In this document: positions 1 through 64,000 of the stretch, piece after piece
Numbering within the stretch: the first letter of the stretch is position 1
Layout of the letters: every line of letters begins with the position of its first letter
Assembly (NCBI RefSeq): GCF_014892515.1
Contig: NZ_JADBGR010000064.1
Span: 1 to 64,000 of the forward strand
Length of the DNA: 64,000 nucleotides
Direction: 5' to 3'
Source: Myceligenerans pegani
GTDB lineage: Bacteria; Actinomycetota; Actinomycetes; Actinomycetales; Cellulomonadaceae
Translations under genes and position numbers: made by a program
The notes under the pieces: model-generated
What the model saw: only the letters and a program-made list of their open reading frames with translations
The model's database searches: none
What the model was told of the DNA's origin: nothing

Positions 1-55
1 CCGCACGGCGGGCGGCCGCGCGGCCCCGCCATCCCGATCGGATCGGAAGGACATC

Positions 56-1285
56 GTGAATCACACCCCTCGCACGTCGAAGGTTCTCAACACCGTCTTC
101 GCCCCCGTGGTCCGGGGATACGAGGATCCCGCGAAGGACTGGGAGAAGGCCGTCGCCCAGGTCGAGGAGGAGGCCGGCGCGGAGGACCGCAAGTTCGCCG
201 ACGACCTCGGTCGCGCGGCCCGCAGCATCGGCGAGGAGCCGCGGCTGATGCCGCTGGGCTGGACCTTCGCGCTCAGCCAGATCAAGGACCGGTACGCCAA
301 CCGGCTGCGGATCAACCGCCTGCTCGCGGAGCACCCGGAGATCGCCGACGAGCCCATCGCCGACCCGGTGTTCGTGCTCGGGCTCCCGCGCACGGCCACG
401 ACCCTCGCCCACCGGGTGCTCGCGGCGTCGCCCGCCCACCGCGGCCCGCTGATGTGGGAGATGTCGCACACGGACCTCGAGGACCCGGCCGTCGCGGCGC
501 GCGAGATCAGGAAGCTCGACCAGGGCAGCAAGTTCGTCACGGGCCTGTTCGCCCCCGGCCTGAAGCACATGCACCCGAGCCGTGCCGAGCAGCCGGAGGA
601 GTCGATGATGCTCCTGCCGCACGGGACGTTCTGGCCGCTGCTGCACGGCGCCCTGCCGTCCTACCGCGAGTGGTACGCGCAGCGCGGCCCCGAGGAGCTG
701 GCCGGCGACTACGCCTACCTGAAGCAGGGCCTCCAGGTGCTGCAGCACGGGCGCGAGCGCAAGCGGTGGATCGTCAAGTACCCGGGGCACCTGAACGACA
801 TGCCCACGATCAAGAAGGTGTTCCCGGACGCCACGTTCGTGTGGACGCACCGGAACCCGACCACCGTCCTAGCCTCCACCTGCAGCCTCGTGGGGACGAT
901 GTGGTCGATGTACCAGAAGGACCCGGACCCGCGGGAGGTCGGCGAGCTCGTGCTGGACACCCTGGTCACCTGGGTGGACAACGCGCTCGAGTCGCGGCTC
1001 AGCATGCCGCCGTCGTCCATCGTGGACGTGCCGTACCACCAGCTCGCCGCCGACCCGCACACCGAGGTGCCACGCGTGTACGCGGCGATCGGCGCGACCT
1101 GGACCACGAGCGACGCCGCGCAGCTCGACCAGGTGCTCGCACGCCCGGCGGGCACGCGTCCGCACCGGTACGACATCGCGGACTACGGCCTGGGGGCCAA
1201 CCAGGTCGAGGAGTCGTTCGCGGCGTACCTGGGCCTGCTGCGCAACTTCGACAGGCTGGACGCGGAGCCGACGGCGGAGATGTGA
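56..1285 (+). CDS. Sulfotransferase family protein
   Basis: Predicted PAPS-dependent sulfotransferase of about 409 residues, the usual length for the bacterial Sulfotransfer_3-like group. The 5'-phosphosulfate loop is seen near residues 105-115 (VLGLPRTATT), and the 3'-phosphate binding region lies near VWTHRNP (about residue 262). The acceptor substrate cannot be told from sequence; lipids, glycans and small molecules are all possible. Start: GTG with a GGAAGG ribosome-binding site about 6 bases upstream. There is no signal peptide, so it is cytosolic. It stands alone, convergent with the MFS gene that follows, so no pathway context helps. Confidence 0.85.
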   Translation: MNHTPRTSKVLNTVFAPVVRGYEDPAKDWEKAVAQVEEEAGAEDRKFADDLGRAARSIGEEPRLMPLGWTFALSQIKDRYANRLRINRLLAEHPEIADEPIADPVFVLGLPRTATTLAHRVLAASPAHRGPLMWEMSHTDLEDPAVAAREIRKLDQGSKFVTGLFAPGLKHMHPSRAEQPEESMMLLPHGTFWPLLHGALPSYREWYAQRGPEELAGDYAYLKQGLQVLQHGRERKRWIVKYPGHLNDMPTIKKVFPDATFVWTHRNPTTVLASTCSLVGTMWSMYQKDPDPREVGELVLDTLVTWVDNALESRLSMPPSSIVDVPYHQLAADPHTEVPRVYAAIGATWTTSDAAQLDQVLARPAGTRPHRYDIADYGLGANQVEESFAAYLGLLRNFDRLDAEPTAEM

Positions 1286-1301
1286 CGGCGGACGACGCCG
1301 G

Positions 1302-2507
1302 TCAGCCGGCTCTCCGGCGGGCGCGGTCCGCTCGGCCCGTCCAGTAGGCGACCCAGGCCGTGCCCGCCAGGGCCAGGGCGCCGATCACCACCGGGGCGGC
1401 CGCCAGCGGGGCGATCGCCGCCACCGCCGACACCACCAGTGGTCCGCCGGTGTTGCCGATGTCCCCGCACAGCCGCCAGCCGCCCAGGAACTGCGCGCGG
1501 CCCTCCTCCGGAGCCGCGTCGGCGCCGAGCGTCATCACGATCCCCGAGCCGAGCCCGTTCCCCAGCGCGATCAGCGCCATCACGGCGCCCACGCCGAGCG
1601 CCGAGTCCGTCAGCGGCAGCAGCAGGCAGCCGACGCCGACGGCGAGCACCACCGGCACCGCCACCACCCGCCGCCCGCGCGTGTCCAGCAGCCAGCCGCC
1701 CGGCAGCGTCAGGAGGATGTCGATCGTCGCTGCGACCGCGAACAGCAGTGAGACCGTCGCAGCGCCGATGCCGACGTGATCCGCCCACAGCGGCAGCAGG
1801 CCCGTGCGCACCGACCGCGACGCGCCGATGATGATCACCGCGACGCCGAGCGTCAGCAGCGTGCGCCGGTGCTCCCAGAGCACCGAGTGCACCGCTCGGG
1901 GGACGACATCGCGCGCCACCCGGCCGAAGTCCGGCATCCGCGTCACGATCAGCGCTGATAGCAGCGACGCGCACGCCGCCAGCACGAACACCGAGCGGAC
2001 CCCGAACAGGTGGATCAGCAGCGCCCCCAGCAGCGGACCCACCAGGATTCCCACCCGCATCGACCCGCCCAGCAGCGCCATCCCGCGCGCCCGGTGACTC
2101 ACCGGCACCGCGTCGATCAGGAACCCCTGCCGCGCCAGCAGGAACGCCGTCCAGCTCATCCCGCTGACCACCACGCACACGCACAGCAGCCACACCGACG
2201 AGCCGAAGAACGCCACTCCCATCGCGACCGCGTCCACCAGCCCGGCGATCATCAGCGTGCGGCGCTCGCCGAGCCGCGCCACGAGCGCCCCCGACGGCAG
2301 CGAGTTGACCAGCTGCCCGATCCCCATGAGCGCCACCACGAACGCCGCCAGGGCCGTGCTCGCGCCCAGGTCGTTCGCGTGGATCGCCAGCACGGGCAGC
2401 ACGGCGCCGTGGCCGATCGAGCTGACGACCGACGGCACGTAGGCGACGACGGCGATGTCCCGGAAGCGGAACTGTGTCTCCGTCACTGCGCCGCTCGGTC
2501 CTGTCAC
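1302..2507 (-). CDS. MFS transporter
   Basis: Major facilitator superfamily permease of about 400 residues with roughly 12 hydrophobic segments, beginning FRFRDIAVVAYVPSVVSSIG. A motif-A-like loop (GALVARLGERRT) follows helix 2, and a GGWLLDTRGRR loop sits in the second half, as in drug/H+ antiporters. I placed the start at GTG 2507 because GAGGA stands about 8 bases upstream; an open frame continues further upstream but encodes Pro/Arg-rich junk. The substrate is unknown; an efflux role is inferred from family type only. Confidence 0.85.
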   Translation of the reverse strand: MTGPSGAVTETQFRFRDIAVVAYVPSVVSSIGHGAVLPVLAIHANDLGASTALAAFVVALMGIGQLVNSLPSGALVARLGERRTLMIAGLVDAVAMGVAFFGSSVWLLCVCVVVSGMSWTAFLLARQGFLIDAVPVSHRARGMALLGGSMRVGILVGPLLGALLIHLFGVRSVFVLAACASLLSALIVTRMPDFGRVARDVVPRAVHSVLWEHRRTLLTLGVAVIIIGASRSVRTGLLPLWADHVGIGAATVSLLFAVAATIDILLTLPGGWLLDTRGRRVVAVPVVLAVGVGCLLLPLTDSALGVGAVMALIALGNGLGSGIVMTLGADAAPEEGRAQFLGGWRLCGDIGNTGGPLVVSAVAAIAPLAAAPVVIGALALAGTAWVAYWTGRADRARRRAG

Positions 2508-2755
2508 CGTCCCATCCTCGCAGATGGTTGGCCGCGGCAATGGTCTTGGCGGAGTGTGGTCTCGGGCCGGCCTGCCCGTGGCCCAGGGTCCTCGCGCCCT
2601 CGGACGGCGCCCACTTCGCGGGCGGCGCAGGTTCGCGCGGCCGGGCGCGCTCCGTGCCCCCGGCCGGCGCTCCGGGCCCGTGGGCCCAGGCGCGGCGCAC
2701 CGACCAGGCCGTATCGTGAGCCTGCCTCTCACCGGCACGAACAGAAAGCACCCAC

Positions 2756-3265
2756 ATGACGACCCTCTCCGACTTCGGCGACGACGAGATCACCCAGCTC
2801 CTGGACACCCCCGGAGCGGTGCTGCGGGCGGCCAGCCTCGTCGACGGCAGGCCGAGCCCGGTCGGCCTCCTCAAGGCGAGCGCTCGCGCCGCCAAGGTGT
2901 TCCGCGAGGCCCAGCGGGACGAGAACGAGTTCGTGCGGACGGTGGCGCTCGCGCTGCGCGACCACAAGAAGGCCGAGCAGGAGGAGAAGGGCGACGAGCC
3001 CGAAGGGGCGAACGACTTCCTCGACCCCGACTCCGCGGGCGAGGCCGCCCGTGCGGTCGAGCTCGCCGAGTCGTCGATCGATCTGCTGCGCGGCCGGGTC
3101 GACGACGCCGACGTCGACGCGTACGGCACCTGGCTGATCCGGATCGCCACGCAGGTCGCCGAGGTCATGGCCGCCAAGGAGGGCAACCTCTTCAGCAGGC
3201 GCGCCGCGCTCTCCGACAACGCACAGAACCTGATCGACCGCCTGACAAAGGCAGCATCCCGCTGA
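2756..3265 (+). CDS. Conserved hypothetical protein, helical, cytosolic
   Basis: A 169-residue soluble protein, mostly charged and probably alpha-helical, with an acidic Lys/Glu-rich middle (residues 75-95). I do not recognise a family with certainty. The ending (GTWLIRIATQVAEVMAAKEGN followed by SDNAQNLIDRL) resembles small actinobacterial cytosolic proteins of unknown role. ATG start at 2756; the region before it (2508-2755) is shared as a divergent promoter zone with the MFS gene and carries TATCGT as a possible -10 near 2713. No function is assigned. Confidence 0.7.
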   Translation: MTTLSDFGDDEITQLLDTPGAVLRAASLVDGRPSPVGLLKASARAAKVFREAQRDENEFVRTVALALRDHKKAEQEEKGDEPEGANDFLDPDSAGEAARAVELAESSIDLLRGRVDDADVDAYGTWLIRIATQVAEVMAAKEGNLFSRRAALSDNAQNLIDRLTKAASR

Positions 3266-3334
3266 GCTCACCGCTCTCGGAGGATCGCGGCGCCGCACTG
3301 CCTTCCCGTTGACTGATCCGGCCGCCCTGCCACG

Positions 3335-4012
3335 ATGGGAGGCGTGCGCGTCTATCTCGATCAGCGTGCCGGGATGGCCGAGGACGGGTGGTCGGCCGCC
3401 TGGACGTTCGACCTGCCGTACTGGGGCACGTGCGGTCAAGGGCCCGACGACGACGCCGCGCTGGCCGACCTTGCGACCCGGTGCGGCCTCGACGCCGACG
3501 TGTTCGAGGTCGCCGAGCGCGTGGACCGGGCGACGACCGGTGACGAGACGGTGTTCGACCGGGACCGCGTCCCGGCGTCGGAGGCGGAGCGGGCCGCGAC
3601 CCTCTCGATCCTGGAGCGGTCCCGCGCCCGCACGTTGGAGCTGATCCGCGCCGCGGGGCCGCACGTGATGGAGTACCGCGACCCCGACCGGACACTGCCC
3701 GCCTACGCCTCGTGGCACACGGTGGGACAGCTGGCGTGGCACATCGCGGACACGGAGTCCCGCTACTACCTTCCGCTCCTGGGCCTGCCGCCGCGGCCGC
3801 GCGCCGAGGACCTCGTCACGGAACTCGAGGAGTCGGGCGCGTACGTGCGGCGCGTGGTGTCCGGGATGGATCCCGACCTGACGGCGGAATGGGACGCCCA
3901 CGGCGCCTGGACCAGCGTCAAGGTGCTGCGCCGCCTGGCGTGGCACGAGCGCGGGGAACTCGACGTCCTCGCCGGCCTGATCGAGCGGGCTGCCGCGGAA
4001 GAGACGCTCTGA
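3335..4012 (+). CDS. DinB-family protein
   Basis: A 225-residue protein whose second half is a DinB/YfiT-like four-helix bundle. A His-containing helix HTVGQLAWHIADTE lies near residues 128-141, and a distal WHERGELDVL lies near 207-216; these are the positions where DinB proteins place metal-binding histidines. Members are metal-dependent thiol-type transferases or of unknown function. The first 60 residues form a small domain of their own. The start may instead be GTG at 3344. It appears monocistronic. Confidence 0.7.
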   Translation: MGGVRVYLDQRAGMAEDGWSAAWTFDLPYWGTCGQGPDDDAALADLATRCGLDADVFEVAERVDRATTGDETVFDRDRVPASEAERAATLSILERSRARTLELIRAAGPHVMEYRDPDRTLPAYASWHTVGQLAWHIADTESRYYLPLLGLPPRPRAEDLVTELEESGAYVRRVVSGMDPDLTAEWDAHGAWTSVKVLRRLAWHERGELDVLAGLIERAAAEETL

Positions 4013-4153
4013 CAGCGGCATCGCGCGGGCGGACGGTGTCACGACTGTTGACCCACTCCAGGGGTTCCGTCCCCGGATCCGCCGTGGCGCCCGTCCCCGG
4101 TGTCCGCCACGCGCTCCGTCCGCGATATTCGCCGCCGGCTCCGACCGCGGGTG

Positions 4154-4552
4154 TCAGGTCGTCGTCCCGTCGACGTAGTACCAGCGCTTGTCGAGCTTCT
4201 CGAAGCGGCTCACCTCGTGGAGGCGGCCGCGGTCGCCGGACGCGCGGTAATGGGCGACGAACTCGACCACGCCCGTGTCGTCGAACGGGCCACCGGCCTC
4301 GGTGCGCAAGATGTCGAGACGCTGCCAGCGGACGTCGTCGTCCAGGTCGAGCCGGTCCGGCCGGGACGACGGGGACCACGTGGCGAGCAGGTAGTCGGCA
4401 TCCCCGACCGCAAAGGCGGAGTAACGCGACCGCATCAGGGCCTCCGCGGTCGGAGCCGGCCCGGCCGTGCCGCGGTGATACCTGCCGCAGCAGTCACCAT
4501 AGGTCTCGCCGGACAGGCAGGGGCACCGCGCGGAATTGTCCATGAGGACCAT
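4154..4552 (-). CDS. YchJ-like protein (UPF0225)
   Basis: A 132-residue protein of the YchJ family. A Cys-rich SEC-C-like zinc motif (CPCLSGETYGDCCGRYH, residues 10-26) is followed by the typical core RSRYSAFAVGDADYLLATW and the FVAHYR and SRFEKLDKRWYYVDG motifs. The length fits the family. The molecular role is unknown; the SEC-C motif suggests zinc binding. ATG start with GGAG upstream; a second in-frame ATG three codons later is an alternative. It ends convergent with the DinB-like gene. Confidence 0.85.
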   Translation of the reverse strand: MVLMDNSARCPCLSGETYGDCCGRYHRGTAGPAPTAEALMRSRYSAFAVGDADYLLATWSPSSRPDRLDLDDDVRWQRLDILRTEAGGPFDDTGVVEFVAHYRASGDRGRLHEVSRFEKLDKRWYYVDGTTT

Positions 4553-4652
4553 CCTCGCTCCAGCACGCGCGTGCCGTTTGACCGAGACGTCGGCCGCGTC
4601 GGAGCTCGGGGGTTCTCCTCGTCGCGCTCTGGTGGGAACGTGCCGAACGGCG

Positions 4653-5363
4653 CTACCTCGCCGGGCGGGAGGTGGTGTCGGGGAGGGCGCTCGGGAGGCG
4701 GGAGTCGACCAGCTTCACGAGCACGCCGAGGACCGCGGCCGCGGCGATGACCAGCGCTGCGTTGACGAGCGCGCGGCCGAGGCCGATCTCCGTGACGTCG
4801 AGGAACGGGTACGGGTACCACCGCGTGAACGCGCCCTGGACGAAGATGTAGACCAGCCAGATGACAGGGAGAACGAACGCTCCCGGAATCGTCGACCAGG
4901 TGAACCGCGGGCGAGGCCCGAAGACAAGCCAGGCCAGGACGGTGGCCCACGGCGAGACGTAGTGGAACAGAATGTTCGCGACCATCGACCACCCGCTGGG
5001 ATCGACCAGCGGGGCGAGGACGATCGCGTACACCAGGCCGGTGATCGTGATCGCCAGCAGGGCATTCAGTCTGGCGACGTCCCACCATCGTCCGGCCCGC
5101 AGAGGATTGGCGACCAGGAGCAGCGACACGATGAGCACAACGATGTTGCTGTCCACCGTGAAATAGCTGTATCCCCGCCAGATCCGCGTGCCGAGGCCGA
5201 CGTTCTCACCCCCGTTGACGGTGTTCGGGTCGGAGGCCCCGGTGAAGAAGTTGACGAACTGGATGACGAGCGCGACCGCGATGGCGGCGGCGATCACCGC
5301 GTAGGAGATCCGTGCGAGCAGAATCGCCCCCGGGGGCGCCGTCGTCGTTTCCACGAGTTTCAT
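4653..5363 (-). CDS. Pr6Pr family membrane protein
   Basis: About 236 residues with six predicted membrane helices. It carries the hallmark features of the Pr6Pr (FAR-17a/AIG1-like) family: FFTxxS after helix 1, a YFTVDSNIVV segment, a central HYVSPW motif and a WYPYPFLDV motif near the end. I chose the ATG at 5363, because the open frame upstream encodes basic, non-membrane sequence and runs into the AspRS leader region. The family function is not established in bacteria. Transcribed divergently from the AspRS gene. Confidence 0.8.
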   Translation of the reverse strand: MKLVETTTAPPGAILLARISYAVIAAAIAVALVIQFVNFFTGASDPNTVNGGENVGLGTRIWRGYSYFTVDSNIVVLIVSLLLVANPLRAGRWWDVARLNALLAITITGLVYAIVLAPLVDPSGWSMVANILFHYVSPWATVLAWLVFGPRPRFTWSTIPGAFVLPVIWLVYIFVQGAFTRWYPYPFLDVTEIGLGRALVNAALVIAAAAVLGVLVKLVDSRLPSALPDTTSRPAR

Positions 5364-5572
5364 TATCTGGAGTTCCCCGGAATCGGCAGGAAGCGTAGCC
5401 CGGCGCGTCCGCCGGTGTGCGCTCGGTGCCGGATAACTCGCTGGACCCGTCGCGGCGGCACCGCATAGCGTGGGACCCGGCCGGCGTGGGGCGTGACGAA
5501 CCCCGTGAGAGCGTGCGGCCCGCGCGTGCGGCGTACCGACGAGAGGCCGGCAGCTCGAGTTCCGCCGGCGAA

Positions 5573-5640
5573 GGTGTGGTGGCACCGCGAATTTGCCCCT
5601 CGCCCACACCTCCAGGGCAGTCATTGCGAACTGGAGGTGG
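5573..5640 (+). promoter_or_regulatory. Translational T-box riboswitch core upstream of AspRS
   Basis: The 14-base T-box consensus is nearly complete here: TGGCACC at 5580-5586 followed by GCGA. Two mutually exclusive folds are visible. Antisequestrator: 5573-5579 (GGTGTGG) pairs with 5604-5610 (CCACACC), the TGGCACC bulge follows, and GCGA 5587-5590 pairs with TCGC 5600-5603. Sequestrator: 5607-5615 (CACCTCCAG) pairs over nine bases with 5631-5639 (CTGGAGGTG), hiding the ribosome-binding site of the ATG at 5644. The TGGC bulge would pair with a tRNA ending GCCA, as expected for tRNA(Asp) or tRNA(Asn), whose discriminator is G. The Stem I specifier loop should lie within about 5445-5570; GAC at 5495 or 5538, or AAC at 5499, are candidates I could not settle. 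Confidence 0.8.
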
Positions 5641-5643
5641 AAC

Positions 5644-6963
5644 ATGAACTCGTTGTCTCTCGAGAAATCTCAGCCGACACGCGTCGAGCGGACGCTGTGC
5701 GACGACGTCTCCGCGGCCGAGCCGGGAAGCGTCGTGCGCGTGCAGGGCTGGGTGCACCGGCGTCGCGCGCTGTCGGCGGTGACGTTCGTCGTCGTGCGCG
5801 ACCGGTCCGGCCTGGCGCAGGTCGTGGTGCGGCCCGACGACGGTCAGGATGTCCCGCCCGAGGAGACCACCGTCGAGGTGGTCGGGACGGCGACGGCGAA
5901 CCCGCAGGCTCCCGGCGGAGTCGAGCTCACCGCGCCGACGATCACGGCGCTGACCGAGCCGGCCGCGACCCCGCCGGTCGAGCTGTGGCGGCCGAGCCTG
6001 AACGCCGCGCTGCCCACGATGCTCGACCACGCGCCCGTCACCTGGCGCCACCCGGCCCGGCGCGCCGCGTGGGAGATCGCCGCGGCTTCCGTGCGCGGGT
6101 TCCGCTCGACGCTCGACGCCGCCGGGTTCACCGAGGTGCAGACCCCGAAGTTCGTCGCCTCGGCGACGGAGTCGGGCGCGAACGTGTTCGAGGTCGACTA
6201 CTTCGGCCGTCCCGCCTACCTGGCGCAGTCCCCGCAGTTCTACAAGCAGCAGCTGGTCGGGGTGTTCGAGCGGGTGTACGAGGTGGGCCCGGTGTTCCGC
6301 GCCGAGCCGCACGACACGGTCCGGCACCTGGCCGAGTACGTGTCGCTGGACGTGGAGCTCGGGTTCGTCCGTGACCATCGCGACGTGCTGGGCCTGCTGC
6401 GCGACGTCGTCGCGGGCATGGCCGGCGGGATCACGGAGCACGCCGCGGGCGCCGTCGAACGGCTCGGGATCGAGGTGCCGCGGGTGCCCGACCGGATCCC
6501 GGTGATCCATTTCGCCGACGCCCTGGCGCTGGTCGGAGCGCCGCCCGAGGAACCGGACCTGGCGCCCGAGCACGAGCGGGCGCTGGGGGAGTGGGCGCTG
6601 CGGGAGCACGGCAGCGACTTCCTCGCCGTCGAGGGCTACCCGATGGCCAAGCGCCCGTTCTACACGCACCCGCAGCCGGACGACCCGCGCTGGTCCAACA
6701 GCTTCGACCTGCTGTTCCGCGGGCTGGAGCTGGTCACGGGCGGGCAGCGGCTGCACCGCCCGTCGGACTACGTCGCGGCCATCGCGGCGCAGGGGGAGGA
6801 CCCGGCCGCGTACGCCTCCTACCTGCAGGCGTTCGAGCACGGCATGCCGCCCCACGGCGGGTTCGCGATCGGCCTGGAACGCTGGACGGCGCGGATCACG
6901 GGCGCGGCCAACGTCCGCGAGGTCGCGCTGTTCCCGCGCGACCTGCACCGCCTGACGCCGTGA
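5644..6963 (+). CDS. aspS: Aspartyl-tRNA synthetase, archaeal type (probably non-discriminating)
   Basis: Class II AspRS of 439 residues, the short archaeal form without the bacterial GAD insertion (bacterial AspRS is near 590). N-terminal OB-fold anticodon domain (about 15-105); motif 1 near GFTEVQTPKF (161-170); the flipping-loop region YLAQSPQFYKQ; motif 2 FRAE-HDTVRHL (218-229); motif 3 GGFAIGLERW near the end. In the OB fold, GWVH has His where discriminating archaeal enzymes have Trp, which from memory hints at charging both tRNA(Asp) and tRNA(Asn). ATG start directly after GGAGGTGG. Controlled by the T-box just upstream. A standard bacterial aspS probably exists elsewhere in the genome. 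Confidence 0.88.
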   Translation: MNSLSLEKSQPTRVERTLCDDVSAAEPGSVVRVQGWVHRRRALSAVTFVVVRDRSGLAQVVVRPDDGQDVPPEETTVEVVGTATANPQAPGGVELTAPTITALTEPAATPPVELWRPSLNAALPTMLDHAPVTWRHPARRAAWEIAAASVRGFRSTLDAAGFTEVQTPKFVASATESGANVFEVDYFGRPAYLAQSPQFYKQQLVGVFERVYEVGPVFRAEPHDTVRHLAEYVSLDVELGFVRDHRDVLGLLRDVVAGMAGGITEHAAGAVERLGIEVPRVPDRIPVIHFADALALVGAPPEEPDLAPEHERALGEWALREHGSDFLAVEGYPMAKRPFYTHPQPDDPRWSNSFDLLFRGLELVTGGQRLHRPSDYVAAIAAQGEDPAAYASYLQAFEHGMPPHGGFAIGLERWTARITGAANVREVALFPRDLHRLTP

Positions 6964-7032
6964 GGTGGTAGGGGCTGCGGGGTGGTGCGGGCGGACGCTT
7001 GCGCCACCCCGCGGTGCGACGGCCGGCGGCGG

Positions 7033-7602
7033 TCAGCCGACAAGGCCGGGGACGTCGAGTTCGATCGGGAACGGCGCGGCGACCCGAAGGCGCTCGCGGA
7101 AGATCCCGGCAGGAGCGTAGGCGGTCGTGGCGTCGTCGAGCTCGTAGACGTGGATCGCCGTGGCGTCGCCCTCGTCCTCGACACGCCAGTAGTGGCGGAT
7201 CCCTGCCTGCGCGTACTTGGTCAGCTTGACCGTGCGGTCCCGGTGAGCCGACTCGGGCGAGACGACCTCGACGACCAGAACGACGTCCTCGGGCGCGTAC
7301 CAGGTGCGGTCCGGGTCGTACTCGGCCGTGGTGGCGAGCACGTCCGGCTCGGGCCGGTTGTGCTCGTCCAGGCGGACGGTCATCCCGCTGTAGATCACGA
7401 TGTTCGACGGCGCCTGGGCTGTCAGACTCCTCTGGACGGTGAAGATCACGCGGCTGTGCCAGGCACGCTGCGGGAGCAGCCTGAAGACGAGGGCACCGTC
7501 GATGAGTTCGGTGTGCCGCGGTGCTTCGGGAAGCCTGTCCAGATCAACGGCGAGCCAGCCCTCGGGGCGCGGAGGCCGCATCCAGTCCGGCAACGCGGTC
7601 AT
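7033..7602 (-). CDS. Uma2 family endonuclease-like protein
   Basis: About 189 residues of the Uma2 (DUF820) family, with a PD-(D/E)XK nuclease fold. Visible marks are ELIDGALVF near the N-terminus, RPEPDVL (PD-type acidic position), and VVLVVEVVSPESAHRDRTVKLTKYAQAGIRHYWRVE, which supplies the E and the K-Y-A-G motif of the active site. Members are common as multi-copy genes in actinobacteria and cyanobacteria and their cellular role is unclear. Start placed at ATG 7602; a TTG six codons upstream is less likely. Downstream on the same strand from the 7675 gene, with about 70 bases between. Confidence 0.85.
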   Translation of the reverse strand: MTALPDWMRPPRPEGWLAVDLDRLPEAPRHTELIDGALVFRLLPQRAWHSRVIFTVQRSLTAQAPSNIVIYSGMTVRLDEHNRPEPDVLATTAEYDPDRTWYAPEDVVLVVEVVSPESAHRDRTVKLTKYAQAGIRHYWRVEDEGDATAIHVYELDDATTAYAPAGIFRERLRVAAPFPIELDVPGLVG

Positions 7603-7674
7603 GGTGCCGAGGTTACCCAACGAGGCCTGCGTGCCACGAGAGATCTGCGCTGGGCGTGCCGCCGGGCACGCTCC

Positions 7675-8532
7675 TCACTGTGACGTGCGCGTCTGCTTCC
7701 GCTTTGCCGCGTTGTCGAGGAGTTCGCCGATCGTGCGGGAGCCCTCCACGCTGTCTCCGGCCGCGGTGCCCTGGAACCGGCGCTGCAACTCGGCCCTCGC
7801 GGCGGCGTGATCGCCCGCCAGGAGCGCGATGATCGCTTCGTCCTTCGCCGTTGTCGGCAGGCCCGCGACCCATTCGCGGGCGTCTCGTTGCCCGACGACG
7901 GCGCCCCGTGGCGGGCTCGCGCTCGCGGCTTCGGCCAGCAGGTCGTCGTCCAGGCGGAGGAAGTCGGCGAGGGTGCGCTGCGCCCCGGTGAGATCGCCGA
8001 GGCCCGTTGGGACCGGCGGTTCCAGGATGTCGCCGTCGTCGTAGTCGAAGGCGTCCTCGTCGTACGCCCACACACCGATCGCCGCGAGGAACACCAGGTA
8101 CAGCGGCCGGAGGTCACCGCCGAGCAGCTCGGCCCGCACCGCCGCGAACGAGCCGAGCGTCCATTCCTGGAAGTCCTCTTCCCACTGATCCTCCTCCTCC
8201 GACCCGAGGTCCAGGATCACGTTCTTGCCCGACCGACGGGCGTCCATGTGGTCGCCCACGACGTACTCCTCCAGCCGCACGCCCTTCAGGGCGCTCGCGG
8301 GAAGCTTGAGCAGCAACCGGCGGCTGCCCCAGTTCGCGTGGTAGAGGTGCAGGTCGTAGAAGTCGCGCACGAGCTCTTCCGGGGAGCCCTTGAAATCGCC
8401 CCAGTGGTACTCGTTCGTGAACGACGTCGCCGTGATCTGCGCCCGCGTCGACAGCTCCCGCACCGCGGCCTGTTGCTCGCTGGTCAGCGGCCGGTCGACC
8501 GCCAGGAACTCGTAGTACTGGTACTCACTCAC
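7675..8532 (-). CDS. Conserved hypothetical protein
   Basis: A 285-residue soluble acidic protein beginning SEYQYYEFLAVDRPLT. The N-terminal half contains WGDFKGSPEELVRDFYDLHLYHANWGSRRLLLKLP, a pattern I recall from widespread bacterial proteins of unknown function. The C-terminal third is helical (LADFLRLDDDLLAEAA, KDEAIIALLAGDHAAARAELQRRF), with a basic tail. GTG start at 8532 with GGAG upstream; the longer open frame upstream lacks coding character. Probably first gene of a two-gene unit with the Uma2-like gene. No function is assigned. Confidence 0.7.
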   Translation of the reverse strand: MSEYQYYEFLAVDRPLTSEQQAAVRELSTRAQITATSFTNEYHWGDFKGSPEELVRDFYDLHLYHANWGSRRLLLKLPASALKGVRLEEYVVGDHMDARRSGKNVILDLGSEEEDQWEEDFQEWTLGSFAAVRAELLGGDLRPLYLVFLAAIGVWAYDEDAFDYDDGDILEPPVPTGLGDLTGAQRTLADFLRLDDDLLAEAASASPPRGAVVGQRDAREWVAGLPTTAKDEAIIALLAGDHAAARAELQRRFQGTAAGDSVEGSRTIGELLDNAAKRKQTRTSQ

Positions 8533-8689
8533 TTCGAAAGGCTCCAGGGACGACGTCGGACAACTGCGGCTGAACCTGCCGGGAACTGCGCTTGACGTGC
8601 GCAGACACTTCGCCGGCGGCAGCCAGTCCGCGGGCGTGTCGCTTCGGCGTGCAGCGCCGGTCCGTGACGCATAGAGTAGCCGCCGATAG

Positions 8690-8717
8690 GCGAGCCTCGC
8701 CCTCGGGGCTCGCTTTT
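8690..8717 (+). terminator. Intrinsic-terminator-like hairpin in the leader of the DUF3800-like gene
   Basis: GCGAGCC (8690-8696) pairs with GGCTCGC (8707-8713), and TTTT follows at 8714-8717. It ends rightward transcription, yet no rightward gene lies upstream, and the next start codon is only about 30 bases downstream. It may therefore act as a leader attenuator, or mark a very short RNA. Confidence 0.5.
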
Positions 8718-8748
8718 GTGTGTTCTCGAGCCGTCCCAGAGGAGCGCT

Positions 8749-9312
8749 GTGTCCCACCTGCCCGACAGTGTCGGACTCTCCGACGACGTTCCCCGGCGTG
8801 CACACATGTTCGTCGACGAGTCGAAGAACCGCGGATACATCATCGCCATCGCATTCGTGGCGTCACGCCTGGTGCACCAGGTTCGCCGGGACCTCCGAAA
8901 GCTCCGTGCATCCGGTGCGCGGAGCATCCACTTCCAAACCACGACGGACCAGCAGCGGAAAGCGGTGGTAAACCTGATCGTGGCGAGCGGCGTCACGTCG
9001 GTGATCCTCGAAAGCCGTGCGGCGAAGCGGTCGAATCCGAGGCAGGGTTGCATCCGCACCACGGCTGCGATCGCGATCGCGTCTGACGCCCGGATGATCA
9101 TCCTGGATCGCGACGAGTCGCTCGAAACTCAGGACCGTCGTTGGCTTTATGCGGAACTGCGAAAGACCGACGTCCGCTACGACCACCTTGACCGGCACAG
9201 CGAGCCGCTCTTGTGGATCGCCGACGCCGTCGCTTGGTGCTGGCAGCGAGGCGGGGTGTGGCGCGAGATGGTGATGCCCGCGGTCTCGCAAGTTGTCCAG
9301 GTCGAGCCGTGA
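8749..9312 (+). CDS. DUF3800-like protein
   Basis: A 187-residue protein with the N-terminal signature of the DUF3800 RNase H-like family: MFVDESKNRGYIIAIAFVAS, with the acidic DES pair near residue 22-23. Further carboxylates sit in IILDRDES and in the WIADAVAWCWQRG segment near the end, the usual place for the last conserved Asp of this fold. I infer a nuclease-like or transposase-like fold; activity is unproven. GTG start at 8749 with GAGGAG upstream; ATG 8806 is a shorter alternative. The local composition is slightly less GC-rich than its neighbours. A strong terminator follows directly. Confidence 0.65.
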   Translation: MSHLPDSVGLSDDVPRRAHMFVDESKNRGYIIAIAFVASRLVHQVRRDLRKLRASGARSIHFQTTTDQQRKAVVNLIVASGVTSVILESRAAKRSNPRQGCIRTTAAIAIASDARMIILDRDESLETQDRRWLYAELRKTDVRYDHLDRHSEPLLWIADAVAWCWQRGGVWREMVMPAVSQVVQVEP

Positions 9313-9318
9313 CAGCGC

Positions 9319-9360
9319 GAAGCCCGGGTTACCCGTCGAAAGGGCGGGCTCCCGGGCTCA
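9319..9360 (+). terminator. Terminator after the DUF3800-like gene
   Basis: AGCCCGGG at 9321-9328 and CCCGGGCT at 9351-9358 form a perfect 8-bp stem, with a second GC-rich hairpin nested inside. It begins about 10 bases after the stop codon. There is no long T tract, as is usual in high-GC actinobacteria. Confidence 0.6.
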
Positions 9361-9490
9361 CTTCTCAGGGCTAGTGCCCCTCGCGCGATCTAGGTTACAC
9401 GCAACTGGGTTTCGGTGCTGGACCAGTTGACGAAGAAGTTCGCGGCGGAACTGCTTGAGCATCTGGTGCCGGGCGTGCTGGACTGCCGAC

Positions 9491-9823
9491 ATGATCGTTC
9501 GAATCTGGCGGGGATGGACGACCCCCGAGAATGCCGACGCCTACGAGTCGATCGTGAGCACCCGCGTGCTCCCCGCCATCGCCGAGCGGAACCTCGCCGG
9601 CTACCACGGCGCCTACCTGCTCCGTCGCCCGCTCGACGACGGCGAGGTCGAGTTCTCCACGATCATGCTGTTCGACTCGCTCGACGCCGTGCGCGAGTTC
9701 GTCGGCGACGACTACGAGGTCGCGCATGTCCCCGCCGAGGCGCGGGCCGTCCTGGCACGGTTCGACGAGCGGTCCGCCCACTACGACACCCTCCTGACGC
9801 CGGAGGACACGCGCCCCGTGTAG
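9491..9823 (+). CDS. Antibiotic biosynthesis monooxygenase-like (ABM fold) protein
   Basis: About 110 residues forming a ferredoxin-like alpha/beta barrel. MIVRIWRGWT is strand 1, followed by a helix with NADAYESIV, then GYHGAYLLRR, EVEFSTIMLFDSLDAVREFVGDDYE and the terminal VPAEARAVL-FDERSAHYD. This pattern is typical of small dimeric ABM/YdhR-like proteins, often annotated as hypothetical. ATG start at 9491; no clear ribosome-binding site. The substrate is unknown. Confidence 0.7.
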   Translation: MIVRIWRGWTTPENADAYESIVSTRVLPAIAERNLAGYHGAYLLRRPLDDGEVEFSTIMLFDSLDAVREFVGDDYEVAHVPAEARAVLARFDERSAHYDTLLTPEDTRPV

Positions 9824-9950
9824 GCCCCTTGCGGTGCAGCTGAGCAGGCCGCCGGCATCCGACGCTCTGCTCCAGGGAGTCGGGGCGGCTGCAGCTTCGT
9901 GCGGGGATTTCGGTGGTGCCTTCCCTCGCACTCCGGCAGGGTGTTCTCCC

Positions 9951-10925
9951 ATGACTCGCGTGCGTCCCACCTGGCCCGACCTGCCCGCCGTCGTGCGGGC
10001 GGCGATCGAGGAGCGCCTCGGGGCGAAGGTGACCTCGTGGGTCTCGCACGACGGCGGGTACTCCCCGGGCCTGGCCAGCGTGCTGACCACCGACCGCGGG
10101 CGGGCGTTCGTCAAGACGGCCTCGCCCGACCAGACGGAGGCGCTGCGCCTGCACCGGCGTGAGGCGGTCAAGGCCGCGCTGTTGCCGGAGACGGTGCCGT
10201 CGCCCGCGCTGCTGTGGTCGCTCGAGGTGCCCGACGTCGGCCCTGACGCGCCCGCGGGGGAGCGGAACTGGGCCGTCCTCGCCTTCGAACCGGTGGACGG
10301 CCGCGCGGTGCGTACCGATCCGTGGGACCTGGACGACGTCGATCTCCTGGCCCGCCTCGCGCTGAGGATCGGAGAGCACCCGGCGCCGGACGGCGATGAG
10401 TTCCCCGACTTCGCCGCGAAGCCGTGGCCCCAGGCCGAGCAACTGACCGACGAGCGGCCGGCCGGCCTGTCGACCTACGACCCGTGGCTCGCCGACCACC
10501 TCGACCTGATCGCGCGGCTCGCGACACCCGCCGACCGCCAGGCCGAGGCGTTCAAGGGCGACTCGCTGGTGCACGGCGACTTCCGGGCCGACAACGTGCT
10601 GATCGTCGGGTCGCAAGACCGCGGCCACGGCGTCGTCGTCGACTGGCCGCACGCCATGCGCGGCGCGGCATTCCTCGACCTCGTCGCGATGCTGCCCGCC
10701 GTGCACGCCCTGGGCGGACCGGAGCCGTCGGAGGTGCTGGACCGCACCCCGCTCCCGCGGGGCACCGACCCGGAGGCCGTGCTGACCTGGTTAGCTGTCG
10801 TGACCGCGTACTTCGCGCACGGCTCGCTCCAGCCCCCACCACCGGGTATCCCCCACCTGCGCCACTTCCAGCGCATCCAGGCGGAGGCATGCATCGCGTG
10901 GCTGCGGGAACTGATGCGGGAGTAG
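9951..10925 (+). CDS. Aminoglycoside phosphotransferase-family kinase
   Basis: A 324-residue protein kinase-like enzyme of the APH/choline kinase superfamily. FVKTAS near residue 45 supplies the ATP-binding Lys. The catalytic loop is LVHGDFRADNVLI (about residues 205-217), and VVDWPHAMRGAAFLDLVAML is the DFG-equivalent metal site. The substrate is not predictable; most genomic members are not resistance enzymes. ATG start; the open frame upstream lacks family sequence. Monocistronic. Confidence 0.8.
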   Translation: MTRVRPTWPDLPAVVRAAIEERLGAKVTSWVSHDGGYSPGLASVLTTDRGRAFVKTASPDQTEALRLHRREAVKAALLPETVPSPALLWSLEVPDVGPDAPAGERNWAVLAFEPVDGRAVRTDPWDLDDVDLLARLALRIGEHPAPDGDEFPDFAAKPWPQAEQLTDERPAGLSTYDPWLADHLDLIARLATPADRQAEAFKGDSLVHGDFRADNVLIVGSQDRGHGVVVDWPHAMRGAAFLDLVAMLPAVHALGGPEPSEVLDRTPLPRGTDPEAVLTWLAVVTAYFAHGSLQPPPPGIPHLRHFQRIQAEACIAWLRELMRE

Positions 10926-10944
10926 CGCGCGAAACTGTCACTCC

Positions 10945-11055
10945 CTACGTGTGATCAGGCTGACCCGACGCCGGGTCCTTGTCCTTGCTGCGCTCGATGG
11001 CGTCGAGCAGGTCGGAGAATCCTGGTGATGCCGAGGTGGCGGTCATCGTTCGCAT
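10945..11055 (-). CDS. Possible small protein (36 residues)
   Basis: A short open frame begins ATG at 11055 just after the nuclease gene's stop (11074) and encodes MRTMTATSASPGFSDLLDAIERSKDK followed by ten more residues. The helix FSDLLDAIERSKDK looks like real coding sequence, and the frame is in operon position. There is no homologue I can name. Confidence 0.3.
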   Translation of the reverse strand: MRTMTATSASPGFSDLLDAIERSKDKDPASGQPDHT

Positions 11056-11073
11056 ACCCGTATTCTCGTTCGC

Positions 11074-12531
11074 TCAGCCGATGATTTGCTTGGTGGTGCA
11101 GTCGATCTTGTCGTAGCGGCGGCCCTGATCGTCGAGCCAGCGGCCGGTGTCGCGGTAGGCGCGGCATCCCGTGTACGACGGGTCGTATGCGCCGCCCCCG
11201 CTGGATCCGGACGAGGAGTCGTCCGAGCCGCCGGAGTCTGACGAGGTGCCCGAACTGCTCGTGGTTTGGTCATCCGAGCTGCTGCTATTGCTTGAGCTGT
11301 TGGTGCCGGCGGTATCACGCGATGCCGCTTCGCGCGCCGTGGCCTCCTCCTCGGCCTTACGGCGCGCTTCCTCAGCCGCGCGTTCGGCCTCACGCGCTTG
11401 CTCTATCCGTTGGACCGCACGTTTGCGTGTCTGCGCGTTGTCCTGCTGCTCCGCGCTCAGGCGATCGAGCTGGCGCGCTATCAGGTCTCCAGGTGCCTTG
11501 TCACTGCTCTTCTGTGCCCTGTCGGCGGACTCGTCACGCGCCAGGGCGCGTGCGATCTCTTCACCTCGCGCGATCTTCTTCGCAAGCAGGTCCGCGTACG
11601 CGTCGATCTTGGCGAGCTTGGCGCCGCTTCCGGGAGCCTTGCCCAGTAGCGCCGACACGCTCTGCTGATATGTCTTCGCCTGGGCCGCGGCCTTCATGCA
11701 GGCGATGTCCGTGCCGAACAAGCCGCGCCCGGCAGCCCGCGCCTCATCCTCGGCTTCCGAGACCCGCGGGTAGAACTTTTCGTTGGGCTCGAACACGACT
11801 GCTCTACCGAATCCGGCGCGGGCGATCTCGGCGTTGACGAACGTGTTGTCGGCCAGGAACACGCCCGCCAGATCTCGGCCGTACCTGTCCGTGCGGTCGA
11901 CGTCGTACTCCAGCGTCACGGGAGTTCCGGCGGGCAGCATGGCTTGCAGGAACTCTGTCGCCTCCGGCCCGAGGCACTCGACCGGTTCGTCCGGGTCCTT
12001 GGTCTCCGGCGTGTCGACGTTTAGCAGCCGGATCCGGACGGTGTCGCCGCCTCGCACAACGTCGACCGTGTCGCCGTCGATCACCCGGTCGACGACGATC
12101 TGCGTGTCTGGGGTCAGCATCAAAGCCGAAGCCGCGGCGGTACCGATGCCGATGCTTGCTCCGCCTATCGTGATGGCGGCGATCGACAAGCCTCGCCCGA
12201 TTGGCAGAGGCAGTCTTCCGGAGCGCCGCAAGCCCACGACACCAAGCCCGACGGCCACGATCCCGGGCAGGAACAGCACGCACGTGAGCAGTGAGAAGAT
12301 CGCGACCAGGAAGCTCGCCGTGGCTATCCCGTTTCGCTGTTCTGGCTGCCGTTGCCCGTGAGGCGGTGGCCCGGCAGGTTGTGGACTTCCCGGCTGTGGC
12401 GGCCCCGATACCGCGCGGATCAAGGTCGGCCTACTCTGCGCCAGGTGTACCGACGCCAGTTCTTCCTGCGTCGGAACCCGCGTGATGGGGACCGTGCCAT
12501 CCGGGTCAGGAGCGTTCGGGAGCTGTGCCAT
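11074..12531 (-). CDS. Membrane-anchored SNase-like nuclease with DUF4190-type anchor
   Basis: About 485 residues. Proline-rich cytosolic N-terminus, then two membrane helices in DUF4190 style (NGIATASFLVAIFSLLTCVL and the following pair, about 70-140). Next comes a staphylococcal nuclease (thermonuclease) domain: VIDGDTVDVV, IRLLNVDTPET and RTDRYGRDLAGVFL supply the Arg/Asp/Glu active site. An Ala/Glu/Arg coiled coil (about 300-395), a Ser/Asp linker and a C-terminal GCRAYRDTGRWLDDQGRRYDKIDC segment follow; the two Cys may form a disulfide. The nuclease presumably faces outside. ATG at 12531 chosen; an upstream GTG-type start is possible. It shares its anchor design with the Ltp lipoprotein at 44204. 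Confidence 0.85.
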   Translation of the reverse strand: MAQLPNAPDPDGTVPITRVPTQEELASVHLAQSRPTLIRAVSGPPQPGSPQPAGPPPHGQRQPEQRNGIATASFLVAIFSLLTCVLFLPGIVAVGLGVVGLRRSGRLPLPIGRGLSIAAITIGGASIGIGTAAASALMLTPDTQIVVDRVIDGDTVDVVRGGDTVRIRLLNVDTPETKDPDEPVECLGPEATEFLQAMLPAGTPVTLEYDVDRTDRYGRDLAGVFLADNTFVNAEIARAGFGRAVVFEPNEKFYPRVSEAEDEARAAGRGLFGTDIACMKAAAQAKTYQQSVSALLGKAPGSGAKLAKIDAYADLLAKKIARGEEIARALARDESADRAQKSSDKAPGDLIARQLDRLSAEQQDNAQTRKRAVQRIEQAREAERAAEEARRKAEEEATAREAASRDTAGTNSSSNSSSSDDQTTSSSGTSSDSGGSDDSSSGSSGGGAYDPSYTGCRAYRDTGRWLDDQGRRYDKIDCTTKQIIG

Positions 12532-12807
12532 GGCGGGAAGGGCTCCGTTTCCTGCGTCCGGACTGGCGTTCGGTGGCCGCAATCGTACTCAGATCGGTCG
12601 GCCATTTCTGTTGATGAGGCCAATACATCAGCGATTTCACCCTGCGATGCGAGCCGTTCTCAGGGCGCTCAGAGGCTGGATGGCGGAGGTGTTCGCGAGA
12701 CTCGGGTGCGTCACGAGTGACGGGACCGGAGAGCCGCGTTGATGCGGCTCAGCGCGGCACGCCAAACCCGGGGGCGAGCATCGCGTGGTTGCGGGAGCTC
12801 ACGCGGT

Positions 12808-13710
12808 TCATGGCCTCCAGTGGAGGATGACCCGAGCACGGTCGAAGCGGAGCTCCTCGAGGTCGGCCGCGGGGATGGTCCAGAACATGGAGGCGTGGTC
12901 GAGGAAGCCGATCCACTGCGCCAGCAGGACCCAGCTGTCGCCGTCCGGCGCGCCTTCCGCGCCGTCGAACTTCGCGGTGGCCGCGGCGTACCGCACCGGA
13001 TCGCCGAACTCCTCACCGTAGGCGCTGGCCCAGCCCCCGAGCTGGAGGTGAGCCCCGGGCCAGCCGTGGGTCCACCGTGTGTCGTGCCAGGCCCGGCGGA
13101 GCCGCCCGGCGTCCTCGAACCGCTCGGCGAGAGGATCCGTGAACAGGGGCCTGGAGTAGGTCGGCTCGTGGTCGGGGAGGGTCACGACCGGCACAGGGCG
13201 CAGCGGGTCGATCTTGCGCAGCCCGGCCTCCAGGTCCTCGTGGGTGCCGATGCCACGGTCGTACAGCAACTCGTAGTTGTCGTAGTCGTCGTAGTCCCGG
13301 GCGCGGTCGCCGAGCCCCGTTCCCGCGGGGAGGTAGTCCACGGACCCGGCGGTGTTCTCGTCGCCGATCTCGGTGGACGCGAAGAAGAGCAGGTGGCCGT
13401 CGGCCGGCAACGGCAGGTCGGTCGCACTCGCGGCGACCTTCGCCAGGTCGACTGTCGCGATCAGATGCATCTCCTCCGGCCGGCGCTCCCGTATCGCCGA
13501 GTAGGTGCCGTCGGCGCCGGGGGCGGGCCGGCGCTCGTCGCCGAACCACCCGGCCTCAGGCCCGTCGGCGGTCGGCGCGAGGATCACCGCCGGACGCGCG
13601 AGGCCCGCCCACCGGCCGATCTGCTCGGCGGGTGCGCCCGTCGCGAGGGCGCGCTCGCGGAACGCCGCGAGGTGGTCGGTCATGTCCTGCTGGAATGCCT
13701 CGATCTGCAC
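12808..13710 (-). CDS. DUF1963 (YwqG-like) protein
   Basis: A 300-residue cytosolic protein of the DUF1963/YwqG family. Marks are HLIATVDLAKVA, DGHLLFFAST, the Asp/Tyr-rich loop around residue 140, the HLQLGGWASAYGE segment and the terminal WVLLAQWIGFLDHASMFWTIPAADLEELRFDRARVILHWRP-type ending. The function of the family is unknown. ATG start at 13710. The 276 bases between it and the nuclease start hold no further gene that I can support. Confidence 0.8.
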   Translation of the reverse strand: MQIEAFQQDMTDHLAAFRERALATGAPAEQIGRWAGLARPAVILAPTADGPEAGWFGDERRPAPGADGTYSAIRERRPEEMHLIATVDLAKVAASATDLPLPADGHLLFFASTEIGDENTAGSVDYLPAGTGLGDRARDYDDYDNYELLYDRGIGTHEDLEAGLRKIDPLRPVPVVTLPDHEPTYSRPLFTDPLAERFEDAGRLRRAWHDTRWTHGWPGAHLQLGGWASAYGEEFGDPVRYAAATAKFDGAEGAPDGDSWVLLAQWIGFLDHASMFWTIPAADLEELRFDRARVILHWRP

Positions 13711-14241
13711 CCGCGAGACCCTACTGGCGGTCGACGTCGCACGACAGGGCGCAGAGGAGTACGAACAGGGCCACCCTGCCGCGCCAGGATCAGGCGGGAG
13801 ACACCTCGGGCCATGTCACCGGACGCCGGTGCATCGCCAGCTCGCCGTGTGTGCGTCCCGGAGTGGTCCCGGCTCGGGCGGGAGCGGGTAGTCGACCGCC
13901 ACGGTCGTGACCCTGCGAGACCTACGAAGGTCTGCAGCATCTCCAGGGAGACTTCCTCGCAGTCGGCGAGCCAGAAGTCGCCGAGGTGCGCGTCGAAGAC
14001 AAGGTTGAGGACGCGGGGACCATGCGATCTCCAACCAAGTCTTGACTCTGACCTGGGACGACGCGGACCATTGTTGCGGGCGCCGGCCAGTCGGCACGCG
14101 ACCCGATCTCCCGGGTAGGACTCTGCGATCGCGAGACCTACCACCCGCAAGAACAGTCACACTGCTACATCCGAAGTTAACGATGACATATAGCCGTGTT
14201 CACTATTCCGGGAAAGCCGCCGGGGATCGAGGTCGACATCC
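13711..14241. other. Long intergenic stretch with a Nudix remnant
   Basis: No intact gene. On the minus strand, 13941-14012 encodes LNLVFDAHLGDFWLADCEE, closely like the INLVFDAHLADTSVASQEE stretch of the Nudix gene at 16347-16807; the DNA of the two is nearly identical over about 25 bases. The remainder holds only the promoter of the next gene (TATAGC near 14189 is a weak -10). Confidence 0.45.
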
Positions 14242-15549
14242 ATGGCAGAGGCTGTGCAAGGAGACCGTCGGCATGTTGCGGTCGTAGGTGGTCGAGTGAC
14301 CGGGATCGCGATGGTCGTGCAGTTGCTCGCGACCCTCGACGAGGGAGCCCGGATCGTGGTCATCGATCCCGAGGACTCGCGGTACCCCTCGGTGTTCTAC
14401 GACCCGGAAGACCTGGTGATCGTCAACACGTCAGCGCACGTCGGTTCCATCGTCGCGGCCGACCCGACGGACTTCCTGTCCTATCTGGACCATCACCAGG
14501 ACCCGCACGCGGTGCCCAGGCATGTCGTGGGACGGTACGCCGATCAAAGGCTGGCGCACCATGTGCGCCGCGCAGGAACGCGTGGCGTTGCCGTCGCACG
14601 AATCATCGACACGGTACGGTCCATCGCACGCCGCGGGCGCCGGTATCTACTGCGACTGGGTAGCGGTCGTCTGATCGGCGCGACCGATGTGGTCCTGGCG
14701 ATGGGCGCGGGCCCACGCCGGGACGTGGCAGGCATCAGGGGTATCGGACCGTATCCGACGGACCGGCTGCGCAGTGCTCGCGCCCATGAAGCGCTCGTCG
14801 TGGGTACCGGACAGTCCGCGATCGACGCGGCACTGGTACTGGCCGACAGCGGCGCCCGGGTCACGATGAGCTCGCGCACCGGCCTCCTGCCCGCGGTCCG
14901 AACGCGCACCTTGCTCAACGAGCAAGGTCTCACGTTGGACCTCCGGGCGCCCACGTTCGACCTCGAGGCCACGCTCGACCGGTTCGTGCAGGCTCATGGT
15001 CACGGGCCCCTGGCGACGATGCTCTCGGCTGCGCGCGACCCGATCGATCGCCTGGGAGAGGAGATCGCCCTGGCCGAGTCCGGGGACATCCACTGGCAGG
15101 ATGCGCTCGTCGCGGTAGCGCTGCACCTGTCGCGGCACTCACCGCGGTCCACCGGCGATTCCCGGTTCACCTGGCGCTACCTGACGTCCATGATGCTCAC
15201 CACCGCGCACCGCTTGCGGCACGCGATCGACGATCGAGCAGTCCGCCTGGTTCCGTGGGCTCACGTCGCCCCCCAGCGGCACGACGTGATCGTGGTAGCG
15301 GCAGGGAACGAGCGCTATCCCATCGCGTGCACGCCCGACGCGATACACCTGGGCAGCGCTCCGGCCGGGGCAACACCATGGACCACGCTGACCGAGTCTC
15401 TCCAGGTGCAGCTTCCTGGCAGAACACAGCCCGAACGGGTGTGGGCCGTAGGCCCGACGACCGCCGTCCGCTACAGCACTGCGAACTTCCTCGGATCCGC
15501 TGTCGCCCAGTCAGCCCGCATCGCCCACCGGATCGGCAACGCCACCTGA
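14242..15549 (+). CDS. FAD/NAD(P)-binding protein (NAD_binding_9-like)
   Basis: A 435-residue flavoprotein-like protein. Rossmann motif 1 is HVAVVGGRVTGIAMVVQLL (about 11-30); its GGxxTG departs from the usual GGGxxG. VFYDPEDLVIVNTSA matches the FAD-site segment of the NAD_binding_9/lysine-monooxygenase-like group, and a second nucleotide motif is ALVVGTGQSAIDAALVLADSGARV (about 188-210). A C-terminal VWAVGPTTAVRYSTANFLGSAVAQSARIAHRI closes the fold. It could be an N-hydroxylase-like or ergothioneine-type accessory oxidoreductase; the substrate is unknown. ATG start with GAGG 13 bases upstream. Confidence 0.75.
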   Translation: MAEAVQGDRRHVAVVGGRVTGIAMVVQLLATLDEGARIVVIDPEDSRYPSVFYDPEDLVIVNTSAHVGSIVAADPTDFLSYLDHHQDPHAVPRHVVGRYADQRLAHHVRRAGTRGVAVARIIDTVRSIARRGRRYLLRLGSGRLIGATDVVLAMGAGPRRDVAGIRGIGPYPTDRLRSARAHEALVVGTGQSAIDAALVLADSGARVTMSSRTGLLPAVRTRTLLNEQGLTLDLRAPTFDLEATLDRFVQAHGHGPLATMLSAARDPIDRLGEEIALAESGDIHWQDALVAVALHLSRHSPRSTGDSRFTWRYLTSMMLTTAHRLRHAIDDRAVRLVPWAHVAPQRHDVIVVAAGNERYPIACTPDAIHLGSAPAGATPWTTLTESLQVQLPGRTQPERVWAVGPTTAVRYSTANFLGSAVAQSARIAHRIGNAT

Positions 15550-15581
15550 CCAGGACGGAGTGCGTCAGGTGCCTGCCGCCG

Positions 15582-16286
15582 TCAGGCGCCTGAGGCCGTG
15601 GTGTGGATCCCGAGTTGGTCGCGTACGGCGTCCAGTCCGTCGATGGTGATCTGCGGGCGCAGGGCATCGGGCCGGGTTGCCCAGGCGTGGGCGGTCATGC
15701 GGTAGCGGATCTCCTCGGCCGGGGCGCCGTCTCTGTTTCGGGTTCCGACGCCGTTGGGCGCGTAGCCCAGCCGCTCGGAGACCGCATTGGACGCGACGTT
15801 CTCCCGGTCTGCTTCGGTGTGCATCGCGGCCGCGGCCAGGCCGTCGAACATCAGGCTCAACGCCATCAGCCGCATCCGCTTGCCGATGCTGCGGCCCTGG
15901 AACCGGCTGGCGAGCCACGAGCCCGTGGTCGCCTCACGGGTGACGGGGAAGTTCCTCGCCGAGATCGCCTGGATGCCCACCGGGTCGCCGTCGTGGAAGA
16001 CGCCGAGCTCCAGCCTCCACCGGTCCGGCGTGAAGTGGCCCCGCGCGGCCCACTGATACGCGAGCACGTTGCGCCGTACTTCCTCAGGAGTTCCGCGGGT
16101 CCATGCCCAGCGGTAGGGCACATCCGGGCGGTCGTAGACACCTTGCGCGGCGACGTCGGCCAGCGCCAGCAGGTCGGCATCGTCCGGCACCCGCAGTTCC
16201 AGATCGTCGCAGCGGACCGTGAGCGCGAAGGCGGGCCAGACGGTGGCGAGGTCTTCTCGTGAGATCAACGGGATGTCACCTTCCAT
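15582..16286 (-). CDS. GNAT N-acetyltransferase
   Basis: About 235 residues. GNAT core with the acetyl-CoA loop at FQGRSIGKRMRL (motif A, here S in place of the usual G) and the NVASNAVSERLGY motif B, as in RimJ/RimL-type protein acetyltransferases. It is clearly paralogous to the protein at 32421: both have LELR-PDDA-LL-LADVAA-GV, WTRGT-EEVRR and GSWL. The start is uncertain: ATG 16286, GTG 16307, or TTG 16268, which alone has a GGAAGG site. Convergent with the FAD gene. Confidence 0.8.
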   Translation of the reverse strand: MEGDIPLISREDLATVWPAFALTVRCDDLELRVPDDADLLALADVAAQGVYDRPDVPYRWAWTRGTPEEVRRNVLAYQWAARGHFTPDRWRLELGVFHDGDPVGIQAISARNFPVTREATTGSWLASRFQGRSIGKRMRLMALSLMFDGLAAAAMHTEADRENVASNAVSERLGYAPNGVGTRNRDGAPAEEIRYRMTAHAWATRPDALRPQITIDGLDAVRDQLGIHTTASGA

Positions 16287-16346
16287 CAGAAGTGGCGCAG
16301 GGCGCACGGCAATGGAGCGTGCGGTTGCTGAGCGCGAGGCCGGTGG

Positions 16347-16807
16347 TCACGACGGCGTGCCCGTCTGGGTGAGCGACGCGGGCTTCCAGGGCCGCCAGAA
16401 CGGCGTGGCCTCAGTGCGGTGCAAGAGCACGTCCTTCAACGCGGCGGGCCGCAGGTCATGGTCGGGCAGCTCGGACAGCGAGAGCCACGCGAACTCCAGC
16501 TCCTCTTCCTGGCTCGCCACGCTCGTGTCCGCCAGGTGTGCGTCGAAGACGAGGTTGATCTCGTGCCGCTCCACGCCGTCACCCGGGACGTAGCCATGTT
16601 CGACGACGCCGACGAAGCCCATGATGACCACCTCGGCGCCAAGCTCCTCCACGAACTCACGGCAAGAGCCAACTCAACCGGCTCGCCCGGCTCGACGTGC
16701 CCGCCAGGCAGGAAGAACCACCCCTGACCCATCATCCGGACAGTCAGGACCGCGCCGCCATCACGAACGATGGCACGGGCGATCAGGGCAGTGCGCGGAG
16801 CGGTCAT
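16347..16807 (-). pseudogene. Nudix hydrolase, frameshifted within the Nudix box
   Basis: Reading from ATG 16807, the sequence is a normal Nudix protein (ALIARAIVRDGGAVLTVR, FFLPGGHVEPGEPVELALA). It then loses frame near 16661; the other frame resumes with EFVEELGAEVVIMGFVGVVEHGY and runs to the end at 16347. Restoring one base in the CGTGAG context rebuilds a perfect GX5EX7REXXEEXGX box. So this is either a recent pseudogene, a sequencing error or, less likely, programmed frameshifting. The intact protein would be about 152 residues. Its start overlaps the stop of the HTH remnant at 16804-16902. Confidence 0.75.
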
Positions 16808-16902
16808 GCGGAACTCCCATCGCCGGCCGGTCGAATCTGCGAGAACCCGCGCGACTTCCGGCAGCGCTCGATCCGCTCGCCGATCGATTCCTCATCCTCC
16901 AT
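16804..16902 (-). pseudogene. N-terminal remnant of an XRE-type HTH regulator
   Basis: A 32-codon frame encoding MEDEESIGERIERCRKSRGFSQ followed by ten unrelated residues and a TGA that overlaps the Nudix ATG. The sequence matches the first helix and turn of actinobacterial HTH_31/XRE regulators (GERIRRxRKxRGLSQ), then breaks off. A ribosome-binding site (GTGAAGG) is still present, so a truncated peptide could be translated and coupled to the Nudix frame. Confidence 0.45.
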
Positions 16903-17271
16903 GGCCTTCACCACTCTCGTCGGGGCCTGTCGTCCTGTGAGTCTTGCCCACTGCATCGGGAACGGAGTGCCACAAGAGTGTGTCGCTCAAGGCCCTTGAC
17001 GCAGGAGGGGATGACGCCGATCTGTTGGGCCGCCGTCGTGAGCGGGCCGCTCCGATATGGCCTTCGGTGTCCGGTCGCAGTGGAATGAATTGGGCCGCCA
17101 TAGACACGATCAATTTGGATTTCAAACCCGTATAGTGAATTAGAAAGCGCTTCAAAGTGAATTGACAGTCATCGTCGCCTCCCATACCGTTTGCGCAGAC
17201 GAGGACCTCAAACTGTGTCCATTGCGCATCCCGCATGGCGGGGGGATTGTGCACCCGCTCTCGACTGATTG
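16903..17271. other. AT-richer leader and promoter region of the GlyRS gene
   Basis: There is no gene I can support here. On the plus strand TATAGT (17131-17136) is the best -10 candidate, with only a weak -35 about 17 bases upstream. GAAAGCGCTTC (17143-17153), built on an AAGCGCTT palindrome, resembles a LacI-family operator just downstream of it. I looked for a T-box (GGTGG-ACCGCG) before this tRNA synthetase and found none. Confidence 0.4.
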
Positions 17272-20200
17272 ATGACGGAACCGATGCTGAGTCTCCAAGA
17301 TGTACTGCTGCGTTTGACTGCCTACTGGACCGAGCGCGGCGCGATGATCGTGCAGCCTTTCAACACGGAGGTCGGTGCGGGTACGGCGAACCCGGCGACC
17401 ACGTTGCGGGTTCTGGGTCCGGAGCCGTGGCGGGTGGCGTACGTGGAGCCGAGCGTCCGGCCGGATGATAGCCGGTACGGGCAGAACCCGAACCGTTTGC
17501 AGACGCATACGCAGTTCCAAGTGATCCTGAAGCCGGATCCGGGTGACCCGCAGGAGCAGTACCTCGCATCGTTGGAGGCGATCGGGGTCGATCTCGCGGC
17601 GCATGACATCCGGTTCGTGGAGGACAACTGGGCCTCGCCGGCGCTGGGTGCGTGGGGCCTGGGGTGGGAGGTGTGGCTGGATGGGCTGGAGATCACCCAG
17701 TTCACGTACTTCCAGCAGGCGGGCACGCTCAAGCTGGATCCGGTCTCGGTGGAGATCACCTACGGCATCGAGCGGATCGTGATGGCCCTGCAGGGGGTGT
17801 CCCACTTCGCGGATATCGACTACGCACCGGGGATCACGTACGGCGAGGCGTTCGGCCAGAGCGAGTACGAGATGAGCCGCTACTACCTGGACGAGGCCGA
17901 CATCGCGGCTACCCAGCGGCTGTATGACCTGCACGCCGGCGAGGCGCAGAAGATGCTTGATGCGGGCTTGGCCATGCCCGCGTACTACAACGTGCTCAAG
18001 TGCTCGCACGCCTTCAACGTGCTCGACGCGCGGGGCGCCGTCTCGACGGCGGAACGCGCACGCGCGTTCGCGCTGATGCGCAATCTGTCCAAGGGCGTGG
18101 CCGAACTGTTCGTCGCCCGCCGTAGCGAACTCGGGTTCCCTCTCGGGACAGTTGCGTCACAGGAGCCGCCGGCGCCGCTGGCCATGCCAGCAGTTGACCA
18201 GCAGGCCCGGTTGCTGTTCGAGATTGGGGTCGAGGAGCTTCCCGCAGCCGAGGTCACGCGGGCCAGGGACTGGCTGGAAGCGACGGTCTCGGAACGACTT
18301 GCCTCGACGAAGTTGTCCCATGGACAGGTGCAGGCATATGCGACTCCGCGCCGCCTGGTGGTGTTGGTCGAGGATGTCGCGCCTCGTGAAGCGGACTCTG
18401 TGGAGACGGTCCGCGGCCCGCGCGCGTCGGCGGCGTTCGATGCAACTGGTGCCCCGACACGCGCGGCGACGGGGTTCGCGGCAAAACACGGTATCGAGCC
18501 CGCGAGCCTGGACCGGGTCGAGCAGGACGGGATCGAGTACGTCGCCGTCGTGCGCAACGTCGAGGGCCGCAGGGCGCCCGAGGTGCTCTCGTCCCTGCTC
18601 GCGCAGGTCGTCGTGGATCTGCGATCCGAGCGCAACATGCGGTGGAGCGACCCGGCTCTGTCGTATGCCCGTCCAGTGCGTTGGCTGCTTGCCCTGCTGG
18701 GCGATGCCGCGATTCCAGTCACCGCGTCGCAGCTGACCAGCGGTACCACGACGCGGGTGCAGCGGGTGGCGGCCGCACCGGTGGTACAGGTTCCCTCGGC
18801 CGATGGGTACCTGGACTTCCTTCGTGAGCACGACATCGTCGCTGACGCGCAGGCGCGCAGGTCGATCATCCTCGACGCGGCAGGGGAGAATGCGGCGAAG
18901 GTGTCCGGGCGGGTGGACCTGGAAGCAGATGCTTCCGTCGTGGCGGAGATCGTCAATCTTGTCGAGTCACCTATGCCCATCCTGGGCACGTTCGACAAGC
19001 GCTACCTGGACCTTCCGCCCGAGATCCTCACCTCGGTCATGCGCAAGCACCAGCGGTACCTGCCGCTGCGGACCACCGATGGGCTCCTGCCTCACTTCCT
19101 GACGTTCGCCAACGGCGGCTGCGACGTGGCCACGGTCACCCGAGGCAACGAGGCCGTGGTCCGGGCTCGTTTCGAGGACGCGTTGTTCTTCTGGGAAGCC
19201 GACCAGAAGGTCCCCCTGGAGACGATGAAGGACGGCTTGGCCAAGCTGGCGTTCGAGGAGACCCTCGGCTCGATGGCCGACCGCGCCGGAAGGATCGCGG
19301 TCATCGCCAAGGCCCTCGGGGAACGCCTCGGGCTCGACGGCGCCGAGCGGGCCACCCTGCACCGTGCCGCGGACCTGGCCAAGTTCGACCTCGGCTCGCA
19401 AATGGTGATCGAGATGACCTCCCTGGCGGGCACCATGGCCCGCTACTACGCCACGAACGCGGGCGAGAGACCGGCCGTGGCCGACGCGCTGGCCGACATG
19501 GAGCGCCCCCGCACGTCCGACGACGCGGTCGCAACCAGCACCGCAGGTGCGATCCTCGCGGTCGCCGACCGTGCGGACCTACTCGTCGGACTGTTCGCCG
19601 TCGGTGCCAACCCCACCGGAAGCTCGGACCCGTTCGCCCTGCGGCGAGCCGCGCTCGGCTTGCTGGCAACCATCCGCGAACACTCGCTGTTCGACGCCAT
19701 CACGACCGGCGACATCCTTCGAGTCGCGGCCACGGCCATCGACGCCCAGGGCGTAGCGGTCTCGGAGTCCGCCCTGTCCGCGACCGAGGCGTTCGTGCAA
19801 GCACGGTTCGAGCAGTCCCTTCTCGACGCGGGCAACGCTCCTGACGCGGTGGCAGCGGTCCTGCCCCTCGCCGGCGAGCCGCGGCGCGCTGAGGCGACCC
19901 TGACCGACGTCGAGCGCCTTGCCGGGGAGGATCAGTTTGCCTCGATCGTCGAAGCAGTCCAGCGCGTCCGCCGACTGATCAAGGACGCCGATCCCGACGG
20001 CAACCCCGCCCTACTGACAGCCACGGTCGAACAGCAGCTCGCCACGTCCGTCGAGAAACTTCAACGGGCGCTCGACAGCGGGAGCATCACGCTGCCTCAG
20101 CTCATCTCAGCCTCCAGCGAGACGCTCAACGTGCTCAACACGTTCCTCGACGAGGTTCTCGTGATGGACGAAAACCGTGAGGTCCGAGACGCCCGCATCG

Positions 20201-20307
20201 CCCTCCTGGCGTCCGTGACCCGCATCGCAAACCGGACCGGCATCGACTGGGACGCCGCAAGCCGCCTCCTCGCCACCGGCTACAAGCCCGCCACCGTCAC
20301 CGGCTGA
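17272..20307 (+). CDS. glyQS: Glycyl-tRNA synthetase, fused alpha and beta chains
   Basis: About 1011 residues. Residues 5-290 are the GlyRS alpha (catalytic) chain: SLQDVLLRLTAYW, PFNTEVGAGTANPATTLRVLGPEPW, RYGQNPNRLQTHTQFQVI, ITYGIERIVMAL. A short linker (LGTVASQEPPAPLAMPAVDQQ) leads into a full beta chain from LLFEIGVEELPA onward, with VMRKHQRYLPL, the HD-type region and a terminal DALR-like anticodon domain. The fused form is known from Chlamydia and plant organelles; most actinobacteria use the unrelated dimeric GlyRS, so this is likely a second or acquired enzyme. ATG 17272 chosen; TTG 17269 and ATG 17284 are alternatives. It shares a bidirectional terminator with the TPR gene. Confidence 0.9.
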   Translation: MTEPMLSLQDVLLRLTAYWTERGAMIVQPFNTEVGAGTANPATTLRVLGPEPWRVAYVEPSVRPDDSRYGQNPNRLQTHTQFQVILKPDPGDPQEQYLASLEAIGVDLAAHDIRFVEDNWASPALGAWGLGWEVWLDGLEITQFTYFQQAGTLKLDPVSVEITYGIERIVMALQGVSHFADIDYAPGITYGEAFGQSEYEMSRYYLDEADIAATQRLYDLHAGEAQKMLDAGLAMPAYYNVLKCSHAFNVLDARGAVSTAERARAFALMRNLSKGVAELFVARRSELGFPLGTVASQEPPAPLAMPAVDQQARLLFEIGVEELPAAEVTRARDWLEATVSERLASTKLSHGQVQAYATPRRLVVLVEDVAPREADSVETVRGPRASAAFDATGAPTRAATGFAAKHGIEPASLDRVEQDGIEYVAVVRNVEGRRAPEVLSSLLAQVVVDLRSERNMRWSDPALSYARPVRWLLALLGDAAIPVTASQLTSGTTTRVQRVAAAPVVQVPSADGYLDFLREHDIVADAQARRSIILDAAGENAAKVSGRVDLEADASVVAEIVNLVESPMPILGTFDKRYLDLPPEILTSVMRKHQRYLPLRTTDGLLPHFLTFANGGCDVATVTRGNEAVVRARFEDALFFWEADQKVPLETMKDGLAKLAFEETLGSMADRAGRIAVIAKALGERLGLDGAERATLHRAADLAKFDLGSQMVIEMTSLAGTMARYYATNAGERPAVADALADMERPRTSDDAVATSTAGAILAVADRADLLVGLFAVGANPTGSSDPFALRRAALGLLATIREHSLFDAITTGDILRVAATAIDAQGVAVSESALSATEAFVQARFEQSLLDAGNAPDAVAAVLPLAGEPRRAEATLTDVERLAGEDQFASIVEAVQRVRRLIKDADPDGNPALLTATVEQQLATSVEKLQRALDSGSITLPQLISASSETLNVLNTFLDEVLVMDENREVRDARIALLASVTRIANRTGIDWDAASRLLATGYKPATVTG

Positions 20308-20325
20308 ACAGTCAAGGACACATGA

Positions 20326-20359
20326 AAGGGTCGGGACCTCACGTGAGGTCCCGACCCTT
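20326..20359. terminator. Bidirectional terminator, perfect 34-bp palindrome
   Basis: AAGGGTCGGGACCTCAC is followed at once by its exact reverse complement, giving a perfect 17-bp stem. It ends both the GlyRS gene (stop at 20307) and the convergent TPR gene. The last codons and TGA of the TPR gene lie inside the palindrome. Confidence 0.85.
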
Positions 20360-21556
20360 CTCACGTCCACGAGGCGCGGTGTCGAATTCTTCCCACAACT
20401 TCGTTGCCTTGATATTCCGTTCGACGGTCGCGAGGTATCGCTGAGCCTTCTCCATGTCTCGTAGAAAACTTGAGGATCTGTGGCCTGAGTCGTACTGGCG
20501 CTGATAGATCTCCGTCGATTCTTCAAGGGTTCGCAGCGCGTCGGTATCCCGATCGACCTTGGTGTAACAAAGCGCGAGGTTCGCCAGCGAACTCGCAAGG
20601 TCAGGCTCGAAAAGTTCCCCGTTCGTCGCTGACAACCGCCGCTGGATCTTCACGCACTCCTCGCTGACGTTCATGGCATCGGCGTCCCGATCGACGGATC
20701 TGTACACGACCCCAAGGTTTGTCAGGGATGTGGCGAGGTCGGGCTCGAAGGGCGCGGGGTCCTCGGCTGCCAGTCGACGCCAGATATCGACCGCCTCCTC
20801 AAGGGTGTGCAGGGCATCGGAGCCTCTTGCCGATGTGCCGTACAAGGCGCCCAGATTCGTCAAGGACCATGCCAGATCGGTTTGAAAGTAGGGGTTGCCT
20901 GCTGCCAACTTGCGATAGATCGTCACCGACTCTTCGCTGATGCTCAAGGCGTCGGCGTCGCGACCTACATCTAAATATGAGACTCCCAGATTGGCTGCGG
21001 ACATCGCGAGATGTTCGAAGAATCCAGGGTTGTCCGCTGCGAGTCGACGCCTGATCTCCACCGACTCTTCGCTGACGCTCAAGGCGTCGGCGTCTCGACC
21101 CGCTCTCCTATACGCGGCGCCCAGATTCATCAGGGACATCGCCAATCCGGGTTCGAATCTTGCTGCATTTATTCTCGCAAGTCGGCGATATATCTTTGTC
21201 GACTCTTCGAGGCCATAAAGAGCATCGGCATTCCGGCCTGATTCCAGGGCCGAAACGCCCCACTCGGCCAATTCTTGCGCCGCACGGGCATTGCGTCTCA
21301 GAGCCCGAAAGTGGTCGATCACGAGGCCCCCAGCGATCACGACGACACCAGCGGCCGTCAGAGGATGCTTGACCCAGTCAGGAACGCTCTCGGGGAACAC
21401 GACAGCGATCACGGCGATCACAAGCGCCAACACCGCACTCCCGCACCACCAGATCCCCGACCCGCTTACTCCAGCTATCCGCATGCGCTGGGACGCTACC
21501 CCAAAGCGGACATCGAGGCGACGGCGCCGCCGCGTCGTGCGGGCCATCGGATTCAT
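20339..21556 (-). CDS. TPR-repeat membrane protein
   Basis: A 405-residue protein. A basic N-terminus is followed by two membrane helices (about 30-85), then at least five TPR-like repeats of 44 residues, each with a core resembling DADAL-xSEESVEIRRRLAADNP plus LAMSxxNLGxxYxxxGR (tetratricopeptide_10/12 style). The repeats probably face the cytosol as a protein-binding scaffold. The partner is unknown. It is slightly AT-richer than the surroundings. The C-terminal residues EKGRDLT are encoded in the terminator palindrome. Confidence 0.8.
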   Translation of the reverse strand: MNPMARTTRRRRRLDVRFGVASQRMRIAGVSGSGIWWCGSAVLALVIAVIAVVFPESVPDWVKHPLTAAGVVVIAGGLVIDHFRALRRNARAAQELAEWGVSALESGRNADALYGLEESTKIYRRLARINAARFEPGLAMSLMNLGAAYRRAGRDADALSVSEESVEIRRRLAADNPGFFEHLAMSAANLGVSYLDVGRDADALSISEESVTIYRKLAAGNPYFQTDLAWSLTNLGALYGTSARGSDALHTLEEAVDIWRRLAAEDPAPFEPDLATSLTNLGVVYRSVDRDADAMNVSEECVKIQRRLSATNGELFEPDLASSLANLALCYTKVDRDTDALRTLEESTEIYQRQYDSGHRSSSFLRDMEKAQRYLATVERNIKATKLWEEFDTAPRGREKGRDLT

Positions 21557-21623
21557 GCAGCGCAGTGCCCAAGTGACTGCGGCCGTTCATGTCGTCGTCC
21601 CCTGCTCACACGGCTCGAGCCGG

Positions 21624-22045
21624 TCAGCCGGGTGGACGTTCGATGGCAGCGGGGCGCAGCTGGATGCTGAGGCCTCCGTCGAGGAGGAGGACTTGTCCGC
21701 ACGCAGCGTCGAATGCGGGACCCGCGAAGACGTCGAGTGCTGCTGTCCGGTCGGCGGCAACCGCCGCGTAGTCGAGGAGCGCCGTGGTGGGTGGTGCAAT
21801 TACTGGGGCTCCGAACAGGGGGACGGTCACCTCGTCGCCACGTTCGTGCCCGCTGACATGAACGCGGATCGCCCCGTCTGTATCGGCGGCGCGTGGACCG
21901 GTGAGCTGCTCGCGACGCAAGCGGTGCCAGAGCGGACCCGTCCGAGCGCTGAGAGTTGCGCTGTCGTAGGTCGATGTGGTTTCGGTCAGGGTGAGCGTGA
22001 AGGCGGCCGCCCACCGCGCGTCCTGCCCGGCAGGAAGCCTCTTGG
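21624..22045 (-). pseudogene. C-terminal fragment of an unknown gene joined to the istA remnant
   Basis: An open minus-strand frame without a clear start reads AKRLPAGQDARWAAAFTLTL, then ARTGPLWHRLRREQL, and ends with GQVLLLDGGLSIQLRPAAIERPPG. Its residue composition and codon bias look like genuine coding sequence. It begins exactly where the IS21 transposase homology stops, so its 5' end was probably lost by the same event. Not identified. Confidence 0.35.
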
Positions 22046-22529
22046 CACAGCGCGCAGGTTACGAGCTCGCCGCGCAGGCGGATGGCGACGTCGCCGAAGT
22101 CAACCTCGGCCGCGCGACCCGGGAGGTGCTCTTGCGGGATGAACGCGTTGGCAGGTTCCCGTCCGACCTCGACGCGAATCTCACGGCGTCGGTGGCGACG
22201 TACTCGCGGACCATCCAGTACGACGCCACCCCGGCCCCGTCATGTTCGTCAAGCAGTTGATCGAAGATCCGCTTCGCCGTGTGTCGCTGCTTCCGCGGCG
22301 CGTCGAGCTCCGAGCGCAGCCAGTCGTCGATCACCACTCGGTACGCGTCAAGCCGTGAGCCGCGTTTGGGCGGTTGCTTTCTCTCCTTCGGCCATGCAGA
22401 TTCCAGCGCCGCTGTCACGGTTCGGAAGCCGACGCCGTGCTTGCGCTGCAGCGCGCGATTGGACATCCCAGATCGGGCATCCCGTCGGATCGCCGCGTAC
22501 AGGTCGACCCGGGAACGCGGCTGCGTCAT
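22035..22529 (-). mobile_element. IS21-family istA transposase remnant
   Basis: From ATG 22529 the frame reads MTQPRSRVDLYAAIRRDARS, then RALQRKHGVGFRTVTAALESAWP and APRKQRHTAKRIFDQLLDEH. This is the HTH N-terminus of actinobacterial IstA. One base is missing near 22186, after which the next frame continues with EIRVEVGREP, FIPQEHLPG and AEVDFGDVAIRLRGELVTCAL, the start of the DDE catalytic core including its first Asp. Homology stops near 22035. There is no istB and I see no terminal repeats, so it is an inactive fragment. Confidence 0.75.
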
Positions 22530-22648
22530 CGGTGGCACTCCTGACGTGAGCACGCCGTGGGCACGACTTTCGGCACCGGGCCACCGCCCGGGAACGGTGA
22601 CCGCATGCGACCACAGCCCGGAATCACTGGCCCTACCGAGGTGCTTGG

Positions 22649-22870
22649 TCATGTGCTGCGCAGGGCTTCGGTGGGCGGTACTGAGTCGGCCCGGAGTGCG
22701 GGGTACCACCGACGACGGAGCCGATGAGCAGCGAGTAGGCCAGGTCGAGTCCCACTGAAGCCCAGGTCAGTACGACGGCCCGGCCTTGCGTGGTGACGAA
22801 GACGTTGGTGACGAGCACGCCCAGGATCAGGCCTGTGATGCCGCCGACGACATCAACCTCGACACCACCT
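22649..22870 (-). pseudogene. C-terminal fragment of a FtsX/MacB-type ABC permease
   Basis: The minus strand encodes VVGGITGLILGVLVTNVFV, then VVLTWASVGLDLAYSLLIGSVVGG. After a one-base shift near 22690 it continues as YPALRADSVPPTEALRST and a stop, the classic C-terminus of FtsX-like permeases (YPALRAARLRPTEALR). The N-terminal part is missing. It abuts the hydrolase gene. Confidence 0.6.
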
Positions 22871-22950
22871 GTCCGCCCCGTGTCCCTGGCGCGACGAAGA
22901 TCTGCTTGCTCGGTGCCTAATCGGTCTTCCCGCAGCACCTCGCGGGCCCC

Positions 22951-23784
22951 TCAGCGTTCGCTGCTGAAGAACCGTAGCAACAGCGGGCCGACGGTCTGTG
23001 GGTCGACGACGTGATCCGGCCCCTCGAGGGTCTCCCGTTGAGCGTGGGGTAGTAGATCTGCGAGCTCGTCGGCCGCGCGGTCGAAGAAGTCCGAGGGCAG
23101 GCCTGCCATGTAGGGGACCGTGATCGGTCCTCCGGTGGTGACCAGGACCGGTTGGGTGACCGTTGCCAGTCGACCGGCCGGCAATTGGTAGCGGTTGAGG
23201 AAGACGCTGTCGTGGACCAGCGTGGGCGCGAGGGCGACCGAATCCGCCCAATGCGCCGTCTGCTTGCCTGCCGCTTTCCTGGCCGCGATGTTGTCGTCGG
23301 AGGCGCCGGTCATGTGCATGAACAGTTCGAGAACCTCCTCGTCTCGCCCGGCGTCGAAGGCGCGTCGGGTGTCCGCGATGTACTCCTCGAATCTCGAGCG
23401 CAGGTCGTCTCCGACCGCATATGGCACCTCCCACACGGCGATCGTGTCGATGGCAGACCCGGCCGCAGCGGCTTCCAGCGCCAACGCACCGCCAGAGGAC
23501 GCCCCGAACAGGTGTGCCGAGCCGCCCGCCTCCGCGATCAACGCATCCAGGTCCTCGATCTCCCGCTCCACGGCGTAGGGCTCGGTGAAGCCGCTCGCGC
23601 CGCGTCCCCGACGGGCATAGTTGTAAACCGTGAAGTGCTCGGCGAGAGCAGGTACCAAGGGAGCGTTCTCGGCTCCGTCGTCCAGTCCGCCGCCTACCAG
23701 GACGACAGCCGGGCCGCTTCCCTTCCGGTCGTAGGCGATGGTGGTGCCATCGTTTGATGTCACGCGAAAGGCCATCTCGTTCAT
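22951..23784 (-). CDS. Alpha/beta hydrolase
   Basis: A 277-residue alpha/beta-hydrolase. Oxyanion-side motif VVLVGGGLDDG (28-38), nucleophile elbow LFGASSGGAL with Ser near residue 95, and a catalytic His in GPDHVVDPQTV near 258. The substrate is unknown. It is the last gene of the PadR-DrrAB-DoxX run: 27 bases after the DoxX gene and on the same strand. ATG 23784 is three codons before a second ATG. Co-regulation by PadR is likely but not shown. Confidence 0.8.
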   Translation of the reverse strand: MNEMAFRVTSNDGTTIAYDRKGSGPAVVLVGGGLDDGAENAPLVPALAEHFTVYNYARRGRGASGFTEPYAVEREIEDLDALIAEAGGSAHLFGASSGGALALEAAAAGSAIDTIAVWEVPYAVGDDLRSRFEEYIADTRRAFDAGRDEEVLELFMHMTGASDDNIAARKAAGKQTAHWADSVALAPTLVHDSVFLNRYQLPAGRLATVTQPVLVTTGGPITVPYMAGLPSDFFDRAADELADLLPHAQRETLEGPDHVVDPQTVGPLLLRFFSSER

Positions 23785-23811
23785 CTCACATCTCCGTTCG
23801 AGAGGTTTGTC

Positions 23812-24234
23812 TCAGCGCCTGAGCAGCGTGCCGACGACGGCCTCGGTGCGCGACCACCGCGCCCTTGCGATCACGGCCGCCACGACGAGACAGGCGAGCG
23901 GCAGCCAAGGGCTCTGCTCGAGCACGAACTGATCGGTGATGACAGCACCGGTCAGCAATGCCGCCAACCCGAGACTGGCCAGGCCCGCCAGAGCCGGGAT
24001 CAGAAGTCCAACCCCTCCCGCGACCTCCAGCGCTCCGACCAGGTACCGGAGCCACTGGCCAGCCCCGATGTCGGCGAACATGTCCACCATGACCGGGTCG
24101 CCGGCGAGCTTCGAGATTCCGCCGCCGGCGATTATCGCCGCCAGGACGACTTGCAGAATCCAGACGCCGATGCTGCTCGCCCGCCCGGGCGTGTGCGCAA
24201 CGGTTTCCGAGTTGTTCTTGGGGATGGTGCTCAT
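23812..24234 (-). CDS. DoxX family membrane protein
   Basis: About 140 residues with four predicted membrane helices. It shows the DoxX pattern: helix 1 with [45 protein letters not shown], and two further helices. DoxX proteins are small quinone- or redox-associated membrane proteins of loosely defined role. ATG 24234 chosen because GGAGAG precedes it; the upstream frame is not family sequence. It lies in the PadR-DrrAB unit, 103 bases after the permease gene. Confidence 0.8.
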   Translation of the reverse strand: MSTIPKNNSETVAHTPGRASSIGVWILQVVLAAIIAGGGISKLAGDPVMVDMFADIGAGQWLRYLVGALEVAGGVGLLIPALAGLASLGLAALLTGAVITDQFVLEQSPWLPLACLVVAAVIARARWSRTEAVVGTLLRR

Positions 24235-24337
24235 GCGTCTCTCCTTGTCGTGTCCGGGCCTGGTACCGGTGATGGCGTTGGCCGAGTGGGCCGGGTTGTC
24301 GGAGTTGATTTCGACCAAGTGCTCGCGGTAGCGGGAC

Positions 24338-25183
24338 CTATTTCTTGTTGCGGTAGAGGATCATCGTGATGGGACCGAAGACCGCGACGAGAAGTACGGA
24401 CGAGACGAGCACCCAGCCGATTTCCCCGGCGGGCACCGAGCCGTGCATCAGGCCGCGTACCACGGTCGCCAGGTGGGTGATCGGGTTGACCTCGATGACC
24501 GCCTGCATCCACCCGGGCATCGTCTTCGGGTCGACGAAGATGTTGCTCACGAACGTCAGCGGGAACATCACCATCATGCTGACCCCCGCCACCGAGTTCG
24601 GCGTGCGCAGGATCAGGCTGAGCATCGTCCACAGCCACGACAGGCAGAACGAGAACAGCAGTAGTAGCACCACCGAGAGCACCACGCCGACGGCGCCACC
24701 CTCCGGTCGGAACCCTAGGACCAGTCCGAGCGAGATCACGATCGCCGACCCGATCGAGTAGCGCACCAGATCGCCGAGCAGGGCGCCGACCAGCGGCGAC
24801 GGTCGCCACACCGGAAGTGACCTGAACCTGTCGAACACCCCCTTCTCGATGTCGGTGTTCAACGTGATGCCGGTGTTCATGGTGATCATGACGTTCGCCT
24901 GCACCAGGATGCCGGGCAGCAGGAACTGCAGGTACTCCTGAGTCGACCCGGCGAGCGCGCCACCGAACAGGTAGGTGAACATCAGCGTGAACATGATCGG
25001 GAACATGGTCACGTCGACGAGTTGCTCCGGGAGGTGTTTGATCTTCAGCAGAGCGCGCCAGCCGAATGTCAACGAGGTGAGCACGGGGCCGGGGCGAGAC
25101 GGCCGCTCGCCGGCCAACAGCACACTGCGCAGCGCGTCCTCGGTGACCGGTGCCGACGCCTGCTCCGCGGACGTGGCATTCAT
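24338..25183 (-). CDS. ABC-2 type transporter permease, DrrB family
   Basis: A 281-residue ABC-2 permease with six predicted helices and the ABC2-membrane signature. [21 protein letters not shown] (about 68-88) and the extended [45 protein letters not shown] (about 195-240) are typical of daunorubicin-resistance DrrB. It pairs with the ATPase encoded immediately before it (ATGA overlap) and should form a homodimeric exporter for a hydrophobic compound. The substrate is unknown. Confidence 0.9.
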
Positions 25184-26145
25184 GCGGCATCCTCCTCGGG
25201 TGTCTCCTTGGCGGCGTGTCCGGTCAGGGTGAGGAACACCTCGTCCAGGCTCGGCTGACCGAGCGCGAACTCGGTGACGTCGATGCCGTCGCGGGACAAT
25301 TCGGCCAGGGAGCGGGCGACCCGCTCGGGGTCGGAGATCCGCGCGGACAGGGCGGCCGGGTCGGCGGACGGCTCGGCCCGCACCTCGAGGACGCCGGCGA
25401 GGACCTGTTCGGCCTCGGCCCGCTGCTCGGGCGCACGTAGCCGTACGTGCAGTGAGCCGGCGCCGACCGATGCCTTGAGCTCGCCGCTCGAGCCCTCGGC
25501 GATCACCTTCCCGTGGTCGATCACCGCTATCCGGTCGGCCAGCTGGTCGGCCTCGTCGAGGTACTGTGTGGTCAGCAACACGGTGGTCCCCTCGGCGACC
25601 ATGCCCCTGACGATCTCCCAGACCTGGTTCCTGCTGCGCGGGTCGAGCCCGGTCGTGGGCTCGTCGAGGAAGATCAGTTCGGGGGTGACGACCAGGCTCG
25701 CCGCGATGTCGATGCGCCGGCGCATGCCGCCGGAATACTTCTTCACCTGCCGGTCGGCCGCCTCGGCAAGGCCGAACGCGTCGAGCAGGTCGGTCGCCCG
25801 CTCCCTGCCTCGGCGGCGTGAGTAGCCGAGCAGCCTGGCGAGCAGCAACAGGTTCTCCACCCCGGTGAGGTCCTCGTCGACCGACGCGAACTGCCCGGTG
25901 AGGCCCACCCTGCTTCGCACCGCCTGGGCGTCACGCACGACGTCGTAGCCGAGCACTCGCGCCTCTCCGGCGTCGGGGTGCAGGAGCGTGGCCAGCATGC
26001 GGATCGTGGTGGTCTTGCCCGCCCCGTTCGGACCGAGCACGCCGTACACGCCCCCGGCGCTCACGGCCAGGTCCACACCGGCGACCGCGTGGGTCTTGCC
26101 GAAGCTCTTCTTCAACCCTCTCGTCTCGATCGCGAACGTCCCCAT
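25180..26145 (-). CDS. ABC transporter ATP-binding protein, DrrA family
   Basis: About 321 residues. Walker [11 protein letters not shown]-loop in [13 protein letters not shown], signature [12 protein letters not shown], Walker [17 protein letters not shown] and the H-loop region [11 protein letters not shown] all match DrrA-type drug-export ATPases, including the extra C-terminal domain. ATG 26145 preferred, with GAAGGA upstream; an in-frame TTG at 26187 lies inside the operator and is unlikely. It follows padR on the same strand, with two operator copies in the gap. Confidence 0.92.
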
Positions 26146-26180
26146 GGGTTCGATTCCTTCTCTCGGTGCTCCGAAGGGAT

Positions 26181-26242
26181 TAGTCAAGTTTGACTACGTC
26201 ACCAAGGATGCATGGAGACTGCCAGCTAGTCAAGTTTGAGTA
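26181..26242. promoter_or_regulatory. Two PadR-type operators between padR and drrA
   Basis: TAGTCAAGTTTGACTA at 26181-26196 is a perfect dyad with 7-base arms. TAGTCAAGTTTGAGTA at 26227-26242 is a one-mismatch copy, 46 bases away. They stand immediately upstream of the exporter and just after the PadR stop codon, so PadR probably represses the downstream genes here until its ligand binds. Confidence 0.7.
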
Positions 26243-26250
26243 GCCGCGCG

Positions 26251-26832
26251 TCAAAGTCCGGGCGGCGTGGAGCGCCACGAGCCAGGGTCATCGGCCATGA
26301 TGTAGGCGCCCTCAGACAGTCGTTTGCTCAGGCTCTTCGCCCACTCGAGCTCGGTGCGTGCGTGTCCTGCCCACAGCTCGGCCTGATCGCGGACGTGTTC
26401 GGGAATGTCGGGGTTCGGTTTCTCCCACCCCTTGGCCTGCCCTACGAGCTCCGCTTCCAGGCGCGCGACCCGCTCGTTGACGTGCGCGATGGCATCCGCC
26501 CTGGTCAGCATGGGCAACATGGCGATGGCCGCGTCGAGCATGGTGGGGTCATGGGTGCGCCGCAGACCGTCGCGGACCAGTTCGACGATCTCCTCGCGGC
26601 CCCGTGCCGTCGCCCGGTACAGGATCCGCTCCGGCCCGGAGTTGCCCGGCTCGGCGTGTTCGGTGAGGAGGCCATCAGCCGCCGCCTTCTTCAGCGCGTG
26701 ATAAATCGAGCCGGGCTTGATCTTGGCCCAAATCTCCACACCCCAGCTCTGCAGTTCGGACCGCACCTGGTAGCCATGCGCGCCGCCGGAGAGGTGCACG
26801 ATACCGAGTACCAGGAGCTTCGTCGCCGACAT
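26251..26832 (-). CDS. PadR family transcriptional regulator
   Basis: A 193-residue PadR protein. N-terminal winged helix (ATKLLVLGIVHLSGGAHGYQVRSELQSWGVEIWAKIKPGSIYHALKKAAADGLL) and a helical C-terminal dimerization domain of the longer (Vir_act_alpha_C) subfamily. ATG 26832 chosen because GGAGGTG stands directly upstream. The genes downstream (drug-type ABC exporter) and the paired dyads at 26181-26242 fit the classic PadR role of ligand-released repression of an efflux pump. An inverted repeat GTTGGTG/CACCAAC at 26887-26908 may belong to its own promoter. Confidence 0.9.
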   Translation of the reverse strand: MSATKLLVLGIVHLSGGAHGYQVRSELQSWGVEIWAKIKPGSIYHALKKAAADGLLTEHAEPGNSGPERILYRATARGREEIVELVRDGLRRTHDPTMLDAAIAMLPMLTRADAIAHVNERVARLEAELVGQAKGWEKPNPDIPEHVRDQAELWAGHARTELEWAKSLSKRLSEGAYIMADDPGSWRSTPPGL

Positions 26833-27033
26833 GCGCCCACCTCCGCTCAATCTGCTCGGACTCGCTCCGCTTGCGCGCCCGCCAGGGTTGGTGTCAACTC
26901 CCACCAACACTAGGGTGTCCTCCCGGTCCGGGTGGTGTCAGCACTGACCTACAAACGGTGCTGGTGGAGACCTCCAAAGCCAGAGCCCTGACCGTACGAC
27001 GGCGAGCCGGGCGTTGCAGGGCCACGTGGAGGC

Positions 27034-27240
27034 TCACCAGCCCATGCCGGGCCCGATCCAGTTCGCGAAGTCTCCGAGGTCGCTGTTGGCGCGCTTGTGG
27101 CTGCATACGAGCTGCCGGGTGATCTCGCGGGCGAGCAGGTGGTGCCGCGTCTGCTGCGGCGCGATCTTCTTACCGTCTTCAGGCTCGCGAGCGCCTGGTC
27201 ATGGCGTCCCTGCCAGAACTGGGCCTTCGCCAGATCCAGA
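27034..27240 (-). pseudogene. C-terminal remnant of an XRE/TPR-type regulator
   Basis: The minus strand reads LDLAKAQFWQGRHDQALASL. After a one-base shift near 27170 it continues as IAPQQTRHHLLAREITRQLV, then ANSDLGDFANWIGPGMGW and a stop. The APQQTRxHPxxRE pattern ends many actinobacterial XRE regulators that carry a TPR-like effector part. The rest of the gene is absent; homology stops exactly where the HAD fragment on the other strand starts. Confidence 0.5.
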
Positions 27241-27799
27241 CGCGTTCACCTTCGACGTCGGGCCGGTGGTCAAGCTGGCGCGGGAGCTCATGGCCGAGGT
27301 CGAGATCGCCGTGGAGGAGGTGGGCTACGGGTACTTCGTGACCCGTGAGTTCGAGCGTGGTGCGCTGTCCGGGCGTCAGATCGTTGTCCCGGACGACACT
27401 CTTCCGACCGCCACGACCCGGCTCGTGCTGCGCGCTCCCGGAGTGGTCGAGACCCTGTTGCGGCCTGTGCGGGGGCTCAACCTGACCGCCACACCGTCGT
27501 CGCCGTCGTGGATCGACGTGACGCCGCCGCTCCTGTCCAAGGCGACGGCCTTGTTCCGGGTCCGGCGGCGTCTCGGGGTCGACCCGGCGAACACGCTGGC
27601 CGTCGGGGATGCCGAGAACGATGTACCGGCCTTCAAGTGGGCGGCCACCGCGATCGCGATGGGCGGCTCGCCGCCCGCCGTCCGGGCCGCCGCCGACGCC
27701 ACGACGGGCACGCTCGAACAGCACGGGGCGGCCTCCATCCTTGAGGCCGTTGCCGCGGGCCGGCCTGCCGTTGCCGGGCCCGTCAGGCGCAGCGCCTGA
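27241..27799 (+). pseudogene. HAD-family hydrolase, N-terminally truncated
   Basis: Only the back part of a Cof-type HAD phosphatase remains. It has DVTPPLLSKATALFRVRRRLGV with the motif III Lys, and TLAVGDAENDVPAFKWAATAIAMGGSPPAVRAAADATTG with motif IV GDxxND. The N-terminal DxD nucleophile motif is missing, so it should be inactive. The open frame extends upstream to 27014, but that part does not resemble HAD sequence and overlaps the XRE remnant on the other strand. Confidence 0.6.
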
Positions 27800-27813
27800 C
27801 CTGCGAACCCATG

Positions 27814-28084
27814 ATCTTGTGGCCGCTGCGCCCCTGCATCGGCCGCAAGCCCCGCCACCCAGACCACTGGCGGGACACGGGCCGGGACCTGCCCCTGGGT
27901 CCCGGGCCGTTGCGGGATACCACTGCCCTCAGGGGTAGGAGAGCTCGCGAGCTTCTCCAGCTGGGTCGGGAGTGCCTGACGTGCTGGCGACCACAGCCTG
28001 CGCGGGGGACGCTCCCGGCGATGTCTCTGGACCCGCTGGTTCCAGCCCCGACGCCACGACGTCGACGGCGAGGGCGCCGGCGTG
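27814..28084. repeat. Direct repeat copy A (about 270 bp)
   Basis: This segment is nearly the same as 30238-30509 in the same orientation, with a few substitutions and small gaps. It holds two hairpins: CCGCCA/TGGCGG around 27851-27873, and CGGGCCGGGACC paired with GGGTCCCGGGCCG around 27878-27909. The second would act as a terminator after the HAD fragment. No protein is convincingly encoded. Confidence 0.75.
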
Positions 28085-28528
28085 GACTTCGACGCGGGCC
28101 CGGGATCCACATCCACCTCGGCGCCACGGCCGGGCAAGGAGGTATTGCCAACGGTCTCGCGTCGAGGGTCGTTGCCGTCCAGGGGGACGAGGCGGCATTC
28201 CGGCTCGGGAAGTGAGAGTAGCGGGCCGGGGTGCTGTCGCCGCTCAGCCGGTATTACTGTCAGTCCGTGCCGAAAGGCGCGACGCGGTCATTTGATTCCC
28301 AGCTGCCCGGTGGTGCCAACGGGTTTGATCGAGTGGGGTTTGGCCAGGGCTGAAAGGTGTTGCCGACCGGGACAGTAGAGGCATAGCGTCCGGCGCAGCG
28401 GGCCTGCGTTGCTCGCCACTTCCCGAAAGCGTTATCCACGCTATACGGCGAGACCAGCTACGCGGCTGCACGGCAGCCGACGAGTGCAACGTACGGGCAC
28501 CTCAACGACCAGAGGAGAGCACGTCACC
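28085..28528. other. Intergenic leader of the Ig-like protein gene
   Basis: I see no gene I can support. A possible promoter for the next gene is TTGCCG (28360-28365), 16 bases, CATAGC (28382-28387). A ribosome-binding site AGAGGAG stands at about 28511-28517. Confidence 0.4.
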
Positions 28529-30235
28529 ATGATCACAACCGGCATGCGTACCAGCACCAACGCGCGATCCGAGAAACCCGCCGGCAGCGTCGCCTTGGTG
28601 GTGATCTTCGCGGTGCTGTCACTGGTCCTCGGCGCACCGACCACCGCCGCGTCGCCCTCGGGTGAGCCGATCACCACTCAGCACGATGTCGGCACGCTCG
28701 ATAACTCGAACCCGATCGACTGGACCGCAATCGAGTGGTTCGTCAACCATCAAGGTCATGGTTTCCCGCTGCGGATCGGCCAACACGACGACGGCGACCA
28801 AGATGGGTTCGGCGAACGCCACATCAGGGACGGGCACGTTCAGGTCCCGCCTGCCTGGGACATACAGGAAGCCGTCGAGGACGGGACTGATTGCTGGTAC
28901 TTGACGTGGAAGGACCGTTGGAATTGTTACAACGACGAGAGCTCCCTGTTCGTCGTGTACAGCACGAAGATCGACGATCGATCCGGCGACAACCAGCCTT
29001 TCGGCGTCATCACCGCCTTCTACAAACTTCCTCCTGGTAATTGCGGCGCGGCAGCGAGTGACATCCGTGTGCAGCAATGCGATGATGATCCGCTGGCAAC
29101 CAGCATCGACTACCGCGGACCCGATCACGCCGTCAATGGCGAGCCCGTGGAAGTCTCGGCGCGTCTGGGCGACAACCTCGGCATCCCGATGACCGGGCAG
29201 CCGCTGACCTTCGGTCTCGGTTCCGGGGCGAACCGCCAGACTTGCGACGGCATGACCTCGGAAGCGGGCGTCGCTTCCTGCACGATCGACCAGGTGGATC
29301 AGCCAGTCGGCGCGAATGTGCCGTTGACGATCGACTATGCAGGCAACTCCGGCCTGCAGCCTTCCACGACGACCGTTGATCTCGCATTGCAGACACCGAC
29401 GACGACCGCCTACACCGGTCCGGAGTTCATCGCCAACGGCGAGCCCGTGACGCTGGCGGCGGCTTTGACTGATTACCGTGACAGCCCGGTCGTCGGTCGC
29501 GCGGTCGAACTCACTCTCGGAAACGGTGACAGCGCCCAGTCCTGCATCGGGACCACCGACACGGCAGGGGAGGCCGCATGCACGATCGAGGTCGTGGATC
29601 AACCGCTGCGCGAGGCAGCGACCGTCCCGGCCACCGCTGCCTTCTCCGGCGACAGTTCCTATCTCAGCTCCGAGGATGCGGTGACGGTCAAGCTGGAGTA
29701 CTACACCGGCCGGTCCTACGGCCTGGAGGCCAGTATCGACTTGGTGCTCGTGCCGGTCGACCTGCCTCCCCAGCCCGACACCGGCCAGGTCCGCACCGCC
29801 GAGAGCATGTCCACCGATGCGCCCTGCACGGCCACGGTGACCGCCGTCGTGGCGACCACTGAGTCGGTCTGCGCCGAGGTGACCACGACGCTCACACCGG
29901 GGACGATCACCTCCTCCTCGAGCGTGGAGCGCGCCTCCATTGGCCTCCCGGGCGTACCTGTCATCGAGATCGCAGGGCTGACCACAACGGCAACCGCCAC
30001 CTGTGAGGCCTTGGATGCCTCGACATCCCTGACCCTGACCGTCGGCGGTGTCGCCACGCCTGTGGAGCCGGGCGCCATCATCGACCTCGCCGGCGGCGCA
30101 CGCCTGACCGTAGGCGAGCAGGTCCGTGAGGACGGCGGGATCACCGTCACCGGCGTGCGTCTGACCGTCCCGGGCACAGATACCGAGATCCTCCTGGGGC
30201 ACAGCGCGGCCGCCGTGCACCACTGCGCCCCCTGA
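28529..30235 (+). CDS. Secreted Ig-like repeat protein with choice-of-anchor domain
   Basis: About 568 residues. A signal peptide comes first (basic start, hydrophobic SVALVVIFAVLSLVLG, cleavage near PTTAAS). A roughly 130-residue Trp/Cys-containing domain follows (WDIQEAVEDGTDCWYLTWKDRWNCY, ending in a Cys pair). Two bacterial Ig-like domains then each start with TxxDYRGPDHAVNGEPV or TAYTGPEFIANGEPV and contain TCDGMTSEAGVASCTI-type disulfides. The last 170 residues (YGLEASIDLVLV to LLGHSAAAVHHC) match the choice-of-anchor P pattern. There is no LPXTG. It is likely an exported adhesin-like or surface protein. It is framed by the 270-bp direct repeats. Confidence 0.75.
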   Translation: MITTGMRTSTNARSEKPAGSVALVVIFAVLSLVLGAPTTAASPSGEPITTQHDVGTLDNSNPIDWTAIEWFVNHQGHGFPLRIGQHDDGDQDGFGERHIRDGHVQVPPAWDIQEAVEDGTDCWYLTWKDRWNCYNDESSLFVVYSTKIDDRSGDNQPFGVITAFYKLPPGNCGAAASDIRVQQCDDDPLATSIDYRGPDHAVNGEPVEVSARLGDNLGIPMTGQPLTFGLGSGANRQTCDGMTSEAGVASCTIDQVDQPVGANVPLTIDYAGNSGLQPSTTTVDLALQTPTTTAYTGPEFIANGEPVTLAAALTDYRDSPVVGRAVELTLGNGDSAQSCIGTTDTAGEAACTIEVVDQPLREAATVPATAAFSGDSSYLSSEDAVTVKLEYYTGRSYGLEASIDLVLVPVDLPPQPDTGQVRTAESMSTDAPCTATVTAVVATTESVCAEVTTTLTPGTITSSSSVERASIGLPGVPVIEIAGLTTTATATCEALDASTSLTLTVGGVATPVEPGAIIDLAGGARLTVGEQVREDGGITVTGVRLTVPGTDTEILLGHSAAAVHHCAP

Positions 30236-30237
30236 CG

Positions 30238-30509
30238 TAGCTCTTGCGGCCGGTGCGCCCCCTGCGTCGGCCGCGTCCCGCCACCACCCAGATCCCTGGC
30301 GGGACGCGGGCCGGGACCTGCCCCTGGGTCCCGGCCCGTTGCGGGATACCACTGCCCTCAGGGATGCTCGCGAGCTTCTCCGGCTGGGTCGGGAGTGCCT
30401 GACGTGCTGGCGACCACCGCCTGCGCGCGGGGACGCCCCCGGCGATGCCTCTGGACCCGCTGGTTCCAGCCCCGACGTCACAACGTCGGCGGCGGGGGCG
30501 CCGGCGTGT
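30238..30509. repeat. Direct repeat copy B (about 270 bp)
   Basis: Same orientation as copy A at 27814-28084. The longest identical stretch runs from GGGCCGGGACCTGCCCCTGG onward, and both copies keep the central GTCGGGAGTGCCTGACGTGC. Its hairpin GGGCCGGGACC/GGTCCCGGCCC is perfect (11 bp) and stands shortly after the stop of the Ig-like gene, so it may also serve as terminator. It ends 12 bases before the stop of the ATPase fragment on the other strand. Confidence 0.75.
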
Positions 30510-30520
30510 AGGAAGTTCGG

Positions 30521-30743
30521 TCACTCGGCCATGAGCCTGGCGCACGAACCGTCCAGAGTCCGCGAGAAAGGCGCGTGTCGTGACCACGGGCAGCGCGTCG
30601 TGGTAGGCGACGCGGGAGAAGCCGACGCCGTCGAGTTGGTGGATCGCAGCTCTGGGGATGGCGAGGAGGATCGGGGAATGGGTCGCGATGAGGAACTGCG
30701 ACCCCTGCTCGGCCAGTTCGACGACACGGGACAGCAGGGCCAG
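30521..30743 (-). pseudogene. C-terminal fragment of an AAA/ABC-type ATPase
   Basis: The minus strand encodes LALLSRVVELAEQGSQFLIATHSPILLAIP, then IHQLDGVGFSRVAYHDALPVVTTRAFLADSGRFVR. This is the end of a small AAA ATPase with the H-loop ATHSP. A frame slip near the end would give RLMAE and a stop. Walker A and B are missing. It resembles the same region of the intact ATPase at 31557, so it may be a leftover of a related gene. The 240 bases between it and the GNAT start hold nothing I can name. Confidence 0.6.
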
Positions 30744-30983
30744 ACCTCTGGTCACCGCGAGCGCCGCCGAGACGGTGACACAAATCTGTGGCACTCGCCT
30801 GCGAGGGACGACGAGAATCGTTGGATCCGATACACGATCCTCCACACCACCCCGTTCGACATCAGGAGCCCGCATGAACGACAGCGCAGCCCGTCGAGGA
30901 GGCCCTCACGGACGCGATTCCCACGGACTTCCCGGTCCCCGATTCGTCGAGACAGCAGTCCGAGACGCTTCATCAGCGGGCTC

Positions 30984-31466
30984 GTGATTCGTGACGCCAT
31001 TGTCGGCGACGCCGCGCAGGTGGCCGTCGTCCACCACTCCACGTGGCGCCATGCCTATGCAGATCTGCTGCCCGAGGAGCACTGGCTCACCGACACCGTC
31101 GAGCGTCGCGCACAACGCTGGACCGCGCGTCTCGAGAACGGTGAACGCGAGGGCTGGCCCGTCGTCGCCGAGGTGGGCGGAGGTGTGGCCGGTTTCGCCC
31201 AGGCCGGGCAGGCCCGGGCCAGGCAGGACTTCGCGCCCGTACACGATCAGGAACTGTGGTCGTTGTACGTCCTGCCCGCGCATCATGGTTCGGGCGCCGG
31301 CGCAGCGCTGCTCGATGCAGTCCTGTCGTTCGGAGCTGCCCAGCTGTGGGTCGCGGATCCGAATCCGCGCGCTCAGGCGTTCTACCGCAAGCACGGCTTC
31401 AGGCCGGACGGTGCACGCTTCGTCGATCGGGACGCCATCACCGAGATCCGCATGGTCCGCCCATGA
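30984..31466 (+). CDS. GNAT N-acetyltransferase
   Basis: 160 residues. LVIRDAIVGDAAQVAVVHHSTW opens a compact GNAT domain. LWSLYVLPAHHGSGAGAALLDAVL is motif A (acetyl-CoA binding, here HHGSGAG), and LWVADPNPRAQAFYRKHGFRPDG is motif B. This type is common in actinobacteria and acts on unknown small molecules or peptides. GTG start at 30984; the frame stays open upstream but loses family similarity. It may be co-transcribed with the ATPase 90 bases downstream. Confidence 0.8.
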   Translation: MIRDAIVGDAAQVAVVHHSTWRHAYADLLPEEHWLTDTVERRAQRWTARLENGEREGWPVVAEVGGGVAGFAQAGQARARQDFAPVHDQELWSLYVLPAHHGSGAGAALLDAVLSFGAAQLWVADPNPRAQAFYRKHGFRPDGARFVDRDAITEIRMVRP

Positions 31467-31556
31467 GGTGCGGCTACTTCCAGTTCTTGGCACGGCCGGA
31501 GGGCTCATAGGCGAAGGCCTCATGGACGCGGCACCAGGTCATGGGACGCTGAGCCC

Positions 31557-32288
31557 GTGCTGATCGAACGCATCACCATCAACACGAACTCGGCCGACAC
31601 CAGCGAGTGGCCCTTCACGATCCCCGCCGTGCGGCAGATCGCCGAGGAAGGGCTGAAGCTGACCAGCCCGCTGACCTTCCTCGTCGGTGAGAACGGGTCC
31701 GGCAAGTCCACGCTCGTCGAAGCGATCGCCGAGGCCTGGGGTATCAGCCCCCGAGGCGGGCGCGGCAAGGCGCAGCGGAACCCCGAGCCCGGAACCCTGG
31801 CCGAGCGCATCGGGTTCGACGCCACCTCCGAAGGCCGGCGCTACAGGACCGGCAAGGGCCGGTCCAAGTCGTTCTTCCTACGGGCCGAAGCAGCACTCGA
31901 TCTGCTGGAGTTCGTCAGCTCGTTCAACCTCATCGTGCCGGGCTACCCCCAGGAGGACCTGCGCACCTTGTCGCACGGCGAGGGGTACCTCGCGGTGTTC
32001 CGTGAGATCTTCTCCCGGCCCGGCTTCTACCTGATGGACGAGCCCGAAGCGGCACTCTCCTTCAGCTCCAGCCTCCAGCTCGTCGCGGCCCTGCACGACT
32101 CGGTCCAGTCGGGCGCGCAGGTCATCTGCGCCACCCACTCACCGGTCATCGCCGCCACGCCCGGAGCCGACATCCTCGAACTCACCGAGGACGGCATTCG
32201 CCCGTCTGCGTGGGAAGACCTCGACGTCGTCACGCACTGGCGCACCTACCTCAACAACCCCGGCTCCTACCTCCGCCATCTCGTGTGA
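31557..32288 (+). CDS. Small AAA family ATPase (ABC/RecF-like)
   Basis: 243 residues. Walker A VGENGSGKST (Lys 50), signature-like TLSHGEGYL (138-145), Walker B FYLMDEPEAAL (157-167) and H-loop CATHSP (191-196) make a complete, compact ABC-type ATPase without coiled coil. Such stand-alone proteins are widespread in actinobacteria; a partner is usually not known. GTG start at 31557. Its C-terminal region resembles the fragment at 30521-30743. Confidence 0.85.
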   Translation: MLIERITINTNSADTSEWPFTIPAVRQIAEEGLKLTSPLTFLVGENGSGKSTLVEAIAEAWGISPRGGRGKAQRNPEPGTLAERIGFDATSEGRRYRTGKGRSKSFFLRAEAALDLLEFVSSFNLIVPGYPQEDLRTLSHGEGYLAVFREIFSRPGFYLMDEPEAALSFSSSLQLVAALHDSVQSGAQVICATHSPVIAATPGADILELTEDGIRPSAWEDLDVVTHWRTYLNNPGSYLRHLV

Positions 32289-32420
32289 GTCGTGCGGCTG
32301 GCACTGGACCCGGTACTGAGAACGTTCGTGCTGGACCCTCGCGGAGACCTCCTGACCGAGGCAGGCCTGTCGTGAGCCCACCCGGTCTGGTCGAAATAAC
32401 GTCGATGAGTCCTGGCGTTC

Positions 32421-33149
32421 GTGGAACCCTTGCGTCGCATGCAGCGGACGGATGAGAACAGCACGCGAGCACGCCTCGCCCGCGCCATGGCGACGTTCGG
32501 CTTGTCGGTGCGCTGGGACGACCTGGAACTGCGGCTGCCCGACGACGCCGAACTGCTCGACCTGGCCGACGTCGCCGCCGACGGCGTGCACGCTCCGGAG
32601 GCGGCGCCGTTCTCGGTCCAGTGGACTCGTGGTACGGCAGACGAGGTGCGGCGCCAGGTTCTCACCCATCACTGGCGCGTGAGGCAGCGCCTCGACCCGG
32701 ACGACTGGGGCCTGGAGCTTGGCGTCTACGTCGGCGGGCGGATCGTCGGTGCCCAGGGCATCGGCGCGAAGGGCTTCCCGGTGACGCGAGCCGCACACAC
32801 CGGGTCGTGGCTCGGTATGGCCCACCAGGGCCGGGGGATCGGGACGCGGATGCGGCTGGCCGTGCTCCATCTCGCGTTCGACGGGCTGGGCGCGGCCGAG
32901 GTGGCGAGCGAGGCGTTCGTCGACAACCCGGCGTCGAACGCCGTGTCACGCCGGCTGGGCTACGAGCTGAACGGCGTCTACCCCGCGGTCCGCGACGGCA
33001 AGCCCGCGCACGAGTACCGCTACCGCATGACGCGCGAAGCGTGGGACCGGCGCCCGGGGGAACTGCGGCCCGCGATCGAGATCGAGGGCGCAGACCCCGT
33101 CCGGGACCTCCTGGGCATCACCACCGCGGAGCCGCCGTCGGCCGCGTGA
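32421..33149 (+). CDS. GNAT N-acetyltransferase, paralogue of the 15582 gene
   Basis: About 242 residues (236 if the ATG at 32439 is used). RimJ/RimL-like GNAT: GSWLGMAHQGRGIGTRMRLAVLHLAFDGLGA contains motif A (QGRGIG), and NPASNAVSRRLGYELNG is motif B. It aligns along its whole length with the protein encoded at 15582-16286, including the unusual start VRWDDLELRLPDDAELLDLADVAADGV. Acceptor unknown. Confidence 0.82.
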   Translation: MEPLRRMQRTDENSTRARLARAMATFGLSVRWDDLELRLPDDAELLDLADVAADGVHAPEAAPFSVQWTRGTADEVRRQVLTHHWRVRQRLDPDDWGLELGVYVGGRIVGAQGIGAKGFPVTRAAHTGSWLGMAHQGRGIGTRMRLAVLHLAFDGLGAAEVASEAFVDNPASNAVSRRLGYELNGVYPAVRDGKPAHEYRYRMTREAWDRRPGELRPAIEIEGADPVRDLLGITTAEPPSAA

Positions 33150-33177
33150 TCGAGCCTGGCCCAGGAGCCCGGCGCCG

Positions 33178-33819
33178 TCAGGCGTCCCCGGCGTCGGCGT
33201 TCAGGCGCTTGACCGTCGCGTCCTCCTGCGCGAGGCGTCGCAGTGCCGACAGGAGTCGGTCGCCGAGGATGTCGAAGGCGATGACGCCGACGACGCGTGA
33301 CTCGTCCGCCGTCGTCTCGAAGAGTCGTTCGATCTCGTCGCGCGCGAGTCCTTCCGCGGCCGCTGCGTAGGTGTCGAGCATGTCGGTGACCGCCGTGACG
33401 CCGAGCGCCTCGAGCGAGACGAGCGCCTCGGCCAGGGTGGTCCGGGCGGGGTTGTCAGGCCGGACCGACCAGCCGTGCGCCGCGATGAGGGCGTCCACCC
33501 GCTCGGCCGCCCGGAAGGAGGCGTCGTCGTCGCGCGGCACGGACGGTGGCGTGAGGGCGTACTGCGTGCTGCCCAGGATGGCGTAGGTGTTGCCCTCCTT
33601 CTCCGCCAGGTGCGCCAGCACCTTCCGGGCCTGCTCGACCGCGAGACCGCCCACGCCGACGAGCGCCCGCGTGAGGCGCAGCGCGCGCACGTGCGACTCG
33701 TCGTAGACGGCCTGGTTGGGGCTGGTCAGCTTGCCCTGCGGGACCAGGCCCTCGCGGATGTAGTACCGGATCGTCGGCGCGGCGACACCGGTCCGCGCGC
33801 TGAGCTCCGCCATCTTCAT
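33178..33819 (-). CDS. MerR family transcriptional regulator
   Basis: 213 residues. N-terminal MerR winged helix (MKMAELSARTGVAAPTIRYYIREGLVPQG, YDESHVRALRLTRALVGVG) and a large C-terminal helical effector domain with no Cys, so not a metal sensor; drug-binding or TipA-like sensing is possible. Start ATG with a strong GGAGGTGA site. Transcribed divergently from the membrane gene at 33914; repeated AATATGCGTA boxes lie in the shared promoter. Confidence 0.88.
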   Translation of the reverse strand: MKMAELSARTGVAAPTIRYYIREGLVPQGKLTSPNQAVYDESHVRALRLTRALVGVGGLAVEQARKVLAHLAEKEGNTYAILGSTQYALTPPSVPRDDDASFRAAERVDALIAAHGWSVRPDNPARTTLAEALVSLEALGVTAVTDMLDTYAAAAEGLARDEIERLFETTADESRVVGVIAFDILGDRLLSALRRLAQEDATVKRLNADAGDA

Positions 33820-33867
33820 GGCGCGTCACCTCCTTCGCCGTCCGATGCTACCGACAGCGCGTTCCGC

Positions 33868-33907
33868 AATATGCGTACTTGAATATGCGTAGTGCACTCC
33901 TCATAAT
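33868..33907 (+). promoter_or_regulatory. MerR-type promoter with direct repeats, leaderless start
   Basis: TTGAAT (33879-33884), a 17-base spacer and CATAAT (33902-33907) form a good sigma-70-type promoter. The -10 ends six bases before the ATG at 33914, so the message is probably leaderless. AATATGCGTA occurs at 33868-33877 and 33882-33891; the second overlaps the -35 and spacer, where MerR proteins bind. Confidence 0.65.
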
Positions 33908-33913
33908 GAACTC

Positions 33914-34339
33914 ATGGCTGACCGACAGACCCCCGCCCGCGAAGTCACCATCCGTACGGCGCTGACCGTGATGGGCGCCCTGACCGCCTTCCCCGTGCTC
34001 TCCCTCGTGGACCCGACGCAGCTCGAGTCCTACGGCGTGGTGGACCCCGACCCGATCGTCCTGACGCTCCTGCAGCACCGCGGCGTGTTCCAGCTCCTGC
34101 TGGGCGCCGCGCTCGTGTGGTCGGCGTTCCGCCCCGACGTGCGCGTTCCGGTCGCGATCGGCGCGATCACCTCCAAGGGCGTCGCGCTCGCCCTCACGGT
34201 TTCGCGCCCGGAGGTCCTCGCCGAGTCCAGCGCGGTGGCGATGGTCTTCGACCCCATCTGCATCGTGCTCCTGACCGCGCTGCTCGTCGACACCGCCGTC
34301 CGGCGTCGTCGTCGGACCCGCGAGAGCGTCGCGGCGTGA
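33914..34339 (+). CDS. Small membrane protein of unknown function
   Basis: 141 residues with four hydrophobic segments (about 14-32, 48-66, 76-92 and 105-122), a short periplasmic loop and a basic C-terminal tail. I do not recognise the family with confidence. There is no ribosome-binding site, which fits a leaderless message starting at or near the ATG. It overlaps the next gene by four bases (GTGA), so the two are translationally coupled and probably both under MerR control. Confidence 0.7.
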   Translation: MADRQTPAREVTIRTALTVMGALTAFPVLSLVDPTQLESYGVVDPDPIVLTLLQHRGVFQLLLGAALVWSAFRPDVRVPVAIGAITSKGVALALTVSRPEVLAESSAVAMVFDPICIVLLTALLVDTAVRRRRRTRESVAA

Positions 34340-35466
34340 GCCGGGTCGAACCGGACGGCCGGCGGGCACGGCGGTTCCGGCGCGTCCTGGTCGTCGTCGG
34401 GGCGCTCGTCGTCACCCCGATCCTCGCGGTGACGACCTTCCTCCTGGCCGTGCCGACGCCGGTCGACGGCTTCGACCCCGAGTCCTGGCAGCCCGGCCCC
34501 GGGCTCACGATCGCCGACGAGCTCACCGCGCCCGCCGTCGTCGAACAGCTCGGCGACCCGATCCACGGCCCCGAGGACATCGCGATGGACGACGACGGCA
34601 TGCTCTACACCGGCGACCGGAGCGGCACCATCTGGCGGGTGGACCCGGCCGACGGCTCCGCGGAGATCTTCGCCCGGGTGGGCGGACGGCCCCTCGGCCT
34701 GGCGTTCGCGCCCGACGGCAGGCTCGTGGTCGCCAACCACGGGCTCGGCCTGCAGGCCGTCGACCCCGCCGGACGGGTCGAGGTGCTCGCCGACACGGCC
34801 GGCGGCGCACCCATCCTGTTCGCGAACGACCTCGACGTCGGGCCCGACGGCGTCGTCTACCTCAGCGACTCCAGCCACCGCTACAACACCACGACCCTCG
34901 GCGACGTGCCCTCCTACCTGCTGCCCGACCTGCTCGACGGGCGCGCGGCCGGCCGCCTCCTGAGCCACGACCTCCGCACAGGCGTCACCACGGTGCTGCT
35001 CGACGGCCTCTACTTCCCGAACGGCGTGGCCGTCACCGCCGACGGCGACCGGGTCTGGGTCGCCGAGTCCAACCGCTACCGCATCCTCGAGCACACACTC
35101 GGCGGCGGGACCCGGACCCTGCTCGACGACCTGCCCGGCACCCCCGACAACATCGACCGAACCGACGACGGCGACATGCTGATCGCCCTCTACGACCGCA
35201 CCGCCGCCCTCGACACCCTCGTACTTCCCAGCGACCTGGCCCGCCGGATCATGATCCGCCTCCCCGGCGGGCTGTTCGTCAACGAGGAGGACCCCCTCAC
35301 GGGCGGCATCGTCGTGGCGGACGACGACGGTTCGATCACCGCCCACCACACCGGGCTCGCACCGGCGGCCACGAGCGTGCTCCCGGCCGGGGGCCGCTGG
35401 TACCTCGGGGCGCTGCTGGGGCAGCCGGTGCGGTGGATGCGGGAGCCGGCCTCGCCTGCCGGGTGA
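34336..35466 (+). CDS. SMP-30/strictosidine synthase-like beta-propeller protein
   Basis: 376 residues. One N-terminal membrane helix (VLVVVGALVVTPILAVTTFLLAV) anchors a six-bladed propeller. Typical blade segments include GPEDIAMDDDGMLYTGDRSGTIWRVDPADG, RPLGLAFAPDGRLVVAN, ANDLDVGPDGVVYLSDSS and YFPNGVAVTADGDRVWVAESNRYRI, which match the SSL/SMP-30 group; the Glu and Asn positions used for Ca2+ binding are present. It may be a lactonase- or esterase-like enzyme outside the membrane. GTG start overlaps the preceding stop, so it is co-expressed with the 33914 gene. Confidence 0.8.
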   Translation: MSRVEPDGRRARRFRRVLVVVGALVVTPILAVTTFLLAVPTPVDGFDPESWQPGPGLTIADELTAPAVVEQLGDPIHGPEDIAMDDDGMLYTGDRSGTIWRVDPADGSAEIFARVGGRPLGLAFAPDGRLVVANHGLGLQAVDPAGRVEVLADTAGGAPILFANDLDVGPDGVVYLSDSSHRYNTTTLGDVPSYLLPDLLDGRAAGRLLSHDLRTGVTTVLLDGLYFPNGVAVTADGDRVWVAESNRYRILEHTLGGGTRTLLDDLPGTPDNIDRTDDGDMLIALYDRTAALDTLVLPSDLARRIMIRLPGGLFVNEEDPLTGGIVVADDDGSITAHHTGLAPAATSVLPAGGRWYLGALLGQPVRWMREPASPAG

Positions 35467-35470
35467 TGCG

Positions 35471-36634
35471 TCAGACCTTGATGCCGAACAGGGTCTCGGC
35501 ATTGCGGAACGCGATCTTTTCCTTGTCCTCACGTGGAAGATTGACCGCTCGGAACCAGTCGGTCCCTTCCTTGATGCTGTCGATGAAGGGATAGTCGGTT
35601 GCGAACATCACGCGATCCACGCTGATGTATTTCAGCAGGAGGTGGAGCAGTTCATCCTGGAAGAACGCGCTGGTTGTGAACCAGAAGTTGTCCTGGAAGT
35701 ACTGTGCGACGGGCTTCTCGAGCGAGCTTTCGGTCGGCTCGCCCATGTCGTTGGCAATCCGCTCGTAGTAGAACGGAAGGCCTTCGCCCATGTGGCCGAT
35801 GATGATCTTCAGTCTGGGGAATCTGTCGAACACCCCGTACGCGATCATCCGGACGCATTGGATCAGCACCTCCTGGTGCCAGCCAAGTCCGGACCCACTG
35901 AAGATGTAGTCCTGATACTCGTTCGTGTATTCCGACCGTGTCGTGCTGTAGTAGATCTTGAAGATCTCGTCAGCTGGATACCCGGGATGCAGGTAGATCG
36001 GCACATCGAGAGCTTCCGCACGCGCCAGCACGGGCTCGAAGTCGGGATGGTCGAGATACTTCTTCGCGATGTGTCCGTTGGTCAGTGCGCCCAGGAAGCC
36101 GTCTTCCCGGACCGAGCGTTCCAGCTCGTCCGCCGCTGCCTCCGGGCTCTGCAGGGGTAGGGTGGCGAAGGCCTGGAAGCGGCCCGGATAACTGGCGATC
36201 GGGCCTTCTACGAGCTGCCGGTTGAGACGATAGGCAAGGTCGATCCCCTTTTGCCCAGGGACATTTTGTGCGGACGGCGTGTGCGCAGAGAGGATTTGAA
36301 CGTCGAGTCCCCCCTCGTCCATGTCGCGAATGCGGCGTTCGCCGAGGTCCGCAAGACCGATCCCCTCGAGGAACGCGATGTGATCCTTGTTGATGGAGTT
36401 CAGCGTCAACAGCTCGGGGGTCGAAAAGGTCTCCTCCGTGCCGATGAACTTCAGATCTTGGTCACGAAGCCAGATGTCCTTCTCCGTGAGCGAGCGTTCC
36501 CGGTCCTCTTTGCCGTCGTCGCGTGCCGCGAGTGCGGCCGCGGACAATCCAGCGCCGGCGACAAGCCCGGCCGCGCCGGCGACAAAACCGCGGCGCCCAA
36601 GCAACGGTCGCGCTGGGTCTTCGGTCGGTTTCAT
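35471..36634 (-). CDS. Tat-exported amidohydrolase 2 family protein
   Basis: 387 residues. A twin-arginine signal (LLGRRGFVAGAAGLVAGAGL, cleavage near AALA) precedes an amidohydrolase_2 (ACMSD/gamma-resorcylate decarboxylase-like) TIM barrel. Metal-site candidates include the His in PIYLHPGYP (about 214), KIIIGHMGEGLPFYYERIAN (about 271) and MFATDYPF with the catalytic Asp (about 348). The normal N-terminal HxH is not obvious, since the segment after the signal begins KFIGTEETF (E instead of H), so metal binding may be altered. It is AT-richer than its neighbours, possibly transferred. Its promoter region carries a three-copy operator-like motif. Confidence 0.75.
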   Translation of the reverse strand: MKPTEDPARPLLGRRGFVAGAAGLVAGAGLSAAALAARDDGKEDRERSLTEKDIWLRDQDLKFIGTEETFSTPELLTLNSINKDHIAFLEGIGLADLGERRIRDMDEGGLDVQILSAHTPSAQNVPGQKGIDLAYRLNRQLVEGPIASYPGRFQAFATLPLQSPEAAADELERSVREDGFLGALTNGHIAKKYLDHPDFEPVLARAEALDVPIYLHPGYPADEIFKIYYSTTRSEYTNEYQDYIFSGSGLGWHQEVLIQCVRMIAYGVFDRFPRLKIIIGHMGEGLPFYYERIANDMGEPTESSLEKPVAQYFQDNFWFTTSAFFQDELLHLLLKYISVDRVMFATDYPFIDSIKEGTDWFRAVNLPREDKEKIAFRNAETLFGIKV

Positions 36635-36725
36635 ATCTGTGTGTGCTCCTTCGTGGCGTTGTGTAGCGAGCGTCGGCGAGTTCGTGGAACAGGCTGGGGG
36701 AGTCCCGTCCTCAAGGGCCTGACAA

Positions 36726-36843
36726 CTCCGTGCGGATTACGGTTCCAGGTCCGCCCGCCCGAATCGTCGGCCCACGGCAGACACCTCTTCGTACTCCGCG
36801 CGGGCTACGGAAGACACCTCCCCGTACTCCGCGCGGAGTACGG
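36726..36843. promoter_or_regulatory. Three-copy operator-like array upstream of the amidohydrolase
   Basis: A motif ACTCCGCGCGGAGTACGG appears at 36826-36843, with degenerate copies ACTCCGCGCGGGCTACGG at 36793 and ACTCCGTGCGGATTACGG at 36726. The third copy is part of a perfect 22-bp palindrome (36822-36843). Spacings are 67 and 33 bases. The block lies 90-210 bases upstream of the amidohydrolase start and after the NarL stop codon; the other bases of 36635-36938 hold no gene. Confidence 0.6.
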
Positions 36844-36938
36844 AGGGTGAATGGTGCTGCTCGGAGGCGAGCCCGAGGACGCCTGAACGGCAAACCACCA
36901 GCTGCTTCGTCGGAACCGGGTCAACGCTTTGTGTTGCG

Positions 36939-37583
36939 TCAGCGGAGTCCGGCTTCGTAGGCGGCGATGACAAGATGGACGCGGTCGCGGGCGCCCAGCT
37001 TCGCGAGGATGCGGGCCACGTGCGTCTTGGCGGTCAGCGGGCTGACGACCAGCTCGTCCGCGATCTCCCGGTTGCTCCGGCCCGCGGCGACGAGCCGGAG
37101 CACCTCCCGTTCGCGCGCGGTCAGGCTGGCCAGCCGCTCGGGTGCCGGCGCCTCGGGGCGACTCAACGCCCGGGTGATGACCGCCTTGGTCGCGCCGGGT
37201 GACAGCAGCGACTCTCCCGCGGCGACGGTGCGGATGGCGTTCAGCAGGGCGTCGGGGCGGGTGTCCTTGGGCAGGAATCCGCAGGCGCCCGCGCGAAGGC
37301 CGCGCAGTACGTTGGTGTCTGTCTCGAACGTGGTCAGGATGAGGACCCTGCTGCCGTTCGATGCATCGTCGGCGAAGATCTGCCGGGTCGCTTCGATGCC
37401 GTCGGTGCTCGGCATCCTGATGTCCATCAACACGACGTCGGGTCGCAGGTCCATGGTCAGCGTCACCGCCTCCTCGCCGCTGCCGGCCTCCCCGACGACC
37501 TCCATGTCGTCAGTCGAGTTGACCAGCAGTGCGAATGCGCCGCGCACCAGGGCCTGGTCGTCGGCAAGCAGGACCCGGATCAC
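36939..37583 (-). CDS. NarL/LuxR-type response regulator
   Basis: 214 residues. Receiver domain with acidic pocket ADDQ, phospho-acceptor Asp in VVLMDIRMPS (about residue 54), the Thr in ILTTFE and Lys in FLPKDTRP. The C-terminal LuxR helix-turn-helix is LTAREREVLRLVAAGRSNREIADELVVSPLTAKTHVARILAKLGARDR. It overlaps the kinase gene by four bases (GTGA), so the two form a classical pair. Its target genes are unknown. Confidence 0.92.
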   Translation of the reverse strand: MIRVLLADDQALVRGAFALLVNSTDDMEVVGEAGSGEEAVTLTMDLRPDVVLMDIRMPSTDGIEATRQIFADDASNGSRVLILTTFETDTNVLRGLRAGACGFLPKDTRPDALLNAIRTVAAGESLLSPGATKAVITRALSRPEAPAPERLASLTAREREVLRLVAAGRSNREIADELVVSPLTAKTHVARILAKLGARDRVHLVIAAYEAGLR

Positions 37584-38755
37584 GTGGGAACCCGCCAGGT
37601 CTCCGGCAGCGGCAGGCTGGCCCGTACCTCGAATCCTCCGGACTCGTGCGGGCCGGCGGACAGCTCGCCGCCGACGGCTTGTGCTCGCCGTGTCATCCCG
37701 GCGATCCCGAAGCCGGCGGGTGTCACGACTGAGCTCGGTTGTGCCGGCCCGTGATCGACGATTGTGATCCGCAGTCGGTTGCCGTCCTGGTCGAGTCGGA
37801 CGGTCGCCTGCTTCGCCATGGAGTGACGAATGACATTGGTGAGTGACTCCTGGATGATCCGATAGGCCACGACCGACACCGTCGAAGGCAGCTCGTCCGG
37901 CAGCCCGGCGGTCTCCAGGTCGATCCGGACATCGGCGGCCTCCGCCATCTCCACCAGGTGCTGCAGCTCGCCCAGGTGGGGCGCCGGCTCGGTTGGCTCG
38001 GTCTCGCCACCATGTAGTACGTCGAGAACGGCGCGCAGCTCACGGAGCGTGGCCCCGCTCGTGTCCGACAGGTCGTGCAGCGTGCTGGACAGCTCCCGCA
38101 GGGTCTCATCCCCGCGGTCCGGCAGCTGGTCGATCAGGTGCGCGGCGACGGACGCCTGGACGTTCGCGACGGCGAGGCCGTGCGCCAGCACGTCGTGCAG
38201 CTCAGCAGCGATCAGGACCCGCTCCTCGGTGACTCGCCGCTCGACCTCGTCGGCACGCTCCTGCTCCTGCCGCGCGGCGACGACGGCTTTCCAGTTCTCA
38301 CGGAAGCGGACCGCCAGCCCGGCGAAGAAGGCCATGAAGAGCCAGCCGACGCCGAGGAGAGCATCGCCAAGGGCCCCCGACGTCTCGTCGGCGAGGACAG
38401 GCACTGTCACCACACCTACCGCCACCAGGACGGCGAGCGGCCGCCGATGTGGCTCGCTGTAGCGTGCGGCCGCAAACGCCGCCACGAGTGAGGCCGGCAT
38501 CGTGGCCTCATGGGGATAGTCGAGGAGGTGGTACGGCATCGACACGGCGAGAACGACGAGGACGACGAGGATCGGCCGGCGCCGACGGGCCAGCAACGGC
38601 ACCGATATCGCGCCCAGGAGCAAGACTGCCCACAGATCCACGCGGCGCTCGCCGTCGAAATCGACCACCTGGAGAGTGAGTGCGGCGACGACGCCGAGCA
38701 CGAACGACCCCGCCGCCAGCAGGCGATCGGCTACCGGCGGACGGAGCGCCGTCAT
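37580..38755 (-). CDS. DesK-type sensor histidine kinase
   Basis: 391 residues. Four to six membrane helices in the first 150 residues, a short helical linker, then the HisKA_3 domain with phospho-acceptor His in LIAAELHDVLAHGLAVANVQAS (about 195) and a HATPase_c domain (YRIIQESLTNVIRHSMAKQ for the N box, AGFGIAGMTRRAQAVGGEL for the G box). There is no extracellular sensing domain, so it may sense the membrane itself or a ligand there. Co-translated with its response regulator. Confidence 0.92.
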   Translation of the reverse strand: MTALRPPVADRLLAAGSFVLGVVAALTLQVVDFDGERRVDLWAVLLLGAISVPLLARRRRPILVVLVVLAVSMPYHLLDYPHEATMPASLVAAFAAARYSEPHRRPLAVLVAVGVVTVPVLADETSGALGDALLGVGWLFMAFFAGLAVRFRENWKAVVAARQEQERADEVERRVTEERVLIAAELHDVLAHGLAVANVQASVAAHLIDQLPDRGDETLRELSSTLHDLSDTSGATLRELRAVLDVLHGGETEPTEPAPHLGELQHLVEMAEAADVRIDLETAGLPDELPSTVSVVAYRIIQESLTNVIRHSMAKQATVRLDQDGNRLRITIVDHGPAQPSSVVTPAGFGIAGMTRRAQAVGGELSAGPHESGGFEVRASLPLPETWRVPT

Positions 38756-38863
38756 CGCTCACACAGGGACATCGACCCGGCCCTCCTCCTGGCCCTCTCG
38801 TATGCGCCAAAGCTTGCTGGGCCACCATATCCGCGAACCCAGCGGCATCGTGCGCAGCCCGCA

Positions 38864-39700
38864 CTATCCGTCGTGCGGTGCGCGACGAGGCCGGGCGAAG
38901 CGGGGGAGGCCCGTGGTGGAGATCGTGATGGCGGCGACGGCGAAGGGGACGGCGCCGAGGGCGAGCATGCTCGCGGTCTGGCCGCCGGCGAACTCCACGG
39001 CGTCGTGGGTGAGGACGAGCTGCGAGCCCGTCTGGAACGCCGTGTGGAAGCCGATGGGCATCCACACCGACCCCGTGATCATGCGGAGGTAGCCGAACCC
39101 GATCCCCATCGCGAGGAAGAGGGAGAGGTCCATGGGGTCCCAGTGCTGCCGCAGGAGGCCCGCGAAGAGGGTGAACAGCACGGCTTGGATCGTGATGACC
39201 CACCACCCGCGGGTGACCGTGCCCAGCACGGTCGTGACGTAGCCACGGAACACCACCTCCTCGGGGATCGCCTCGGCGAGCAGCACCGCCAGGAGGAGCA
39301 GAAGCACGGTCTGCGCGAGCTCGGGGGCGGGCACGGTCACGGAGATCGACGCGCCGACGAGCGCGAGGACGGCGAACGTGGCGGCCGACGGGACGAGCCA
39401 GACGAGCGCGCCCCACAGGGCGAGCCGCCAGCCGTCGCGGGCGCTCCCCAGCCCGATGTCGGCGGGGTTCTTGTGGTCGGCCTGGTAGACCAGGAACGTG
39501 GTCACACCGAGCGCGAGGGCGGTGAGCGTGAGGCCCCCGCTGATCCGCATCGCCAGGGCTCTGGGGGCGGAGGGATCGGGTCCGGCGGGCAGGATCAGCA
39601 TGAGGACGACGAGGCCCGCGGCGAGCGCGAGCATGGCGACGCCGATCCGCCACGCGGCGGACACGATCCGGTGGGTGGGCGAGACGTGCGAGGTCGTCAT
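38864..39700 (-). CDS. CPBP family intramembrane metalloprotease
   Basis: 278 residues with about eight membrane helices. The CPBP (Abi/CAAX protease-like) motifs are seen: EEVVFRGYV (about 150-158), LFLAMGIGFGYLRM and PIGFHTAFQTG with the third-motif His. Bacterial members are linked to bacteriocin self-immunity or peptide processing. ATGA overlap with the GH-like gene upstream puts it in the TetR-controlled unit. Confidence 0.88.
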   Translation of the reverse strand: MTTSHVSPTHRIVSAAWRIGVAMLALAAGLVVLMLILPAGPDPSAPRALAMRISGGLTLTALALGVTTFLVYQADHKNPADIGLGSARDGWRLALWGALVWLVPSAATFAVLALVGASISVTVPAPELAQTVLLLLLAVLLAEAIPEEVVFRGYVTTVLGTVTRGWWVITIQAVLFTLFAGLLRQHWDPMDLSLFLAMGIGFGYLRMITGSVWMPIGFHTAFQTGSQLVLTHDAVEFAGGQTASMLALGAVPFAVAAITISTTGLPRFARPRRAPHDG

Positions 39701-40698
39701 GGTGTGGCCTCTCGGTGTCGGCGCGCGACGGCGTGGTAGGCGCGCTTGGGGGTCCAGGTGCCGTCGTCGTGGGCCCTGACGACGCCGTAGCTGGCGAGGT
39801 CGAGGTCGCGGCCGGGTTCGTCGGAGGTGGTCAGCGCGGGCTCGCTGAATCCCCAGACGAAGGTGCCGTCGACGTCGGCGCGGTCGAAGAGGTCGAGCAG
39901 GTCGAGGAGGTAGTCGGCCTGCTCCTCCTCGTCGCGGACGAGCCGGCGGGGCACGGTCGGTGCCTTGCTGCCGCTCAGCACACCGGCCGCCGTCGCGGAC
40001 TTCTCCGCGGCGCCGCGATAGGTGCAGGTGCCGAACTCGAAGATGTACACCGGCTTGCCGTGCGCGTGGGCGGCGCCGGTGAGGGCTCGGATGTCGTCCT
40101 CGAACCGCCAGGCGTTGCGGGCGTCGCGGTACCGGTCCGCGCCGACGACGTCGAAGATCGACCAGTCGGGGCGTTCCCAGTCGCCGGCGCCGTAGGAGAT
40201 CGGGCCCGCGAAGCGGTCCCGCGCGTCGCTCACGAGCCGGCCGAGCAGGCGTCGCAGGCGGCGGTTCGCCAGGGGCAGCAGCGGGAACGTGACGCCGAGC
40301 AGCATGCCGCGGGTCCAGAACGTCGGTCCCGGGAGCATGCCCGGCGTCGACAACGTGAGTTCGCAGCCGACGACGAGCCCGACGTCGGCTCCTGCCGTGC
40401 GGAGGTCCTCGGCGTTGGTCGCGGCCGCGCGGACGGCGTCCACCAGGTCCGCGGCCGGCCGGTCGAAGGGGCGGGGCTGCAGCCAGACGGCGAGCCCTTC
40501 GTCCGCCGCGTAGCGGGCCGCGACGGCGAGGCGGTCCGGGTCCGTGGCCATGATCAGCACCGCGTCGCAGCCGAGCTCCTCGCGGATGGCGCGGAAGTCC
40601 CGCCGCGCGTGCTCCTCGCTGAAGTTGGGGTTGCTGTCGAAATGCCTTTCGTACCGGACCCCGGCGTCGTAGCCGATGCCGCGCACCCGGTCACTCAT
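39697..40698 (-). CDS. Glycoside-hydrolase-like TIM-barrel protein (often labelled abortive infection protein)
   Basis: 333 residues without signal peptide. The barrel-like pattern includes GIGYDAGVRYE, LVVGCELTLSTPG with a candidate Glu after strand 4, VVGADRYRDARN, GKPVYIFEFGTCTYRGA with a Glu after strand 7, and VDGTFVWGFSEPAL with a terminal Trp/Glu. This resembles GH5-like clan A enzymes, but activity is unproven. The automatic label abortive infection protein exists for close relatives, without evidence I know of. It overlaps the tetR gene by 8 bases and the CPBP gene by 4. Confidence 0.7.
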   Translation of the reverse strand: MSDRVRGIGYDAGVRYERHFDSNPNFSEEHARRDFRAIREELGCDAVLIMATDPDRLAVAARYAADEGLAVWLQPRPFDRPAADLVDAVRAAATNAEDLRTAGADVGLVVGCELTLSTPGMLPGPTFWTRGMLLGVTFPLLPLANRRLRRLLGRLVSDARDRFAGPISYGAGDWERPDWSIFDVVGADRYRDARNAWRFEDDIRALTGAAHAHGKPVYIFEFGTCTYRGAAEKSATAAGVLSGSKAPTVPRRLVRDEEEQADYLLDLLDLFDRADVDGTFVWGFSEPALTTSDEPGRDLDLASYGVVRAHDDGTWTPKRAYHAVARRHREATP

Positions 40699-41335
40699 CG
40701 CCCGCCCCCAGGGAGCGGAGCACGAACGGGACCGCGTGCGCGCGCAGGTCGCCGAGGTCGGCGCGGGGGTCGCGCTGGACGACGGTGATCGCGTGGTCCA
40801 GCACGCTCTCCACGAAGCCGGTCGCGACCTTGATCGGCATCCGGAGGAAGCTGCCCTGCTCCATCCCGGCGGTCAGGATGCTCCGCAACAGTGCGGTGTC
40901 CTCCTCGTTCTCGACGAGGTACAGGGGAGTGCCGTCCGCGGTGCGGTGCGACACCACGATCTCGACGGCCGCGGCGATCGCGTGCCGGTGGGCGTCGACG
41001 TGCGCGAGGTACGCCTCCGCGTAGGCGCGCAGCCGGGCGGTGGCCTGCTCGTGCCCCGAGACCGCACCGAGGACGCTCTCGCCCAGGGCGGTGAACGCCT
41101 CCTGGACGAGTTCGAGCAGCAGCGCCTCCTTCGAGGAGAAGTAGTACCCGATCGCGCTCTTGACGATGCCGGCCCGCTTCCCGATCTCCGCCAGGGACGC
41201 TCGGTGGTACCCGACCTCGTTCACCGTCGCCACGGCCGCGTCGATCAGCTGCCTGCGGCGGGCAGTCTCGATGAACGACCGGGACGGCGTCTCCGCGGGC
41301 GGGTCGCCTGGTGAGGCCGGGGTTTCAGAACGCAC
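40691..41335 (-). CDS. TetR family transcriptional regulator
   Basis: 214 residues. TetR_N helix-turn-helix: RRQLIDAAVATVNEVGYHRASLAEIGKRAGIVKSAIGYYFSSKEALLLELV, followed by a helical ligand-binding domain. GTG start at 41335 lies inside one of two operator-like dyads, so autoregulation of the tetR, GH-like and CPBP genes is likely. The inducing ligand is unknown. Confidence 0.9.
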   Translation of the reverse strand: MRSETPASPGDPPAETPSRSFIETARRRQLIDAAVATVNEVGYHRASLAEIGKRAGIVKSAIGYYFSSKEALLLELVQEAFTALGESVLGAVSGHEQATARLRAYAEAYLAHVDAHRHAIAAAVEIVVSHRTADGTPLYLVENEEDTALLRSILTAGMEQGSFLRMPIKVATGFVESVLDHAITVVQRDPRADLGDLRAHAVPFVLRSLGAGDE

Positions 41336-41360
41336 GGTCTGATTTTAGAACGATCGTTCT
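41327..41360. promoter_or_regulatory. Paired TetR operators overlapping the tetR start
   Basis: AGAACGATCGTTCT (41347-41360) is a perfect 14-bp palindrome. AGAACGCACGGTCT (41327-41340) is a degenerate copy 20 bases away and covers the tetR start codon. The size and position are typical of an autoregulated TetR gene. Confidence 0.7.
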
Positions 41361-41391
41361 GGCATGGGCAAGGGGTTCGGCCGCTTCGCCG

Positions 41392-42072
41392 TCAGGAGGA
41401 TGCGGTCGGGCCTGGGGCACCCGACTCGTCCGGGGAGCGGTCCATGAAGCCGCTCCGGTAGGCCCAGACCACCGCCTGCGTGCGGTCCCGCGCGCCGAGC
41501 TTCGCGAGAAGGTGCTTGACGTGTGTGCGGACCGTCTCGGCCGAGATGAACATGGCGGCCGCGATCTCGCTGGTCGTCCGGCCCGCCGCGAGCTCCCGCA
41601 GCACGTCGGCCTCCCGCCCGGTGAGGGCGACGTCGTCGTCGGCGGGCCGTCGTCGGGCATGGAGTCGGAAGAGGCGCCGCGTGACGGCCGGTGACAGGAG
41701 CGCGTCGCCCGCGGCGACCGTGCGGATCCCCGCGACGAGCTCGTCGGGGGTGGCGCGCTTGAGGAGGAACCCGTCGGCGCCGGCGGCGATCGCGTCGTCG
41801 ACCACGTCGTCGAGATCGAACGTGGTGAGCACGAGGACCGCGGGCCGAGGCGCCGCCCAGGAGACGATCTCCCGCGTCGCGGACGTCCCGTCCCGGCCGG
41901 GCATCCGGATGTCCATGACGACGACGTCGGGCCGCAGGCGCCGGGCGAGCTCGACGCCGGCCGCGCCGTCGGCCGCCTCGCCCGCGACGGTGAGATCGGG
42001 CTCCGCGTCCAGCAGGGCACGGAGGCCGCCGAGCACCAGGGCGTCGTCGTCCACGAGCAGCACCGTGGTCAC
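41392..42072 (-). CDS. NarL/LuxR-type response regulator
   Basis: 226 residues. Receiver: VDDD pocket, Asp in VVVMDIRMPG (about 53), Thr in LTTFDLDD, Lys in LLKRATPDE. LuxR HTH: LTGREADVLRELAAGRTTSEIAAAMFISAETVRTHVKHLLAKLGARDR. The kinase gene precedes it with a four-base overlap (GTGA). It lies convergent-free just after the TetR operator region. The regulon is unknown. Confidence 0.92.
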   Translation of the reverse strand: MTTVLLVDDDALVLGGLRALLDAEPDLTVAGEAADGAAGVELARRLRPDVVVMDIRMPGRDGTSATREIVSWAAPRPAVLVLTTFDLDDVVDDAIAAGADGFLLKRATPDELVAGIRTVAAGDALLSPAVTRRLFRLHARRRPADDDVALTGREADVLRELAAGRTTSEIAAAMFISAETVRTHVKHLLAKLGARDRTQAVVWAYRSGFMDRSPDESGAPGPTASS

Positions 42073-43244
42073 GAGGCCACCCCCTCGACAGGCCTGCGCA
42101 GGGGGAGCGCGGCGCGGACCCGGAACCCGTCGTCGTCGGGGCCCGCCTCGAACGTGCCGCCCTCGAGGCGGGCACGCTCGCGCATGTTCGCCAGGCCGTG
42201 CCCGGGCACATGGCCCGGCGGTGCGGGACGGGCGCTCGCGCTGCGCACCTCGGCGACCACCCGGCCGTCGTCCTCGGCGACGGTGACCTCGATCGGGCCC
42301 GTGGCGTGCTTGAGCGCGTTCGTCAGCGCCTCCTGCACGATCAGGTAGAGGGTGCGCGAGGTGCCGGGATCGAGGTCGAGCAGAGGCAGGTCGAGCCCGA
42401 CCTCCCGGCCGGTGGCGCGGACCCGCTCCACGAGGGACGGCAGATCGTCGTCGGCGTCGTCGCCGGTGGCGTCCGGGTCAGCGCGCAGCAGCAGGTCGAG
42501 ACGCTGCAGGGCCTCCCGTCCCACCGTCTCCACGTGACCCAGCGCCTCCTGCGCGAAGGCCGGGTTGTCGTCGAACACCCGGCGCGCGACCCCCGCCTGC
42601 AGCACCATCACGTTGACCGCGTGCCCCAGCGCGTCGTGCAGGTCCCGCGCCCACCGGGCACGCTCCGCCTCCACCGCACGCTCCGCCTGCGCGGCACGCT
42701 CGCGGCGCTCGCTGTCCAGCCGCGCCTCGACGGCCTCCGCCCAGACGCGGCGTGCGTGCACCACCTCACCGGCGACCGTGGCGAACAGCACGCAGATGGC
42801 GATGCTCGCCGCGTCGTGCACCCCCACCTGGCCGCGGGAGAACGCCGCGTAGCCGGCGACGCCGAGCCCGGTGACGACGACCGCGGGGACGCGCAGCCCG
42901 CGCCTCGGGGCGGCGAAGCAGGCGTAGAGCGCGATCCAGACCGGCCACTGCACGGCGGCCACGGTGTAGCCGGCGACCGCGTTGAGTACGACGATCGTGG
43001 CCGCGAACGTGAGGACCGCGAGCGGCGCCCGGCGCAGGCCGGCGAGCGCCAGCACGGAGGCGACGACGAAGGTCACGCCGAGCGCGTCGGGCTCCCGGAA
43101 GGGCGCGTCGTCGGGGGCGAGGGGGCTGAGTCCGGTGAGGATGATGACCACGGCGAGGGCGAAGGCCGCGACGATCCAGGTGGGACGTCGTGGGAGGGTC
43201 GGCTGGTTCTCTGCGAGGGGCGGGTCGTCGCGGCCGGGGCGCAT
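42069..43244 (-). CDS. DesK-type sensor histidine kinase
   Basis: About 391 residues. An N-terminal membrane domain of four to six helices, then HisKA_3 with His in WARDLHDALGHAVNVMVLQAG (about 210), and HATPase (LIVQEALTNALKHATG N box; HGLANMRERARLEGG G box). ATG 43244 is preferred; the frame reaches 43349 but that stretch is Arg/Pro-rich. It pairs with the response regulator at 41392. Confidence 0.9.
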   Translation of the reverse strand: MRPGRDDPPLAENQPTLPRRPTWIVAAFALAVVIILTGLSPLAPDDAPFREPDALGVTFVVASVLALAGLRRAPLAVLTFAATIVVLNAVAGYTVAAVQWPVWIALYACFAAPRRGLRVPAVVVTGLGVAGYAAFSRGQVGVHDAASIAICVLFATVAGEVVHARRVWAEAVEARLDSERRERAAQAERAVEAERARWARDLHDALGHAVNVMVLQAGVARRVFDDNPAFAQEALGHVETVGREALQRLDLLLRADPDATGDDADDDLPSLVERVRATGREVGLDLPLLDLDPGTSRTLYLIVQEALTNALKHATGPIEVTVAEDDGRVVAEVRSASARPAPPGHVPGHGLANMRERARLEGGTFEAGPDDDGFRVRAALPLRRPVEGVAS

Positions 43245-43435
43245 GGTGCATCCTGCGACACGCCGGGCTGTGGCCGCCAGGGTCGGGGCGGTTCGGCGGC
43301 CGGATATCCCCCGCGTGGGGTAGGGGCGCTCCCTCGCACGAGGGCGCACGGTCGACCCGGCCGGAGGGCGCGCCCGACGGCATGGCGCTCCTAGCGTGTG
43401 AGGCGTCGTTCCCGTCGTCCTCCTGGAGCTGTCTC

Positions 43436-44134
43436 ATGTCCGTTGACCTCGTACGTTCCCGATCTGCCCGACGGTCTGCCCGCCGGGCTCGCGGGTGGTG
43501 GGTCTGGTTGGCCCTGACGTCCGTCGCGATCGCGGTGTTCGCGCCGTTGCCGTATCTCACGAACTCGCTGTCCTCGCTTGCGGGGGAGGGTGGCGGGCTG
43601 GCCGGGAACTATGTCTCGCGGCCGGCGGGGATCCAGGCGGCGCTCTACGTCCACATGGTGGCGGGCGGGATCGCGCTCGGACTGTCGCCGCTCCAACTCA
43701 TCGCGCGGGTGCGGGCGCGGGTGCCACGGCTGCACCGGGTCGTGGGGCGGGTCGTGATCCTGGCCATGGTCGTGGGCGGGTTGTCGGGGATGGTGCTGGC
43801 CACCGTCAATGCGGCCGGGGCCGTGGGGACGGCCGGGTTCGGGCTGCTGGGGGCGCTGTGGGTGGTGTTTCCCGTGCTGGGGTTCCTGGCGATCCGGCGT
43901 GGGGATGTGGCGACGCACCGGCGGTGGATGGTGCGGGGGTTCGCGCTCACCTATGCGGCGGTGATGTTGCGGCTGTGGTTGGGGGTGCTGATGGGGGCTC
44001 AGGGTTTGGCCGGGGTTCCTGACGGGGTCGCGTTCGAGCGGGCCTATGCGATCGTGCCGTTTTTGTGCTGGGTGCCGAATCTGGTGGTGGCGGAGTGGTA
44101 TCTGCGGCGGCGGGGGAATGGGGGTGTCGCGTAG
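43436..44134 (+). CDS. DUF2306 membrane protein
   Basis: 232 residues, six predicted helices. DUF2306 marks are ALYVHMVAGGIALGLSPLQL (helix 3 start with His), HRVVGRVVILAMVVGGLSGMVLA, HRRWMVRGFALTYAAVMLRLWL and a C-terminal VAEWYL. The family's function is unknown. ATG 43436 with GGAG nine bases upstream; the open frame before it overlaps the kinase leader. Ends before a strong hairpin shared with the Ltp gene. Confidence 0.85.
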   Translation: MSVDLVRSRSARRSARRARGWWVWLALTSVAIAVFAPLPYLTNSLSSLAGEGGGLAGNYVSRPAGIQAALYVHMVAGGIALGLSPLQLIARVRARVPRLHRVVGRVVILAMVVGGLSGMVLATVNAAGAVGTAGFGLLGALWVVFPVLGFLAIRRGDVATHRRWMVRGFALTYAAVMLRLWLGVLMGAQGLAGVPDGVAFERAYAIVPFLCWVPNLVVAEWYLRRRGNGGVA

Positions 44135-44154
44135 GCTCTGGTCGCCGGACATGA

Positions 44155-44181
44155 GCAGGCCCGGAGTGGATCCGGGCCTGC
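44155..44181. terminator. Bidirectional terminator between DUF2306 and Ltp genes
   Basis: GCAGGCCCGGA (44155-44165) and TCCGGGCCTGC (44171-44181) form a perfect 11-bp stem around a 5-base loop. It lies between two convergent genes. Confidence 0.8.
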
Positions 44182-44203
44182 CGCGCCATGTCCTGTGCGT
44201 GCG

Positions 44204-45064
44204 TCAGAGCCCGACCGAGTCGGCGCCGTGCGCCGCCTGCTCGGGCGTGAAGCCCTCGAACTCGAGCTGGTCGATGAGCCCGGAGCGCGAGAACGAGGAG
44301 TAGTCCATGTAGTTCTCGGCGGCCTTCGCGGCCTGCTCCATCCAGTCGACCTCGATGTTCTCGACGGCGTACTTGGCGTCGGCCTTCGAGAAGCCCTCGA
44401 ACTCCAGCTGCTCGATGAGACCCGGCTTGGAGAAAGCCGTGTAGTTGAGATAGTTCTCAGCGGTTTCGCGGGCGTTCGCCTGGGAAACGGTCTCGTTTGA
44501 CGCTTCCTCAGCCGGCTTCTCATCCTTTTCTTCGTCCGGTGCCGACTCCGGACCATCGTCGGCAGGCTCGGCTTCCTTCTCGTTCTGGCTGTCGCCGCCT
44601 GTGTTCGCCTCCGCGCCGTCTTCTGCCGGCTCGTCGCCTTCCGGCGCCGGTTCCTCCTGTACGACGGCGTCCTGTGCGGGCTCGCCGACATCATCGGACA
44701 TTGCGCCGAACAGGTTGACCAGTCCGATCCCGAGCAGGAGCCCGGCCGCGGACAGTGCGATCCCGGTGATCGCCTTGCCCTTCCCGACCGGCGGATTCGT
44801 CCGTCCGGCACGATTGAGGCCCACGAACCCGAGGACCACGCCCACGATCGCAGGCAGGAACAGCAGGCTTGTCACCAGCGACACGATGCCCAGCACGAGG
44901 GATGCCGTAGCGAAGCCGTTTGTGGCTGGCGCTGCGGAGCCAGGGCCATACGGAGGCATACCTGCAGGCGGCATACCTGCAGGGGGCATGCCCGACGCCG
45001 GCGGCGTGCCTTGGGCGGGCGATCCCGGCGGCTGGAACTGCGGTCCGGGGTGCTGACTGGACAT
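44204..45064 (-). CDS. Ltp family lipoprotein-like membrane protein
   Basis: 286 residues. Pro/Gly/Met-rich cytosolic start with three MPPAG-type repeats, DUF4190-like double helix (NGFATASLVLGIVSLVTSLLFLP to the second helix ending GLVNLFG), a long acidic Glu/Asp/Ala linker, then two Ltp repeats: AAENYLNYTAFSKPGLIEQLEFEGFSK and AAENYMDYSSFSRSGLIDQLEFEGFT. Ltp domains are named after the superinfection-exclusion lipoprotein of phage TP-J34, in which this helical repeat blocks DNA injection. There is no lipobox, so the membrane anchor is the DUF4190 part. ATG 45064 with GAGGAG upstream. Confidence 0.85.
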   Translation of the reverse strand: MSSQHPGPQFQPPGSPAQGTPPASGMPPAGMPPAGMPPYGPGSAAPATNGFATASLVLGIVSLVTSLLFLPAIVGVVLGFVGLNRAGRTNPPVGKGKAITGIALSAAGLLLGIGLVNLFGAMSDDVGEPAQDAVVQEEPAPEGDEPAEDGAEANTGGDSQNEKEAEPADDGPESAPDEEKDEKPAEEASNETVSQANARETAENYLNYTAFSKPGLIEQLEFEGFSKADAKYAVENIEVDWMEQAAKAAENYMDYSSFSRSGLIDQLEFEGFTPEQAAHGADSVGL

Positions 45065-45218
45065 GACTCTCTCCTCACAGAAGCTGCGACTCGTGTGCTT
45101 CGATCGTTGCTGTCCCGGGGTGCCGCCCACATCACCCGAACTGGCCTGCCAGTATGGCCCGATCCGGTACCTCGCGGTGGGTGAAGTTCGCCCAGCTGGA
45201 TCTCCCGCGAGGGTCGCC

Positions 45219-46583
45219 ATGCGAAATACGCTTCGACACATGCACGAACCACCGGCACGAGCGCCGCGGTCGCGGGCCTTCTCGTGGCTCCCGGACGCGC
45301 TGGCGCCCGTCATGCCGACCAAGTGGCATCTGGTGAGGAGCCTGCTGCTGGTGTTCGTGTGCTTCTTCAGCTCTGGCGTCGCAGTGAGCTTCTTCGACAT
45401 GGCGGGACGCCCGGCGGGGCTCCAGATCGGGGCCGTCACCCCTCAGCTGATCACGCTCCCCGCGTTCCTCCTGGCGTTCATCGTGCCCTGGCTCGTGTTC
45501 CTACGCGACATCGCACCGGTGACGCTCTGTCTCACCACCAGCGCTTTGCCCGTGCTGCTCCCATACGATGCGCTGACTCCACTGGTCGTGCTCCCGGCGG
45601 TCTACGCGTTCCGTTCCGCCCGCTGGATCGTGATGTGCACAGCCGCTACCGCCGTCGCGATCGCAGCGGCCACGATCAGGGAAGTGTCGATGCTTCCCGA
45701 GTACCGGATCTTCATATCCCCTAACCCGGACACTGGTGAACTCGCCGTCCTGCCCGTGGCGGGCTACGTGATTCTCGGCCTCACGTACCTCGCCGTGGCG
45801 GTCGGTGTGGGCTTCTGGCGCCGTGCGGCCATCGCTCGGCGTCAGGTCACGACCTTGACCGAACAACATGCGACGCGCACCGCAGTCCTCGAGGACCGCA
45901 TCACCCGCCAGTACGAGCGCGAGGACATCGCTCGCGAAGTCCACGACACGATCGGACACTCCCTCAGCCAGATCGCTCTCCAGGCATCGGCGCTGGAGGT
46001 CGATCCGAACGCCACACCGGAGGCCCGCGAAGCCGCCATCCGTATCCGGGCCGCGGCCCGGCAAGCGGGAACCGAGCTGCGTGGTGTGCTCAACGTGTTG
46101 CGCACGGGAGCCGAGGGAATCACCGCTGTCTCCTTCGACGATCTCGGCGCCCTCCTGGCGGAAGCGCAACAGCATGGTGCGATGATCACCAGCACCGTTT
46201 TCGTGTCCGAAGGGCACACCGCCGCGGCAGGGCTGACACGCGCCTGCTACCGCATAGTCCAGGAGTCGTTGACGAATGCGCTGAAGCACGCACCAGGGCT
46301 ACCGGTGACGATCAGCCTGAGCGCCAGCCCGGCCACCGGCATTGTCATCACGGTGCGGAATCCGGTGCAGCAGCCGACCGCTGGGCAAGACAGTGCGGTG
46401 TCCCGGATCCAGGCTGCCGATGCTCACGCGGTCGGAGCCCTGACGGTCACCGACGGACCTGGTCACGGCGTCGCGGGAATGGGTGAGCGTGCCACCGTGC
46501 TCGGCGGAACCCTCACCGCCGGGGAAGGGGACGGCACGTGGATTGTGACCGCGCGCTTGCCCTGGAGAACCGCGGACTCCTGA
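45219..46583 (+). CDS. Sensor histidine kinase, DesK-type
   Basis: About 454 residues. Four to five membrane helices, a coiled linker, HisKA_3 with His in IAREVHDTIGHSLSQIALQAS (about 241), HATPase with YRIVQESLTNALKHAPG and GVAGMGERATVLGG. ATG 45219 has GAGGG upstream; ATG 45240 is an alternative. Followed by its response regulator after 38 bases. Divergent from the Ltp gene; the 154 bases between should hold both promoters but no clear box was seen. Confidence 0.9.
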   Translation: MRNTLRHMHEPPARAPRSRAFSWLPDALAPVMPTKWHLVRSLLLVFVCFFSSGVAVSFFDMAGRPAGLQIGAVTPQLITLPAFLLAFIVPWLVFLRDIAPVTLCLTTSALPVLLPYDALTPLVVLPAVYAFRSARWIVMCTAATAVAIAAATIREVSMLPEYRIFISPNPDTGELAVLPVAGYVILGLTYLAVAVGVGFWRRAAIARRQVTTLTEQHATRTAVLEDRITRQYEREDIAREVHDTIGHSLSQIALQASALEVDPNATPEAREAAIRIRAAARQAGTELRGVLNVLRTGAEGITAVSFDDLGALLAEAQQHGAMITSTVFVSEGHTAAAGLTRACYRIVQESLTNALKHAPGLPVTISLSASPATGIVITVRNPVQQPTAGQDSAVSRIQAADAHAVGALTVTDGPGHGVAGMGERATVLGGTLTAGEGDGTWIVTARLPWRTADS

Positions 46584-46621
46584 CCGTGGGAACGCTCCAT
46601 GCCTCGTCTACGGTGTGACCT

Positions 46622-47287
46622 GTGACCAGAGTGCTCATCGTGGACGACGACGCCCTCGCGCGTTCGGCGATCAGCAGCGTCCTGACCAGCAAGGGCCTCG
46701 ACGTGGTCGGTGAGGCCGACGACGGCGATCAGGTGTCGGATGCCATAGCCCGGCACCGGCCCGATGTCGTTCTCATCGATCTACGTATGCGTCGCGTGTC
46801 TGGCATCGAGGCCATCCGACAGAACACGACCGCTCCAAATGCCCCGCACTTCGTCGCGCTGACATCGTTCGGTTCTGACGAAGAGGTCAACGCCGCCATC
46901 GACGCCGGCGCAGCCGGGTTTCTCTACAAGGATGCCGGACCAGACGGGATCGTCGGCCCGATCCGCGATGTCGTCGAGCATGGCGGCGCGTTCGGCGGGG
47001 CAGCGGCCGCGGTGCTGCTCCGTCGCGCGACGGCGAGTCAGAGCGACCAGTACACGGCCCGGGCCCGGGAACAGCTCGCACTGCTGACGGAGAAGGAGCG
47101 CGAAGTGGCGGCGGAGCTGATCAGGTCTGGCACGAACCAGGAGATCGGGCGCCGCCTGTACATCTCGGAGAACACCGTGAAGCGGCACATCACGAGCGCG
47201 CTGCGGAAGCTCGGGCTGAGTGACCGGACACAGCTCGCGGTGGTGGCGGACAGGGCCGGGATCGGCCGGAGTACATCTGGCGGTTGA
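46622..47287 (+). CDS. NarL/LuxR-type response regulator
   Basis: 221 residues. Receiver with VDDD pocket, Asp in VVLIDLRMRR (about 54; the usual MP after it is replaced), Thr/Ser in ALTSFGSDE, Lys in FLYKDAGPDG. LuxR HTH: LTEKEREVAAELIRSGTNQEIGRRLYISENTVKRHITSALRKLGLSDR. It pairs with the upstream kinase. GTG start at 46622. Confidence 0.9.
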   Translation: MTRVLIVDDDALARSAISSVLTSKGLDVVGEADDGDQVSDAIARHRPDVVLIDLRMRRVSGIEAIRQNTTAPNAPHFVALTSFGSDEEVNAAIDAGAAGFLYKDAGPDGIVGPIRDVVEHGGAFGGAAAAVLLRRATASQSDQYTARAREQLALLTEKEREVAAELIRSGTNQEIGRRLYISENTVKRHITSALRKLGLSDRTQLAVVADRAGIGRSTSGG

Positions 47288-47659
47288 GACCTGGGCCCGT
47301 ATTGCCACGAGGGCGTGGGCGGCGCACTTCGCGGTCGGAGTGGGTGATCTTTCGCCGGGGGCGTCGTCGGCCGCGGTGGCGCGCAGTACGCTTCCGGCGA
47401 GGTCCGCGTCGTGCCTGGTAAGAGGGGTGTCGCGCGGTCTCCTGAGCCTGCCTCGGTCTCGAGCGTCCGGGGGATTCCGGCCCGAGGTCTCGGGTCTTTC
47501 GTCCCTGGTGCGGCCACCCGTGTGCGAGGAACGCTCGGTCGTACGGCCGTGCCCGAAGACCTCGGTGAGGCCGTGGAACCACCGCACGTCACTACCGCAC
47601 GGCGCGCGTGGCGTGCGTCGATCTTCCTCATTCGCTTCCAGTCTCGAAGGAATCGCACC
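47288..47659. other. Intergenic region before the LTD gene
   Basis: No gene that I can support. A frame open from 47411 runs into the LTD gene but encodes Arg/Pro/Val-rich sequence without a ribosome-binding site. I see no repeat or strong promoter. Confidence 0.4.
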
Positions 47660-48136
47660 ATGACTCTCACGAACTCCCGGCGCCTGTCCGCGCTGGCGCT
47701 GGTGGGCGGCCTGCTGGCCGTGCTGTTCGTCGCGCCGACGGCGTCGGCCGCCGACTCGCAGATCGCGCCGTCGTCCATCACGGGCGGCATCAAGATCACG
47801 AAGGTGGTCTACAACCCCAGCGGGGACGAGCGGTACACCCCGAACCGGGAGAAGGTCTACATCAAGAACGTGTCGGCCAGGAGCAAGAATCTGCGGGGAG
47901 TGGTGCTGTCCGACCCTGCCGGGCACAGGTACAGGCTGCCGTCCTACACGCTGGGCTCCGGCAGGACGGTGATCGTGCACTCCGGTTCCGGGACCAACGG
48001 CAGCGGGCACCTGTACGCCCGCTGGAACACCGCCGTCTGGAACAACACCGGCGACACGGCGCGGCTCAAGTCGTCTGGTGGGATCTTGATCGACCGGTGC
48101 AGGTGGAGCGGTGGCGGGGTGAGCGTGACCTGCTAG
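47660..48136 (+). CDS. Secreted lamin-tail domain (LTD) protein
   Basis: 158 residues. Signal peptide (RRLSALALVGGLLAVLFVAPTASAADS, cleavage after the second ASA) followed by one LTD domain: GIKITKVVYNPSGDE, EKVYIKNVSARSKNLRGVVLSDPAGHRY, GSGRTVIVHSGSGTNGSGHLYARWNTAVWNNTGDTARLKSSGGILIDRC. It ends right after the domain with two Cys. LTD domains in bacteria often bind or organise nucleic acid or cell wall, but here the stand-alone role is unknown. ATG 47660 with GAAGGA upstream. Confidence 0.85.
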   Translation: MTLTNSRRLSALALVGGLLAVLFVAPTASAADSQIAPSSITGGIKITKVVYNPSGDERYTPNREKVYIKNVSARSKNLRGVVLSDPAGHRYRLPSYTLGSGRTVIVHSGSGTNGSGHLYARWNTAVWNNTGDTARLKSSGGILIDRCRWSGGGVSVTC

Positions 48137-48144
48137 GCAGTACA

Positions 48145-48170
48145 GGCGGCCGCCTCGGGCGGAGGCCGCC
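48145..48170 (+). terminator. Terminator after the LTD gene
   Basis: GGCGGCC at the start and GGCCGCC at the end form a 7-bp stem around a 12-base loop, about 10 bases after the stop codon. Confidence 0.5.
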
Positions 48171-48739
48171 ACCCGGGCTCCGGCCGTCGTCGTGCGGGCG
48201 ACGACGGGGTCGGCGTCTCCTGTGAGTTCGGGTTGCGGGCGAAGGTCACCAGCGGGATGTCGACTGTGTCGAGCAGGCACGCGGCCAGGCCTGGTCGATC
48301 TAGTGGCTATCATCGCGGGCCTGCCGTCTGCCGGACGGACCCACGCTACGAGCTTATGGGGTTCGGGGTGGATGCCGGGGACATATGCCGCGAGCCGACG
48401 TCGCTTCGGCGGACTACGCAAGGGAATGGGCACCGACACACACTGAGACCCGTGTACGTGACCATTCTCGCGATCGGGGTGTTGGCCGCCCCCGAATCTG
48501 CCACAGGCACTCAACCGTCACGTGCGCAAGGTGCTACCTCAGCTCGACTATGGCCGTGACCTGCTTGGGGCCGGCCCCACGATCGATGCGAGCTCTGTCG
48601 TACAGTTCACTGGTATGAAGAAACGACGCTTCTCTACCGACGCGGCGGGTGGCGGCCAGGCGACCTCCTCGGTGCCTGCGATCGACGGCCGTAGACCGGC
48701 GCCACCGTACCTATCGGATCGCATGGCTGGAGAACGTGC
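48171..48739. other. Intergenic region before the NACHT gene
   Basis: No gene or attachment site that I can support. Composition shifts towards AT within the last 150 bases. A ribosome-binding site CTGGAGAACGTGC ends just before the ATG at 48740. I saw no tRNA end or integrase that would explain an island border. Confidence 0.4.
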
Positions 48740-51700
48740 ATGACATCCGTGACCGCTGCCGTGACGTCGGCAGCAGCGCGCGCAGTGCTTCAGCTCGCAG
48801 GGAGCTTCACGCGAAGGGCGCAAAGCAAGAGACAGGAGCACAGGTCGGAGCGCGCTCCATCATGGAAAGAAATCACCGGTCAGGTAGCAAGTCAAGGCAC
48901 AGCAATCCAGGTGCTTGCGAGGGAGCCGGACGCAAGAGTTGCTGACGCGCTGTTGAAGTTCTTGGCATCGGCCGAGGGTAAGCTGCTGGCTCGCTATGTG
49001 GCAATCGATGAAGTTTACGACGGCCGTTCCAAGGCGACCGATGCCATAATTGAACAGGCAAGAGCTCTCATGGCCTTAAATCCAGACACTAGCGAACTCC
49101 CGAGACAGTATGCAGCAGAACTGACCGCGATACTCCGGGGGCAGGCAGTTAAGTTCTATCGAAAGGTCAAGCAGGCCAACCCCGCCCTTGCTAGCCGAAT
49201 GTTTGATACGGCTCCTTCTGAATACCAGTCGGGCATCTTCCGCGAAATGCAGATTTCGACAAATGAACTATGGGATCTGGCCAATCGGTCCCCGGTCGTT
49301 CTAGCTGCAGACATCGCAAGCTATTCGACTAGGCTCGCTGAGTACACATCAATCATCTCGATCCCGAGCTTGGACTCGGAGCGCCGCGTGCCTATTTCGT
49401 CAATATATGTGGAACCAGCCCTTTCTGTTGAGGATCAGCGAAGCGCGGCGTCGGCGCGGTCAGCTGATCCTCAGTCTCTGATCCTATCGAGAAGTCGCTC
49501 CGTAATCCTCGGCAATCCAGGCGGCGGAAAATCGACGCTACTCCGTGCAACGATCAATAGAATGGCCACCAAGAGGGCCTCAGGGGACAGTGGCCGAGTT
49601 CCGTTCCTGATTCCCCTCGCCGCTTTCTCCCGCCGGCGTGGCGAGTTGGCGGACTCAAGCATACTTGGATTCCTCGCCAATCACCTGACTACACTAGGTC
49701 TCGCGGATTTTACCAAGGACGTATTAAGATATCTCTGCGCTACCGGGCAGGTCGTGGTCTTCTTCGACGGCCTGGATGAGGTTCTAGAGCTCGCTGACCG
49801 GTCGGATATCCGGGACGCGATCGAGATCTTTGCCCACACCTATGAAGCGTCCACGACGGTGGTCACATCCAGAACCATTGGGTATGACGAAGCACCGCTG
49901 CCCTCTGTGTACCAGAGAATTCGCATACGAGAAATGGACGATTCGCGAATCCAGAAGTTTGTACACAGATTCTTCCTTCAAGGCTCAGGCGCTGGGGATG
50001 ATAGTGAACAGCTAGCACAGGAATTTCTCCACGATAGCTCAGCAGTGCGGGACCTTCGCACAAATCCGCTTATGCTGGGCCTTCTCTGCCTCCTATACGA
50101 GGCAGGCCGCACAATACCTAAAAACCTCGCAGAGCTATATAGTGACTGTGCCCGCCTGTTGTTCACGCAGTGGGATTCACGCCGTGGAATACGGATTGAC
50201 TTCGCGGAGGCGAGCACGGCCGAGGATGCCATATCGGCGATTGCGCTAAGGGTCTTTCTGGACGGGCAGGAGGAGGTTTCTCGTGATTGGCTTGAAGGGG
50301 AGCTGGTCGATTTCTATCGATCTGAGCAAGATGACAACTTTGGCCGCGCAATACGGTTCGCTGAGAGTGTAATTGACCTTTGGAAGGGTAGGAAGTGGCT
50401 CCTGGTGCTAGCTGGCGTGCGCGACGGGAGGGAGTACTATAAGTTCTCTCATCGCACGTTCATGGAGTACTTTGCAGCGCAGCGGATGGCGTTCAATAGT
50501 GTGACCGCCGACGGCCTGTGGGGTGATATCCGTGGGCTCGTCATTGCCCGTGCCGGTACCGTGTACTGCCTACTCGCCGTTCAACTTCATTCGCGGCACC
50601 GAAGGGGATCAGGCGATCGACTGGGCGAACTCTTGATTGGCGAGCTTTCGAACCTCGATGCGCAGGAACGATGGAACTTGGTGGCATTTATTTCGGATGC
50701 ACTGCCGCTGCTCAAGATCCAGCCCGAGACTAAGAAGCGCCTAGCGTATTCAGTTATCGAGGTGTTGAGCTCGCTCGTCGTACTCAAGGACGGTCTTCCC
50801 CACGAGTATGATCTCAACTTCGACGTATTGGCACTGCGGAGTGATGCAGATGATCGGGGTAGTGCCGCCGTCGTCGTTGACCCTGCGCCGAAAATTACCA
50901 GATCTTCTGTCGAAGAGCTACGCGCCTCGGCCGAGTTTACTGCCGATGGGCCGGACCTTGAGCTCACATTCTCGTCCGCTATGTCTCCGCTCCTGTCACT
51001 GACTCGTACAGCGGGGGAGTCGTGGCCGTCCATATCCGACGCCATCCAATCTTGCATCGAGAACAAAGTCGCAACCGAGTCAAGTAGATTGCGGAGGCTG
51101 CAGTGGCTCCGTATGGCCTCTGAGCTCCGGGTATTTCCATGCCTAGAAGGGTGGTGGAATTTGCCTGAATACTTGCGTGAGCGGTTCTTTGATTGGTCGG
51201 ACGATGTATGGCGGGCGGCGACAAGTCCAGATGCAGCAGTCGGTGACCTGTTCGGTATGGATTTCTGGCTCGATCTATACCTGATTCGGTCCAGAATTGT
51301 GTCAGTCGAGGAGTTTGTGGGGCGCCGGGGAGCGCGCGCGCTTCTCGTTGGAAGATGGCCGTATTCAGTCCTTCCGAATGGCCGCCGTTCAGGCACGGCA
51401 TTGCATTTCCTGTACGATGATGTGTGCCTCAGGCTAGCTCGGCGAGATGCAAGTTGCTTGCCGGTGCTTGAAACGGTATTCGATGAGCTGAGCGGTGTGA
51501 TTCGGTCAGGAAAGTTGCTAATTGAGGTCGGAGATATTGTCGAGGCACTGGATGAATGGGATCCATATAACCTTTCTCGTACTGATCTTCAGGTACTCAG
51601 TGAGAAAGCGAAGGGTGGCCTGGTGGTGCTCGTCTCGCTGCTGATGTTGATCGACGATGGAAAGCCTCTTGAGGCAATAAGATCGGCCGATGCTTCACCG

Positions 51701-51838
51701 CTGCGATACCTCCGCGACATTGTAGGTGTCTTGAAGTATCCCGGCGAGGTAAATGAGGCGCTACTGGCGGCCGAAGAGTGGATCTCGGACGAGCGGGTGA
51801 GATCTCGGACCTTGTCCATGCTTGGCCTGCCGATGTGA
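48740..51838 (+). CDS. NACHT-domain STAND NTPase, probable antiphage protein
   Basis: 1032 residues. The N-terminal 1-245 is helical and does not match a known effector. The NACHT NTPase holds Walker A VILGNPGGGKSTLL (Lys 264), Walker B VVVFFDGLDEVL (338-349), sensor VVTSRTIGYDE (374-384) and winged-helix TNPLMLGLLCLLYEAGRTIPKNLAELY (441-467). The C-terminal half is helical and lacks obvious LRR or TPR repeats. Bacterial NACHT proteins (bNACHT) are antiphage STAND sensors. The gene is clearly less GC-rich than the flanks, with AT-rich codons throughout, so it was probably acquired. Single gene; it contains no nuclease motif I recognise. GGAG stands upstream of the ATG. Confidence 0.85.
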   Translation: MTSVTAAVTSAAARAVLQLAGSFTRRAQSKRQEHRSERAPSWKEITGQVASQGTAIQVLAREPDARVADALLKFLASAEGKLLARYVAIDEVYDGRSKATDAIIEQARALMALNPDTSELPRQYAAELTAILRGQAVKFYRKVKQANPALASRMFDTAPSEYQSGIFREMQISTNELWDLANRSPVVLAADIASYSTRLAEYTSIISIPSLDSERRVPISSIYVEPALSVEDQRSAASARSADPQSLILSRSRSVILGNPGGGKSTLLRATINRMATKRASGDSGRVPFLIPLAAFSRRRGELADSSILGFLANHLTTLGLADFTKDVLRYLCATGQVVVFFDGLDEVLELADRSDIRDAIEIFAHTYEASTTVVTSRTIGYDEAPLPSVYQRIRIREMDDSRIQKFVHRFFLQGSGAGDDSEQLAQEFLHDSSAVRDLRTNPLMLGLLCLLYEAGRTIPKNLAELYSDCARLLFTQWDSRRGIRIDFAEASTAEDAISAIALRVFLDGQEEVSRDWLEGELVDFYRSEQDDNFGRAIRFAESVIDLWKGRKWLLVLAGVRDGREYYKFSHRTFMEYFAAQRMAFNSVTADGLWGDIRGLVIARAGTVYCLLAVQLHSRHRRGSGDRLGELLIGELSNLDAQERWNLVAFISDALPLLKIQPETKKRLAYSVIEVLSSLVVLKDGLPHEYDLNFDVLALRSDADDRGSAAVVVDPAPKITRSSVEELRASAEFTADGPDLELTFSSAMSPLLSLTRTAGESWPSISDAIQSCIENKVATESSRLRRLQWLRMASELRVFPCLEGWWNLPEYLRERFFDWSDDVWRAATSPDAAVGDLFGMDFWLDLYLIRSRIVSVEEFVGRRGARALLVGRWPYSVLPNGRRSGTALHFLYDDVCLRLARRDASCLPVLETVFDELSGVIRSGKLLIEVGDIVEALDEWDPYNLSRTDLQVLSEKAKGGLVVLVSLLMLIDDGKPLEAIRSADASPLRYLRDIVGVLKYPGEVNEALLAAEEWISDERVRSRTLSMLGLPM

Positions 51839-51904
51839 GTGCAGGAGGGTTGGATCTATGGCGCGGGTGCTGCCAGTTCGGTCGAGTTTGGCTAGGACAT
51901 CCTG

Positions 51905-52156
51905 GTGGAGCCGGTCGGCGAGGCAGACGAGCCCGTGGTCCTCGAGCCGGGGGATTCGGCCGATTCCGTGATCCAGTGGGACGCGGGGGCCACTGCGGGC
52001 GGCGTCGTCCTCACCACCGCCGTGCTTCTCAGGCTCCCTGGCGACGACGAGCCCGAACGTCTACCGGTCACCGACGTCGACTGGATCGTGGACGGCATCG
52101 ACCTGCTCCACGGCGCGACGGCACGGGTGGAACCGTGGACGTCAACGACCGACTGA
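51905..52156 (+). CDS. Small or truncated DUF4232-like protein
   Basis: 83 residues beginning GTG, reading VVLEPGDSADSVIQWDAGATAGGVVLTTAVLLRLPGDDEP. The PVVLEPGDSADSVIQW stretch resembles the last strands of DUF4232 lipoproteins (VTLAPGGSAxAxLxW), but signal and N-terminal part are absent. High-GC codon use resumes here directly after the NACHT gene, so it may be the 3' end of a gene cut by the island's insertion. Confidence 0.35.
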   Translation: MEPVGEADEPVVLEPGDSADSVIQWDAGATAGGVVLTTAVLLRLPGDDEPERLPVTDVDWIVDGIDLLHGATARVEPWTSTTD

Positions 52157-52290
52157 GGGCTCGGTGCTGACGAGTGGCTTGTACCGGCTGGGTGACCACC
52201 GGCCCATTCGTCGACTTTCCTTCCCGCGCAGGTGGCATCCGCATACCCTCGCGTTCATGGGACTAGGGGGGCAGGTACGTCGAACTCCGC

Positions 52291-52881
52291 GTGAGCTACC
52301 GGAGCATCCTGGTCGTGCTCGCGACGGCCGTGGTGGTCGCCCTGGTGGCCACGTGGCTGGTGGAGACCCGGCAGGCCGTCACGTCGGGCTCTGGCGCGCA
52401 CTTCGGTCACGGGGTGGATCTGAGCGGCTGTGGTCCGAGCGCCGAGGACAGCGTCGTGTACGACCGCGACGAGGACATCCTGGCCGTGCAGATGGTGCGC
52501 AACCGCGGTCGATGGCCGGTCGAGGTGGCCAGCAGGGAACCCGAGAAGTTCCGCTTCGGGAGACTGGCAGAGCACCAGCGGGACGACCTGATGTTTCCGG
52601 ACCCGCGGGACGGCGCTCCGGACGACGGGGAGACCTCCGATCGGGTGGTGATCCCGCCGGGTCGTGAGGTGACGATGTGGATCGCGGATCCGTTCCCGGA
52701 TGCGCCGATGGAGCCGGGTTCCTTCGTGGGCATCTCGACCGCGCCGGTGATGGTGTCGTCGCTGGGCGTGGCGCAGGAGACGGAGATCGAGCTCTACCAC
52801 CCGATCTGGATGAGCGGCAGCAGGTTCGACGGGGATCGCCTGGAGGCCGCGCTCGACGAGGTCTGCGCCGAGCTCAGATAA
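52291..52881 (+). CDS. Exported hypothetical protein
   Basis: 196 residues. One N-terminal membrane helix (SILVVLATAVVVALVATWLV) then an extracellular acidic domain with one Cys pair (DLSGCGPSAED and the terminal EVCAEL). Family not recognised; the fold looks like a beta-sandwich. GTG start at 52291; no strong ribosome-binding site. The 220 bases after it hold the promoter of the GH43 gene. Confidence 0.65.
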   Translation: MSYRSILVVLATAVVVALVATWLVETRQAVTSGSGAHFGHGVDLSGCGPSAEDSVVYDRDEDILAVQMVRNRGRWPVEVASREPEKFRFGRLAEHQRDDLMFPDPRDGAPDDGETSDRVVIPPGREVTMWIADPFPDAPMEPGSFVGISTAPVMVSSLGVAQETEIELYHPIWMSGSRFDGDRLEAALDEVCAELR

Positions 52882-52942
52882 CAGCCGCTGTTCCCAGACG
52901 AGGACGCGGACCGGCGTGCCCGGTGCACCGCACCGCCATTCC

Positions 52943-52990
52943 TTGACCCCGCTCACAGTCCGGTACATACTTCGCATGTTAGCGCTCACA
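52943..52990 (+). promoter_or_regulatory. GH43 promoter with LacI-type operator
   Basis: TTGACC (52943-52948), 17 bases, CATACT (52966-52971) is a good sigma-70 promoter. TGTTAGCGCTCACA (52977-52990), close to the TGTTAGCGCTAACA dyad used by LacI-type sugar regulators, lies at the transcription start, so substrate-induced release is likely. Confidence 0.65.
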
Positions 52991-53104
52991 TCGGCCCTCG
53001 CCGTCGAGGCCCCTCGTGTGAGCGGGTGCAGCGTCGCGCCCACCCCTCCGTCGTGCGCGCGGCCTGCCCTCCGATCCAGGCCACCCACCAAGGAGAGCGC
53101 ACAC

Positions 53105-54610
53105 ATGACCCACCAACACCGGCAGCGGAGAACGATCTCCCTGCTGATCGCCGCCCTCGCAGCGATGGTCCTGCTTCCTCTCACGATGCCCGGCCCGGCC
53201 GCCACGGCTGCTCCGGGCTCGGACTTCCGGAACCCGATCGTCGGTCCGCCCAACAGCGCCGACCCGTGGCTGGGCTACCACGAGGGCAACTACTACTACG
53301 CCGCCACCACGTGGACCGGGAACATCTACATCCGCCGCGCCCCCACGCTCGCGGGCCTGAGCAGCGCGGCCGAGACGCGGGTGTTCCAGATGTCGCAGCC
53401 GAACGCGACGTCGAACATGTGGGCCCCGAGCCTGCACCAGCTGAACGGGCGCTGGTACCTGTACTACTCCGCCGGGCCGAGCTCCTGCTGCGGCGGTCAG
53501 CGCCAGCACGTGCTGGAGAGCGCGGGGTCCGACCCGATGGGCCCCTACACCTACAAGGGCAAGCTCGAACTCATGCCCGACGACGGCTGGGCCATCGACG
53601 GCAGCGTCATGACGGTCGGCGGCGTCAACTACTTCGTGTATTCCGCCTTCCCGAACAACGGCAGCTTCGAGAGCGGGGAGAAGCAGAGCCTCTACATCAC
53701 GCGGCTGACCAACCCGTGGACCGCGGCGTCGCCCGGGACGCTGATCTCGGAGCCCGAGTACTCGTGGGAGACGCAGGGCAATCCCGTCAATGAGGGCCCC
53801 TACGTGCTGCAGCGCGACGGGCGCACGTTCCTGACCTACTCGGCCAGCTACTGCGGCACGCCGGACTACAAGATCGGCATGCTGGAGCTGACCGGGCCCA
53901 ACCCGCTGAGCCGGAGCTCGTGGACGAAGAAGTCCACCCCGCTGTTCCAGCGCAGCGATGCCAACGGCGTGTACGGGCCGGCCCACCACTCATTCTTCAC
54001 GTCCCCGGACAGGACCGAGGACTGGATCGTCTACCACGCCAACTCCTCGTCCTCCCAGGGGTGCGGTACGACGCGCACCAGCCGGGCGCAGCGGATCTCC
54101 TGGAACCCGGACGGCACGCCGAACCTGGGCGTCCCGGTCTCGACGTCGACCGTCCTGGCCGGCCCGTCCGGGGAGAACGGCAACCCCGGCGCGGTGCCGG
54201 TGCGGCGGCTGCAGTCCTACAACTTCCCGGACCGCTACGTGCGGCACGCTGATTTCGGAGTGCGGATCGACCCGAACGTGAGCCCGGCGCTCGACGGCCA
54301 GTTCCGCGTCGTGCAGGGCCTGGCCGACGACGGCTCGGAGTACGTCTCCTTCGAGTCGGAGAACTATCCGGGCCACTACCTGCGGCACTACGACTACGTG
54401 CTGCGGCTCGAACCGAACGACGGGTCGGCGACCTTCGCTCAGGACGCCACCTTCCGGCGGGTCGCAGGGCTCGCCGACGCCTCGTGGTCCTCGTTCCGGT
54501 CGTACAACTTCCCCGACCGGTACCTCCGCCACTACGACTACAACCTCCGCATCGACCCCATCAGCACCGACCTGGGCCGTCAGGACGCCACGTTCCGGAT
54601 CGTCGACTAA
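53105..54610 (+). CDS. GH43 alpha-L-arabinofuranosidase with AbfB domain, secreted
   Basis: 501 residues. Signal peptide (RRTISLLIAALAAMVLLPLTMPGPAATAA), then a five-bladed GH43 propeller: NPIVGPPNSADPWLGYHEGNYYYAATTW with the catalytic base Asp, WAIDGSVMTV with the pKa-modulating Asp, and NEGPYVLQRDGRTFLTYSAS with the general acid Glu. The C-terminal 150 residues are an AbfB (CBM42) arabinose-binding beta-trefoil: SYNFPDRYVRHADFGVRI and two more repeats of the form SYNFPDRYLRHYDYNLRID. It removes arabinose side chains from plant polysaccharide outside the cell. AAGGAG precedes the ATG. Controlled by the LacI-type operator at 52977. Confidence 0.9.
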   Translation: MTHQHRQRRTISLLIAALAAMVLLPLTMPGPAATAAPGSDFRNPIVGPPNSADPWLGYHEGNYYYAATTWTGNIYIRRAPTLAGLSSAAETRVFQMSQPNATSNMWAPSLHQLNGRWYLYYSAGPSSCCGGQRQHVLESAGSDPMGPYTYKGKLELMPDDGWAIDGSVMTVGGVNYFVYSAFPNNGSFESGEKQSLYITRLTNPWTAASPGTLISEPEYSWETQGNPVNEGPYVLQRDGRTFLTYSASYCGTPDYKIGMLELTGPNPLSRSSWTKKSTPLFQRSDANGVYGPAHHSFFTSPDRTEDWIVYHANSSSSQGCGTTRTSRAQRISWNPDGTPNLGVPVSTSTVLAGPSGENGNPGAVPVRRLQSYNFPDRYVRHADFGVRIDPNVSPALDGQFRVVQGLADDGSEYVSFESENYPGHYLRHYDYVLRLEPNDGSATFAQDATFRRVAGLADASWSSFRSYNFPDRYLRHYDYNLRIDPISTDLGRQDATFRIVD

Positions 54611-54624
54611 CCCCCACCGCACGG

Positions 54625-54656
54625 ATCGCGCGGGCAGGTCAGCCTGCCCGCGCGAT
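54625..54656 (+). terminator. Terminator after the GH43 gene
   Basis: ATCGCGCGGGCAGG (54625-54638) pairs with CCTGCCCGCGCGAT (54643-54656): a perfect 14-bp stem with loop TCAG. It separates the GH43 gene from jetA. Confidence 0.85.
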
Positions 54657-54776
54657 GCGGCGCCGGTCCCCGGCGCACCCACCCTCCGCCTCGTAGACTC
54701 TCCGGGTGATCCCACCCGCCCTCCACCTCCACCGCCGTGCCCGGAACCGCGCCGCCGCGACCGAGGAGCCCCGCGC

Positions 54777-56267
54777 GTGATCACCCGCGCCCAAGGTGCG
54801 TACGAGGGCGCCCTCCGCGCCTTCCAGGAGCCCATGCTGGACCTGCTCCACCGCAAGTACGCGCCCCTCGTCGTCTCCCTCCTCTCTCTCGTCTTCACCC
54901 CGGAGCGCCCCACCGTCCCGGTCGCCGACGCCCACACCGAGATCGGCGACGCCCTCGACCAGCTCCGCGCCCAGGGCTACGAGTTCCGGGACGACGGCGC
55001 CCGCGCCATCCCGGAGGGCAGCGCGCGCGACCTGTGCCGGCAGTGGGCCGACGTCGGCTGGCTGATCCGCCGCATCGCGGACGACGACGTCGAGGTCTAC
55101 CAGCTCTCGGCCCACGCCGTCGGCGCGCTGGAGGTGGCCGGCCGGGCAGGCGGCACGCGCGCCCGGGTCTCGGAGTCGCGCGTCCGCACGCTGCTGGACG
55201 CCGTCGAACGCCTCGCCCAGGACGCCGACCCGGACGTGCTGGCCCGCATGGCGCGCCTCGACTCCCAGATCCGGCGGCTGCAGGCGGAGCTCGACCAGAT
55301 CCAGCGCACGGGCCTGATCGAGGACGTCCCCGACGAGGTCCTGCTGGAGGAGGCGGAGAACGTCCTGCACCTGGTGCGCGAGCTGCCGGCGGACTTCGCG
55401 CGGGTCGCCGAGTCGATCAAGGCGATGCAGCGCAGCGTCATCACGGGCCTGCGGCAGGACGAGCGCCCGTCGCAGGAGGTGCTGCGCGAGTACCTGGAGC
55501 GGGCCGAGCACGTGAGCGAGTCGACGCCGGAGGGCCGCGCCTTCGCGGGGGCGCTGCGGCTGCTGGGCGATCCGGAGCGGATGGACGAACTGTCCGAGCA
55601 TCTCGACGTCGTGCTGCGGCACCGGTTCACCGAGCGCCTGCCCGCCACGCAGCGGGCCGAGCTGCGCGACATCGGGCGCCGCATCGCGCAGGGCGTCGAC
55701 GAGGTGAACCGGACGCAGCGGCAGGCGTCCACCGTGATCACCACGCAGGTGCGCAACCACGACCCGCTGCGCGACCGCCAGGTCGACGAGCTCCTCCGCG
55801 AGGTCATGACCGCCCTCCAGATGTGGGTTCCCGACACGCGGCCCGGGCAGGACGTGACGCCGCTGCGCCGCCTGCCCGTCCCCGACATCGGCAACCTGCG
55901 CCGCTCCACGCACGACCTGCGCCCGCCCCAGCCGCCCGCCCCGCTCACCGAGTGGGACGACGACGCCGGACCCGCCCCCGACGACGGCTCCCGCGAGTGG
56001 GGCGGCCCGCACTACGGCCCGCTCACGGAACACCTGCACGCCCTCGCGGCCGGCGACGGCGCGGACCTCGCCGCCGCCTTCTCCTCCGCGCCCGAGGAGT
56101 ACCGGCGCCCGGTCGACCTGCTCGGCCTGCTGGAGATCGCCGACCAGCACGACATGACCGAGACCGACGAGGTCGCGTACGTCGAGGCGATCCGCCCGGA
56201 CGGCTCCCGCCGCCGGTTCGCCTTCGGCGGCGTGACGGTACGCATGAAGGAAGCCACCGATGACTGA
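54777..56267 (+). CDS. jetA: Wadjet/Mks system kleisin-like protein JetA (DUF3375)
   Basis: 496 residues of the DUF3375/MksF-like family: [39 protein letters not shown], long helical centre ([30 protein letters not shown]), and [57 protein letters not shown], which matches MksF/JetA. JetA is the kleisin that bridges the JetC ATPase heads in DNA-loop extrusion; Wadjet restricts plasmids. GTG start at 54777. It overlaps jetB by 8 bases. Confidence 0.88.
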
Positions 56268-57129
56268 GACCGACGAGGCGTCGCGGTACGACGACGGAAC
56301 GCCCGCGGGCGCGGCCGAGGCGGACGCCGACGTCGTCCCCGACTCCGGGTTCATCGACACCGTCCCCATGGAGGAGGACCCGCACGAGCTCTTCCCCGGC
56401 GACTCCGGCGGTATCCCCGACCCGGAGGTCCGCCGCGTCCTGGTCCGCCTCCTGCAGCGCCGGTTCCTGGTCGCCGACCGGAACCCGGCCCAGTGGCGCG
56501 TCCTCCTGGAGAACCAGCAGACCCTCGAGTCCCGCCTGCACGACCTGTTCGTGCAGCTCGTCGTCGACCACGACCGCGGCATCGCCTACAAGAACCAGGT
56601 CCGCTCCGCCGAGCTGGACGTGCCGATCCTCCTCAAGGACGACGCCTACAACCGCGCCGAGACCCTGGTGCTGGTCCACCTGCGCACGATTTTCCAGCGG
56701 GAGCGGGGCGCGGGGGAGACGTCGGCCCGCGTGGACATCGAGGAGATCGAGCAGACGGTGCTGACGTACTACGACGTCGACGACTCCAGCTTGGCCACGC
56801 GGCAGAACGAGATCCGCGGGGCGGTGCGCCGGCTCGCCAAGGAGGGCGTCATCCAGCTGGAGTCGGAGGGCCGCTACCGCGTGACGCCGCTGGTCGAGAT
56901 CGTGCTCAGCAACGAACGCCTGGTCGAGCTGCGTACGTGGCTCGCAGAGCAGAACGGCACCGCCCCGGCGGCCGACGTCGACCGCGCCCCGGCCGACGCC
57001 GGTCACGCCGTGGACGCAGCCACCGCCGTCGTCGACGATGCCGGCCACGCCCTCGCCGACGCCGACGCCAACGTCGGATCCGACGTCGAGCACGACGCTC
57101 AGCCCGAACCCGAGGAGGCCGCCCGATGA
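56260..57129 (+). CDS. jetB: Wadjet/Mks system KITE-like protein JetB (DUF4194)
   Basis: 289 residues. The DUF4194/MksE winged-helix domain is central: [58 protein letters not shown], and [29 protein letters not shown]. This dimeric KITE subunit binds the JetA kleisin. An Ala/Asp-rich acidic tail of about 60 residues (from [16 protein letters not shown]) is a lineage-specific addition. ATG 56260 lies within the jetA stop region, and the stop overlaps the jetC ATG, so the three genes are translationally coupled. Confidence 0.88.
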
Positions 57130-60100
57130 CCATGATCGACACCCTCTTCGGCCTCATCCCGCAGGCCTCGACCGGCCAGCAGTGGGTCGCCCGCGACCTC
57201 CAGCTCGTCAACTGGGGAGGCTACGACGGCCACCACCGCATCCGCCTCGCCCCCACGGCGACGCTCCTCTCCGGCGGCTCGGGCTCCGGCAAGTCCACCC
57301 TGATGGACGCCTACATCGCCCTGCTCATGCCGCACACGACGCCGTTCAACGGCGCGTCCAACGGCGGCGTCGTCGGCCGGCCGCGCGGCAAGGACCAGCG
57401 CAACGTCCTGTCCTACGCGCGCGGCAAGCTCGACGAGTCCCGCACCGACGACGGCACCCGCCAGCGCGTGCTCCGCGGCGACACGCGCGACACCTGGTCG
57501 GCGATCGCGATGACCTGGGCCGACCAGTCCGGCACCGAGTTCACCGCCCTGCGCGCCTGGTACGTCCCCGCCGCCGCCCGCACGCTCGACGACGTCACGC
57601 CGCTGCGCGCGACGTACGACGGCGCGTTCGGCCTGCGGGACCTCGTCCCGGCGGCGGAACAGCGGCTCGCCGCCGGCCCGGTCAAGGCGACCGGCCTGAC
57701 CCCGTTCGACACCGACCGCGACTTCACCGCCCGCCTGCACTCCACCCTCGGCATCGGCGCGACGGGCAACGGCGCCAAGGCCGTCGGACTGCTCGGCCGT
57801 ATCCAGGCTGGGCAGCAGATCACCACGGTGGACGCCCTGTACAAGGCGATGGTCCTGGAGGAGCCGGACACCCTCGCCAAGGCGGACGACGTCGTCGAAC
57901 ACTTCGACAAGCTCACCGGCACCCGCGACCAGATGGTCACCGCCCGGCAGCAGGTCGCGGCCCTCGCGCCGATCCGGGAGGACCGCGCGGCGATCGACGC
58001 CGCGCAGGAGCGGCTCGCCGTCATCGACCAGGTCGGGTCGTTCGACGACGGCGCGTCGCCCGCCGCGCTGTGGCGGCACGAGCGGCGGCTCGGCCTGCTG
58101 CGCGACGTCGAACGCGAGCTGCAGCGCGAGCGGCGCGAGGCGAAGGGCGTCGTCGAGGAGACGACGGCGCGGATCGCCGCGGCGCGGTCCGAGCTGGACG
58201 GCGTGCGGGAGACGCTGCGCGCGTCGGGCGGTGACCGGATCGAGCAGGCGAACCGCGAGCTGACGGGCGTCCGGTCGCGGCTCGGCGACGTGCGGCGCGC
58301 CCGGCGCCGGCTCGACGACGCGCTGGAGATCCTGGACGTCACCGTGTCCTCCGAGGCAGAGTTCGCGGCCGTCGCGTCCCGCTCCCGCGCCGCGCTTGAG
58401 GACGACGACGCCAAGCGGGCCGCGCGCGAGGCGTACGGCGCCGCGATGTCCGCCCGGAAGGAGGCGCGCGACCGCCTGGCCGGGCTGGAGCGGGACCGTG
58501 AGGCGGCGGCCGAGCGCACCGGCAACATCCCCGGCCACCTGCACCGCGCCCGCCTCGAGCTGGCGCAGGCCGCGGGCATGGGCGTCGACGAGCTGCCTTT
58601 CGTCGGCGAGCTGCTGGAGGTGCGGACCGAGTTCGAGCCCTGGCGCGGCGCCTTCAACCTGGCCCTCGGCGGGTTCGCGACGGTCATGCTGATCGACGCG
58701 GGGCGCCTGGGCGCGTTCCGCAAGGCGATCGACAGCGTGCCGACGTCGTCCCGCGTGAACTTCCAGGGCGTCCCCACCGGGCAGCAGGACACGGTCGGCC
58801 TCGACTCCCGCACCCTGCCCGGGCGGCTGGACGTGCGCGAGGGGCCGTTCACCGGCTGGCTGAAGAGCGAGCTGCACCGGCGGTTCGCGTACGTCTGCGT
58901 CGACACGCCCGGGCAGCTCTCGCAGCACCCGAAGGCGCTGACCCGGCAGGGGCAGGTGTCCGAGGGGCATCGCGGCGCGCACGGCGGCGACCTGCGCGGC
59001 AACGTCCTCGGCTTCACCAACGGCCGGCTCCTGGCGCACCTCGACGAGCAGATCGGCCGCGCCGCCGGCGACGTCGAGGCCGCGGAGGCGCGGCTCGAGC
59101 AGGCCGAGCTCGCCCTCAACCGGTACGACGACGCCCGGGGCGCCCACGCCGTCGTCGGCGAACTGACCTGGGCGCAGGTCGACGTCGCCGCGCTCGAGGC
59201 GGAGGAGGCCCGCTGGGCCCAGGTCATCGACGAGGTCACCGCCGGCAACCCCGACATCGCCCGCCTCCAGAAGAAGGCCGACGAGCTCGACGAGCGGATC
59301 GGCACGCTCAACCAGGAACTCGGCCAGGCCAAGGGGCGCGTCGAGGCGCTGGGGATCCGCTGGTCCGACGTCGTCGAGGAGGTCGACGCCGCGCAGCAGG
59401 CTCTTGACGAGGCCGCCGGCACGGAGCTGACGCCGGGCCAGCGTGACTACCTCGCGGGACTGTTCGAAGCGGTCGACGACGGACCGACGGGCGCTGCGGG
59501 CTCGGCGTCGCCCGTCGTCTCCGCCGGGGCGCCGAGCCCGGCGTCGTCCGGCACGACGTCGACCGGCCCGGCGTCGTCCGACTCCGCGTCCGCGGCCCTC
59601 GCCGCGTTCGACGGCGCGCTCCGGCAGGCCGGGAGCCGGCTGCGGACCGACCGGGAGACCGCGGAGAACACCATCCGCACCGCCCGGACCGCCCTGGCGC
59701 GGGCCTTCGAGACGTTCAAGCAGCGCTGGCCCGACCCCAACCTCGGCACGGACCCCGACGCGTCCTACGCCGACTACGACCGCATCCTCACCCAGCTGCA
59801 GACCCACGGCATCCACGAGCTCGAGGCCGAATGGCGCAACAGCCTCCTGCGGCTGTCCGGCAACGACCTCACCGACCTGCACAGCTCCCTGTCCGCGGCG
59901 GTCCGCGAGATCAAGGAGCGCATCGGCCCTGTCAACGACATCCTCGCCGGCCTCCCCTTCGCCGACGACCACCACCGCCTGCGCATCGACGCCCGCGACA
60001 ACCAGTCCGCCGTCGTCGCCGCCTTCCGCAAGGAACTGCGGGCCCTGCGCGAACGCCTCGCCCAGGACGCCGACGAGGCCGAACGGGAACGGCGCTACCA

Positions 60101-60572
60101 CCGCATGGCGAAGGTCGTCGACCGCATCCGCCGCACGGCACCCGACTTCGCCGACCTCGTCGACGTGCGCCGCCACGTGCGCCTCAGCGCCGAGAAGGTC
60201 GACCTCGAGGGCAACCACGTCGCCCTCTACGACCACATCGGCGAGAAGTCCGGCGGCGAGTCGCAGGAGCTCGTCGCGTTCATCGTCGGCGCCGCCCTGC
60301 GCTACCAGCTCGGCGACGCCGGAGCGGAACGCCCCCGCTACGCGCCCGTCTTCCTCGACGAGGCGCTCATCAAGGCCGACGCCCGGTTCACCGGACGCGC
60401 CGTCGGCGCCTGGCGCGGGCTCGGCTTCCAGCTCGTCATCGGCGCCCCGAACGACAAGTACAGCGCGCTCGAACCCCACGTCGACCTGAAGTACGTCGTG
60501 CTCAAAGACGCCACAGGCCGCTCGCGGACCAAGCCCGTGGCGGGCCTCGACGAGACGGCCCCGGCCACGTGA
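57126..60572 (+). CDS. jetC: Wadjet/Mks SMC-like ATPase JetC
   Basis: 1148 residues. N-terminal ATPase half with Walker [18 protein letters not shown] (Lys 56), long coiled coil (about 290-560 and 620-1000) with central hinge-like [26 protein letters not shown], and C-terminal half with signature [23 protein letters not shown] and Walker [15 protein letters not shown]. This is the MukB/JetC SbcC-like domain order. An Ala/Ser/Pro/Thr-rich stretch of about 50 residues interrupts the second coil near residues 778-830. ATG start overlaps jetB (ATGA). The expected jetD (DUF3322/DUF2220, TOPRIM-like nuclease) does not follow. Confidence 0.9.
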
Positions 60573-60650
60573 CCGGACGGCTCGTCCCACCCCGCGAGGC
60601 GGAGCTCACGCCTGGTCGTCGATGAGCGGGCCGATCGCCTCCACCGGGCT

Positions 60651-61655
60651 TCACCCCGCCCGCGGCGGCGCCCCGTGGTTCGACCAGACCGGCTCGCCCT
60701 CGGTCGCCACGAGTGTCGCGCCGCGGCGGCTGAGCGCGTTCGCCACCATCGGCGACGGGTGCTTCGGGTCGTCGTCGGCCGAGCTGGCGACCGCCAGGGT
60801 CGGCGTGTGCGGCTGCCCGCGGTGACCGAGGAGACGGTCGAGCACGGCGGGGGAGAGGTTGTGGCGGTCGCCGTGGTGCGGCACCTGGAACAGGGTGATC
60901 GGCACGCTCTCGAACGGTCCGAGCAGGGACTCGTAGCGGTCGGCGGCGGCGCCCAGGCCACGCAGGCCGGCGTCGCCCGTGAACAGGAGCCGTTGGCCGT
61001 CGCACCGGATCAGGGTGACGACCGACGTCTCCTTCCGCGCGCTGGTCTCCACGTCCTCGGCGAGCGTCTCCGCGGGACGGCTCCAGGCCGCGACGCTGCG
61101 GAAGAGGTCGCGGAGTCCTCCGGCCGCGATGGCCGTCGCCCTCGTCATCGTGCCCGCCCGCTCCTCGCCGAGGTGCTCCGCGAGGAGCGTCTCGTAGAGG
61201 CCCTCGGCAGGGCCGAGGATCGTGAGCTGCCCGCCGAACCGGGACTCGCCGGTGAACGGCTCGGCGACCCTGGTGCCGTGGGCGTTCGCGGACCTGATGA
61301 GGTCGTCGACGGCGGCGATGTCGCGGAAGTGCTGCTGGACGTCGCGCGGCGAGGCGTGGAGTTTCGGGCAGTGCACCATGAGCTCGGCGACGTCGAGCTT
61401 CTCGACGACGGTCCGCATGCCCTCGATGTGGTCGCGGTCGGGGTGGGTGCTGATCGCCAGATCGACGTGACTGGTGCCGTAGTACCTCGTCACGTGCTCG
61501 ACGACGTCGTCGCCGACCGCCTCGAACCCCGCGTCGATGACGACGACGCGCTCGGTTCCCGTGGCGTCTTCGGTGAAGTGGATCGTGATGGCGTCGCCGT
61601 TCCTGGTGCTCGGCTCGCCGTCGGTGGCTTCGACGGGCAGAAAATCGACCTCGTA
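60651..61655 (-). CDS. MBL-fold metallohydrolase, ComEC-like
   Basis: About 334 residues, soluble. Metallo-beta-lactamase fold with ComEC/Rec2-like motifs: VVVIDAGFEAVGDDVVEHV, ISTHPDRDHIEGMRTVV (HxxxDH metal site), LLFTGDAGLRGL with the bridging Asp, and FQVPHHGDRHN with the His. No membrane domain, unlike true ComEC. Such proteins are often fused or adjacent to defence and surveillance genes; the substrate may be nucleic acid. GTG 61655 chosen with AAGAGG upstream. It converges on jetC, 78 bases away. Confidence 0.8.
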   Translation of the reverse strand, partial: YEVDFLPVEATDGEPSTRNGDAITIHFTEDATGTERVVVIDAGFEAVGDDVVEHVTRYYGTSHVDLAISTHPDRDHIEGMRTVVEKLDVAELMVHCPKLHASPRDVQQHFRDIAAVDDLIRSANAHGTRVAEPFTGESRFGGQLTILGPAEGLYETLLAEHLGEERAGTMTRATAIAAGGLRDLFRSVAAWSRPAETLAEDVETSARKETSVVTLIRCDGQRLLFTGDAGLRGLGAAADRYESLLGPFESVPITLFQVPHHGDRHNLSPAVLDRLLGHRGQPHTPTLAVASSADDDPKHPSPMVANALSRRGATLVATEGEPVWSNHGAPPRAG

Positions 61656-61830
61656 CACGGTCTGCCTCTTTGTGATCTGGGTGTTCGCCCCCGCGATGAT
61701 CAGCGTGGCACCGGATACGGCGGGGCGCACGCCCGGGCCGCGAGTTCACCCACGGTTGCGGTACCGGTCGCACGTCCCGCGTGCCACGATGGGCGCCATT
61801 TGATCCGCTGAGCAGGGAAGAGGGGCCGGA

Positions 61831-63132
61831 GTGGGCGGATACGCGGTCGTCGACGTGGAGACCACGGGGCTGTTCCCGGGCGGGCACGACCGGGTCGTGG
61901 AGATCGCCGTCGTGCAGGTGGCGCCGGACGGCGTCGTCGAGGAGACCTGGTCGACGCTCGTCAACCCGGGGCGGGACCTCGGCCCGCAGGAGATCCACGG
62001 CATCCGGGCCGCCGACGTGCGGCACGCCCCGGCGTTCACCGACGTCGCCGGGCACGTGGCGGGGCTGCTGCGGGGCAGGGCGTTCGTCGCGCACAACGCG
62101 CAGTTCGACCGGCGCTTCGTATGGCACGAGTTCGCGCGGCAGGGAGCCGATGTCCCGCTCATCGAGCCGACGACGCTGTGCACCATGCGCACGGGCGCGG
62201 TGCTCTCACCGGACGCGCCGCGGTCGCTGGCCGGTAGCTGCGGTCACCACGGGGTCGAGCTGCGGAACGCCCACGAGGCGATGTCCGACGCCCTGGCCGC
62301 GGCCGGGCTGCTGCGCGTGTTCCTCGACCAGGGATCGCGCCGGACCGTGCCGGGATGGGACGACGTCGTCGACCTGGCGGAGACCACACCGTGGCCCGAG
62401 GTTCCGGCCGGGTCCGCGACGACGGTCGCGCGCGGGGTCGCCACGCTGCGGGACACCCACTTCCTCGCCCGGCTTGCCACGGCCCGGAACCGCCCGATCA
62501 CCACCTGGATGAAGGAGGAGTACCTGGAGCTGGTGGACCGGGCGCTCCTCGACCGGCACATCTCGGCCCGCGAGCACGACCAGCTCGAGGCGTACTGCGC
62601 GGAGGCCGGCATCGGGCGGGCCGAGGCGGACGCGCTGCACCGGGAGTACCTGGCGGCGCTGGCTGCCGCGGCCTGGGGCGACGGCGTGGTGACGGCTGCG
62701 GAGGAGGCGGACTTCCGCGCGGTGGCGGCGATGCTCGAGGTGCCCGACGACGACGCGGACCGCCTTCTGGCTGCGGGACGCGGGGCGGTGGTTGGGCGCG
62801 GGGTGATGGCTGGGAGCGAGGCGATGGCTGGGAGCGAGGCGAGCGCCGGCGGGGTAGCCGGCGTCGGGACGAGCAGCGTCACGGCTTTGCGCTCGCACCT
62901 CTCGCCGGGCGACCTTGTCGTCTTCACCGGGGCGATGCGCGAGCCGCGCGACGTGTGGGAGCGGCGTGCCCGCGCGGCCGGCCTCGTGCCGCACCCGACG
63001 GTGACGAAGAAGGTGCGCCTCGTCGTGGCGGCGGACCCGGACTCGATGTCGGGCAAGGCCCGCAAGGCGGAGGCGTACGGCATCACCGTCATCAGCGAGG
63101 CCGGCTTCGAACGGATGATCGGGGCGCTGTAG
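61831..63132 (+). CDS. DEDDh exonuclease with C-terminal BRCT domain
   Basis: 433 residues. DnaQ-like exonuclease: AVVDVETTGLFPGGHDRVVEIAVV (DEDDh motif 1), FVAHNAQFDRRFVWHEF (motif 2) and ELRNAHEAMSDALAAAGLL with H and the last D (motif 3). A helical TerB-like stretch (HISAREHDQLEAYCAEAGI, AADFRAVAAMLEV) follows, then a low-complexity linker with an 18-bp tandem repeat, and a BRCT domain (LSPGDLVVFTGAMREPRDVWERRARAAGL to the end). It resembles actinobacterial DNA polymerase III epsilon-like repair exonucleases. GTG start at 61831, with AGGGG upstream. Confidence 0.85.
   Translation: MGGYAVVDVETTGLFPGGHDRVVEIAVVQVAPDGVVEETWSTLVNPGRDLGPQEIHGIRAADVRHAPAFTDVAGHVAGLLRGRAFVAHNAQFDRRFVWHEFARQGADVPLIEPTTLCTMRTGAVLSPDAPRSLAGSCGHHGVELRNAHEAMSDALAAAGLLRVFLDQGSRRTVPGWDDVVDLAETTPWPEVPAGSATTVARGVATLRDTHFLARLATARNRPITTWMKEEYLELVDRALLDRHISAREHDQLEAYCAEAGIGRAEADALHREYLAALAAAAWGDGVVTAAEEADFRAVAAMLEVPDDDADRLLAAGRGAVVGRGVMAGSEAMAGSEASAGGVAGVGTSSVTALRSHLSPGDLVVFTGAMREPRDVWERRARAAGLVPHPTVTKKVRLVVAADPDSMSGKARKAEAYGITVISEAGFERMIGAL
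62805..62840 (+). repeat. Perfect 18-bp tandem duplication within the exonuclease gene
   Basis: GATGGCTGGGAGCGAGGC occurs twice in succession (62805-62822, 62823-62840). It encodes MAGSEAMAGSEA in the linker before the BRCT domain; copy number probably varies between strains. Confidence 0.8.
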
Positions 63133-63144
63133 GGCCTCCGAGAT

Positions 63145-63546
63145 CTACTGCGCCCGCCCGTACGGCGGCAGGTCGGTGTGCTCGCGAAAGTGCAGCTCGC
63201 CGTCGGTCTCCAGGACCGCGACCAGCAGGTCGGTCACCGCTCGCGTCTCGTGGTTCTCGCCGACGTCCCAGATCGCGGCCTGGCCCGCCTTCAGCACCCG
63301 GACGTCGGGCTCGTCCGACGTCGAGCCCTCCGGTGGCGTCGTCGACGTCACGACGGCCCGGCCGTCCAGGACGGCGAAGACCTGCCGCAGTGTCGCCTCG
63401 TGCATCCCGAGGACTCCGCCGGCGGTGAACCGGACGATGGTGGTCCTGGTCCGGGTGCCGCCCTGAACGGACGGCAGGAAGTCCATGTCGACGCCGTGGC
63501 TGGCGAACGTCGAGACGGCGATGGCGGGAAGCTGGACGAGGCGCAC
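63145..63546 (-). CDS. Small cupin-domain protein
   Basis: 133 residues. Beta-barrel pattern with two cupin motifs: FTAGGVLGMHEATLRQVFAVLDGRAVV (one His, Gln for the usual His) and AAIWDVGENHETRAVTDLLVAVLE (ENHE). Binding of a metal or ligand is likely, with no specific substrate. ATG start at 63546. It stands 70 bases downstream of the DUF1801 gene on the same strand, so perhaps co-transcribed. Confidence 0.75.
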   Translation of the reverse strand: MRLVQLPAIAVSTFASHGVDMDFLPSVQGGTRTRTTIVRFTAGGVLGMHEATLRQVFAVLDGRAVVTSTTPPEGSTSDEPDVRVLKAGQAAIWDVGENHETRAVTDLLVAVLETDGELHFREHTDLPPYGRAQ

Positions 63547-63617
63547 CGGCCGATCGTGTCAGGTGGCGCGGCTCACCGTCGAGAGAGCGCTCGCGGCGGG
63601 TGCCTCGGGGTCGGCCC

Positions 63618-64000
63618 TCAGGCCTGTGTGCCGCCCTCGCGGGCGCGTTGTGTGTAGGTGCCGGACGTCAGGGCGGTGTAGGAGCGCTGCACGATCTGTT
63701 CGAGGACGTCGAGACGGACGGCCTCCAGGTCCTTGAGGTAGAGGCAGCCGACGCCGGTGGTGTGCGGGCCGAGTTCCTCCAGGAGGTCGGCATATGTGCC
63801 GACGCCGTCGTTGAGGTAGACAACGGTGGCCGCCTTGCGGGGCGCGAACCCCGCTGCCGGCGCGTCCCCCTCGCGGCCGCTGTCGTAGCGGTAGTGGTAG
63901 GTGCCGTACCCGACGATCGAGGACCACATGGCGGGTTCCTCGTGGGTGGCGCGGGCGAAGAGCGCGAGCAGCGTCTCGGCGTCACGCCGCCGCTTCGCGG
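63618..64000 (-). CDS. DUF1801 protein, 5' end beyond the window
   Basis: The frame runs to the window edge: KRRRDAETLLALFARATHEEPAMWSSIVGYGTYHYRYDSGRE, and then FAPRKAATVVYLNDG, LLEELGPHTTGVGCLYLKDLEAVRLDVLEQIVQRSYTAL. This is the DUF1801 (YdhG-like) pattern with the MWxxSIVGFGxYHYxY core. Function unknown. The start codon lies upstream of 64000 in the next segment. Truncated here by the window only. Confidence 0.85.
   Translation of the reverse strand, partial: AKRRRDAETLLALFARATHEEPAMWSSIVGYGTYHYRYDSGREGDAPAAGFAPRKAATVVYLNDGVGTYADLLEELGPHTTGVGCLYLKDLEAVRLDVLEQIVQRSYTALTSGTYTQRAREGGTQA

Follow-up and report, generated by a model that had tools for sequence, protein, structure and literature searches.

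A second aspartyl-tRNA synthetase gene in Myceligenerans pegani is preceded by a leader with the anatomy of a translational T-box specific for tRNA(Asp)

The leader of aspS2, a gene for a second aspartyl-tRNA synthetase (AspRS) in Myceligenerans pegani, is very probably a translational T-box that senses uncharged tRNA(Asp) and controls the gene behind it. It occupies positions ~5478-5643 of the window, that is, of the whole 64-kb stretch of DNA that was analysed. In the proposed mechanism the codon GAC, exposed in the loop that caps an ultrashort Stem I, would pair with the GUC anticodon of tRNA(Asp), and the GCCA end of the tRNA, when uncharged, would pair with the UGGC of the T-box bulge and so stabilise an antisequestrator. 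Formation of the antisequestrator would free the Shine-Dalgarno sequence for translation of aspS2; with the tRNA charged or absent, a more stable sequestrator would hide the ribosome-binding site. We infer the binding of tRNA and the switch itself from the anatomy of the leader, its conservation and covariation, the specifier, the matching tRNA, a phased promoter and the presence of a second AspRS gene. The elements are as follows.

5466-5471, forward strand: predicted -10 promoter element TAGCGT, of the form TANNNT that is phased to the specifier in relatives
~5478-5643, forward strand: leader RNA, with the start near 5478 predicted from the -10 box
5479-5483 pairing with 5516-5520, forward strand: basal helix of Stem I, a covarying helix with five G-C pairs in the window
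5488-5504, forward strand: specifier hairpin of the ultrashort Stem I, GGGG(CGUGACGAA)CCCC, with covariation
5495-5497, forward strand: specifier codon GAC (Asp), followed by a purine
5521-5541, forward strand: Stem IIA/B-like element, with a hairpin (5521-5523/5531-5533) and a possible pseudoknot (5525-5527/5539-5541)
5546-5569, forward strand: Stem III (5546-5550 with 5565-5569), with covariation
5573-5610, forward strand: antisequestrator, with helix A1 of 7 bp (GGUGUGG 5573-5579/CCACACC 5604-5610) and helix A2 (GCGA 5587-5590/UCGC 5600-5603)
5580-5586, forward strand: T-box bulge UGGCACC, whose UGGC is complementary to the tRNA 3' end GCCA
5607-5639, forward strand: sequestrator hairpin of 9 bp, CACCUCCAG (5607-5615) with CUGGAGGUG (5631-5639)
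5633-5637, forward strand: Shine-Dalgarno sequence GGAGG, buried in the sequestrator, 6 nt before the ATG at 5644
5644-6963, forward strand: aspS2, 439 aa, archaeal-type, predicted non-discriminating AspRS (NF003483, 531.7 bits)

The two alternative structures can be read directly from the sequence: positions 5607-5610 are common to the antisequestrator and the sequestrator, which are therefore mutually exclusive. The antisequestrator has the shape of a T-box antiterminator, a 7-bp helix flanking the 7-nt bulge with a short second helix on top. Every cell of it is paired across the 44 aligned leaders (100%), and six sequences show a U-A/A-U swap. The 7-bp core of the sequestrator is paired in 99.4% of cells and shows a single compensatory change (in L076), so that invariance rather than covariation is the main evidence for it. 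A first-pass annotation, made from the sequence alone, had described the bulge, the 7-bp antisequestrator and an exclusive 9-bp sequestrator over the ribosome-binding site; all are present as stated and conserved in dozens of species, and its proposal of a translational output holds, with a sequestrator that covers GGAGG and excludes the antisequestrator.

Folded without tRNA, the OFF state of the window leader reaches -32.9 kcal/mol against -22.3 kcal/mol for the ON state, and OFF is the more stable in all 44 leaders. Binding of tRNA must then pay ~10 kcal/mol for switching, as expected of such a riboswitch. The OFF fold of positions 5570-5605 also pairs GGC of the bulge with a conserved downstream GCC (alignment A1, columns 148-150 with 162-164; at least 43 of 44 leaders form these pairs), an arrangement that would hide the tRNA-binding bases as well. 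Single-sequence folding of the whole leader gave a stability not significantly different from that of shuffled sequences (z = 0.39), and the case for the leader therefore rests on comparative evidence.

That evidence comes from 76 aspS2 loci gathered from relatives, 74 of them long enough for the leader test; 44 aspS2 leaders make up alignment A1 and the covariance model. The model matches upstream of aspS2 in 69 of the 74 relatives (E < 1e-3), including 25 outside the model-building set. Aligning the leaders of homologous aspS genes, a check suggested at the outset, did reveal helix covariation: of the cells that make up the proposed ON structure 93.4% are paired, 14 pairs carry compensatory changes, and in a blind scan of A1 the strongest covarying column pairs fall mostly inside the proposed helices. 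The covariation score of the ON structure is 0.192, compared with 0.094 in shuffles (none of 500 reached 0.192) and at most 0.07 when the structure is slid along the alignment. In the basal helix of Stem I (A1 columns 7-12/68-73) 68% of cells are paired and five of six pairs show double changes. The specifier hairpin is paired in 100% of cells, with compensatory changes at three of four pairs (AU25/GC18 at one of them); its stem is GAGG/CCUC in many species and GGGG/CCCC in the window. Stem III is likewise paired in 100% of cells, with double changes at four of five pairs, and the Stem IIA/B-like hairpin shows one compensatory change (CG40/UA3). The pseudoknot 5525-5527/5539-5541 is tested weakly by these data, its pairs being nearly invariant.

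The leaders differ among themselves in several details. A regular-expression search had suggested that the T-box was absent from ~15 relatives, most of which have UGGCACA and were recovered by the covariance model. The bulge reads UGGCACA in place of UGGCACC, with the remaining leader intact, in L025, L027, L044, L048, L065, L066, L067, L070, L071, L072 and L074, and UGGCGCC in L090. An extra hairpin stands beside the specifier in 32 of the 44 leaders and is absent from the window leader; the leaders of L065, L070, L072 and L074 look even smaller than the other aspS2 leaders. In the own genome the leader model gave two further, weak matches (21.8 and 14.5 bits); both are without the UGGNACC motif and were put down to chance. 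Gene neighbourhood gave no clue to function, since clusters of neighbouring ORFs are common to the Nocardioides loci only and none is shared across genera.

The specifier, which the first-pass annotation could not locate, is GAC at 5495-5497, a codon for Asp and not Asn. GAC is invariant in 44/44 leaders and lies inside a covarying hairpin upstream of an AspRS gene, in a 9-nt loop of the form NNU-GAC-RNN; U precedes it in 43 of 44 leaders and the following base is always a purine (G in 24, A in 20). Asp specifiers in TBDB are usually GAC (94%; PMC7778990). The tRNA-Asp of the same genome has the anticodon GUC and discriminator G73 and fits both the GAC and UGGC ends, and the tRNA-Asn (anticodon GUU, U1-A72) also has G73, so that the earlier remark that TGGC suits the discriminator G of tRNA(Asp) or tRNA(Asn) is correct. 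A TANNNT pattern lies 27-29 nt ahead of the specifier in 34 of 44 leaders, and at no other place within the upstream 150 nt. A -10 box so phased puts the expected start of the RNA ~17 nt ahead of GAC, near 5478 in the window and not at 5445, where the element had been placed. Such a start would exclude a long Stem I and make Stem I truly ultrashort. In the aspS2 T-box of a Gaiellasilicea metagenome-assembled genome (MAG) (L083:4770-4790) AAC (Asn) replaces GAC, possibly a specifier switch on a non-discriminating AspRS.

The Rfam T-box model RF00230 finds no match to the window leader at its gathering score, nor at E <= 10. The ileS T-box of the same genome reaches only 33 bits where the cut-off demands 93, a score attained in none of the 148 genomes sampled from the same class. 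Leaders of aspS2 with a long Stem I, from Gaiellasilicea, Chloroflexales, Streptosporangium and Acrocarpospora, are matched over the full length of the model (L083 87.5, L084 84.2, L088 65.5, L086 62.8, L107 54.2 and L085 49.4 bits), all below threshold with E down to 1e-17. The cut-off is thus non-discriminating in this group, and since the own ileS T-box fails it while orthologous leaders match end to end, the missing match to the window leader is not decisive. The lack of a T-box model hit, named in the first-pass annotation as a refutation, thus holds nominally for the window leader, while its orthologues are matched. A model built from ileS-type leaders alone ranks the aspS2 leader first in the 64-kb window, with a modest 16.1 bits and a rough E of 0.007, and it also detects aspS2 leaders in relatives; searched the other way round, the aspS2 model picks up one clear ileS match (E 8e-6) and, weakly, further ileS leaders. 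The original T-box reading is upheld by this first rank and the RF00230 matches to orthologous leaders, along with the covarying helices and the GAC specifier.

Related arrangements occur further afield. In Chloroflexi a terminator-like hairpin and its T-rich tail come after the T-box of aspS2; as predicted from these sequences, the output is swapped while sensor and gene stay together. A GAC T-box of the aspS2 type (L162, G220:C2:289116-289300) lies upstream of an ORF that starts MLRTHE and resembles a bacterial-type housekeeping AspRS, with 32% identity to the window protein. In an actinobacterial genome of 9.4 Mb, a T-box with a candidate Ser specifier UCC (L167, G316:C45:63072-63165) precedes a SerRS-like ORF (starting MLDVTLIRNHPDHV). 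A gammaproteobacterial (Pseudomonadales) MAG has UGGCACCGCC with a possible flanking helix a short distance before an AspRS of 38% identity (L092:4844-5024), where the leader-model match is weak (E 0.11).

The product of aspS2 is an archaeal-type AspRS, closest to the Thermus enzyme and predicted to be non-discriminating. It matches NF003483 'aspartate--tRNA(Asn) ligase' with 531.7 bits; bacterial aspS models remain far short of their cut-offs, and TIGR00458 also falls below its own. The best solved match is the T. thermophilus ND-AspRS (AspRS2; 1n9w/3kfu) at 368 bits. At the positions equivalent to W26 and K85 of T. kodakarensis, residues that we take to bear on the aspartylation of tRNA(Asn), the protein has H and P, the same as the Thermus enzyme. 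The genome holds a separate, bacterial-type AspRS-like gene (C76, 36% identity), so the earlier description of aspS2 as a second, archaeal-type AspRS stands, and a search of the same genome gave no AsnRS-like match. This fits the pattern that extra AspRS genes occur mainly in Actinomycetales without AsnRS (PMC4206432). The distribution of aspS2 is patchy: 12 of 99 genomes searched have it, the own genome counted.

Other explanations start from the same anatomy. That the leader senses tRNA(Asn) instead is improbable. UGGC fits either discriminator, the own tRNA-Asn has G73 and U1-A72, the Gaiellasilicea leader L083 carries AAC, and there is precedent in the two-codon T-box of C. acetobutylicum, which controls a redundant aspS with gatCAB (Saad 2012, 2013, known here through their citation in PMC4206432). 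Against this, only some leaders (e.g. CUGACAACC) have an AAC overlapping the GAC site and others lack it, and an Asn specifier was rejected because GAC is invariant in all 44 ultrashort leaders, with variable bases after it. A degenerate T-box that has lost tRNA control and persists as a constitutive or temperature-sensitive ribosome-binding-site hairpin could account for the missing Stem II and distal Stem I, for the ~10 kcal/mol preference for OFF without tRNA and for the drift of the bulge to UGGCACA in some relatives. Such decay is very unlikely, given that the specifier, the purine after it, the bulge and all helices are constrained across several families, with compensatory changes.

Synthetases can also regulate themselves: E. 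coli ThrRS represses translation by binding thrS mRNA. By analogy, AspRS2 might bind a tRNA-like hairpin and repress its own translation irrespective of aminoacylation, an idea suited by a hairpin that lies ahead of a sequestered Shine-Dalgarno sequence in the leader of a synthetase gene. We consider it the most far-fetched of the three alternatives, for the conserved loop carries the codon GAC and not the anticodon GUC, RF00230 matches orthologous leaders, and both Stem III and the invariant UGGNACC bulge would be left unexplained.

Among known T-boxes, four classes are distinguished, each using the IDTM, a Stem II S-turn or both to augment tRNA binding, and class III requires Stem II with an S-turn (AGUA/GAA) (PMC10482949, 2023). 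The leader shares with the class III ileS T-boxes of Nocardia farcinica and Mycobacterium an ultrashort Stem I without IDTM, an apical-loop specifier at ~nt 16-19, Stem III, the T-box bulge and an antisequestrator/sequestrator output. It differs in its Asp specifier, its 9-nt loop (5-6 nt in class III), the gene controlled and the lack of a recognisable Stem II S-turn. In none of the 44 leaders does the stretch that separates Stem I from Stem III contain an AGUA motif, though an equivalent of unrecognised form may exist; most ileS leaders and several long-Stem-I aspS2 leaders have the motif. An elbow-binding IDTM would not fit in so short a Stem I, whose basal helix leads straight into the small IIA/B-like element, which appears to be absent too in relatives of the Intrasporangium/Humibacillus type. 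With neither IDTM nor recognisable S-turn, the leader fits none of the four classes.

The class I (RF00230) leaders of L083-L086 and L107 share with the window leader an orthologous downstream gene, the discriminator domain and, in most, GAC before the same CCUCC, and differ in their long Stem I with an AGAGA motif, their Stem II and, in Chloroflexi, the terminator-like hairpin. The class II glycine T-box of B. subtilis glyQS also has no Stem II, but its long Stem I bears an elbow-binding IDTM and its output is transcriptional. The C. acetobutylicum gatCAB-aspS2 T-box likewise places a redundant AspRS under T-box control, whereas the aspS2 of the window is a single gene with an Asp specifier and a translational output; the clostridial element reportedly reads two codons, Asn and Glu, in an operon with gatCAB. 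On balance we lean towards regarding the aspS2 leaders as a further architectural class, with a 9-nt apical specifier loop, an ultrashort Stem I, no IDTM and no S-turn, in which tRNA recognition would rest on the specifier, acceptor-end contacts and something undescribed.

Among the papers searched, none describes an Asp-specific actinobacterial aspS2 T-box or reports an experiment on any of these leaders. Translational T-boxes are known on ileS in Actinobacteria (PMC1262725, PMC7583486), where T-boxes have mainly been described for that gene; the aspS2 leaders, a group found across many Actinobacteria and with kin in Chloroflexi, extend translational control to an Asp-specific, redundant, archaeal-type synthetase. 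A T-box without tRNA-elbow contact or S-turn would be a small sensor and would test the minimal RNA for tRNA recognition. As the switch would free the Shine-Dalgarno sequence on uncharged tRNA(Asp), aspS2 would provide a second AspRS that is induced when the housekeeping AspRS no longer charges enough tRNA; the trigger may be a shortage of Asp or an impaired main AspRS. This suggests that the second AspRS is kept in these bacteria as an inducible reserve.
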